This document shows, one piece after another, positions 1 to 33,783 of a stretch of DNA of 33,783 bases (the stretch's first letter is position 1; each line of letters starts with the position of its first letter). The position numbers were made by a program, and so were the translations under genes. Source of the DNA: a virus; the IMG/VR virus record IMGVR_UViG_3300043449_000243, positions 1 through 33,783 of that record; one strand, 5' to 3'. The notes under the pieces were generated by a model, which was not told the origin of the DNA, did no database searches, and worked only from the letters and a program-made list of their open reading frames with translations.

Positions 1-34
1 GCTCCGCGCTCGTGGGACTTGACTTCCGTCGCAT
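1..34. repeat. Contig-end overlap, copy 1
   Basis: These 34 bases are identical to the last 34 bases of the window (33750-33783). The overlap falls inside the group I intron, and joining the ends restores the intron and the capsid gene, so the window represents a circular molecule or a circularly permuted assembly. A repeat this short is more likely an assembly overlap than a T7-like terminal repeat. Confidence 0.9.
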
Positions 35-143
35 CCTAGTCGTTACACCTTCCGCAACCCTTGGTTATCCTTTGCGGCTTGGCTCGGTGTTGGCATCTCA
101 GCTTTTCACCGAATTCACGGAGTTTTATAACGTCTATATGTTA
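1..143 (-). other. Group I intron in the major capsid gene, 5' part
   Basis: The intron begins directly after capsid codon 27. Its guide sequence GACGTT (134-129) pairs with exon-1 end AACGTT (149-144), giving P1 with a terminal U.G pair at the splice site and a 9-nt loop. Further pairings on the minus strand are CGGTG/CACCG (111-107 with 89-85) or the competing ACACC/GGTGT (90-86 with 49-45), CCGCAA/TTGCGG (77-72 with 57-52), the P7 5' strand GACTA (41-37), and a P3 candidate CTCCGTG/CGCGGAG (122-116 with 8-2). The 28 nt between P7 and P3 would hold P7.1/P7.2-type hairpins, as in IA introns. The intron continues at 33749-33190. The total length is about 703 nt, of which about 244 nt lie outside the ORF. 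P1, P7 and P8 are clear; the exact P3-P6 fold is my inference. Confidence 0.85.
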
Positions 144-224
144 AACGTTGTCAGCGAGTTCACCAGTACGACTTTGGATGTTGGTCGCAATGATATCGCT
201 GATAGAACTATTGGCGAAAGCCAT
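144..224 (-). CDS. Major capsid protein, exon 1 (residues 1-27)
   Basis: This short exon starts at ATG 224-222 behind a good AGGAG ribosome binding site (spacing 6), just after the scaffold gene stops at 244. It encodes 27 residues beginning MAFANSSISDIIATN and ending GELADNV, and the next codon is TAA. Read alone it would look like a dead micro-ORF. Joined to exon 2 it gives ...ADNV-TNNNALLRRLKERG..., which reads as a continuous capsid N-terminus. The last six bases (AACGTT) are the 5' half of intron helix P1. The position directly after a scaffold gene is the usual place for a tailed-phage coat gene. Confidence 0.9.
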
Positions 225-243
225 TATATTCTCCTATCAGTTT

Positions 244-1236
244 TTAGAGTCGATCCGCTACATTGTCGAATTGTTCGGCAAGCATGGATCGTCGATCTTG
301 CGCTTTGGTAGCCGTTGTCGCACCGGGTGCGGCGCTTCTGACACTAACCGCTGCCGCTCTAGCTTTCTTCGCAGCTTGATTCGCTACGACCTTTTGCTGA
401 GTTTCAGCCTGGGCTTGTCGGCTCTGCTGAACTTGCTGATAAAGGTTGTCGTCTAGGCGTATTGCTTTTTCATACGCATCTTCCAATGTCGTTGCTACAC
501 CGCTTTGCAGCAGCGAAATCATTGTCGGTCGCGCTTCTTCAAAATGCTCAGCACGCATGGCAAAATTGTTGATTTCGCCGAGCAATGACTGATTCTGCAC
601 CTGCTCTTGCTCTTCCTTCCAACTCATCACTTCACCACGAACCCGATTGAGTTCTTGCTGTAGTGCTGAGATGCTTGGATCGACAGTCGCCTGTTGTTGC
701 AGTTGACTACCATCACCAAAATTCACACCATATTGCTGAGCGAGACGCAAGAAAAGTTGTTGCTTTTGTTGCGGGTCGCTGTAACGCAAAGCATGATCAG
801 CTTCCATCAACGCTTTAACGGCTTTTGGCCCATCAATCCCCAAGCCACGGATCGTGTCCATGTAAGGGTTCATAACCTCTTGATACTGATCTGCAAACTT
901 AGCTTTTTCCATCAGGGGCTGAACCCCTGCCTTCATTTGTTCCTCGCGCTGCCAGGCATATTCCTTCAGCCTATCGTCGGCAGTCTGCCATGCGTCGTGA
1001 TAATCCTTTTTCCATGACGCGGGAGGGCGCTTCCACACCGGCTCTTCAGCGGGCTGCTCTGCCTGCTGAACCATCGTTTGTTCGGGTTCACGGGGCGCAA
1101 ACTTGCCTTCCGTGTCTCGCGGCACATCCTCACGAGGCATCTCGCCTGGCGGCGCATTAACGGCTTGGTCGAATTGCTGCTCAAGCATTTCCCTGCGTGT
1201 ATCTTCAACCGGCACTATTGCGTGGAGATCGCTCAT
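244..1236 (-). CDS. Putative scaffolding protein
   Basis: A 330-residue, highly charged, Gln/Ala-rich, helical protein with no membrane segment. Its position between the portal-side genes and the capsid gene, its composition and its C-terminal basic/helical stretch are typical of podophage scaffolds, which guide procapsid assembly and bind coat protein through the C-terminus. A helix motif of the form D-x-R-R-x-M-L-x-x-Q-F occurs near residue 12 and again at about residue 314, near the C-terminus, and a related one lies in the upstream gene. ATG 1236 has AGGGA at good spacing and overlaps the upstream stop by one base. Function is assigned from context and composition, not from a recognised domain. 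Confidence 0.75.
   Translation of the reverse strand: MSDLHAIVPVEDTRREMLEQQFDQAVNAPPGEMPREDVPRDTEGKFAPREPEQTMVQQAEQPAEEPVWKRPPASWKKDYHDAWQTADDRLKEYAWQREEQMKAGVQPLMEKAKFADQYQEVMNPYMDTIRGLGIDGPKAVKALMEADHALRYSDPQQKQQLFLRLAQQYGVNFGDGSQLQQQATVDPSISALQQELNRVRGEVMSWKEEQEQVQNQSLLGEINNFAMRAEHFEEARPTMISLLQSGVATTLEDAYEKAIRLDDNLYQQVQQSRQAQAETQQKVVANQAAKKARAAAVSVRSAAPGATTATKAQDRRSMLAEQFDNVADRL
1174..1213 (-). repeat. Imperfect direct repeat, copy in scaffold gene
   Basis: This 40-bp segment matches 1326-1365 at most positions with one compensated indel. It encodes, in frame, the motif PVEDTRREMLEQQ at the scaffold N-terminus. The similarity is visible at both DNA and protein level, which suggests duplication rather than convergence. 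Confidence 0.6.
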
Positions 1237-1574
1237 TATCGTTCCCTGTGGGGGTTAGTAAATCTAGCGTCATCACGAAGTCTGCTAAGAATCTTATTCG
1301 CTTCGGAATGCGTCATGTTTGACAGTTGCTGCCTCAAAACTTCCCTGCGGTTATCTTTAACCGGCGCAACTTTCGTTTCCATCTTCTCGTTGCCGACTTC
1401 GATGCAGCCATGCGCTTGCAGGTGTTCCCTGTGGCGGCTGCGGCTCGTAATCATCGAACCGTCAACCATCGACTGATACGGCTGAATGTCCGGCATGATG
1501 TGATGCACAGCAGTCGGTTCGTAGTCACCAACTTCTATCGCTTCGCCATTAACGTATATCCAACGTTTTCTCAT
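1236..1574 (-). CDS. Conserved head-region phage protein (112 aa)
   Basis: I recognise the style of this protein from podophage head operons but cannot give it a function. It has an N-terminal RKRWIYVNGEAIEVGD segment and a conserved-looking core (MVDGSMITSRSRHREHLQAHG) rich in His, Arg and Ser. The C-terminal third carries the PVKDNRREVLRQQ motif shared with the scaffold protein. It starts at 1574, overlapping the upstream stop as ATGA, and ends in a one-base overlap with the scaffold gene, so translation is probably coupled. No cysteines form an obvious metal site. Confidence 0.7.
   Translation of the reverse strand: MRKRWIYVNGEAIEVGDYEPTAVHHIMPDIQPYQSMVDGSMITSRSRHREHLQAHGCIEVGNEKMETKVAPVKDNRREVLRQQLSNMTHSEANKILSRLRDDARFTNPHRER
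1326..1365 (-). repeat. Imperfect direct repeat, copy in upstream gene
   Basis: Partner of 1174-1213. It encodes PVKDNRREVLRQQ near residue 70 of the 112-residue protein. Both copies are in the same reading sense and lie about 150 bp apart. Confidence 0.6.
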
Positions 1575-1918
1575 AGAAGTAACAGAATTTCCTCGTCGTC
1601 AATTTCTACGTGCTGATGCCATATCTGTTCAGCATTCTTAAGATCAGCGATCAATTTATCAAAATTAAGATTACTTGTCAAAATCTGTTGTTTGGTTATG
1701 TAATTCAACGGCTCGACAACTTCGGGGATATCTTCCTTGCCCTCAACAATTCTTTCGTAAAGCGCAAGCACTTCCCGACGACGTTCTTCCCTTACCGCTT
1801 TTTCTCTTGCAAAGCGATCTTTCAGCTTGTCGCCGTCATGGGTATCAAGATCGATCAGCGTGGGAACGTAATCCCACGTTGCTCCGTCCCAAGTACCGGT
1901 GTCCCAACCCCCGTTCAT
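1571..1918 (-). CDS. Hypothetical head-region protein (115 aa)
   Basis: An unrecognised 115-residue protein. The N-terminus has Trp/Gly/Asp repeats (GGWDTGTWDGATWD), followed by a charged helical stretch (REKAVREERRREVLALYERI) and an acidic, leucine-rich C-terminus. It begins inside the portal stop (ATGA overlap at 1915-1918) and ends with the same overlap with the next gene, so it belongs to the portal-scaffold operon. A role in the head or connector is likely from position only. Confidence 0.65.
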   Translation of the reverse strand: MNGGWDTGTWDGATWDYVPTLIDLDTHDGDKLKDRFAREKAVREERRREVLALYERIVEGKEDIPEVVEPLNYITKQQILTSNLNFDKLIADLKNAEQIWHQHVEIDDEEILLLL

Positions 1919-4224
1919 GTTGCGATTTCAACTCCAACCGCTTTGCCATCAGGCCCACGGATAATGCGTTTCGGTGCAGACATAACCGAAAGCAGGCTTT
2001 CAATCTTGCTTGACGTTTGATCGTGCAAAGCCGCCATATCCTGCTGCATTTTTTCGACGTTTTGCAGCGCCATCTGCACGCCGTTACCTAGCTCAGCGGT
2101 CATGCGCTCAGCAGAGGCAGTTGCAGCTTCAACGAGCGGAATATCCACGCCAGGGTTAGCACCGATCCGCGCAACGGTAACTTTTGTTGCTGCGTCAAGC
2201 TCAGTTTTCCAGCGGTTGTATTGTTCTTCCATCTCGGCTTTCTGACGGTCAAACTCCAGTTTCTGCGCGTCCATCTGCGCCCGCATCTGCTCAACTTCGA
2301 CTTCGCGCTGCGTTTTAGCCTGTTCAAGTTGCAACTTTGCTTGATCCATTTGCATCTGTGCTTGCAACTTAGCTTGCTCGATCTGCATCTGTGCTTGCAT
2401 CTTCGCTTGTTCAAGCTGCCCGTCTGCTTGCATCTTGCCTTGCGCCATCTGCTGTTCTGCTTGCATTTTGAGCATCTCAGGGTCAGGCTGCGGCTCGACC
2501 GGCGGCTTGTTAACCAGTTTGTTAATTGACTGATCAATAGCGCCCTCAATCTGCCTTGCACCCTTAAATGCACCCACGCCAAACTTCAGCAGCTCGCCAA
2601 TCATCGGGATCATTTCCGGTGCTTGCTGACCTAACGGCAAGGCTTCGCGCAGGAATGAGCCAAACGCTTGCAGGAACTCGCCGCGCTCTTGCTTCATTTT
2701 TTGCTCGTCAAGCTGCACGAGAGAATCAGCAGCAACTTCAATGCGGAAGTTACGCAACGGCTTATCCTTCAGCAAAGCAAGCGCCTGGGGGATTAGCTGT
2801 TGATCTTCGGGCTGCATTTGATCTGCCGCTGCAAACATAACAATGGTTTGCGGTTGGAACTTGGTGCAGATTACCTGCGCCTTCAGCCGTAGCAAGCCGG
2901 TCGCAAACAGCGCCACATCCTCTTGCATCGAGCGCAGACGAATCGAGGCATATTGCCCCTTGATCTGCTGTGCCGTAGCCGTCTCAGAGGCAAACGACGA
3001 TCCTCGGATAATGTCCGACAGACCCGTGATCTCATAGATTTGATTCTTAATCTCAGTACGCGCTTGGTAGCATTGGATCAACGTCTGAGCGATCATGTCG
3101 ATGGGCAGGAAGTCGATAGCGCCCTTTAGACCGCCTTTCTCGCCGAACGCAAGCCAAGTGTCAACCGGCAACAGGGCGTTGTTCTCGCCCTCGGTCATCA
3201 GTCGCTGCAAAGCGGGCTGAGAAGCGTCATAGACCCCTCTAACGCGCAAAGCCTTGACCAACCCGTCAATCCTATCGGACAGGATATCAAGCTCGTTAGC
3301 CTGATCCTGATACAGCACAAAGTCAGCCACCGGAACAAGGGTGTCGCTCGTCATGGTGGCATACAACGGTGGCGGGCAGGGGAAGAATCCCTCTAGTTCT
3401 AGCGGATCGTCGCGCTCGTCAATGATGTTAGGCATTGACTTGCTGAACCAATAGACTTTGCCCGTTTCCTTGTCCCAATATTCACAAATCTTTGCGCGGG
3501 TGTGCTCTTTGGTGGACTGCCCATACTGCTTGAGGGTGTCCGGGCCTGCATCGAAAGGTATCTTTTCTCCCACTTCTTCGCCGAAACGCTCAACCAACGC
3601 CTCGCGGGTCATGTATACCCACCGCCAAACAGCCGTTACTTCTTCCCATGTACGCGCTACCGAGTGGCCAAAGTCTTTCCAATGCACATAGTCAATGGGA
3701 GCGCATTCGTACTCAATCTCTTCCATTGGTTCTTGACCGGCTGTAGGATCGTTCTGCACACCGGCTTCAGGTTCGTCAATGTCCTCGGTTACTTCTAGCC
3801 CATCTTCAGGCATATCAACAGCGTTGACGTGCGGTTCATATCGCACCCAAGCCGTCCCACGCCCGCCAAGGAAACGATCCTCAACTGCGTGTTTCATCGT
3901 TGCGCGGAAATCAGGGTAATGCTCAATCTCAAAGTCAAGCGCCCGCTCTATCAACAACGACGCAACGCGACCTACAGGATCGTTATCACCGAAACGACGC
4001 GATACATCAGCTTTGGGCAAACGAGCGTAAACCGCAGGAATCAGCGTTTGGACGTTGCTCCATAGGATGTTGAACTTCGCAGTCTCGTTCGTATTTTGGC
4101 TGCGGTTGTCGTCCCGGTAACGCTTGATGATCTTTTGAGCGCGGGCTTCCCACTTCTTAAAGTCACCGTCATACGCTGCAACGTTATGCAGCAGCTTCTG
4201 CAAGCCTGTGCTTTGCTCATCCAT
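1915..4224 (-). CDS. Portal protein, P22-like podophage type
   Basis: A 769-residue portal protein, the dodecameric ring through which DNA is packaged and ejected. The N-terminal part (FNILWSNVQTLIPAVYAR, then a segment with LPKADVSRRF) and the core around the acidic insert fit portals of P22-like podophages, whose length is about 725. The C-terminal quarter, roughly residues 580-690, is a long Gln/Lys/Met helix of repeating QAKLQ/QAKMQ units. This matches the coiled-coil 'barrel' that projects into the capsid in P22. The gene sits between the metallopeptidase gene and the scaffold-side genes, in the usual terminase-portal-scaffold-coat order. The start has only a weak ribosome binding site and lies 2 bp after the upstream stop. 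Confidence 0.9.
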   Translation of the reverse strand: MDEQSTGLQKLLHNVAAYDGDFKKWEARAQKIIKRYRDDNRSQNTNETAKFNILWSNVQTLIPAVYARLPKADVSRRFGDNDPVGRVASLLIERALDFEIEHYPDFRATMKHAVEDRFLGGRGTAWVRYEPHVNAVDMPEDGLEVTEDIDEPEAGVQNDPTAGQEPMEEIEYECAPIDYVHWKDFGHSVARTWEEVTAVWRWVYMTREALVERFGEEVGEKIPFDAGPDTLKQYGQSTKEHTRAKICEYWDKETGKVYWFSKSMPNIIDERDDPLELEGFFPCPPPLYATMTSDTLVPVADFVLYQDQANELDILSDRIDGLVKALRVRGVYDASQPALQRLMTEGENNALLPVDTWLAFGEKGGLKGAIDFLPIDMIAQTLIQCYQARTEIKNQIYEITGLSDIIRGSSFASETATAQQIKGQYASIRLRSMQEDVALFATGLLRLKAQVICTKFQPQTIVMFAAADQMQPEDQQLIPQALALLKDKPLRNFRIEVAADSLVQLDEQKMKQERGEFLQAFGSFLREALPLGQQAPEMIPMIGELLKFGVGAFKGARQIEGAIDQSINKLVNKPPVEPQPDPEMLKMQAEQQMAQGKMQADGQLEQAKMQAQMQIEQAKLQAQMQMDQAKLQLEQAKTQREVEVEQMRAQMDAQKLEFDRQKAEMEEQYNRWKTELDAATKVTVARIGANPGVDIPLVEAATASAERMTAELGNGVQMALQNVEKMQQDMAALHDQTSSKIESLLSVMSAPKRIIRGPDGKAVGVEIAT

Positions 4225-4226
4225 GT

Positions 4227-5288
4227 TTATCGCCTAATGATTAGTTCGTTAATTGGCACGTCATAAGAGCGCTCGGGAAATTCTGCTCGGCGTTGTTCGT
4301 CTGTTAGGTTTCTGCGCTTTTGAGTGGCTCTAGCTTCGGCTTCACCGGCAAGGCGGCGGTACAAGTCGAATCGTGCTTGCCCGCTTAAATTTGCTATGAC
4401 TGCTTTGCTATCAAGGTCTTGCGCTTCTCGTTCAAGTTGCAAACCTTTCTTTCTAGCGCCCGGCTTTACTATGCGACCGGGATCAAGCGGGTCATTGGCT
4501 TTTGAAAGATTAAACAATTCTTTAGCTTTTTGTCTTTTTTCTTGAGCAATTTCCTCAAGTGTCATAGTCATTGATTCGGGACTGCCGCCCCTTGCAAATC
4601 CTTCTTTCTGTTGGATTGCGTGCTGCAACTCATGCAAGGCGGTGCTACGTTGCTTAATGGTGTCAGGGCCTGCAACGGTCATGGTTCGTGCATTAGGTAT
4701 AAAATTTCCGCTAGGTTCAGCGGCGGCAAAAAAATTAGAGTGAATTCCTTTTAATTCAGGATAAGCGGCATAAAGTTCGTTATGTGACAAACCTTGCTCT
4801 AACAATCCTTTGAACTTTTGATTTTCAGAAATTCCTCGATACACGTTTTCGGTAATTTTTGATCCTTTATCGCTTATTTCTTGCCGCCATGCAGAATCCG
4901 GCGCTTTCCAGTTGCCAGTTTCCTGCCATATTGTTTCCGGTGTAGCGCCTGCCTTTTCCATTTGCAGGGCGCGGGCGTTAGCCTCGGCGTTCCAACTTTT
5001 TGCTTTCGGGCCAATAAAAGTTGCTGCAATCTCTGCCGCCCTATCAATGTTCCTTTGTTTTACATCTTCGGGCACACCGAACACCGAACCACGCCAAAAG
5101 TTAGCGCGTGCTAAATCGTTCACAGCATTAACAGGCTCTGCTGATCCGTAGCTTGAACCTGTGCCCAATGCCTTCAATGCGCCAACCAACCTGCTCGGCA
5201 CTTTGGCAAGTTGTTGCGCTATCGTTGGCGGTGCAGCCGTAGCGCCTTGATACTCAAGCGCCGCCGCTAGACGTTCTTGTTCAGTCAC
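4227..5288 (-). CDS. LPD23-type zincin-like metallopeptidase in the head operon
   Basis: A 353-residue protein with a zinc-protease signature HELQH (about residues 219-223) followed by AIQQKEGFARGGSPE. This is typical of the large-polyvalent-protein-associated domain LPD23, known from phage and mobile-element polyproteins. The preceding block (GPKAKSWNAEANARALQMEK, then WQETGNWKAPDSAWR) is also typical of that family, and a Glu-rich RRLAGEAEARATQKR stretch downstream could supply the third ligand. I place the start at GTG 5288, which has GGAG at good spacing and lies just inside the upstream stop. The longer frame from 5327 overlaps the previous gene needlessly. Function is unknown: it may be packaged and injected, or may process head proteins. 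Confidence 0.75.
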   Translation of the reverse strand: MTEQERLAAALEYQGATAAPPTIAQQLAKVPSRLVGALKALGTGSSYGSAEPVNAVNDLARANFWRGSVFGVPEDVKQRNIDRAAEIAATFIGPKAKSWNAEANARALQMEKAGATPETIWQETGNWKAPDSAWRQEISDKGSKITENVYRGISENQKFKGLLEQGLSHNELYAAYPELKGIHSNFFAAAEPSGNFIPNARTMTVAGPDTIKQRSTALHELQHAIQQKEGFARGGSPESMTMTLEEIAQEKRQKAKELFNLSKANDPLDPGRIVKPGARKKGLQLEREAQDLDSKAVIANLSGQARFDLYRRLAGEAEARATQKRRNLTDEQRRAEFPERSYDVPINELIIRR

Positions 5289-5571
5289 GATTACGCTCCG
5301 AGATAGCGCGAGCCTTGGCGCGAGCATCTTCCTTGCTGCTTGCTCCCCACGCTTTCAACGCCAATGCCAATCGAGTAGGACTGCCGTTCTTTTCCATCGG
5401 GCCAGGCATATTGCCCATGCGAGCAAGGAAAGAAGCGCGACGCGGGTTATCGCCTGCCTTGACGGGAGGCTTAAGCGTCCCGCCAGTCTCAGCTTTGTAC
5501 GAAGCTCTCCCCTTGGCGTTCAGACCGCCCTGTGGATTTTTGCCTTCGCTACGCGTCCACGCTGCGCTCAT
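5281..5571 (-). CDS. DUF6321-like small phage protein
   Basis: A 96-residue basic protein whose text (AWTRSEGKNPQGGLNAKGR..., LKPPVKAGDNPRRASFLARM, LALKAWGASSKEDARAKA) fits the DUF6321 family, common next to terminase or portal genes of aquatic phages and of unknown function. It is rich in Lys, Arg, Gly and Pro, which fits nucleic-acid or virion binding. It overlaps the next gene by 4 bp as ATGA and the metallopeptidase start by 8 bp. Confidence 0.75.
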   Translation of the reverse strand: MSAAWTRSEGKNPQGGLNAKGRASYKAETGGTLKPPVKAGDNPRRASFLARMGNMPGPMEKNGSPTRLALALKAWGASSKEDARAKARAISERNRD

Positions 5572-5726
5572 TTTTTCTCCGGCTTTGCAGTCTTAGCAGA
5601 TTCGCGGAAGTCTTTAGCAGTCGGCGCACCGGGATCGCCAGGCTTACGCATCTTCTCGCCTGATCCATGCTTGATCCGTTCCTGCTTGGCTAAAATGTTG
5701 GCATAAAGCCCCGGTTTGTTCATCAT
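5568..5726 (-). CDS. Small basic phage protein (52 aa)
   Basis: The protein begins MMNKPGLYANILAKQERIK and continues with SGEKMRKPGDPGAPTAKDF, a small Lys-rich family often found just before DUF6321-like genes in phages. No function is known. The start at 5726 overlaps the upstream stop as ATGA. The longer reading from 5783 runs deep into the upstream gene and adds unrelated residues, so I rejected it. ATG 5723 is an equally possible start one codon later. Confidence 0.7.
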   Translation of the reverse strand: MMNKPGLYANILAKQERIKHGSGEKMRKPGDPGAPTAKDFRESAKTAKPEKK

Positions 5727-6028
5727 GCCGAGAATATGCCCACAGCAATGACAGTCACGCCGCTGCCAGTCGTAACTTTCCATGGGCCGGTAGCCGCTGC
5801 CATGTTCAACTCGAGGCTGTAAGTACCAACGGGAGTCGTTGCGCCGGTAATGACGATGCTCGTTGAGCCATCAATCAGCGTGACGTTTGACGCGGTGTTG
5901 TTCGCTGCAACCACGATCAAGCGATGAACATAATCGCCTTGTGCGCCAGCGCCGCCCAGTACCTGCGCGGTTTGACTTGCTGCAACGGTTTCATACGCAT
6001 ACGCGTACGGGTAAGAAACGCCACTCAT
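5723..6028 (-). CDS. Putative small virion protein (101 aa)
   Basis: A 101-residue Ala/Thr/Val/Gly-rich protein with alternating hydrophobic beta-strand pattern, no cysteines and no membrane segment. It resembles small decoration or fibre-base proteins of phages in composition, and is similar in style to the protein at 29339-29698. ATG 6028 has AAGGAGC at spacing 8 and overlaps the large-terminase stop as ATGA. The virion role is inferred from composition and neighbours. Confidence 0.6.
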   Translation of the reverse strand: MSGVSYPYAYAYETVAASQTAQVLGGAGAQGDYVHRLIVVAANNTASNVTLIDGSTSIVITGATTPVGTYSLELNMAAATGPWKVTTGSGVTVIAVGIFSA

Positions 6029-7356
6029 ATTCTTGCTCCTTTAGGTTTAACAGTTGACCACATATCGTTAAGGGTAACTGTGTTTTGCGGGCCTACCATC
6101 AAAGGCTTCTCTCTATCCGGCGCTCTGATTACCGGCTCTTGCTTCCATGCGATTGCCATCATACGAAAAGCATCCGCGGGATGGCTAGTCCAATCGTGTC
6201 GCGGGGTCTGTCTGAATGCCTTTTTGTCCTCGTCATACTCGCGCTGATACTGCTTTAATGCCTCGATGCCCTCGTAACATTTGTTGTCAAACCAAGTGAT
6301 CGGGAGCATCTTCCTTACTGCCTGTATGCCGTCTTGGATCGACAAATCAGGGACGATAGCCAACGAGGAAATGCCCAAGTGCGCCCCAAGCTGCTCAATG
6401 ATGGACTTGCCGCCGCTGGCAAGGGTTTTGGCTTTCGCGTCGTGCGGTAGCCAATGCTTACCATAGCGATAACCTCGATCCGTGATAACTTGTGCAAGCT
6501 CTTGGACGTTCGCGCCTGAGACCGCGTAATAGTCGACCACATGGATTTCTCCCCGCAAGACTTGATACCACCATATAGCTGTGTCATCACGATAGCCCAA
6601 GTCCCACGCGGTATGCACCGGCACGCTCGGATCAACATCCACACTTGTTACACGCCCTTGCTGCTCAAGTTCTCTGAATTCTGTGCCGTAAAAAGCTCCG
6701 AGGATTGCAGCTTCAAATGAGCATTCGTATTCCTGCAAATACTGATCCTCGGACAATTGCGCCCTAGCTGCTGCAAGCTCGGATGGAGGAAGCAGCCCCG
6801 ACGAAGAAGCGGGCAGGCGCAGCAGGAACCATTCGTGAGGGGAACGAATGGCGTTTTCATAAATCGACCAAAACTGATTCTTTCCTTTCGGCGTACCACC
6901 AAACACCGCCCACCCCTGCTTGTCAGACAATGCTGGACGGATAACATTGCCCCAAACGCTAGGCTTAAAGTCGCCATACTCGTCCATGTAAATGCCGTCA
7001 AAGCCCAAACCACGCATAGCGTCGGCATTGTCAGCACCGAACAACCTAACCTTCGCCAAGTTCATCAGCGTAACCGTCAATTCAGCCTCGTTACTATCAA
7101 GAATGATCGGCGCGGCAAAGGTCTTGAGATAGTCCCAAACCACCGACTTCGCCTGGCTTCGGTATGGAGCAATATAGCCAAACAACGGGAAAGTGCTCTT
7201 ACAGGTAGCCGCTGCCCTGATTACGTCATTGATAGCCGCTACTGTCTTGCCTGCGCGTCGATGAGCGACTAAACAGCCCCATCGCTGCGTGCGGGCATGG
7301 AAGGGAAGGAAAGCCCGCCTTGGCGCATAGGGAAGGATTATTTGGGATCGGCCCAT
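6025..7356 (-). CDS. terL: Terminase large subunit (packaging ATPase and nuclease)
   Basis: A 443-residue packaging motor subunit. Walker A-type HRRAGKT lies at residues 32-38 and Walker B GIYMDE at 121-126. The coupling-type segment VFGGTPKGKNQFW follows. The RNase H-like nuclease half has its first acidic strand in TAWDLGYRDDTA near residue 250 and the last acidic site in SHPADAFRM near the C-terminus. It hydrolyses ATP to pump DNA through the portal and cuts the concatemer. The start at 7356 overlaps the small-subunit gene by 19 bp. Length is typical for the shorter podophage enzymes. Confidence 0.95.
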   Translation of the reverse strand: MGRSQIILPYAPRRAFLPFHARTQRWGCLVAHRRAGKTVAAINDVIRAAATCKSTFPLFGYIAPYRSQAKSVVWDYLKTFAAPIILDSNEAELTVTLMNLAKVRLFGADNADAMRGLGFDGIYMDEYGDFKPSVWGNVIRPALSDKQGWAVFGGTPKGKNQFWSIYENAIRSPHEWFLLRLPASSSGLLPPSELAAARAQLSEDQYLQEYECSFEAAILGAFYGTEFRELEQQGRVTSVDVDPSVPVHTAWDLGYRDDTAIWWYQVLRGEIHVVDYYAVSGANVQELAQVITDRGYRYGKHWLPHDAKAKTLASGGKSIIEQLGAHLGISSLAIVPDLSIQDGIQAVRKMLPITWFDNKCYEGIEALKQYQREYDEDKKAFRQTPRHDWTSHPADAFRMMAIAWKQEPVIRAPDREKPLMVGPQNTVTLNDMWSTVKPKGARI

Positions 7357-7577
7357 CGGATCACCATTTCCTGCGGCCCGCCCTCATTACCCACGTTTTC
7401 AGTCCTAGCCAAGTCAGGAACGACCTTTTTCAGCAAAATATCCGCTGCTTTGACCTGCGTACCTGATAGCTCAATCTCGCCCTCAACGTGCTTCAAGAGG
7501 CGATTCATGATCTGACTGGCTTGAATCTTCTCTCGCCATGAGTCAGATAAAGTTATCTTTCTTTTCCTAGCAGCCAT
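7338..7577 (-). CDS. terS: Putative terminase small subunit
   Basis: A 79-residue protein directly upstream of and overlapping the large terminase gene, the standard place for the DNA-recognition subunit. The N-terminus is very basic (MAARKRKITLSDSWREK), followed by helices around ASQIMNRLLKHVEG and TQVKAADILLKKVVPDL, which resembles the central oligomerisation region of small terminases. It is short for the family. Identification rests on position and style. Confidence 0.65.
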   Translation of the reverse strand: MAARKRKITLSDSWREKIQASQIMNRLLKHVEGEIELSGTQVKAADILLKKVVPDLARTENVGNEGGPQEMVIRWADPK

Positions 7578-7596
7578 GTGATTGATTTGTAACAGA

Positions 7597-7606
7597 TATT
7601 CTTAAC
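7597..7606 (-). promoter_or_regulatory. Operator-like 10-mer upstream of the terminase operon
   Basis: The minus strand reads GTTAAGAATA here, the same ten bases as the left arm and spacer of the palindrome at 12763-12778 in the repressor control region. It lies in the only gap (7578-7623) before the virion operon. The stretch is A/T-rich and lacks the full palindrome, so chance is possible. Confidence 0.25.
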
Positions 7607-7623
7607 ATACTTAATTAATGTTA

Positions 7624-7992
7624 TTACTTAAGAAAGCGCAATTTGTAGAGGGTCGAGTCGATCTGATCTGCGATGCCGTCTACCAAGTTGTTCAGCTCGC
7701 TATCCTGTGGCAAGTCCTTGCGAATGTCGTTTACAAACTCTTTGATCTGCGTCAGATACTTCACCGGGTCGGTGGCTAGGTGGAAGTCCTTGGGGTAGCC
7801 GGTAATGATGTCATAGCACCCCTGATACGCCTCTGCCCACTTGTCTGCGAGTTCGACAATAGCGTCGTAATACTCACCAAGCGCCATGTGTTGCGCGAAT
7901 GACTTGGTTTGCAAGTGCATGAAGTGCGTAACGGTTGACGAGTGAAAAAGAACACTAACAAACGCCGCCGCCGATTCGTTGTATTTCGACAT
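7624..7992 (-). CDS. DUF5856-like ferritin-fold protein
   Basis: A 122-residue helical protein whose text (SVLFHSSTVTHFMHLQTKSFAQHMALGEYYDAIVE split over two helices, then LADKWAEAYQGCYD) fits DUF5856, a phage family with a Dps/ferritin-like helical look. His and Glu residues are spaced along the first helices as in metal-binding bundles, but I cannot confirm a ferroxidase site. Function in phages is unknown. It has its own promoter candidate (8020-8048) and an AGGGTG ribosome binding site, and is separated from the terminase genes by a 46-bp gap. Confidence 0.65.
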   Translation of the reverse strand: MSKYNESAAAFVSVLFHSSTVTHFMHLQTKSFAQHMALGEYYDAIVELADKWAEAYQGCYDIITGYPKDFHLATDPVKYLTQIKEFVNDIRKDLPQDSELNNLVDGIADQIDSTLYKLRFLK

Positions 7993-8019
7993 TTTTCACC
8001 CTTTTTCAGCAATTTCACT

Positions 8020-8048
8020 ATGATATTCTGAATTTATCAGCCAGTCAA
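8020..8048 (-). promoter_or_regulatory. Sigma70-type promoter for the DUF5856 gene
   Basis: On the minus strand TTGACT (8048-8043) is followed 17 bp later by TATCAT (8025-8020), a good -35/-10 pair. Transcription would start near 8013, about 20 bp before the ATG at 7992. The -35 overlaps the end of the VRR-NUC gene. Confidence 0.6.
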
Positions 8049-8341
8049 GCCCGCAATTTCACCATCTGAGCAATCATAATTTCGACTGTATCTTTGACCC
8101 CCTGCACGTCCCGGACGATTGCTCTGCACCCCGTCCATTGGAGCGCAAACTTTTGTTGATCCTCCGTTTCCTTGCCTTTCTCCCCTTTGACTTCGACAAA
8201 CCAAGTAACGCCCCCAAACGCAACCAACAGGTCAGGCACGCCTCTACCCATAGGTGCAAGCGATAGCACAGAACATCCACGCATTTTGAACTCAGTAACG
8301 ATTTCGACATGATTTGCATCTACCTTTGCAGCGCGTCTCAT
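8045..8341 (-). CDS. VRR-NUC domain nuclease
   Basis: A 98-residue stand-alone VRR-NUC enzyme, a PD-(D/E)xK family member. The catalytic pattern is visible: GRGVPDLLVAFGG carries the Asp after G-x-P, and WFVEVKGEKG carries the E-x-K. The C-terminal helix follows QQKFALQW. Known members cut structured DNA such as junctions and flaps and are common in phage replication/recombination modules. The start overlaps the upstream stop as ATGA. Its neighbours NinB and the Ref-like nuclease fit a recombination role. Confidence 0.8.
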   Translation of the reverse strand: MRRAAKVDANHVEIVTEFKMRGCSVLSLAPMGRGVPDLLVAFGGVTWFVEVKGEKGKETEDQQKFALQWTGCRAIVRDVQGVKDTVEIMIAQMVKLRA

Positions 8342-8883
8342 AGACCCTCAACAGAAATTGCTTTCGTGGGCGTTTTCCAGTTCTTGTCCGGCGCAGGCGC
8401 TATCCAAGACGGGTCGAGCCACACTAATCGGTTGTTCGGGTAAGCAATCAACTGCCCGGTTTGCAAGGCGATAATGTGGTGATTCTTGTGCTGATCCGGC
8501 GTTTCCGACCACCCCGTTCTCATCCAATCAAGGGTAAACAGGTAATTTCCTGTCCTTATGATTCCATCCCTGCCAAGCGCCGTAACTTTGTGGTTTTTCA
8601 GGAATGAGAATTGATGCACCGCAAACTCATAGCCATACGAGTCCCACCACACTAGCTGCTCAATCGGTAGTTGCTCGCAAGGCTGTAAACAAATCTTGTT
8701 TATTGGAACTCGCGCCCATTGCGCTCCCGATTCCAACATCACCTGAAACATGGGAACTCGCGCAGGTTCTGCCCGCACGCCAAAAATTACCGCTTTAACG
8801 AACTCCCCGTGACCTTCCTTCTCATCGTACAAAAATTCCTTCCTTACAAAGCATTGAATCGTCGGGCAGTCGTCAATTAACAT
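8338..8883 (-). CDS. Conserved phage protein of unknown function (181 aa)
   Basis: A protein beginning MLIDDCPTIQCFVRKEFLYD that I recognise as a recurring type in phage metagenomes but cannot assign. It has a beta-rich, Trp-rich middle (ESGAQWARVPINKICLQ, VWWDSYGYEF) and no clear catalytic motif. I chose ATG 8883, inside the end of the preceding gene, because the longer frame from 9060 is simply the other frame of that gene. The ribosome binding site is weak, so translation may be coupled. It ends in an ATGA overlap with the nuclease gene. Confidence 0.65.
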   Translation of the reverse strand: MLIDDCPTIQCFVRKEFLYDEKEGHGEFVKAVIFGVRAEPARVPMFQVMLESGAQWARVPINKICLQPCEQLPIEQLVWWDSYGYEFAVHQFSFLKNHKVTALGRDGIIRTGNYLFTLDWMRTGWSETPDQHKNHHIIALQTGQLIAYPNNRLVWLDPSWIAPAPDKNWKTPTKAISVEGL

Positions 8884-9109
8884 GGGCTGCTTTCTGAATA
8901 GCTTTAGCTGTCTCAATCTCGGCAATGACTTCCGGCCCGGTCTCAATCGTGATTCGCATATCTTGCACCAACAGTTCCATGCACACCCCTTCAGCAAGTT
9001 CTGTTTCGCTGTAGTCGCTTGTTGCCTGCCCAAACTCAAGGAAAGCTGTGCAGATGCCATGCAATACCTTCAACGCTTGAGCTTCCTCTATTTTTGTGAA
9101 CTGGCACAT
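8873..9109 (-). CDS. Hypothetical protein (78 aa)
   Basis: An unrecognised acidic helical protein (MCQFTKIEEAQALKVLHG..., ETELAEGVCMELLVQDMR). ATG 9109 is well supported by GGAGG at spacing about 4, inside the end of the Ref-like gene. It overlaps the next gene by 11 bp. No domain or motif was recognised. Confidence 0.6.
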   Translation of the reverse strand: MCQFTKIEEAQALKVLHGICTAFLEFGQATSDYSETELAEGVCMELLVQDMRITIETGPEVIAEIETAKAIQKAAHVN

Positions 9110-9396
9110 AATTCCTCCGTCTGTTGTAACAACTGTTGCTCTGTCCCGTATCTTTGCTCGAAAGCCTTGCGCCAGGGATGGCGGCTCACATACTCAGGAC
9201 TATTGCGACCGCTGCGATGATGGGTGGGACACAGACATATCACAAACATTTCACCTTTGCGCTTGCTGCCGGACAAAACGTGGTGAATATCCCCATCAGA
9301 TCGGGTTTCGTGGAACAACCGGCACACAATGCAGCCCAAGTCTCTGACCTTGGCGTGCCACTCCTGTTCAGCTTTCGTCAAGGGTAACTCCCGCAT
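9088..9396 (-). CDS. Ref-like HNH nuclease (RecA-dependent type)
   Basis: A 102-residue protein with LGCIVCRL near residue 30, IHHVLSGSKRKGE, then CLCPTHHRSG, and EYVSRHPWRKAFEQRYGTE at the end. This pattern of two Cys pairs and paired His fits the Ref family of phage P1, an HNH-type nuclease that acts with RecA. It lies between NinB and small hypothetical genes, as in many lambdoid-like 'nin' regions. It overlaps the NinB gene by 29 bp. Whether it needs host RecA here is unknown. Confidence 0.8.
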   Translation of the reverse strand: MRELPLTKAEQEWHAKVRDLGCIVCRLFHETRSDGDIHHVLSGSKRKGEMFVICLCPTHHRSGRNSPEYVSRHPWRKAFEQRYGTEQQLLQQTEELCASSQK

Positions 9397-9670
9397 GGTG
9401 AGTTGCTGCCATCAGCCAATCCAGCCATTCAGAGAATCTAGCCTTGGTGTATTTGCTCGTTCGTCTGCCAAGCATAACAACGCCTCCATTTAGCCCCATA
9501 GCAAGCCTTGGAGACGTTTCGCCCTCGAAAGCGGCTGTCAGTACGTCTTTCCATTCCTCGGCGCTCATGCGCGTTTTTGCGCCGTTTACCACCCATATTT
9601 TTTGCTTCGCCCACGCTTCTAGAATAGGCCATTGCGCCGCGTTTTGGTCTAGGGTGCGGTCAGTATTCAT
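9368..9670 (-). CDS. ninB: NinB-like recombination protein
   Basis: A 100-residue NinB (Orf-type) homologue: LDQNAAQWPILEAW at the N-terminus, EEWKDVLTAAF in the middle, then LAMGLNGGVVMLGRRTSK and a C-terminal helix with WLDWLMA. In lambda this protein binds SSB and ssDNA and can replace RecFOR functions. It is slightly shorter than the lambda protein. It overlaps both neighbours and is co-transcribed with the Ref-like and VRR-NUC nucleases. Confidence 0.85.
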   Translation of the reverse strand: MNTDRTLDQNAAQWPILEAWAKQKIWVVNGAKTRMSAEEWKDVLTAAFEGETSPRLAMGLNGGVVMLGRRTSKYTKARFSEWLDWLMAATHHAGVTLDES

Positions 9671-10079
9671 AGTTCACCGTTGTCTTGTTTTCTTGCAGCA
9701 GCTTTGCGCCGTTCTTCAAATGGAATTGCCTAGCCATTTCAGTCTGCGGTGACATAGTGACGATGCGAAACCATCCTTGTTTTCTGATTTCTTTAACCAG
9801 CGCATTCACTAGTTTGCTGCCGCATCCGGGCTTGTAAGACCAAACCGAATACAACACCACCCAATAAGATGGCTGTATCCAGCCTTTTGCAAAAAGTTCG
9901 CGTTCTGTTTTGGGCATTGATCCCGGCTGACTAACGCACACAACCGCGCCTATCTGCCGATCTTCCACCCACGCATAAACACCACGATTTTTACCTGCGA
10001 TGCGCCGCTTCGGGCTGATATTGGGGCGCACAGGGTCATCGCGCAGGATTGGGTCAGGTTCAAGCAGTTGGACTAGCAT
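9660..10079 (-). CDS. GNAT-like acetyltransferase
   Basis: A 139-residue protein with the GNAT fold pattern: beta strands around GVYAWVEDRQIGAVVCV and WVVLYSVWSYKPGCGSKLV, the latter resembling the acetyl-CoA binding turn, then a helix NALVKEIRKQG and a final part with ARQFHLKNGAKLL, which matches the usual 'F..KNGF' ending. Substrate is unknown. I prefer ATG 10079, which overlaps the upstream stop. Starts at 10091 or 10100 are possible. Confidence 0.65.
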   Translation of the reverse strand: MLVQLLEPDPILRDDPVRPNISPKRRIAGKNRGVYAWVEDRQIGAVVCVSQPGSMPKTERELFAKGWIQPSYWVVLYSVWSYKPGCGSKLVNALVKEIRKQGWFRIVTMSPQTEMARQFHLKNGAKLLQENKTTVNYEY

Positions 10080-10372
10080 TTCCGCACCCATACGCGACAC
10101 ATACGACCGCTCGCGCCTTTCTTTTTACCTTCGGTGTAAGCCAAGTCCAGCCGTTCTAGTTCGCTCATGCGTCTAGCTACTGCGTTGTGGTCTAAGTCTG
10201 TGCGGGCGGCTATGTCGTAGATAGTGCCGGGAATGTGTAATGCCGCCAAGATGATGCCGTGGTGCTTGGTAGCGAGTTCTGCTGCCTGATCCGCTGCTTG
10301 GTGGCTTGTGATCGGATCGGTATTGCGTACACGCGGGAACAACAAGTTAGGAAAATACTTATCAAGCATCAT
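10073..10372 (-). CDS. Winged-helix DNA-binding protein
   Basis: A 99-residue protein with a winged-helix region: LAALHIPGTIYDIAART is followed by DLDHNAVARRMSELER, a recognition-helix pattern, and a basic wing GKKKGASGRMCRVW. The N-terminus has TSHQAADQAAELATKH, seen in phage HTH proteins near replication genes. It may regulate this operon or help replication, which is inference. ATG 10372 overlaps the upstream stop as ATGA. ATG 10384 is the alternative. Confidence 0.65.
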   Translation of the reverse strand: MMLDKYFPNLLFPRVRNTDPITSHQAADQAAELATKHHGIILAALHIPGTIYDIAARTDLDHNAVARRMSELERLDLAYTEGKKKGASGRMCRVWVRKC

Positions 10373-10509
10373 TTTTTTATCCATTCATAGAAAAGGTTAT
10401 TTTCTGTTGCCCTAACTTCTACTACCGAAAACTCAGCCGCAAACGCCCTCACGATCTCGGCTGATTCGGGCATTGCTGCTGCCCGTTCTTCTCGCGTCAT
10501 ACCCTGCAC
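10369..10509 (-). CDS. Small hypothetical protein with uncertain start
   Basis: The frame ending at 10369 contains a plausible conserved tail (MTREERAAAMPESAEIVRAF, then SVVEVRATENNLFYEWIKK). Its start is unclear. GTG 10509 and ATG 10500 both lack a ribosome binding site, while the strong GGAGG at 10538-10534 precedes TTGAAAATGTAG in another frame. The open frame extends to a GTG at 10647 inside the replication-like gene, without support. Either translation is coupled, or an early frameshift has separated the ribosome binding site from the gene. Confidence 0.4.
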   Translation of the reverse strand: MQGMTREERAAAMPESAEIVRAFAAEFSVVEVRATENNLFYEWIKK

Positions 10510-10541
10510 GCGTACTACATTTTCAACTCTTTGCCTCCAGC

Positions 10542-10886
10542 TTATGCTGCCCGTAACCGAAGGCGATATTGCGTCATATCCTCGCCTGGACGCGCCGGTA
10601 CTCCGATTTTGCGACCGTGTTCCATCGTAAGCTGATCGCTTGTCCACCAGTTCACCACTTTCGGTTCAGGCATTGAGATTTCATCGTCGAACCGTTCACC
10701 ATTCAACCAGCTTGCAGGATGAGGAATGAACTGTTTATCTCGTCCTTCAGCAGTCCACATCCGCAAATGATCGTCAATCGCCGCCAATGCTTTCTGTTGC
10801 TGCTCGACAGTCAGACGCGACCATGCTTTGACTGCATCCTTACGCGCTACTTTTTTTGGGAACTTGCTGTAGAACTCGTCGAACAT
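10542..10886 (-). CDS. Replication-protein-like (DnaT/O C-terminal style)
   Basis: A 114-residue protein beginning MFDEFYSKFPKKVARKDAVK and containing AWSRL, FIPHPASWLNGERFDDE. This is the pattern found at the C-terminus of phage replication initiators and helicase loaders. Here it stands alone, without an N-terminal origin-binding domain. ATG 10886 has GGAGG at spacing 7. It is the only candidate replication protein in the window, since no polymerase, helicase or primase is visible. Confidence 0.65.
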   Translation of the reverse strand: MFDEFYSKFPKKVARKDAVKAWSRLTVEQQQKALAAIDDHLRMWTAEGRDKQFIPHPASWLNGERFDDEISMPEPKVVNWWTSDQLTMEHGRKIGVPARPGEDMTQYRLRLRAA

Positions 10887-10996
10887 TTTTTTGCCTCCAT
10901 TTCACGAATGTCCATCGCTGCATCTGCTACACCGTGCCAGTCCTCTTGCTTTACCTTCAACAACAAGTATTGCAGCATGATCTCTTTGTCAGTCAT
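10847..10996 (-). CDS. Small phage protein (49 aa)
   Basis: The reading frame begins MTDKEIMLQYLLLKVKQED and continues WHGVADAAMDIREMEAKK, a small helical type I recognise from other phages, always of unknown function. ATG 10996 overlaps the glycosyltransferase stop as ATGA and has GAGGA upstream. Its last 13 codons overlap the start of the replication-like gene in another frame. The conserved-looking part ends just where that overlap begins. Confidence 0.65.
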   Translation of the reverse strand: MTDKEIMLQYLLLKVKQEDWHGVADAAMDIREMEAKKCSTSSTASSQKK

Positions 10997-11829
10997 TTAT
11001 TTTCCTCAAGTGCAACTAACTTCATTCCATAGTTGTTAACGCCCTCACGAACAACCACGTTCTTCTTGATGAGTCTGTTTCGCTTGAACACATCAAAGTC
11101 GACGCGATGATGCCATCGACCGTATCGCATGACAAGACTTGCCATGTCTGGCCATGTATCAACAAGCATCTGCGACTTTTCTTTGTTACGACTGCCGTTA
11201 CCGTAAAGTTCCTCTGTGTTGCCACCTTTTACAGTCAAAGTTGCTGCTTTGTTTTGCAAAAAAGCGTTGAACATGATTGTGCACCAACCTGCTGTGAGCA
11301 TCTGCAAAGAAAGATCAACATCCTCATTGTATTTAAGTCTCCAACGAAACGGCACATCGTTGCGAATCAAGATGCACGAGAAAATTCTTGTATTGATTCT
11401 GAACGGTGGCATCGCTGTTCTCTGCTCTGCAAAGAAACGATACTGCAAGCCAGCTTGTGCGACGTTCTCATAGCGATCAACGAAATCTTCGCACGCTTTG
11501 AAGATCGCAGGTGATCTGCAAGGTATTTTTTTGTTGTTGTTCAAGCGCACGAAGCCGTCGATGTTGTCGTCCATGATCCAGTGCCATGTAGCTCCTTGCG
11601 AGATCGAATGCTCCCAACACCAGTTGCGTGCAGGATAAGAGCCAAGTCCGTGATTGCTGAACGGTAGCACTAAGATTTTTCTCGCTTCAATGACTGCTGC
11701 ATAAGCATCGTATTCTTGAGGCTCTACTGCGATGCGATAGTCAACGTTCATGCGCTCAAGTGCTCTGCTCGTATGACGAGAGTCAGCACGACCTTTGCTG
11801 ATGATGTAGATAGGATGCTTAGGCTTCAT
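10993..11829 (-). CDS. TAGT-family (TET-associated) glycosyltransferase
   Basis: A 278-residue GT-A type enzyme. IYIISKGRADS at residues 7-17 fits the nucleotide-sugar binding start, and WHWIMDDNIDGF carries a DDN (87-89) in the metal-binding DxD position. The segments RYENVAQAGLQYRFF, the RINTRIF region with CILIRND, and RLKYNEDVDLSLQML complete the pattern of the TAGT family, also found in metazoan GREB1. TAGTs were described beside TET/JBP oxygenases and proposed to glycosylate oxidised bases, but no oxygenase is visible here. The start at ATG 11829 overlaps the upstream gene. GTG 11841 is possible. Confidence 0.8.
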   Translation of the reverse strand: MKPKHPIYIISKGRADSRHTSRALERMNVDYRIAVEPQEYDAYAAVIEARKILVLPFSNHGLGSYPARNWCWEHSISQGATWHWIMDDNIDGFVRLNNNKKIPCRSPAIFKACEDFVDRYENVAQAGLQYRFFAEQRTAMPPFRINTRIFSCILIRNDVPFRWRLKYNEDVDLSLQMLTAGWCTIMFNAFLQNKAATLTVKGGNTEELYGNGSRNKEKSQMLVDTWPDMASLVMRYGRWHHRVDFDVFKRNRLIKKNVVVREGVNNYGMKLVALEENK

Positions 11830-12055
11830 CGACGTAAACACGCTTTTCTGACTTCTCTTTGACAGGAAATAACACGCTCTTAGTCGTGAACGATATGCGA
11901 CGACCTATCAGTTCTGAAAACTCATTCATGTCTTCAGTCGTCAGAAAACTAATCGTTACTTGATGAATCGTGCGTAAGTTCTCTTGAATGAACTCAGGCA
12001 TGTCTTGCCATTCTTTATTGTAGTCAAACATTTCTTCGCCAAACAAATCACTCAT
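11819..12055 (-). CDS. Small protein paired with the TAGT enzyme
   Basis: A 78-residue protein beginning MSDLFGEEMFDYNKEWQDM and containing VTISFLTTEDMNEFSELIGR and TTKSVLFP. I recall this compact alpha/beta type preceding TAGT-like glycosyltransferases in other phage contigs, which suggests a functional pair. No catalytic motif is visible, so it may be an adaptor or substrate-binding partner. ATG 12055 has AGGTGA upstream and lies about 40 bp after the structured non-coding region. Confidence 0.65.
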   Translation of the reverse strand: MSDLFGEEMFDYNKEWQDMPEFIQENLRTIHQVTISFLTTEDMNEFSELIGRRISFTTKSVLFPVKEKSEKRVYVDEA

Positions 12056-12098
12056 GAGTCACCTGTATAAGTAGCTAGTAGTATCTGCTTTCTGGTGA

Positions 12099-12458
12099 GC
12101 GCACTTAGCCTAAGCCAAATGCGCCTTTAGTCTGTGCTTTCCGGAGCCACGACACTCGTCAGTCTTTCGGTCAAGGGCACTAACTTCGCCACCCTTATGC
12201 GTGCTGTCGCAGACCTTAGCCACCAGTAGCACTCTTTCAATCGCAGCCCTGTTGCTCTCATTGCCGACTGCGTTGTAGTCAAAGAAAAACCCACCTACGG
12301 CTGGGCTTCGAGCTGCGGTGGAAGAGAACAAAGTCAACAAAAGTCTCGACAACCGAAGCCCATGCGTAGATGGGTTCATGTCAACTTTGTTCGCGCTTCC
12401 ACACGCTGCCGATCTTTCTCTCGGACAAACACACAGTAAACGACTATTTTCTGTTTGT
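12099..12458 (-). ncRNA. Candidate structured RNA or leader upstream of the TAGT operon
   Basis: This fills the 406-bp stretch between the repressor gene and the TAGT operon, which holds no convincing gene. Read on the minus strand, it starts with hairpins ACAAACA/TGTTTGT (12458-12425) and CCGA/TCGG. The interleaved repeats at 12289-12406 follow. Next come CGCAG/CTGCG (272-268 with 246-242 of 12xxx), GGTCTG/CAGACT (12215-12210 with 12134-12129) with CGACA/TGTCG stacked inside it, AAGGG/CCCTT, a CGAAAG mini-loop, and a final hairpin GCGCA-CTTAG-g-CTAAG-TGCGC (12124-12099). It could be a free ncRNA or a 5' leader controlling the TAGT genes. I cannot match it to a named family. Confidence 0.45.
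12289..12406. repeat. Interleaved long inverted repeats (A-B-A'-B')
   Basis: Arm A (12289-12310) is the reverse complement of A' (12354-12375) over 20 of 22 positions, allowing one G.U, with a 2x2 internal loop. Arm B (12315-12338) is the reverse complement of B' (about 12380-12406) over two perfect blocks of 7 and 9 bp plus flanking pairs. The order A-B-A'-B' cannot form two nested hairpins. Either a pseudoknot, a choice between two folds, or pairing between molecules is implied. Confidence 0.75.
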
Positions 12459-12461
12459 CAA

Positions 12462-12683
12462 CTACTGCTGCGGGACGATCTCAGCAACAAGCTGCTGCAC
12501 AGGTATGTAATCGACAGGATTGACGACCAGCGCGTTTTGAGTGATGACTTGCAACTTGTACGCAACGCCCTCGGGAATCGTGCCACGCTTCGCCCATTGA
12601 CTCACAGCTTGACTTGTAATGCCCAATGCCTCAGCCAGCTTGCGCCGATTGCCAAAATGCTGCTCTGCTTGTACAACTTTCAT
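12462..12683 (-). CDS. Cro/CI-like helix-turn-helix repressor
   Basis: A 73-residue single-domain HTH protein. The HTH reads RRKLAEALGITSQAVSQWAK, with the recognition helix around TSQAVSQW, followed by GTIPEGVAYKLQVIT, as in Cro-type regulators. ATG 12683 is set by AGGAG at spacing 6, and the upstream in-frame ATG at 12755 lies in the control region and has no support. It diverges from the plus-strand early operon, and its promoter is flanked by matching operator sequences, so autoregulation and control of the early operon are likely. No protease or oligomerisation domain is present. Confidence 0.85.
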   Translation of the reverse strand: MKVVQAEQHFGNRRKLAEALGITSQAVSQWAKRGTIPEGVAYKLQVITQNALVVNPVDYIPVQQLVAEIVPQQ

Positions 12684-12701
12684 GATAGCTCCTAGGTTGA
12701 A

Positions 12702-12717
12702 AAGAATACTTGCAAAG
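12702..12717. promoter_or_regulatory. Operator candidate near the repressor transcription start
   Basis: AAGAATACTT (12702-12711) repeats the core of the palindrome at 12763-12778. The overlapping ACTTGCAAAG (12708-12717) is the exact reverse complement of CTTTGCAAGT at 12786-12795. It lies at about the transcription start of the repressor promoter. Confidence 0.55.
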
Positions 12718-12720
12718 AGC

Positions 12721-12748
12721 AGTATAGTGTGGCAATCTTTCTTGTCAA
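12721..12748 (-). promoter_or_regulatory. Sigma70-type promoter of the repressor gene
   Basis: On the minus strand TTGACA (12748-12743) and TATACT (12726-12721) are separated by 16 bp, a near-consensus pair. One operator candidate lies downstream at the start site and one just upstream of the -35, so bound repressor would cover both edges. Confidence 0.75.
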
Positions 12749-12762
12749 GCGACATTGATTAA

Positions 12763-12778
12763 GTTAAGAATACTTAAC
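12763..12778. promoter_or_regulatory. Palindromic operator candidate
   Basis: GTTAAG-AATA-CTTAAC has perfect 6-bp inverted arms around a 4-bp spacer. Its core AAGAATACTT occurs again at 12702-12711. The site lies between the repressor promoter and the early-operon start, where a Cro/CI-like protein would bind. Confidence 0.65.
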
Positions 12779-12785
12779 AATTTTC

Positions 12786-12795
12786 CTTTGCAAGT
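12786..12795. promoter_or_regulatory. Second operator-like half site
   Basis: CTTTGCAAGT is the exact reverse complement of 12708-12717, giving a 10-bp inverted pair about 70 bp apart around the repressor promoter. Confidence 0.45.
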
Positions 12796-12796
12796 T

Positions 12797-12825
12797 TTGT
12801 AATTGATCGAAAAAGTATGTAACAT
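12797..12825 (+). promoter_or_regulatory. Possible early-operon promoter
   Basis: TTGTAA (12797-12802) and TAACAT (12820-12825) are 17 bp apart, about 40 bp before the first plus-strand gene. Both elements are imperfect. It is the best pair I could find between the operators and the gene. Confidence 0.35.
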
Positions 12826-12866
12826 TTGTTTTGCAGTAACTGATTGACAACAACAAGGAGTAACAA

Positions 12867-13112
12867 ATGTATTCATACACGTTCAACTTTGTCGGTACTT
12901 ATGCAGCAGGTACGAATCAATACTATGCACCCCGCGCTCGCGGAACGATTGATGTATGGCACGACAACAAGCGTCACGTTTACAAGAAGCTCAACTTTGA
13001 CGTACCGCAAAGCATCGTCAAAAACGACATCCTTGCTGCTTGGGACGAAGCGCACGGTACAACGCATCGCATGACCGGTGTGTATCCCTCATACAAAATA
13101 CAAGTTAAGTAA
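12867..13112 (+). CDS. First early gene, hypothetical (81 aa)
   Basis: An unrecognised, aromatic-rich 81-residue protein (MYSYTFNFVGTYAAGTNQYY, then RHVYKKLNFDVP). It has a strong AAGGAG ribosome binding site and directly follows the divergent control region, so it is probably the first gene expressed. Tyr-rich beta-like strands and no cysteines suggest a small soluble protein. Early first genes in phages often target host proteins, but nothing here shows that. Confidence 0.7.
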   Translation: MYSYTFNFVGTYAAGTNQYYAPRARGTIDVWHDNKRHVYKKLNFDVPQSIVKNDILAAWDEAHGTTHRMTGVYPSYKIQVK

Positions 13113-13122
13113 GGAGACGCAC

Positions 13123-13410
13123 ATGAATTACTGCCGAGACTGTACGCACTTCAGGCGCAACGAAACAAACGCAGAAGCATCAGAGTGTCGTCGCAAGACG
13201 CTGTTTTCGCCCGTTACTGGCGCTTGCTTGCAAATCTTTTGCAACATCGAACGAACTGATTTTGGAACTTGCAAGCCTGAAGGCATTCACTTCAAAAAAG
13301 CAACGCCTGTCATTGAAGAGTGGGATAAGACCCGCGAGTGGGAACGTTGGGTAGATCGCGGCGACTACGACTACGACGTTTTTTCACGCAAACTGAGAGC
13401 AGGCACATGA
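13123..13410 (+). CDS. Small Cys-rich, zinc-ribbon-like protein (95 aa)
   Basis: The protein starts MNYCRDCTHFRRNE and contains further cysteines at SECRRK, GACLQIFC and GTCKPEG, suggesting one or two zinc sites. I chose ATG 13123, which has AAGGAG at spacing about 6. The longer frame from 13078 reads back into the previous gene. It overlaps the next tiny gene as ATGA. Function is unknown. Confidence 0.65.
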   Translation: MNYCRDCTHFRRNETNAEASECRRKTLFSPVTGACLQIFCNIERTDFGTCKPEGIHFKKATPVIEEWDKTREWERWVDRGDYDYDVFSRKLRAGT

Positions 13411-13481
13411 ATGCAGATCACGCAGTTGCAGTTGGTTTCACAATCCTTTTCCTACTCATCATTACAGGAGTCCTTTCATGA
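13407..13481 (+). CDS. Tiny membrane peptide (24 aa)
   Basis: The frame MNADHAVAVGFTILFLLIIT plus four residues encodes a single hydrophobic helix. It overlaps the upstream stop as ATGA and the downstream ERF start as ATGA, so it exactly fills the gap between two certain genes. The AGGAG inside it serves the ERF gene. It could be a real one-helix membrane protein or a translational-coupling cistron. No separate ribosome binding site is visible apart from GGC-rich sequence. Confidence 0.5.
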   Translation: MNADHAVAVGFTILFLLIITGVLS

Positions 13482-14065
13482 ACAAGTCAGAATCAATCGC
13501 TAACCTTGCCACAGCACTAGCCATGGCGCAGCCAAACATCAAGGGCGCACTCAAGGACAGCAACAATCCTTTCTTCAAATCTCGTTACGCTGATCTAAGT
13601 TCTGTTGTTGAGGCTATCAAGCCAGCTTTCGGTGAGTGCGGTCTTAGCTACATCCAGCGTATCGAGCCTAGCGACAAGGACGAGGTGCGAGTCGAAACGA
13701 TTCTTTTGCACGCATCTGGCGAATGGCTGTCTTGCGGCGTGCTGAATTTGCCAGTCTCAAAAGCTGATGCTCAAGGCTACGGCTCAGCTTTGACCTATGC
13801 CCGCCGCTATAGTTTGGCTGCTGCTTGCGGTGTAACGCCCGAGGACGACGACGGCAACGCAGCGAGTGGCAAGAATGCACCTCAGAAACGATTGGAAACG
13901 TTGCCACAGCTACTTGAAGCAATCAACACAGCTAACACAGCAGATGAATTAAAACTGTTCTACGCGCAAGCATATCGCGCTGCAAAAAATGTTGAAGATA
14001 CCGACGCAATGCAAAAAATTGTTGCTGCCAAGAATTCCCGCAAAGCCGAACTGGAGGCAGCATGA
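13478..14065 (+). CDS. erf: ERF-family single-strand annealing recombinase
   Basis: A 195-residue ERF protein. The N-terminal core has SIANLATALAMAQ, NNPFFKSRYADLSSVVEAI and CGLSYIQ. The conserved centre has YGSALTYARRYSLAAACG followed by the acidic DDDGN. The C-terminus is a charged helix. Family members form rings on ssDNA and anneal complementary strands, as in P22 Erf. It is paired with the YqaJ-type exonuclease just downstream, giving a two-gene recombination system like lambda Red. ATG 13478 has AGGAG upstream. Confidence 0.92.
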   Translation: MNKSESIANLATALAMAQPNIKGALKDSNNPFFKSRYADLSSVVEAIKPAFGECGLSYIQRIEPSDKDEVRVETILLHASGEWLSCGVLNLPVSKADAQGYGSALTYARRYSLAAACGVTPEDDDGNAASGKNAPQKRLETLPQLLEAINTANTADELKLFYAQAYRAAKNVEDTDAMQKIVAAKNSRKAELEAA

Positions 14066-14676
14066 AAGTTTTGTCAATTCCGCAGGGTAGTCCCGAATGG
14101 CTTGCCGCTCGCGCCGGTAAGGTTACGGCCTCAAGGATCAACGATGTGATGGCGGCTAAGACCACCGCAGCTTATCGGGATTACAAAGCGCAGATTGTGG
14201 CTGAGATTCTGACGGGACAGCCGCAGGAATCCGGCTTTACAAATGCTGCAATGCAATGGGGAACGGAGCAAGAAAAGTTTGCCCGCGCCGAGTACGAACT
14301 GGCTTGTGATTGGACGGTGGACGAAATCGGAATCGTGCTGCATCCGACGATTGAGCGCGGCGCAGCTTCACCTGATGGACTGGTATCGACTAATGGCTTA
14401 GTGGAAATCAAGTGCCCCAAGACGGCTACGCACCTGCAAACGCTGATCGACAAGAAACAGCCTCGCCAATACGAAAATCAAATGCTGTGGCAAATGGCTT
14501 GCACAGGTCGGGAATGGGTAGATTTCGTATCCTACGATCCGCGACTACCCGAAGATTTGCAATTGTTTGTGCATAGGTTCGACCGCGATGACAAGCGCAT
14601 CGAGGAAATCGAAGCAGCAGTAACGCAGTTCCTGTCCGAAGTGGATGAAATGATTGACAACATAAGGAAAAAATAA
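14062..14676 (+). CDS. YqaJ-type exonuclease (lambda-exo-like)
   Basis: A 204-residue YqaJ viral recombinase nuclease. Visible motifs are GSPEWLAARAGKVTASR at the N-terminus, WGTEQEKFARAEYE, the catalytic-type SPDGL, and VEIKCPKTATH with the E-x-K. These enzymes resect dsDNA 5' to 3' and hand the strand to the annealing protein encoded upstream. The start overlaps the ERF stop as ATGA with GGAGG before it. The length is normal. Confidence 0.92.
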   Translation: MKVLSIPQGSPEWLAARAGKVTASRINDVMAAKTTAAYRDYKAQIVAEILTGQPQESGFTNAAMQWGTEQEKFARAEYELACDWTVDEIGIVLHPTIERGAASPDGLVSTNGLVEIKCPKTATHLQTLIDKKQPRQYENQMLWQMACTGREWVDFVSYDPRLPEDLQLFVHRFDRDDKRIEEIEAAVTQFLSEVDEMIDNIRKK

Positions 14677-14924
14677 TGGCTTACATACCGAAACCTGGCT
14701 CGTTCACTTTGTTCAAGAACTTGAAAAAAGAGGCAGACAACCATCCCGACTATCGTGGCGATGGCTTGGACATGAACGGCGAACCTGTGTGGGTATCAGC
14801 TTGGATTCGTGAGGGCGCTAAAGGCAAGTTCATGTCTTGCTCTATGCAGCACAAAAACAAAGACCAGCCCAAACAAAAGAAAGCTGGCGATATGTCGGAC
14901 TTAGATAACGACATCCCTTTTTAG
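14676..14924 (+). CDS. SSB-like protein with acidic DDIPF-type tail
   Basis: An 82-residue protein ending DLDNDIPF, the hallmark acidic/Phe tip by which bacterial SSBs recruit partners. The body has SFTLFKNLKKEADNHPDYRG and EPVWVSAWIREGAKGKFMSC, a small beta-rich domain of the kind seen in phage single-strand-binding proteins. A Lys-rich linker joins the two. It follows the annealing protein and exonuclease with AAGGA before the ATG, so it probably coats ssDNA during recombination or competes for host SSB partners. Confidence 0.7.
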   Translation: MAYIPKPGSFTLFKNLKKEADNHPDYRGDGLDMNGEPVWVSAWIREGAKGKFMSCSMQHKNKDQPKQKKAGDMSDLDNDIPF

Positions 14925-14932
14925 GAGCAACA

Positions 14933-15241
14933 ATGGACTACGATTACTTTGGAAAAATTCGTGAATGGGCATCGGATCGCAACCTTGTCAAAGGTAGCAC
15001 CCTGCAAGCGCAAGTGGTCAAGCTGTTAGAGGAATCCGGCGAGCTTGCTGCTGGCGTTGCTCGCAATGACATAGACCGCATCGTTGATTCAATTGGCGAC
15101 ATTATGGTCGTGTTGACCATCATTGCCGCGCAAATTGATATGCCAGTCGAAGAATGCCTTGATCTTGCATGGCAGGAAATACGCTACCGCAAAGGCAAAA
15201 TGGTTGATGGCATCTTTGTGAAAGAAAACGACAATGGATGA
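14933..15241 (+). CDS. MazG-like nucleotide pyrophosphohydrolase
   Basis: A 102-residue all-helical NTP-PPase. LLEESGELAAGV carries the E-E-x-x-E metal ligands and DSIGDIMVVL the second site (D-x-x-G-D). These enzymes hydrolyse NTPs or alarmone-like nucleotides to monophosphates. Phage copies are thought to adjust nucleotide pools or the stringent response. It has a strong AGGAG ribosome binding site and overlaps the next gene by 8 bp. Confidence 0.88.
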   Translation: MDYDYFGKIREWASDRNLVKGSTLQAQVVKLLEESGELAAGVARNDIDRIVDSIGDIMVVLTIIAAQIDMPVEECLDLAWQEIRYRKGKMVDGIFVKENDNG

Positions 15242-15611
15242 AGAAGCTCAAACCAAAGCCTGCACACAGTTGCTTGCGAATGTCGTAAGCCTTGCGGTAC
15301 TTGATGCGTGTCTTAAGCCTGTCAAACGCAAAGGCCCGGAACGGCACAAGGTCGATGTATCGCAGGACAAAGCTATCGACGCAATGATGTTTCTAATGGA
15401 AGGCGCACAGCACTACGTTGAAATGATCGGCATGGATGGCGAGCGTTTCAAGAAACAACTGATAAAAGCCATGTGGGACGAATCGCCAAACTACTTTACA
15501 AACACCATCACAGCAGAACAGCGCCGTAGTTTTCGGTTCAATCTGTACTTTTGGCAAAACAATCCTGCACGCCGCAGGTTCTTACCGGAGGATGACGATG
15601 AGAATAGCTGA
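15234..15611 (+). CDS. Hypothetical early protein (125 aa)
   Basis: An unrecognised protein. The N-terminal helix (TKACTQLLANVVSLAVLDAC) is hydrophobic but broken by charges. The middle has DKAIDAMMFLMEGAQHYVEM, and the C-terminus RRSFRFNLYFWQNN is basic and aromatic, ending in DDDEN. It overlaps the MazG-like gene and has only a weak ribosome binding site. No catalytic motif was recognised. Confidence 0.6.
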   Translation: MDEEAQTKACTQLLANVVSLAVLDACLKPVKRKGPERHKVDVSQDKAIDAMMFLMEGAQHYVEMIGMDGERFKKQLIKAMWDESPNYFTNTITAEQRRSFRFNLYFWQNNPARRRFLPEDDDENS

Positions 15612-15861
15612 TGCAATTAACTGGATGATGACTTACGACGCACTACAGCCTGATCTGATAGACGTATCGAACTGGAAGCCACACGATCCGCGCCGATACG
15701 ACGAAAAACGCAAAGGCTGCATCGAGTACCTGCGGGAACGTAATCTCTACATTCTCGACGGCAAATTCACGCCTACCAAAGCCTCACACACCGACATAAC
15801 CGTGATCTTCAACCGCGCCCGACAGCAACAGGGCGAAACATTGATACAGGTGGCAAAATGA
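15598..15861 (+). CDS. Hypothetical early protein (87 aa)
   Basis: Begins MRIADAINWMMTYDALQPDL and contains WKPHDPRRYDEKRKGCIEYL. Unrecognised. GGAGG at 15587-15591 fits ATG 15598 (spacing 6) rather than ATG 15592 (spacing 0). The first bases overlap the end of the previous gene, and the stop overlaps the lipoprotein start as ATGA. Confidence 0.6.
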   Translation: MRIADAINWMMTYDALQPDLIDVSNWKPHDPRRYDEKRKGCIEYLRERNLYILDGKFTPTKASHTDITVIFNRARQQQGETLIQVAK

Positions 15862-16118
15862 AAACCTTACTTTGCTTTGCAGTCATCATTTTTAGCGGCT
15901 GTGCATCAATGCAAACTGCCAGCACCGCAGTACCCGAAGCTGTCTCAAGCCTGCAAGTGGAAAAGGAAGTCCCACCGCTTTCCAGGCTGGAAGTTATCAA
16001 CGGCATTGGTGAGTGCGAAAAAGCCGGTATGCGCCCCGTAGTCATCAGCACTAAGCGCAAGGTCAATAACCAACTTGTTCCGTCTGTGGTGGATGTAACG
16101 TGCCTGCCCAAGCTCTGA
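15858..16118 (+). CDS. Small predicted lipoprotein (86 aa)
   Basis: The N-terminus MKTLLCFAVIIFSGC is a short signal peptide ending in a lipobox-like IFSGC, predicting cleavage before the Cys and lipid attachment. The mature part is Ser/Val-rich with KAGMRPVVISTKRK and two more cysteines. An early-operon phage lipoprotein suggests an envelope role such as superinfection exclusion, which is inference. AGGTGG precedes the start. Confidence 0.7.
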   Translation: MKTLLCFAVIIFSGCASMQTASTAVPEAVSSLQVEKEVPPLSRLEVINGIGECEKAGMRPVVISTKRKVNNQLVPSVVDVTCLPKL

Positions 16119-16510
16119 AACCCCGCGCCCGTCAGATCATCGCTGCCATGCGTGAAGTCTTAGCCCGCGACCTTGAAATGACAGGATTTAACATAGCCGA
16201 AGTCTTGAATGAGGATGTGGGGACGATTGGTAGCTATCTCAACGGCATGGCAAAGGATGGCTTAGTGTTTCGCATGGGGTTGCGATTGCAATACAACGGC
16301 AAAACACGAACGAAGCATATGCTGTGGCGGCTCAATCACAAACTAATCAGGGAACTAGAAAATGGGTCAACCGCGACGATGGAGGCTGAAGGGGCATCCG
16401 GCACAATGCACGAAGTGCCAAGAGATCAAGCCGCCGAAAGAGTTCAACTTAACCGAATACAAAACGCTCTCGTCTTGGTGCAAAGAGTGCCACCGCGTGC
16501 TGTGCCGTGA
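16100..16510 (+). CDS. Helix-turn-helix-like protein with an overprinted tail
   Basis: A 136-residue frame starting at GTG 16100 inside the lipoprotein gene. Residues 8-90 look real: QIIAAMREVLARDLEMTGFN, then IAEVLNEDVGTIGSYLNGMAKDG as an HTH pattern, and RTKHMLWRLN at the wing. The last 49 residues overlap the certain zinc-finger gene in another frame and have a shadow-like composition. The true product may simply carry a meaningless tail, or an earlier stop may have been lost. The ribosome binding site is weak (GGTGG). Confidence 0.55.
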   Translation: MPAQALKPRARQIIAAMREVLARDLEMTGFNIAEVLNEDVGTIGSYLNGMAKDGLVFRMGLRLQYNGKTRTKHMLWRLNHKLIRELENGSTATMEAEGASGTMHEVPRDQAAERVQLNRIQNALVLVQRVPPRAVP

Positions 16511-16541
16511 GCGTTACCATCTTACAAAGGGGAAAAAATGA
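16362..16541 (+). CDS. Small zinc-finger protein (59 aa)
   Basis: The frame reads MGQPRRWRLKGHPAQC, then TKCQEIKPPKEFNLTEY and WCKECHRVLCRERY. The C-x-x-C and C-x-x-C pairs about 20 residues apart form a four-Cys zinc site of the kind found in many phage proteins and at the N-terminus of HNH enzymes. It overlaps the preceding HTH gene by 149 bp in another frame and the next gene as ATGA. The Cys spacing makes it more convincing than the overlapping tail. AGGGA precedes the ATG. Confidence 0.7.
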   Translation: MGQPRRWRLKGHPAQCTKCQEIKPPKEFNLTEYKTLSSWCKECHRVLCRERYHLTKGKK

Positions 16542-16726
16542 TCTTTTGGGGCGGCGTGTTTATGGTTGTTTTGTCGTTTGCCGTGTTTGTCATGTTCTGC
16601 GATCCGATCAACAGCAACAAGGAACGTGGAACATGGTTTGAGGATACCTGCGCGGCTGTGATGATGATGGGACTAGGCATTGCCATCATTGGAGCGTTAC
16701 TTTGGATTGGGAAGGCATTGACATGA
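16538..16726 (+). CDS. Two-helix membrane protein (62 aa)
   Basis: Two clear hydrophobic segments, FMVVLSFAVFVMFC near residues 8-21 and MMMGLGIAIIGALLWIG near 42-58, are joined by a polar loop (DPINSNKERGTWFED). It has AAAGGGG before the ATG and ATGA overlaps on both sides. It is in the early operon, away from the lysis genes, so an inner-membrane early function is more likely than holin activity. Confidence 0.65.
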   Translation: MIFWGGVFMVVLSFAVFVMFCDPINSNKERGTWFEDTCAAVMMMGLGIAIIGALLWIGKALT

Positions 16727-16917
16727 AAGCATTTCCACGCGCTGACGGAAAATTTGATTCAAGAAAAAGGGACGAATTAGGCATGGATTTGCGTGACTAC
16801 TTTGCAGCAAAAGCGATGCAAGGATATATGAACGATGGTTATGACTATGATCCAGTTCAAGTTGCAAAACAAGCCTACACGCAAGCAGACATAATGATGA
16901 AAGTGAGGCAGGAATGA
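16723..16917 (+). CDS. Hypothetical early protein (64 aa)
   Basis: Begins MKAFPRADGKFDSRKRDELG and has a helical, Tyr/Asp-rich second half (YMNDGYDYDPVQVAKQAYTQ). Unrecognised. ATG 16723 overlaps the upstream stop as ATGA with GGAAG upstream, and the longer frame from 16702 lacks support. Confidence 0.6.
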   Translation: MKAFPRADGKFDSRKRDELGMDLRDYFAAKAMQGYMNDGYDYDPVQVAKQAYTQADIMMKVRQE

Positions 16918-17093
16918 AGGACTACTCAGAAAGCATTTTGGAAGTTGATAGGATTCGCAAAGCCATTCACACCGCTGCATTGTCTCAGCAATGGTGGAAA
17001 GCCGACGCGCTTACCAATGATCTGTTGGTAGCGGTTTCGGAATTGAAAGTCGATCTCTACAAACGCAAAAGGGAAACCGATGGAAAACTATGA
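16914..17093 (+). CDS. Hypothetical early protein (59 aa)
   Basis: The frame starts MKDYSESILEVDRIRKAIHT, continues AALSQQWWKADALTND and ends with a basic KRKRETDGKL. It has AGGCAGGA before the ATG and a 4-bp overlap with the previous gene. It is an all-helical, unrecognised small protein just below a usual 60-residue cut-off. Confidence 0.6.
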   Translation: MKDYSESILEVDRIRKAIHTAALSQQWWKADALTNDLLVAVSELKVDLYKRKRETDGKL

Positions 17094-17241
17094 GCGTTGC
17101 AAGGTTTGTGATGTGGCTTTCAAGGCGGGCGATAGGGTCATGTGGTGCAAGGTCAAGACTTGCCCTGACACTCAACAGCGCGAACCTACCGAACAGCAGT
17201 TGCGGTGGATATTCGGCAAAAAGGTTACGCCAGCATCCTAG
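17080..17241 (+). CDS. Small Cys-pair protein (53 aa), last early gene
   Basis: Begins MENYERCKVCDVAFKAGDRV and continues MWCKVKTCPD, giving C-x-x-C and a second Cys pair that could bind zinc. It overlaps the previous gene by 14 bp. Its last codons overlap the end of the convergent endolysin gene by 17 bp. AGGGA lies upstream. Unrecognised, but the Cys pattern supports coding. Confidence 0.55.
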   Translation: MENYERCKVCDVAFKAGDRVMWCKVKTCPDTQQREPTEQQLRWIFGKKVTPAS

Positions 17242-17662
17242 TCCCTGTTTTGTCAATGATCATCTTAGAACCCCTGATGGCATAGGTCGGGCCATTAGGG
17301 ACGCTGATGTGCGTCCATGCGTCAAACTCTAGGATGATCTGATCAAACGGCACAGCGGCCGCTATACACGCCTCTACGACCTGCTTGGGAGTCATTCCGG
17401 GTACGCGAATGTCTGCGGCGCAGCCCAGCCGGTGTTGGCTGGAATCCTTGGAGCCTACCGCGTCATTGACCTGCTTTGACCTGAACCCGCTGTTAATCAT
17501 CACGGGCTTGCCGCCAACGGCTTCCTTGACCTTTTCTAACAGTTGCGCAAGCCGCTGAAGATTTTCTGTTTCCGCAAGAGTAGGCGTGTTGTCCCATCCG
17601 TTACGCAAAGCGACTTCAGAGCGCGTCAGTTCCTCTAGGGTGAAGTGCGGGGATAAATTCAT
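17225..17662 (-). CDS. Endolysin, M15-type peptidase
   Basis: A 145-residue Peptidase_M15_3-type enzyme that cuts the peptide stems of peptidoglycan. Zinc ligands are visible as SQH (His77), the AADI segment (Asp84) and WTHIS (His118), with the upstream SGFRSKQVNDAVG signature. There is no signal peptide or cell-wall-binding domain, as in many endolysins from Gram-negative phages. It follows the holin with a 4-bp overlap and is the last gene of the late block. Its end overlaps the last early gene on the opposite strand. Confidence 0.88.
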   Translation of the reverse strand: MNLSPHFTLEELTRSEVALRNGWDNTPTLAETENLQRLAQLLEKVKEAVGGKPVMINSGFRSKQVNDAVGSKDSSQHRLGCAADIRVPGMTPKQVVEACIAAAVPFDQIILEFDAWTHISVPNGPTYAIRGSKMIIDKTGTRMLA

Positions 17663-18051
17663 TTCTTAACACCCATGATCTTTTCTAACGTCCTGCCGCC
17701 AAAATAAAACGACATGATAAGCATTCCCCATTGTCCTAGTAGCTGGACGTATTCCTTATTAACCTCAATGTCCCATGCCGACATAAGACCAAACACGGTG
17801 TAAGTAACAAGAATGAAAATCAGGGTGGTTGGTCGAATGTTCTTAGATAGCCATGAGTCCGAAGCCATGTCTGCTTTGAGCCGGTCGGTCAATTCATGTT
17901 GCTCAGATACATCCGCATTCAGTTGCGCTAGTTCGCCGTTTTGCTGCATCTCCAACAGCTTCAGCTTGGCAGCTTCAGCCTGTGCAGGATCAGGAAATAC
18001 TTTGTCTAGTATCTTGCTGCCTATGTCTAAGACTGCGCCTAATGGAAACAT
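17659..18051 (-). CDS. Holin, 3-TM type
   Basis: A 130-residue protein with the layout of the Holin_3TM family. A polar helical N-terminal half (KVFPDPAQAEAAKLKLLEMQ) is followed by hydrophobic segments at TLIFILVTYTVFGLM and LLGQWGMLIMSFYFGG, ending in the typical GGRTLEKIMG. ATG 18051 has AGGGG at good spacing. The TTG-started extension to 18078 is not needed. It lies just before the endolysin gene and would time its release. Confidence 0.75.
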   Translation of the reverse strand: MFPLGAVLDIGSKILDKVFPDPAQAEAAKLKLLEMQQNGELAQLNADVSEQHELTDRLKADMASDSWLSKNIRPTTLIFILVTYTVFGLMSAWDIEVNKEYVQLLGQWGMLIMSFYFGGRTLEKIMGVKK

Positions 18052-18052
18052 A

Positions 18053-18586
18053 TCATCCCCTAAAGTAGATGGCGACAAAAATGATGATGCCGCCTATGCC
18101 TAGAAACACGAAGATTCCCGCTGTCATTAACAGTTCTTCTTGCTCTTGTTTTTTTCTGTCGGCGCGGTCTTTAGCTAACCTGGCTTTGCGGATAGCTTCT
18201 CTAGCGGCTTCATCTTGTTCCCCGACAATGCGCTGCCGCTCGGCGCACAGTTCATGGTATAGGTCTAGCTCGCCCTTGAGCGTGAACATATCTCGCAGTT
18301 CTTGCTCAAATTCGCGCATCTGCTTGCGCTGCATGACGATGGTGAAAGCCTGTGATAGCGCCGATTCATGCTTTTCGGCTTCCTTCGGATCATCAGGCTT
18401 TGGTGCTGCCTTTGCCGCTTCGACTTGCTTAGCGGCTTTCTCAATCTGACCCTGCGCCGTGAAAAACTTGGACAGTTCACCGTAGCAATCACGGATTTCC
18501 TTACCCATGTTGATCGCCTCTTTGACAAAGGCGACCGAAGTCTTAGCTACAGCAAACGCCGCTCCAATCGTTACGGGGTCGATCAT
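18053..18586 (-). CDS. Coiled-coil membrane protein of the lysis region (177 aa)
   Basis: A long charged helix (KQMREFEQELRDMFTLKGEL, then RKARLAKDRADRKKQEQEEL) ends in one strong C-terminal membrane segment (GIFVFLGIGGIIIFVAIYF). The N-terminus has a mildly hydrophobic amphipathic stretch. It is tail-anchored, unlike classic Rz spanins, which have an N-terminal anchor. No Rz1-like lipoprotein overlaps it. It could be a spanin substitute or a regulator of the holin; position is the main evidence. Confidence 0.6.
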   Translation of the reverse strand: MIDPVTIGAAFAVAKTSVAFVKEAINMGKEIRDCYGELSKFFTAQGQIEKAAKQVEAAKAAPKPDDPKEAEKHESALSQAFTIVMQRKQMREFEQELRDMFTLKGELDLYHELCAERQRIVGEQDEAAREAIRKARLAKDRADRKKQEQEELLMTAGIFVFLGIGGIIIFVAIYFRG

Positions 18587-18590
18587 TCAT

Positions 18591-18755
18591 TTAGCCCCCT
18601 GTTTTTGTCACCAAGTGCAGCAACAAAAGAATGATAGAGCCAGCACACGCCAGCAAAATTGATTCAAGGCGTTTAATGCGAAGGATGGATTCTTTCCACC
18701 GCTCCGCGCAAACCGCTTCATGGGTCATAAACCGCGATTCAATGTCCTGTTGCAT
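18591..18755 (-). CDS. XhlA-like small membrane protein (54 aa)
   Basis: The frame MQQDIESRFMTHEAVCAERW, then KESILRIKRLE and a membrane helix SILLACAGSIILLLLHLV, matches the layout of XhlA/hemolysin-type phage proteins, which accompany holins. A short helix precedes a C-terminal membrane span. ATG 18755 is preceded by GGGG. It overlaps the upstream gene by 17 bp and ends 4 bp before the coiled-coil gene starts. Confidence 0.65.
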   Translation of the reverse strand: MQQDIESRFMTHEAVCAERWKESILRIKRLESILLACAGSIILLLLHLVTKTGG

Positions 18756-18945
18756 TTATCAGCCCCATGATTTCATCAATGGATTCTTGCACTTCCCAAG
18801 AATTTCCATTCATGCCAAAAGCCACGGTAACTTTTGTGCCATCTTCTTGCGTGTTTTCAAAAAATGACATCATTGCTTCGGTGTTAAGGATCAAACCCTC
18901 ACCGATACGGCCTTTAGTAGCATTGGTCAGACGGATAAGATTCAT
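18739..18945 (-). CDS. Hypothetical protein (68 aa)
   Basis: Begins MNLIRLTNATKGRIGEGLIL and ends WEVQESIDEIMGLINATGH. The pattern of a strand, an 'I..T' loop and a closing 'V.ES..EI' helix recalls small FlbD-like beta proteins, but I do not claim homology. ATG 18945 overlaps the upstream stop as ATGA. It lies between the fibre and lysis genes. Confidence 0.6.
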   Translation of the reverse strand: MNLIRLTNATKGRIGEGLILNTEAMMSFFENTQEDGTKVTVAFGMNGNSWEVQESIDEIMGLINATGH

Positions 18946-19298
18946 GCTTGCACCCACGAAGTCGTAGCTTCATCCCACGAATATTGCTTGTCGTCTGTAG
19001 GCATTGGAACGGGCGCACCCCAAAGGCAAGTGTCCTCATTCAGCAGCCAAGACGGATACGGTTTCGGAGCAATAAACGCATCGCGCTGCGCGTCATAGGT
19101 GTAGCCCAATCCTGCGTAATTCTTGCGGAATGGCGTGCCACCGAGGGCGTGAACACCGCCGTTAGTGTTATAGCTCGTTTGCTTGTAAACGTCACCGGTA
19201 CGGGCTGACAGTTCTGCTTCCTTGCCGTTATCTTCGTCGCGTCCAACGGTAACAAAAATTACAACATTGTTTGAATCAAGTTTTGCAAAATGCGCCAT
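18942..19298 (-). CDS. Tail-appendage-associated protein (118 aa)
   Basis: The protein begins MAHFAKLDSNNVVIFVTVGR and has FRKNYAGLGYTYDAQRDAF and PYPSWLLNEDTCLW. This small family is widespread in aquatic tailed phages and occurs beside fibre genes. It is probably a virion or fibre component, with exact role unknown. It sits directly after the glycine-rich fibre gene, which supports that placement. Confidence 0.7.
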   Translation of the reverse strand: MAHFAKLDSNNVVIFVTVGRDEDNGKEAELSARTGDVYKQTSYNTNGGVHALGGTPFRKNYAGLGYTYDAQRDAFIAPKPYPSWLLNEDTCLWGAPVPMPTDDKQYSWDEATTSWVQA

Positions 19299-19307
19299 GA
19301 TTTTTCC

Positions 19308-20210
19308 TTATGCAAACGATACGGTTTCGCCCGTCGTTGATGTTGCCGTTACAGTATAAATTTTGAACCCGCCGCCAGTTGTTGAACTTTGCGTCACACC
19401 GCCGGAAAAAGTAGCGGTAATAGTATCAGGCACTTTAATGATGACGATTCCGCTGCCGCCATTTGAACCTGCTTGATAGGTTGGACCATACCCCCCACCG
19501 CCGCCGCCGCCACCTGTATTAGTGGTCGCGTTTGATGGTGTGCCACCTGCGGTATTACCGTCTGCTGCGCCGCCTTTTTGTGCGGTTGTTGCCGTGCCGC
19601 CGCCAAGACCCGCTACGCCGCTGGTGTACGATCCTGCGCCCCCGCCGCCAGCGTAATAAACAGCCGATCCAGTAATGGAGTTGGATGTGGCTATACCGCC
19701 ATTTCCCCCGCCCGCCCCCGTGCCGTTAACGCCAGCGCCGCCCGATCCACCACCCCCGCCACTTCCATAGTACGAAGCGTCCCCGCTTCCGTTGCCACCG
19801 TTGTAGCCTTGCACGGGTGAAGTGCTAGGGGTATTTCCCGCGCCACCTGTACCACCGCCGCCCGAAAACAATCCCGAACCGCCACCACCCGAACCGCCGG
19901 TAAGACCGTTAACAGTATTTCCGCTGCCGCCACCGCCACCACCTGCGGAAGTAATTGTGTTGAAAACTGAATTGCTGCCCGTTGTACCCATACTAGGCGC
20001 GCCAGTTGTCGGCCCGCCTGCGCCGCCCGCGCCTACAGTTACGGTGTATGCAGTACCAATAGAAATTGATTGAGCAGTAAATTCTCTGTAACCGCCACCG
20101 CCACCGCCACCACCGCCCGCACCACCACCGCCACCACCCGCTACAACAAGGTAATCGGCAGTAATTCCCGCAGCACCACCGGCTAGGAAAAAGTTTTTAG
20201 CTGCAAACAT
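19308..20210 (-). CDS. Glycine-rich tail-fibre/adhesin protein
   Basis: A 300-residue protein. The N-terminal ADYLVVAGGGGGGAGGG begins a long Gly-rich region with runs separated by short Ser/Thr/Asn segments, ending in GSGIVIIKVP and a beta-rich tail (TATFSGGVTQSSTTGGGFKI). Glycine-rich domains of this type in phage fibres form polyglycine-helix bundles whose tips bind receptors. The DNA is correspondingly rich in GGT/GGC repeats, which could promote variation. It overlaps the previous fibre gene by one base (TAATG). Confidence 0.75.
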   Translation of the reverse strand: MFAAKNFFLAGGAAGITADYLVVAGGGGGGAGGGGGGGGGYREFTAQSISIGTAYTVTVGAGGAGGPTTGAPSMGTTGSNSVFNTITSAGGGGGGSGNTVNGLTGGSGGGGSGLFSGGGGTGGAGNTPSTSPVQGYNGGNGSGDASYYGSGGGGGSGGAGVNGTGAGGGNGGIATSNSITGSAVYYAGGGGAGSYTSGVAGLGGGTATTAQKGGAADGNTAGGTPSNATTNTGGGGGGGGYGPTYQAGSNGGSGIVIIKVPDTITATFSGGVTQSSTTGGGFKIYTVTATSTTGETVSFA

Positions 20211-21268
20211 TATGGGGTGTATCCCTGTGCAATGCTGCCGTACCAGTTCGTTCCGTCAGCGATGAAGGTCAGAATGTCCATTTTTCCGGCTGTTGCAGTA
20301 ATTGTGGGAGCGCCAGCAGTACCCCACTTAACGCCGGTAAACGTCGCAGTACCGTTACCCGTCGAAGCTGCTTGCTTGAGCAACAACACAAAAGACTTAC
20401 CAGCCGTTGCTGTGGGCATCGTGAACGTGCAAGCCGTCGAAGCGGTAAGCGTCGCGGTTTGAACCGTGCCATTTGTCAGCGCGATAGTGTTAGACGATGT
20501 AACCGTACCAATCGTGACTACGCTTTCAACATAGTTAGTAACGGTCGGATTGTTAACGGTTGGGCTGGTATCCAACACCATCTTGCCTGTGCCCGTAACC
20601 GCATTGGTCAGCGTCACACCGCCATAGGTCAAAGCCGCGCTAAGCGTAGTCGCGCCAGTAACGCCGAGCGTTCCCGAAACATTCAGATTCGTAAAACTAT
20701 TACCGTTCAGCAGTTGGAATCGAGTGCCATCGTATTCAATCAGCACCACTTGACCAGCCACCATGTCGCCAGCCACTAGCGCAGTTGATCCGGTGCGAGT
20801 GATAGACTTTGAACCTACGCCGTCAATGTTGATCGTCACCGCGCCGGTGTTGGTGTTGGCAACCACAAATGAAAATTGATTGCCCGCAGCGTAAGCCGTA
20901 AGCGCAGGGGTCAATGATCCGGTAAGCGTGTCAGTACCGCTAACCGTGATGAGCTTGTCTGTCCCGCCTTGAATCTGCGAGTACCGAGCGGCATCCGTTC
21001 CAACAGTAGCAGCACCAAGACCCGTAATCTTGAAACCTGCTAGTGGGATGTTGGCGGTTACAGTCGTCTGACCGTCTTTAGTGATCGCCGTAGAAAGACC
21101 CGTTGCTAGGTCAGAAGTCAGCGCGTTAAACGCTGTGCTACTGATAACCGTACCCGCGACGACAGGTTGCCCTGCCGTGTTGATTTGGAACGTCCCGCTG
21201 CCATTGTAGCTCAAAATTGCATCTCCCGTGAAAAAGGCATAAACTGTCGCTTTGACAGGAGATGCCAA
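20210..21268 (-). CDS. Tail-fibre protein with TTG start
   Basis: A 352-residue Thr/Ala/Gly-rich beta protein with a fibre-like N-terminal part (LATGLSTAITKDGQTTVTAN, then IPLAGFKITGLGAATVGTDA). That N-terminal phrasing ('G..I..L..A....DA.....V') is shared by many podophage fibres. The frame opens with TTG at 21268. No ATG with a ribosome binding site is available because the antisense HNH gene begins at the same point. The original start may have been altered by that insertion. It lies between the ejection-type proteins and the glycine-rich protein. Confidence 0.75.
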   Translation of the reverse strand: MASPVKATVYAFFTGDAILSYNGSGTFQINTAGQPVVAGTVISSTAFNALTSDLATGLSTAITKDGQTTVTANIPLAGFKITGLGAATVGTDAARYSQIQGGTDKLITVSGTDTLTGSLTPALTAYAAGNQFSFVVANTNTGAVTINIDGVGSKSITRTGSTALVAGDMVAGQVVLIEYDGTRFQLLNGNSFTNLNVSGTLGVTGATTLSAALTYGGVTLTNAVTGTGKMVLDTSPTVNNPTVTNYVESVVTIGTVTSSNTIALTNGTVQTATLTASTACTFTMPTATAGKSFVLLLKQAASTGNGTATFTGVKWGTAGAPTITATAGKMDILTFIADGTNWYGSIAQGYTP

Positions 21269-21825
21269 TGACTTACCAAGTCAATAAAGTAATTCCATGT
21301 TCCCAATGCGGAAAGCCTTCCGTAGCGCGTCATCTATGCCGCTCCCATTACAACGAAGCATGGCGCAACAAGGAATTGTCTCAGCATTCGGGAGTTACCG
21401 TTTACGAATCGTTTGATGCCAAAGTCAAAAAAACTAGCAGTTGTTGGCTTTGGAATGGAACAAAAAATGGCGATGGCTATGGCATTGTTTTGATTGGCGG
21501 CAAAAATATACGTGCTCACAGATTTTCTTATGAAAGATTTGTTGGCAAAATACCTAACGGCAAAATAATTATGCACAAATGCGATATCCCTGCTTGCGTA
21601 AATCCAAAGCATTTGCAAGTAGGCACTAAGGCTGACAATAACGCTGATACCGCAAACAAACGACGACACAATTACGGGCTTGACCATTGGAATGGTCGCC
21701 TTTCCGCGCAAGACATTGATGCAATTCGACAAAGCAATGAAGTGCATCGCATTCTTGCCGAGCGTTATGGTGTTAATCAGAGCCATATCAGTCGAATCAA
21801 ATCAGGAGAAGCGCACAAGCCATAG
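21268..21825 (+). CDS. HNH homing-type endonuclease, antisense insertion
   Basis: A 185-residue protein. The N-terminal zinc finger is CSQCGKPSVARHLCRSHY. The HNH_3-type core reads SCWLWNGTKNGDGYG, RAHRFSYERFVGKIP, then MHKCDIPACVNPKHLQVGT with the catalytic His. A C-terminal HTH (RILAERYGVNQSHISRIKSG) binds DNA. It is the only plus-strand gene in the 17-33 kb late block. AGGAG at 21257-21261 fits ATG 21268 (spacing 6) better than ATG 21262. It ends 2 bp from the end of the convergent neighbour. Confidence 0.9.
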   Translation: MTYQVNKVIPCSQCGKPSVARHLCRSHYNEAWRNKELSQHSGVTVYESFDAKVKKTSSCWLWNGTKNGDGYGIVLIGGKNIRAHRFSYERFVGKIPNGKIIMHKCDIPACVNPKHLQVGTKADNNADTANKRRHNYGLDHWNGRLSAQDIDAIRQSNEVHRILAERYGVNQSHISRIKSGEAHKP

Positions 21826-21826
21826 C

Positions 21827-23464
21827 TCATTGCTGTGCTCCTTGTTGTTGCCACCGCTGAAGTTGTTGTGCAAGCCTTGCAGCATCTGTTGGCGAGATTG
21901 GTGAATTAGGTGCTTGTTGACGCAACTGATCTGCTAACTTTGCTGCTCGTCCTGTGGCGTATGTAACTTCGCCAACAGCGCGTGGTGAAGTCAATGCAAG
22001 TCCTAATCCATAAATTGGATTCGTAACCGCTTGACCTGCACCTACAAGTGCTGATCCTATGCCTTGCAAACTTCGTGGCGTTGGCGAACTAAGTGCCTGC
22101 CCTGCAAGCTGCGGATACAAATTCTCTGCACCTTGTGACTCTAGAATTCTGCCAAGTTCATCACGTCTGCCATAATTTGTGTTTGCATTGTTCCGCATGA
22201 TGGATTGCAGCTTGCGAACTTGCGTATCCACGTTAGCGCGCGGATTCATTGATAGCGTTTTTTCAACTTCGCGCAATAAATCACTAGCCAGTTGATAATC
22301 TTTCATTACATTGGCATAGTCCGGCGCTTGCTTGACAATTTGATTTTTTATCTCGTTGTAAACTTTTTGCGCTGCTGCGTGCGATGGCGTGCCGGGTGCA
22401 CTTGAATCGACAATATCGCCAATTGATCGTTTAAGAGCATCCAATCCTTCAGCGGTATGAAATTCCGCAGGATTTGAATTGCGCCATTCGCTTACTTTGT
22501 CATTAATTTTTTGCCATGTATCAGCGGCACTTTCGTCGATTACTTTTCCTTTAAACGTGCCAAGTTTTTTGGTGTCTGCAACTGCGGTTTCTATAGGGTT
22601 GAAATCAAGAACCGTCACATCTTTTGTTACATTTCCCATGCCTTGACGATACTGTGACGCACGTTCAGCCCGCATACGTTCAATCGCAGGCTTGACTGTT
22701 TCTATAACTTCATTGACAGGTGCTGTACCACGCATTTGCGAAGTAAACGCCGCACCACGTTCGCCACCTTGTCTACCTGCTTGAAATGCCTCGTTGATTG
22801 CAGTAGACCCTGCGCCCGTAGTAAAACCTAGCACCGGAGCAACAACTTTACCTGCTGCTTGAGTGCCTCGCAAAGCAAGCACCAACGGATCAATCGCTGC
22901 TCCCACTCTTGAAGCAGTTTGCCCCGCAGCAGCTAAACCCGGAACGCGTGATGCAAGTGCGCCACCGCCACTTAGCACACCGCCAACGTCACTAGCTACG
23001 CCCGCAGGATCAGTTGCCAAAGTATTCTTCAGAGCCTCTGCGCTGCCATAGCGTTCTCTGAGCATTCCACCCGCTGCGTTTGCAGCATTAACAGCGCGTT
23101 GCTGTGCTTGTGGATTGTTCTCAAAACGATTGATCAAGTTTGCTATAGGCGCAGGCGTGATGTTTCGCAACGTACCTGCTGCAACGTCTGCCGCACCGCT
23201 CAATGTTTGAACGGGGCTTGTAACAGCTTCAGCAAAGTTACTTAACACGCCGCCAATGCTTTTAGGCAAATTCATTACTGCTTGTTTAGGTACATCTGCC
23301 CATGACATTTGCAACTTTGGTTCAGCAGGTTGCGCGTTTTGAGTTGAGCCGCCAAACAATTCTTGCGCTTTAGCAATGACTTGCTCATCAGTCGCGCCAA
23401 CTGGCCCGCTGATTTCACGCATCGCACCTGACGGATCGCGTACTTTGTATACTTGAGTTTCCAT
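21827..23464 (-). CDS. Putative internal virion/ejection protein (545 aa)
   Basis: A large Ala/Gly/Gln-rich helical protein. The N-terminus METQVYKVRDPSGAMREISG looks like a small beta hairpin. A long central region follows with GGVLSGGGALASRVPGL and alternating hydrophobic and polar helices, and the C-terminus is Gln-rich (QLQRWQQQGAQQ). The order of three such genes between nozzle and fibre genes matches the ejection proteins of P22/T7-like phages, which are stored in the head and form a conduit through the cell envelope. ATG 23464 overlaps the upstream stop by one base and has GGTGG before it. Confidence 0.6.
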   Translation of the reverse strand: METQVYKVRDPSGAMREISGPVGATDEQVIAKAQELFGGSTQNAQPAEPKLQMSWADVPKQAVMNLPKSIGGVLSNFAEAVTSPVQTLSGAADVAAGTLRNITPAPIANLINRFENNPQAQQRAVNAANAAGGMLRERYGSAEALKNTLATDPAGVASDVGGVLSGGGALASRVPGLAAAGQTASRVGAAIDPLVLALRGTQAAGKVVAPVLGFTTGAGSTAINEAFQAGRQGGERGAAFTSQMRGTAPVNEVIETVKPAIERMRAERASQYRQGMGNVTKDVTVLDFNPIETAVADTKKLGTFKGKVIDESAADTWQKINDKVSEWRNSNPAEFHTAEGLDALKRSIGDIVDSSAPGTPSHAAAQKVYNEIKNQIVKQAPDYANVMKDYQLASDLLREVEKTLSMNPRANVDTQVRKLQSIMRNNANTNYGRRDELGRILESQGAENLYPQLAGQALSSPTPRSLQGIGSALVGAGQAVTNPIYGLGLALTSPRAVGEVTYATGRAAKLADQLRQQAPNSPISPTDAARLAQQLQRWQQQGAQQ

Positions 23465-24951
23465 TATCTGACCACCGCCCAATCACCTGATGCCGCAGGT
23501 TGTGCGCTTGGCAATTGCATTTTTGGTTGTTTGTATACGGTCGCCAAGTTAGCGTTTTGACGTTCAATAATTTTTCTCATTGCTTCAACTTGTTTTATCA
23601 TTGCTTCAGTTGAGATTGGCGCTGATTTAATGTCAAGCGGATTGGTAATGATTTGCTCAAGGATTGCTTTATCAGGCCCGTTCAACACGCCAAGGTTGTA
23701 AATTTCTTTAGCTTGCAACAACGCATTCTGATACGCATTACCAATCCTTGCACGCTGATCAGGAAGCAATGTCGTTGTTACTGTGAAACCTTTCAATTCA
23801 TTCTGATATTGATTCAAAGCATCCGTCATGTTGAGCAATGCAGATGCTTGTTTTGAATAGGCTTCCGGTGCTTGTCTTGGTGCGCCCGGCAGTTGTGTAC
23901 CTTGAGCCGTCATAACAGGCGCAGAAACCCCGGTTCTAGGTTGTACGGTTGCATAGCCACCTTCAGATTGCACCACTTGCGGAGTTGGGTTTTGTGCTTG
24001 GTATTCACTCAAGAATAGTTGACGTTCGCTAATGCCTAATTGTCTTGCTCTGTTTGCAAGGTCGGCTTTTTGGAACACAGATAAACCGTTATATGCTCGA
24101 TCTGCAATTGCTTGTGTTTGAGCAAGAGTTGCAACTGTGTTTACATCCACATCTTTTGTTATTGATGGGACATCTTTAACACGTTGTCCGGTAGTTTTAT
24201 TTAATGTAATTATTTCTCTGCCGGTATCTTGACGAACTAATTCGGGCGCTTTGTCTCCTCCCGATACAAATGTTGTAGCAGGATTAGGACTATTGACATC
24301 AACCCATCCTGTTTTAACAGTTCCATCAGCTTGTGGCAGTTCTGCTTTTTCCCATTTAACTTCTTTAGGCTTAAGCAAGGTTGCAAGCAACGCTCCGCCT
24401 GCTGATTGAACGGTTGGGTTGTATTGCGCTCGCATCGCTAATTGACGCGCAAGAGCAAGATTGGGTTTGCCTTGCGGAATGTCAGGCGCTCCCGGTCGTG
24501 CATATAATTTTCCTTCGGGAGCAACACCTAATTGCATTGCGGCTTTTTGTTGCTCATCAAGCACTTCCATTAATTGAGGATTGTCCTCAAAATCTCTAGA
24601 TTGCAATTTGAATGAGATAGGCTCTACTCCCGCAGTTCCCGGCTGAGCAGGCGCACCTTGCAGCGCATTAAGGAATTGCTCGCCCTCTTCTACTGATTGC
24701 TTGCGATACTTTTCGCCTAATGCTTTCTGTTCGTTAGCCAAGTCCTTCTGCGTCTTGACAGCCATATACCCTTGCAACACTTTTGCAAGACCCGTTAACG
24801 GAGAAGTACGCGCCTGAATGCCGTTATAGCTAAACGTCTCAGCAGGCTGAAATGCCTGTTGCTGCATGATCTCAGCCATCCTCTGACGACGAGCTATATC
24901 AGCTTGTTCAGATTGGTAAGGACTAGGCAAAGTAAAGCTAATGTCAGCCAT
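23464..24951 (-). CDS. Putative internal virion/ejection protein (495 aa)
   Basis: Begins MADISFTLPSPYQSEQADIA and is rich in Gln/Ala with long predicted helices (RRQRMAEIMQQQAF; VKTQKDLANEQKALGEKYRK). Extended Pro/Gly/Gln linkers occur in the middle and a coiled segment near the end (AMIKQVEAMRKIIERQN). Large Gln-rich proteins of this type lie between tail nozzle and fibre genes in podophages and are usually ejected with the DNA. A ribosome binding site GAGGT precedes ATG 24951. Confidence 0.6.
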   Translation of the reverse strand: MADISFTLPSPYQSEQADIARRQRMAEIMQQQAFQPAETFSYNGIQARTSPLTGLAKVLQGYMAVKTQKDLANEQKALGEKYRKQSVEEGEQFLNALQGAPAQPGTAGVEPISFKLQSRDFEDNPQLMEVLDEQQKAAMQLGVAPEGKLYARPGAPDIPQGKPNLALARQLAMRAQYNPTVQSAGGALLATLLKPKEVKWEKAELPQADGTVKTGWVDVNSPNPATTFVSGGDKAPELVRQDTGREIITLNKTTGQRVKDVPSITKDVDVNTVATLAQTQAIADRAYNGLSVFQKADLANRARQLGISERQLFLSEYQAQNPTPQVVQSEGGYATVQPRTGVSAPVMTAQGTQLPGAPRQAPEAYSKQASALLNMTDALNQYQNELKGFTVTTTLLPDQRARIGNAYQNALLQAKEIYNLGVLNGPDKAILEQIITNPLDIKSAPISTEAMIKQVEAMRKIIERQNANLATVYKQPKMQLPSAQPAASGDWAVVR

Positions 24952-24965
24952 TTTTATTACCTCAA

Positions 24966-25904
24966 TTAGAAGCCAAACAACCCTTTAACAGCGGTCGGAT
25001 TGTAAGAGTAAGCGCCAAGTCCTGCACCAAGCAAGCCAGTCAATCCCGACATATTTGCGTTTTGCTGCGCTGCATTGATGCCATATTGATTCATAGCCGC
25101 TTGCCCTTGCGCTTGCGCTCCAGCAAAGATTGGAGCAGGTGCAACAGTTGGGCCTTGATACCCTTGGAATTGCGGCATCTGAATCTGCGAGCCTGACATA
25201 AGACCCGTGATCTCGTTTAACGGTTGTTGACGCAAGTACGCTTGGCGCTGCAATTCAGCTTGCTGTGCTTGGTTTTGAGTTGACATTAATGCTTGTTGCT
25301 CGCCAAACCCTGTTGCGCGAGCTTGCGTATCAAGGCCTATGCCTTGCAATGCAGCCTGGCTTAACAAGTCGTTACGGTTCTGAGCAGCTTGCGTTTGAGC
25401 TGTTCTGTAAGCCTCTGATCCTTGCGTGATACCTTGATTGGCAAGTTGATTTTCCATGCTTGCTTGTTGACGTTCAAGCTGCGGAGCAAGCCTTCGCATA
25501 ATTGCTTCTTGCCCCGTCATACCTGCATTGACGGGGGCTTTAGCAAGAGCCGACGTATCGAGACGAGTTTGTAATGCTTCGCCTGCTGTTCCAGTAGGAG
25601 CAAACGGGGTGCTAATTACATCTTGCGCTTGTTTTGTACCCGTCTCACCAAGGTTTGCCAATAGCTGTTGCACACGTTGCTGCGAAGCAAGTGTCTCGGT
25701 TGCTGTTGGGGTAAGCGTCTGCGTGACAGTAGGTTGATCGCCTTCATAGGTAACAGTCTGTTTTCCCAAAGGCGAAACGATGTTTGGGTTCGACATTCTT
25801 CCCTGTAGACGAGCTGTTTCTACGTTAGCCGCACCCTGCGCTTGTGCCGCACCTGCATAGTCCGGCGCGGGCGGCGGTGGCGGTGCTGAAGAACCTTTAC
25901 CCAT
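24966..25904 (-). CDS. Putative internal virion/ejection protein (312 aa)
   Basis: Begins MGKGSSAPPPPPAPDYAGAA, a Pro/Ala-rich start I recognise from podophage tail or ejection proteins. It continues with AAQAQGAANVETARLQGR and Gln/Ala-rich helices, ending in a Gly/Tyr-rich hydrophobic tail (GLTGLLGAGLGAYSYN) that could insert into membrane. AGGAG precedes ATG 25904. It is the first of three likely ejection proteins after the nozzle gene. Confidence 0.6.
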   Translation of the reverse strand: MGKGSSAPPPPPAPDYAGAAQAQGAANVETARLQGRMSNPNIVSPLGKQTVTYEGDQPTVTQTLTPTATETLASQQRVQQLLANLGETGTKQAQDVISTPFAPTGTAGEALQTRLDTSALAKAPVNAGMTGQEAIMRRLAPQLERQQASMENQLANQGITQGSEAYRTAQTQAAQNRNDLLSQAALQGIGLDTQARATGFGEQQALMSTQNQAQQAELQRQAYLRQQPLNEITGLMSGSQIQMPQFQGYQGPTVAPAPIFAGAQAQGQAAMNQYGINAAQQNANMSGLTGLLGAGLGAYSYNPTAVKGLFGF

Positions 25905-26334
25905 AATTAACTCCTAGTTTCTTGCGGTATTTATCAGTCAAAAACCTGCAAGTGTCATGCGTCATTGTGAAGAAAACAATGTCGCCATCTACCCTTGCAT
26001 CCTTAATTCTGCTTTCCTCTACAAATCCCATATTCGTTACTAGCTTGATGCTTGCTGCGTTGTCGCTTCCTACTGGCACTATGATCTTGTCTACTTGGCA
26101 CACATTAAACGGGTAGTCGAAAATTGCCGCTAAGTATGCGCCGGTCATCCGTCCTTCGATTGCTATGTGACACCAAATGCTCTTCCTGTTCCAGTTCTCG
26201 TATATCACGCCTGCAACTATCTCATCATCCTTGCACAATCCTATCGCTTCGCTGCGTCCCTCAAAGTAGCCGCCCTCGACGCGCTTAGCCACCCAATGCC
26301 CGATAGCCGGGCCTTTCGCTATATGCCTGCCCAT
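25897..26334 (-). CDS. GNAT-like protein in the tail operon
   Basis: A 145-residue protein with GNAT-like layout: CKDDEIVAGVIYENWN, a central IAIEGRMTGAYLAAIFD, and VPVGSDNAASIKLVTNMGF, the last matching the usual '..N..S..L....GF' ending of acetyltransferases. GNAT-like genes are frequent inside podophage tail operons. Target is unknown. ATG 26334 gives a short overlap with the previous gene. ATG 26367 is an alternative, and neither has a clear ribosome binding site. Confidence 0.65.
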   Translation of the reverse strand: MGRHIAKGPAIGHWVAKRVEGGYFEGRSEAIGLCKDDEIVAGVIYENWNRKSIWCHIAIEGRMTGAYLAAIFDYPFNVCQVDKIIVPVGSDNAASIKLVTNMGFVEESRIKDARVDGDIVFFTMTHDTCRFLTDKYRKKLGVNYG

Positions 26335-27884
26335 CCGGTCTGATACACAATGTCCGTCGATGCCCATTCAATCTGCAAGCCTTTGCTCGCGCTTTTCAAT
26401 GCAATTGCACCGCAGTAACCTATGCCAGTAATCCCTTGCCAGTTGTTCGTAATCGTTGCGCCTGATCCCCACAAACCAACATCCCATAACGCCGCATCCC
26501 ACGACGCATAAGACTGAGGACTAAACGACAAAGCTGCGGTCGTATCAGCAACGTCAAAATCGACGTTCATACCAACAAATATTGCCGGTTGCCCGTTAGT
26601 AAAAATGCTAGGTCTTGCGCGAGTGAAATACTTCTTAACGCCGCGTGAACCATAGTAGTTAAACGCTTGCAATGTGTTCGCAGGGATGTTTGCAGCGTTG
26701 TCTTGATAATCTAACGTCCATGCTTTGCCTACAAATCCATTCCCGCCGAAGTAAGGATCATCATTAAAAATTTCCCAACAATTTGCATTCCAGTTTGTAA
26801 AGTTGCACCACGCTTTCGTGATGTTGTTCATCACATACTGTTGTTGCTGCGATCCTTCGGACACCGGCACATTGACGAACAGCGCATTGTTTTTTGCGTT
26901 GTAAAGAATCTGCCAACCAAAGTTATTTTGGTAAGTCCTAGTCGCTTGTGCAAACGCGCCTTGAATCTTGTCGGATAGCGCAATCCTCGGATCAAGCCGC
27001 GAACTTTGCACAGCAGAAGCAAGAGGGTAAAGACCGTCAAGCGTGAGGATCAACAGATCGCCCGAATACTTGAACATACACCGCTTGCCAATTGGCGTGC
27101 CTAGCTTCCATACGCCAATCAGCGCCCATGTCGATGCGCTTGCAGGGTCTGTGCCTCGATACGCAACGATCTCGCCTGTGCTGGTCACAAACACTAAATT
27201 GTCATCAGCACCATAGCCAGCATCAATTGTCCACGTTCCAACGGAAACAAGATAACCACCGAACCGACAGATAGAACTCAGGTCTAACTGTTCAGCAGCA
27301 CCGCCGATGGAGGAAGTCGGGAGATACCACGCCTTGAGGGTGTTTTTCTCAATGAACCAAACGCGGTTTTTGAACAGCGTCACATCGTCGAGCGAAGTCG
27401 TTGTAACGCCCGTGATTGCGGGAGTCGATGCGCCTGTAATCGAAGTCCACGTTGTGCCGTTGTAAAGCAGGGGAGCGTCTAAACCGTTGGCGCAATACAT
27501 ATACGCACCGCCAGGCGTGGAAACGTTGACGTATTCCCACCGGCTGTTAGTCAGTCCTGAGACAACAGCAGCGCCAACAGCACCGCCTGCGGTTACGTCG
27601 TAAATTTTGCCACCAGCAACTGCAAAAAGCCGCTCAGTCGCACCGCCGGAATAATTGAACAGGCTTTCGACTTGTCCTGTAATGCCTGTCGCAAATTGCT
27701 GATAGCCGCCCCGCAGGTTGACGCTTGATACCGTCGGGAACATATTGGTTAGCTGGACAGCATCCGTCGGCTCCATGTTTGCCAAGGAATCGCGGGCATT
27801 CCAGCCACCAATAGGCGCAGGCAAGGAAGCGACTTGCGCCGCTGTGCCTTGGATCATCATCCGACGGCGTGCGCTCGTTGCCAT
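26319..27884 (-). CDS. Putative tail nozzle/stabilisation protein (521 aa)
   Basis: A 521-residue beta-rich protein with repeated strand-loop patterns around LFAVAGGKIYDVTAGG, YMYCANGLDAPLLYN, LVFVTSTGEIVAYRG and MFKYSGDLLILTLDG. They recall the beta-propeller-type nozzle proteins of podophage tails (P22 gp10, T7 gp12 role). The N-terminus has PAPIGGWNARDSLANMEP, a common opening in this family. It follows the head-tail adaptor gene with a one-base overlap. The role is assigned from pattern and gene order. Confidence 0.7.
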   Translation of the reverse strand: MATSARRRMMIQGTAAQVASLPAPIGGWNARDSLANMEPTDAVQLTNMFPTVSSVNLRGGYQQFATGITGQVESLFNYSGGATERLFAVAGGKIYDVTAGGAVGAAVVSGLTNSRWEYVNVSTPGGAYMYCANGLDAPLLYNGTTWTSITGASTPAITGVTTTSLDDVTLFKNRVWFIEKNTLKAWYLPTSSIGGAAEQLDLSSICRFGGYLVSVGTWTIDAGYGADDNLVFVTSTGEIVAYRGTDPASASTWALIGVWKLGTPIGKRCMFKYSGDLLILTLDGLYPLASAVQSSRLDPRIALSDKIQGAFAQATRTYQNNFGWQILYNAKNNALFVNVPVSEGSQQQQYVMNNITKAWCNFTNWNANCWEIFNDDPYFGGNGFVGKAWTLDYQDNAANIPANTLQAFNYYGSRGVKKYFTRARPSIFTNGQPAIFVGMNVDFDVADTTAALSFSPQSYASWDAALWDVGLWGSGATITNNWQGITGIGYCGAIALKSASKGLQIEWASTDIVYQTGWAGI

Positions 27885-28792
27885 CAGTTCGTTCCGTAAC
27901 CGCTATCAGGAATGTTGTCGTAACCGATAAGAACTGTGCCCGGACGCGGAGCGAGAGACAGGTTAGCGGAGGACATATCCAGCGCCTTCGCTGCTTCCAA
28001 CTCGGTCAGATAGTTCCGCATCATCGCTGTGGTATCAAAGCCTTTAGCCTCAAAATACTTCAGCTTGGTAGCGTTGACCATCAACCGGTCGGGATAGATA
28101 CAGGTGTCGGTGTCGGCAGTAAAGGAATTCTTGACAGTCCCATCCGCAGCTTGCGCCCATCCCTTGCTGCGATATTCAAAGCCTAGATATTCAGCCGTAG
28201 ACATACCCGGCCATATTTGGAAATACGCACCTAGCAAACGCCACCGGATACGCGGGCCAGTCGAGATATAGCCCGACAGCAGCCATTCCCATTGCTGTGC
28301 ATCTTCCGGCCCGAGCATTTCCCAATGCTTGGATTTGTCCCACATCGTGCGCGGCACAAGGCTTTCGTAGTCTGAAGGAAGCGAATACTTGATTTTCTGA
28401 AAATAAGCCGTAGCACCAACGGCGCTTGCAGAAAAGTCTTGATTGACTGTTACCTGCGTTCCTGAGTCTACAGAAACGATATAGGTGTTCTGATTGATGC
28501 CTGTGCCTTGAACCTGATAGGTTGTATCAAGTCCCGCAGTCGATGCCATTGTGATCGTGCGGGCTGCGGTCGTCCAAGTGCCGGTCGTCGTGATGTATTG
28601 CGTATAAAACGCGTTTTGTTTTGTCAGTTCCCGCCAAGCGTGGCGACGAAGAAACTCGTACCCGTTCGCGTTCATCAACGCGAGAATTTGGATAACGTCT
28701 TGGTTCGTGTTTCCTGCTACGCTCGACGGGGTTGCAACGCCAAGCTCGTTAGTTGTTTGCTGAACTAACTCCAACATTGTCGTCGATGACAT
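27884..28792 (-). CDS. Putative head-tail adaptor/tail tubular protein (302 aa)
   Basis: Begins MSSTTMLELVQQTTNELGVA and contains GYEFLRRHAWRELTKQNAFY, YSLPSDYESLVPRTMWD and AEYLGFEYRSKGW. The layout of an N-terminal helical part, a beta insert and a helical C-terminus fits podophage adaptors such as T7 gp11 or P22 gp4, which attach the tail to the portal. ATG 28792 has AAGGAAG upstream and overlaps the previous gene by 44 bp. Confidence 0.7.
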   Translation of the reverse strand: MSSTTMLELVQQTTNELGVATPSSVAGNTNQDVIQILALMNANGYEFLRRHAWRELTKQNAFYTQYITTTGTWTTAARTITMASTAGLDTTYQVQGTGINQNTYIVSVDSGTQVTVNQDFSASAVGATAYFQKIKYSLPSDYESLVPRTMWDKSKHWEMLGPEDAQQWEWLLSGYISTGPRIRWRLLGAYFQIWPGMSTAEYLGFEYRSKGWAQAADGTVKNSFTADTDTCIYPDRLMVNATKLKYFEAKGFDTTAMMRNYLTELEAAKALDMSSANLSLAPRPGTVLIGYDNIPDSGYGTN

Positions 28793-29315
28793 CGTTCTTC
28801 CTTGGTCGGCCAGGCTTGCGCTGCTCTAAGAGCATTGCCATCTGCGCCTTAAGTTCTTCAAGCTGTGCGCGGGTTGCTTCCAACTCGCTACTCGAAACTT
28901 TTTGGTTCTTGTTCAACAAGTAATTACGGGCACGTTCGCGCAGTCCTACGCCACCCATGCCGATACGTTGAAGCTGATTATCGCTTGCCGTGGCGACTTG
29001 TTCAACCGTCTGAAATTTCAGAATCTGCAACTCAGCCAGTTGGTTGTCGTTCAACTCATCAGGACGGTCTTGAAACCAATCTTTCAGCGGCGTGCCGATA
29101 ACCGGGCCATCACCGCTTTGCATCTGAAAATGCAGCCATTGACGCGGGAATCGTTCTTTGTGGTCATCCCGCACCGGCTGGTCAATTACTGTCGTCTTAT
29201 CACCTGGCACTACGATTCGGATAAACGGCTTGCCCTTGTAGGGGTCTTTCTCGGACGTGTAAAACTCGACATAAAGCTGCGAGTCTGCATTGTTGATATC
29301 TGAATCAAGTGCCAT
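28749..29315 (-). CDS. Head-region protein with AT-hook-like tail (188 aa)
   Basis: The N-terminal half is beta-rich (SQLYVEFYTSEKDPYKGKPF, IRIVVPGDKTTVIDQ). The second half is a helix with coiled-coil character (SSSELEATRAQLEELKAQMA) followed by KPGRPRKND, an AT-hook-like GRP core that may touch DNA in the minor groove. A short helix-hairpin-helix-like segment (QRIGMGGVGLRERARNYL) precedes the coil. ATG 29315 is set by AGGAGA at spacing 6. The longer frame is unsupported. A virion or DNA-binding role is inferred. Confidence 0.6.
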   Translation of the reverse strand: MALDSDINNADSQLYVEFYTSEKDPYKGKPFIRIVVPGDKTTVIDQPVRDDHKERFPRQWLHFQMQSGDGPVIGTPLKDWFQDRPDELNDNQLAELQILKFQTVEQVATASDNQLQRIGMGGVGLRERARNYLLNKNQKVSSSELEATRAQLEELKAQMAMLLEQRKPGRPRKNDVIDDNVGVSSANN

Positions 29316-29338
29316 TGTTTTCTCCTGTGGGGAAAAAT

Positions 29339-29698
29339 TTATGCAGTAAGAACGGCTGCCCAAGTAGTTGCGCTAGTTGCAAACAGAATTACAGTTTTAG
29401 CAGTTGCAACGCTCAAAGTCGATGCAGCAGCATTGATCGTCGATCCTGCTTTCGGGTAGACCGTGATGGTCTGTCCCGAATCATTACGAATGCCAACCAT
29501 TGCACCCACTTCAGTCGGAGGCAAAATCACGCCCGTACCTGAAGATGAAGTCGTGATTGCGTTCCACACCGCCGACAGTTGAAGAGCGTCAGCAATTGTG
29601 CTGCCTACAGCAACAAGACCGGTTGCACCATCGCCGCAGATCGAAATCGTTGACAGCGAAGAATTACCACTACCCAAAACGCGTGACGGGATAGCCAT
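29339..29698 (-). CDS. Small virion protein, decoration-like (119 aa)
   Basis: A compact Ser/Thr/Ala/Val-rich beta protein (MAIPSRVLGSGNSSLSTISI; GVILPPTEVGAMVGIRND; TVYPKAGSTINA). The 'V.I.N..G....V.P..G..I' phrasing is common in phage head-fibre and decoration proteins. No membrane or catalytic motif is present. It follows the methyltransferase gene with a 2-bp gap and precedes the AT-hook-like gene. Confidence 0.6.
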   Translation of the reverse strand: MAIPSRVLGSGNSSLSTISICGDGATGLVAVGSTIADALQLSAVWNAITTSSSGTGVILPPTEVGAMVGIRNDSGQTITVYPKAGSTINAAASTLSVATAKTVILFATSATTWAAVLTA

Positions 29699-29700
29699 GA

Positions 29701-30186
29701 TTACTCCTTAGATTTGCTGCCAACGACGCGAAGATCGCGCTGCGGCAAGTGGAAAAATGGTTCTTCAAAACGTACATTCTCAAAACCTGCTTCAACTAAC
29801 ATAGTGCCGATTTGCTGTTTTGAGTAGCACCAATGATGGCGCATCGTATCAGGTTCGGGCATTCCGAACAATGCACGCCCGATCAAGTCATCGTTCCTGT
29901 GTCCCTGATTCCATAGCGCAATTACATTGTCAAGGCACGGCATTTCAAGCGACAACTGACCGCCCGGCTTTAGCACCCGCAACCACTCTAGCAACGTTTG
30001 TTTCGCTTTAGGTGTCGGGATATGCTCAAACAAATGGATCGCGGAAATCTCATCGGCATGGTTATCCGGCAAATCAAGTTCTGTTACATCCGAAATCAGG
30101 TCTTGCTCGCCAATGCAATCAACATTGATCCAGCCAGGCCAAGACCTATCACCCGCCCCTAGATGGAGTCGAATACGCTCTGCCAT
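29701..30186 (-). CDS. SAM-dependent methyltransferase
   Basis: A 161-residue Rossmann-fold methyltransferase. Motif I is LHLGAGDRSWPGWINVDC at residues 7-24, followed by an acidic strand (SDVTELDLPD), the core helix AIHLFEHI, and WLRVLKPGGQLSLEMP as the post-II strand-turn. It resembles small COG4627/Methyltransf_11-type enzymes often found with glycan genes. ATG 30186, with GGGGC upstream and a 28-bp overlap with the glycosyltransferase gene, is preferred over the longer frame from 30315. Substrate is unknown. Confidence 0.8.
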   Translation of the reverse strand: MAERIRLHLGAGDRSWPGWINVDCIGEQDLISDVTELDLPDNHADEISAIHLFEHIPTPKAKQTLLEWLRVLKPGGQLSLEMPCLDNVIALWNQGHRNDDLIGRALFGMPEPDTMRHHWCYSKQQIGTMLVEAGFENVRFEEPFFHLPQRDLRVVGSKSKE

Positions 30187-30986
30187 TTGCGCCCCAAGGT
30201 TTCCGGTGAATAATGTTGCTGGATGTATTGCTGTCCTGCCCTTACCAAAGCGTTCAATTCGTGCCTGTAGGCTTGCGAGAACTGAAGCCCACCCTTGACT
30301 GGCCCAAGGTAACAAAAGTGCCTGAATTCCTTGTTTATATCAATCTTACTGGCGATTACAAAGCAACCCGACATGATTGCATTGATGAGCCTGTTCGCGC
30401 TTTTGTAGGTTTCTTCCTTGCTTGGCAGCAAAACAATGTTGTTTTGCCGCAAAAGCTGTTCTTGGGCGGCTGTAGACCACGGCACGCACTCAACCTGATC
30501 GTTAGGCCCTGTGCAGTACGTCATGTCGTACTGTTTCAGCATCTTCCGATAAGGCAATATTTCTTTCAGATTGCTCTGATGCCCTAGCCACAAATATTTG
30601 TTACCGTCGGCGTGGGGTTGACCGCTATTCTCCCAAGTGTCGGGAATTACTTGGGCATCTTTTTCCGCATAAACGCGGATTCGTCGCGCCATTTCCGCAG
30701 TCGGGCACACCACGGCATCAGCTTTTTGAGCCATTTCCGCATAAATTTCCCCTAACTTTGGGTGCGTGAAATGATCGTCGCAAATGTCCACTACTGCTTT
30801 TGCGCCCCTAGCTTGCACTTGCTCAAACATCACTAAATCGTCGGGCTGCGGCTTGGAAAACACCGTGATATCTGCGCCCCTAGCGTTCAATCTTGAGTGA
30901 TAACCGCAGTACGCAGACGGCATAGCCGCCCTCAATCGATAGGATGCCATCTCAGCACCGCCGCTGTGCATGAATGAAACTCTCAT
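30159..30986 (-). CDS. Glycosyltransferase, GT-B-like (275 aa)
   Basis: A 275-residue protein with the outline of a GT-B enzyme. The N-terminus has SGGAEMASYRLRAAMPS, a middle part has KAVVDICDDHFTHPKLGE and ADAVVCPTAEMARRIR, then YLWLGHQSNLKEILPYR begins the second Rossmann half. The donor-site region reads IVLLPSKEETYKSANRLINA, matching the usual 'LP....E....N...A' pattern. It is overlapped by the methyltransferase gene and coupled to the DUF115 gene by a 4-bp overlap. It may modify virion proteins or surface sugars. Confidence 0.75.
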   Translation of the reverse strand: MRVSFMHSGGAEMASYRLRAAMPSAYCGYHSRLNARGADITVFSKPQPDDLVMFEQVQARGAKAVVDICDDHFTHPKLGEIYAEMAQKADAVVCPTAEMARRIRVYAEKDAQVIPDTWENSGQPHADGNKYLWLGHQSNLKEILPYRKMLKQYDMTYCTGPNDQVECVPWSTAAQEQLLRQNNIVLLPSKEETYKSANRLINAIMSGCFVIASKIDINKEFRHFCYLGPVKGGLQFSQAYRHELNALVRAGQQYIQQHYSPETLGRKWQSVFDSI

Positions 30987-31774
30987 ACTCGCTTTCCGAG
31001 GCGTTTGCGCTCGTCCATGATTGCTGCGATTAGACCGCCGCCATGCACATTAAAATGAATGTCAGGCAACGTCTTAAAGTATTCTTGAAATTCGTTTGCT
31101 TGCTGCGCCATTGCGCCATTAGACAAGAACCGTTTACCACCGACGATTACATCAATCGGCTCATCAACGCCCTCGCCTGTAAATCGTTTAGTCTTGCCGT
31201 CATCTGCTAGGCAAGAGTCAAAGCCGTACATCTCAAACGTTCTGAAACCTAAAACATAACTTACCGATACCGCACGCATTCCCGACGTAGTGCCACCGCC
31301 GACAAGAAACTTCTTGTTAAAGATACTGCTGAAAGGTTCGTTGTTGTATTCCTCATAGGCAAACGAGTGCCACAAAATGACTTTGTTTGCTTTCAGCGCG
31401 TCAAACATTGACGGATCGCACCTAGAAGCCACTAAATAGACTGTATGCGCGTTTGCTTCGCTTAGCTGTGCGCTTCTATCGCGTGGGTCAACACAGCACC
31501 ATAGATCGGGCTGTATGCCGTTTTTGCAAAGGAAATCATGCGCTCCCTTGACTGCAAATATCGGGCGACCGCGTGCGCGTTCTGCTCGTATATTTTCAAT
31601 CTGAGATGGCATTGAAGGCCCACTACCCACGACGACCATGTGACCGTCGTGAGCAATGAGACTTGGTACTAGCTCCGGTAAACCCCGCGCAATCGCAGAG
31701 CGAATGTTAGACACAATGCCATCAGGCGTGCCTGCGGCTTTAACATTAACCTTTAATTGCGCGAGATTTTCCAT
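30983..31774 (-). CDS. DUF115/MptE-like domain protein
   Basis: A 263-residue protein with the DUF115 pattern: MVVVGSGPSMPSQIENIR near residue 45, RPIFAVKGAHDFLCKNGIQP and DLWCCVDPRD. This is the Rossmann-type domain found in archaeal MptE and in bacterial proteins linked to flagellin glycosylation (Maf-like). A Gly-rich VGGGTTSGMRAVSVSYVLGF and MYGFDSCL follow. ATG 31774 overlaps the upstream stop by one base (TAATG); the longer frame to 31882 is the other frame of the decoration gene. Together with the next two genes it forms a likely glycan cassette. Confidence 0.75.
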   Translation of the reverse strand: MENLAQLKVNVKAAGTPDGIVSNIRSAIARGLPELVPSLIAHDGHMVVVGSGPSMPSQIENIRAERARGRPIFAVKGAHDFLCKNGIQPDLWCCVDPRDRSAQLSEANAHTVYLVASRCDPSMFDALKANKVILWHSFAYEEYNNEPFSSIFNKKFLVGGGTTSGMRAVSVSYVLGFRTFEMYGFDSCLADDGKTKRFTGEGVDEPIDVIVGGKRFLSNGAMAQQANEFQEYFKTLPDIHFNVHGGGLIAAIMDERKRLGKRV

Positions 31775-32256
31775 TAGCCAGGCATTGCACCTGTGCCGAT
31801 AACCGCGATGCCAGCAGCGATACAAGTAACCGCCGTGGCATTCGAGATCGTGCGGGTCGAAGTGCAGCCGATAACCAAACAACCGGAAACCGTTGCATCG
31901 TCCAACACACCACCGGTCGCGGTCGTATACAGAGGCACATTGTCGTCACAGTTAGCTGCAAGGTTCACTTGCATCACACCGGACAACTGCACCCACCCGT
32001 AATAGCCCGAGGCAATCGAGACTTGCGCGAAACCGACGCGCTTGCTGTTTGCCGAGTTGGTGGTAGTCAGCAAAGCAGCAGTCTGCGAGGCGGTAATGGT
32101 CACCGCGCCGTAGGTGCTGATTGCTTCAGAGGCTTGCACATACATCGCTTCGCCGCCATCGCTCAACAGCACTTTCGTGCCGGGAGTGAATTGTGCGGTG
32201 GTCGAAGTATCGGTAAAGTTAGTGCCGATAACACCGGATACGCTAAACGTAGGCAT
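31774..32256 (-). CDS. Putative capsid decoration protein (160 aa)
   Basis: A Thr/Ala/Ser/Val-rich beta protein (TTAQFTPGTKVLLSDGGEAM; YVQASEAISTYGAVTITASQ) with hydrophobic Ala/Ile-rich C-terminal part. The composition and position, 12 bp downstream of the major capsid gene, fit a head decoration or stabilising protein. It has AAGGAGA before ATG 32256 and a one-base overlap with the DUF115 gene. Confidence 0.65.
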   Translation of the reverse strand: MPTFSVSGVIGTNFTDTSTTAQFTPGTKVLLSDGGEAMYVQASEAISTYGAVTITASQTAALLTTTNSANSKRVGFAQVSIASGYYGWVQLSGVMQVNLAANCDDNVPLYTTATGGVLDDATVSGCLVIGCTSTRTISNATAVTCIAAGIAVIGTGAMPG

Positions 32257-32268
32257 TTTATTTTCTCC

Positions 32269-33189
32269 TTAAGCAATCAGCACGCCGCAGAACTGCGGGC
32301 CGCTGCTAGTCAAGTTACCGGCCCAACCAATCAGCTTAACGATTGCATCTTGGTTGACTGCCTGGCGCTCGCCACCAATCGGAACAAAGTTACGATCAGC
32401 GTGCGGACGGAACATCAGGTACTTGGTGTTCAAGAAGAACATATGGTTAGCGGTTGCAGAAGAACCGATACCACCATCAAGCACCACATCCGAAGCCATA
32501 CCAGCGCCAAAGTATTTCAGCGAGGCAAAGCCTGCACCGGCCATCGAAGAACCGCTGTCGGTGATACGCTGAATCGACTGAAGCGATTGCAGGTACAAAC
32601 GATAGTAGTTGTTGTCGGCCACGATCAGGTCAGGCTTGTCCGTACCCCGGATCAACTGAACCGCAACGCTGTCCATGTACTGCTGAATATTGCTTGCAGT
32701 AACAGCAGCACCGCCGTTAGTCACGCCGGAATAAGACACTGAGCGCCAGAACGTCCAGGTCGCACGATCAATACCGCCGTAAGTACCGGTAGCCGGGCTA
32801 TCAGGCACAGCAGCGCCCAAGCCGGTCAGGTTCTTACCTGCGTTACCAGTTCCGTCTAGGTACAGGTCGCCGCTGATACGGTTAGCGATTTGAGCCTCGG
32901 CAACAGCCATACGGCCATCGAGCAAGTCGATGATCGCTTCCTTGCCGCTGTTCTGAATCATTTCCAAGCCGCTGATCGAAACTGCCGAAGCGTACTGAGT
33001 GATCGAGAACTGCGCCGCAGAGATCGGGCTGTTTTGGGACACGTTCAACACTTCATAGCCGCTATAGCTGTTGGTGTTGTTGGTGGCCGTGTCGTTATAC
33101 ATAATCTCTTGCAAGATCACGTTACCGCCGGAGAAGGTCTTAACGTTTCCACGTTCCTTCAGTCGGCGCAAGAGGGCGTTGTTGTTTGT
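32269..33189 (-). CDS. Major capsid protein, exon 2 (residues 28-333)
   Basis: This holds 306 residues of the coat protein, starting at ACA 33189 after the intron's terminal G. The only in-frame start that would avoid the intron is a TTG at 33171. It has no ribosome binding site and would cut off a conserved-looking N-terminus, so a spliced product is far more likely. The sequence has the look of HK97-fold podophage coats: an early GGNVILQE strand, SGYEVLNVS, then SGLEMIQNSGKEAIIDLL, which resembles the conserved long-helix region. The following gene on the same strand is a decoration-like protein. The ~333-residue spliced length is ordinary for this class. I did not assign a named capsid family. 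Confidence 0.88.
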   Translation of the reverse strand, partial: TNNNALLRRLKERGNVKTFSGGNVILQEIMYNDTATNNTNSYSGYEVLNVSQNSPISAAQFSITQYASAVSISGLEMIQNSGKEAIIDLLDGRMAVAEAQIANRISGDLYLDGTGNAGKNLTGLGAAVPDSPATGTYGGIDRATWTFWRSVSYSGVTNGGAAVTASNIQQYMDSVAVQLIRGTDKPDLIVADNNYYRLYLQSLQSIQRITDSGSSMAGAGFASLKYFGAGMASDVVLDGGIGSSATANHMFFLNTKYLMFRPHADRNFVPIGGERQAVNQDAIVKLIGWAGNLTSSGPQFCGVLIA

Positions 33190-33260
33190 CCTTTTTGTTC
33201 ATGTCCTCGGCTCTTTATCCGAAGCTCCTGCATGTTTTCTTCCATGCAGAGCAGACTATC

Positions 33261-33719
33261 TCATCGTAAGTTTTTCGCTTGCTTGGTGGCGCTAATTTTT
33301 GCACCGTGACCTTTCGGCTTTCCAAGCTGCGCCAATCTACGCTTCAAGTTGCTTTCCGCGCTCGGACGGTAACCATTGGCTACTCGTGCCGCCGCTGCCT
33401 TTTTTGGAGCATCCGCAGGGGGTCTAAACGACAATTCATTTTCGTTTAGCAACAAATCTTGTACCCTGTAATGCTTCATCCAAGACAACTCACGCTCGCG
33501 CTTCTCAATCACGGATACATCTGCTGGCATTGTTTCTAACACTTTCATTTGAAACAAACCAGCGTGATCGTTCCACGCTTCCTGCAACCGTCTAGAAGTG
33601 TGTTTCCCGGATTTCAACAGGCTGCGATGCTCGCGCATCCGCTTACCTATCTTGCCTGATGTGCAGCCTACATAAGCCGCGCCGGTACTTGCATCTTCTA
33701 ATCCGTAGATCGTTACCAT
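33261..33719 (-). CDS. GIY-YIG homing endonuclease inside the intron
   Basis: A 152-residue protein with the GIY-YIG module at the N-terminus: IYGLED near residue 4 and AYVG near residue 15 form the two signature strands, followed by KRMREHR (catalytic-type Arg) and an IEKRERE stretch supplying the usual Glu. The basic C-terminal third (LKRRLAQLGKPKGHGAKIS and onwards) looks like a NUMOD-type DNA-binding tail. It starts at 33719 behind GAGGGGA with spacing 7. Its last codons lie in the intron P8 3' strand, so the ORF occupies the P8 loop. Known members cut intronless alleles and spread the intron by repair. Here the expected target is the capsid gene near the exon junction, which is inference. 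Confidence 0.9.
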   Translation of the reverse strand: MVTIYGLEDASTGAAYVGCTSGKIGKRMREHRSLLKSGKHTSRRLQEAWNDHAGLFQMKVLETMPADVSVIEKRERELSWMKHYRVQDLLLNENELSFRPPADAPKKAAAARVANGYRPSAESNLKRRLAQLGKPKGHGAKISATKQAKNLR

Positions 33720-33749
33720 TTGGGATTCCCCTCTTTGGTTAATACTTAC

Positions 33750-33783
33750 GCTCCGCGCTCGTGGGACTTGACTTCCGTCGCAT
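33750..33783. repeat. Contig-end overlap, copy 2
   Basis: Exact copy of positions 1-34. The base before it (33749) continues directly into intron sequence on the minus strand, so one copy should be dropped when the genome is closed, leaving 33749 bp. Confidence 0.9.

Follow-up and report, generated by a model that had tools for sequence, protein, structure and literature searches.

In an IMG/VR viral contig (33.8 kb; analyzed over its full length and referred to as the window), the initial annotation had placed a structured RNA in the space that separates the repressor gene from the glycosyltransferase operon. Judging from the sequence, two folded RNA elements follow each other there, leading a minus-strand operon. 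The downstream element, RNA-1, is certainly a member of the known Rfam family RF02932, whereas the upstream one, RNA-2, is well supported as a separate pseudoknotted phage RNA family absent from Rfam. Tentatively, we interpret the region as a cis-acting non-coding leader that may gate elongation into a long lytic phage operon. The locus is organized as follows:

12462-12755, minus strand: Cro-like HTH gene (Pfam P22_Cro, 1.1e-15; PHROG transcriptional regulator), upstream of RNA-2
12433-12461, minus strand: sigma70-like promoter of RNA-2 (-35 TTGACA at 12461-12456, 17-nt spacer, -10 TACTGT at 12438-12433)
about 12426-12281, minus strand: RNA-2, pseudoknotted leader RNA or sRNA with a U-tract at its end; 5' end placed from the promoter
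12085-12274, minus strand: RNA-1, RF02932-type RNA, whole conserved unit of about 190 nt
11819-12055, minus strand: 78-aa ORF, the first after RNA-1, without a family
10993-11841, minus strand: TAGT glycosyltransferase (Pfam TAGT, 2e-46)
7335-6136, minus strand: terminase (phrog_2 match), further downstream in the same operon

The predicted promoter directly abuts the stop codon of the Cro-like gene, and a portal gene also lies further downstream on the same strand. What can be read directly from the nucleotides is the presence of both RNAs, how they are structured and ordered, the match to a promoter, an RNA-2 end resembling a terminator, and that a promoter would not fit between the two elements.

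The structure of the region is certainly real. As originally proposed, the minus strand folds (positions 12080-12461, -135.1 kcal/mol, z = -2.83 against shuffles; z = -1.89 for the plus strand), and no protein is apparent: the sizeable ORFs at 12110-12379 (minus) and 12318-12695 (plus) have no PHROG match, and in alignments, relatives keep base pairs, not codons, across the region. Covariation is far above background. The fold had been described as one new RNA of about 360 nt, a view that has to be revised in two respects, because the interval joins RNA-2 and RNA-1, and novelty holds for the upstream half, RNA-2, and not for the core of RNA-1.

RNA-1 matches RF02932 ("Betaproteobacteria-1") end to end at 12275-12154 on the minus strand (cmscan, 75.3 bits against a gathering score of 49.4, model positions 1-120 of 120); hence its core is already in Rfam. 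The accession falls in the block of Rfam numbers imported from the Weinberg collection (import in PMC7779021). No paper in the literature searched names the family or its accession, and RF02932 has been a computed motif without a role described there. An exact pattern of 18 bases taken from the core matched at least 120 stretches of the viral collection, 117 of which were read as homologs by eye. Judged by the homologs, which come from more than 110 phage contigs, the conserved unit is not the 120 nt of the Rfam model but about 190 nt, including P5, P6 and P7, with conservation in the alignments running about 70 nt beyond the model. Our model R1 (192 positions; nested helices P1, P2, P4, P6 and P7) matches all 67 chosen loci, 34 of which make up its training set, and scores 141.8 bits on positions 12274-12085 of the window, itself one of the training sequences. 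The elements of RNA-1 are:

12242-12272, minus strand: P1 (12272-12266 with 12248-12242); covariation in each of the 9 pairs of the model helix
12201-12232, minus strand: P2 (12232-12228 with 12205-12201), from the covariation alignment
12196-12192 with 12177-12173, minus strand: P3, 94% of cells paired, double changes
12184-12179 with 12163-12158, minus strand: P4, 99% of cells paired, double changes
12215-12212 with 12172-12169, minus strand: P5, 88% of cells paired, double changes
12085-12152, minus strand: 3' extension past the Rfam model, with P6 (12152-12150 with 12133-12131), P7 and a CACC tail (12098-12085)

Some of these seven helices cross: in the core (12158-12215), P3 crosses P4, and P5 crosses both P2 and P4. 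The three nested helices of the Rfam model, P1, P2 and P4, are paired in 95-99% of cells across the 67 loci, with double changes; when the crossing helices P3 and P5 are added, 94.7% of cells are paired, compared to 68.3% after shuffling. Double changes were detected in 34 of the 43 pairs. Covariation scores 0.672 in the alignment, compared to 0.194 in shuffles, which ignore shared ancestry, and 0.07-0.10 in slid-partner controls, which retain it. The core GGUGGCGAAG is invariant, and the loops are extremely conserved (GGTGGCGAAG).

Several stems of the initial annotation reappear in this structure. The AAGGG/CCCTT stem is P3 and the terminal 10-bp hairpin GGCGCATTTGGC-TTA-GGCTAAGTGCGC is P7 (12124-12115 with 12108-12099), both backed by conservation, and the GAAA element belongs to a GAAAG linker that is conserved in the homologs. 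The proposed outer GGTCTG/CAGACT stem, however, is not conserved: in the homologs, GGTC pairs with GACC (P5) and CAGAC lies in P6. The stacked CGACA/TGTCG pairing was not confirmed either, TGTCG being part of P6 in the homologs. The stretch CGACAGCAC contains the 3' strand of P2 in the homologs.

RNA-2 has no match in Rfam (cmscan of the window at gathering score, and with a cut-off of E = 10 for 12056-12800), and the same searches revealed no match to GOLLD, ROOL or HEARO; a blastn search of 745 bases against phages and plasmids returned nothing. Among the 67 RNA-1 loci, 32 (class A) carry a T-run that ends 6-50 nt (median 13; 10 in the window) before RNA-1, preceded by a strongly self-complementary stretch and a near-consensus promoter. 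A promoter equivalent to that of the window is present in other class A phages (for example, TTGACA-17-TATAAT in L028) and in the gamma alignment. In the window, RNA-2 consists of the following elements:

12409-12424, minus strand: Hp1, the 5' hairpin, CCGA-GAGAAAGA-TCGG, from the sequence
12318-12402, minus strand: helix X, 20 bp (12402-12396 and 12392-12380 with 12338-12326 and 12324-12318)
12290-12374, minus strand: helix Y, 18 bp, crossing X (12374-12365 and 12361-12354 with 12310-12303 and 12299-12290)
12281-12289, minus strand: U-tract UUUUUCUUU of the predicted terminator, from the sequence, abutting the 3' strand of helix Y

Close to the 3' end of RNA-2, TTCTC (12329-12325) is a potential pairing partner of the Hp1 loop, by 5 bp only in the window, and such loop-to-3' pairing is seen across class A. 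Among 14 distinct relatives in the window's own group, the mean pairing score of helix X is 8.8 for cognate strands and 6.3 (sd 1.0) for swapped ones, and that of helix Y is 12.5 compared to 9.4. Across 30 phages, the mean longest pairing in the terminator helix is 8.9 versus 5.9 when swapped, and pairing of the 5' part of RNA-2 with the middle part is 7.2 versus 5.9. Because X and Y cross, comprise about 20 and 18 bp, and are joined by short loops, their full simultaneous formation seems sterically difficult, and the two may alternate. Helix Y is followed by UUUUU at 12289-12285, in the manner of an intrinsic terminator (-12.3 kcal/mol in the terminator scan). Model R2, built from 31 beta-type sequences with the window left out, detects the window copy at 12386-12286 on the minus strand with 29.6 bits (rough E of 3.4e-4); reverse-strand echoes in this search reach 23 bits, whereas the window match has the expected orientation and immediately precedes RNA-1. 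In the beta set, the invariance of Hp1, of its loop and of the partner strand is due solely to the search pattern, in which they were fixed.

About 8-10 nt separate the U-tract from P1 of RNA-1 in the window. A -10 match of at least 5/6 within the last 30 nt occurs in 1 of the 32 class A loci, compared to 17% of shuffles. Since the interval from the U-tract to P1 leaves no space for a promoter, transcription of RNA-1 and the operon seemingly requires polymerase to read through the RNA-2 terminator, unless this predicted terminator fails to work. In class B, the 35 loci without a T-run, 14 have such a match (23% of shuffles), in several cases a -10-like box just before P1, so that RNA-1 can apparently follow a promoter directly.

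RNA-2 spreads well beyond RNA-1. Two exact RNA-2 patterns matched 106 and 40 viral contigs, a few chance or cut-off matches included, and RNA-1 lies downstream in only about 10 and 14 of these, respectively. RNA-2 is present in more than 100 further phage contigs, mostly ahead of other conserved structured sequences. As a phage RNA family not covered by Rfam, it is strongly supported and occurs in well over 100 contigs. In most contigs where RF02932 is absent, the slot before the first gene is filled by one of a few conserved, structured-looking sequences of 200-400 nt (types ii-v; L277-L416, for example, L294:6938-7197, L304:1025-1284 on the minus strand, L338:143-342 on the minus strand, and L346). 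Preliminarily, types ii and iv display some double changes. At sampled RNA-2 loci, only tRNAs reach the Rfam gathering score, and the slot RNAs are unmatched. The type iv RNA and the L368 element resemble RF02932 by eye in a shared 3' domain and were considered as homologs; this was rejected, as their R1 scores are noise. In L368, about 200-400 nt after RNA-2, GAGGAAAGTCC recalls the P4 strand of RNase P, with no Rfam match. RNA-1 and RNA-2 each occur once per phage record, with the exception of G040; other extra matches are contig-end fragments or reverse-strand echoes.

The first downstream ORF, by a crude ORF call, is co-directional with RNA-1 in 83 of 94 loci; for RNA-2, the neighbor is co-directional in 97 of 118 loci against a background of 75%, co-direction being common in phages anyway. 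In 21 of the 22 records with a match, the terminase large subunit is encoded 0.6-11 kb further downstream, on the strand that carries the RNAs; one of these counts only if the contig is circular. One phage group has its terminase on the opposite strand, namely G026 and the relatives G060, G061, G065 and G066 that carry RNA-2 only; therefore, the operon led by these RNAs is not always the packaging one. In G024, G070 and G072, the phrog_2 terminase matches cross 7-9 stop codons, mostly TAA, perhaps owing to an inserted element or to an alignment that spans non-coding sequence.

The leader was the better of the two roles put forward in the initial annotation, the other being a free ncRNA. Sensing on behalf of the TAGT genes is unlikely because the operon that follows differs between phages; accordingly, TAGT was dropped as the regulated gene, its link to the RNAs being incidental. 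In the proposed elongation gate, our preferred reading, a sigma70-type promoter would start RNA-2, which would fold as a pseudoknot, with the last helix serving as an intrinsic terminator. We infer that this terminator works and is conditional: most polymerases would stop there, releasing RNA-2 as a short RNA, and those reading through would transcribe RNA-1 immediately, followed by the operon (78-aa ORF, TAGT glycosyltransferase and onward to terminase and portal). RNA-1, with its invariant core, would most likely work in cis, its target being either the polymerase during elongation or an elongation factor of the host, and would allow transcription to reach the end of the long operon. This antitermination step, put-like in its logic, although RNA-1 is not a put RNA, is speculative. 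Processive antitermination might have predicted an excess of intrinsic terminators downstream; over the 6 kb that follow, the plus strand showed no such excess (0.11 per kb, compared to 0.15-0.18 elsewhere), which counts against this step.

In phage lambda, the pR' leader is a short 6S RNA ended by the terminator tR', which is passed with Q for the late genes. The proposed gate similarly has a short leader RNA ending at a terminator to be passed, but no Q-family antiterminator was detected in an uncontrolled sample of 31 records, and RNA-1 is added after the terminator. The put RNAs of phage HK022 suppress termination in cis via the zinc-binding domain of beta'. They are about 70 nt with two stem-loops, putL lying just after the promoter and putR about 270 nt in (PMC9378689). 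RNA-1, about 150 nt from the predicted start in the window and right after -10-like boxes in part of class B, is likewise a phage RNA heading an operon with no dedicated protein evident; unlike put, it is about 190 nt long and multiply pseudoknotted. GOLLD and ROOL are ornate large phage-encoded RNAs located beside tRNAs (PMC12286853); the present RNAs share with them ornate structure, phage origin and the lack of an assigned function, but do not match them in Rfam, are far smaller, and form an operon leader rather than a tRNA neighbor. The defined slot (promoter, RNA-2 terminator, RNA-1, operon), together with the full length and pseudoknots, makes the role of RF02932 testable, and the gate, if real, would add to the very few cases of RNA alone steering transcription elongation. 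A doubtful generalization is that betaproteobacterial phages of freshwater and soil share an RNA-only, protein-free gate for lytic operons, analogous to put and Q and built of interchangeable parts, in which the RNA-2 promoter and terminator would be followed by RF02932 or types ii-v enabling run-on.

Several betaproteobacterial genomes also carry RF02932 copies in regions that resemble prophages. A tight subgroup of solitary copies is dispersed over Paraburkholderia and Caballeronia chromosomes without nearby phage genes, which weakens a purely phage-operon role. These chromosomal copies keep about 130 nt upstream and about 50-340 nt downstream, which fits two trans-acting phage sRNAs, as do the extremely conserved RNA-1 loops and the occurrence of RNA-2, with its own promoter and terminator, mostly without RNA-1. 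RNA-2 would then be a terminated sRNA, and RNA-1 would be processed from a longer transcript to bind RNA polymerase, the ribosome or a regulator of the host, its place in the operon being a matter of convenience. However, RNA-1 lacks a consistent terminator and continues into the next gene, and no separate RNA-1 promoter is visible where RNA-2 is present; we consider this possibility somewhat doubtful. Less probable, and in our estimate unlikely, is a ligand- or protein-controlled, riboswitch-like attenuator in RNA-2, with RNA-1 as a structure that stabilizes the 5' end or as a component of the expression platform. The pseudoknotted terminator just past the promoter, joined to varied downstream RNAs and genes, is in line with it, but these genes do not come from one pathway, no ligand is indicated, and across groups, the Hp1 loop changes together with its partner strand, which speaks for structure and not for a fixed binding pocket.

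A function in replication or packaging, as an origin primer or a pac-like RNA, appears quite improbable: a replication-like family of ORFs ('FW..YP.KV') and a helicase/primase-like pair adjoin RNA-1 in several loci, but the position relative to replication genes varies, preceding them in some phages and following the primase in Acidovorax phage AP1. In the latter (L241:7952-8151; OM049504.1 11858-12057), the RNA occupies an unannotated gap between the primase and the next gene, inside one long operon. Finally, the near-identical, dispersed chromosomal copies (L246-L253, L257-L261, L263), with several cut short at one end (5' or 3'), would suit a mobile or regulatory DNA repeat with RNA structure secondary. 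We hold this to be the most improbable reading because of the covariation, with double compensatory changes in every RNA-1 helix, and there is one copy per phage.

A divergent RF02932-like group (about 28-41 bits) was detected on Burkholderiaceae chromosomes (L250, L273, L274, L276). Two-copy loci in Paraburkholderia were considered as putL/putR-like pairs, a reading dropped because the surroundings are non-phage: transporters, squalene cyclase and KAP/TPR-GreABC-PIN genes. In L250, the two copies (7752-7919 and 11785-11980) lie on either side of a squalene-hopene cyclase gene, about 4 kb from each other. In L251, the copies (1100-1306 and 5135-5338) flank a KAP NTPase gene, with the second directly preceding a TPR-GreABC-PIN gene, a possible link to a defense island.
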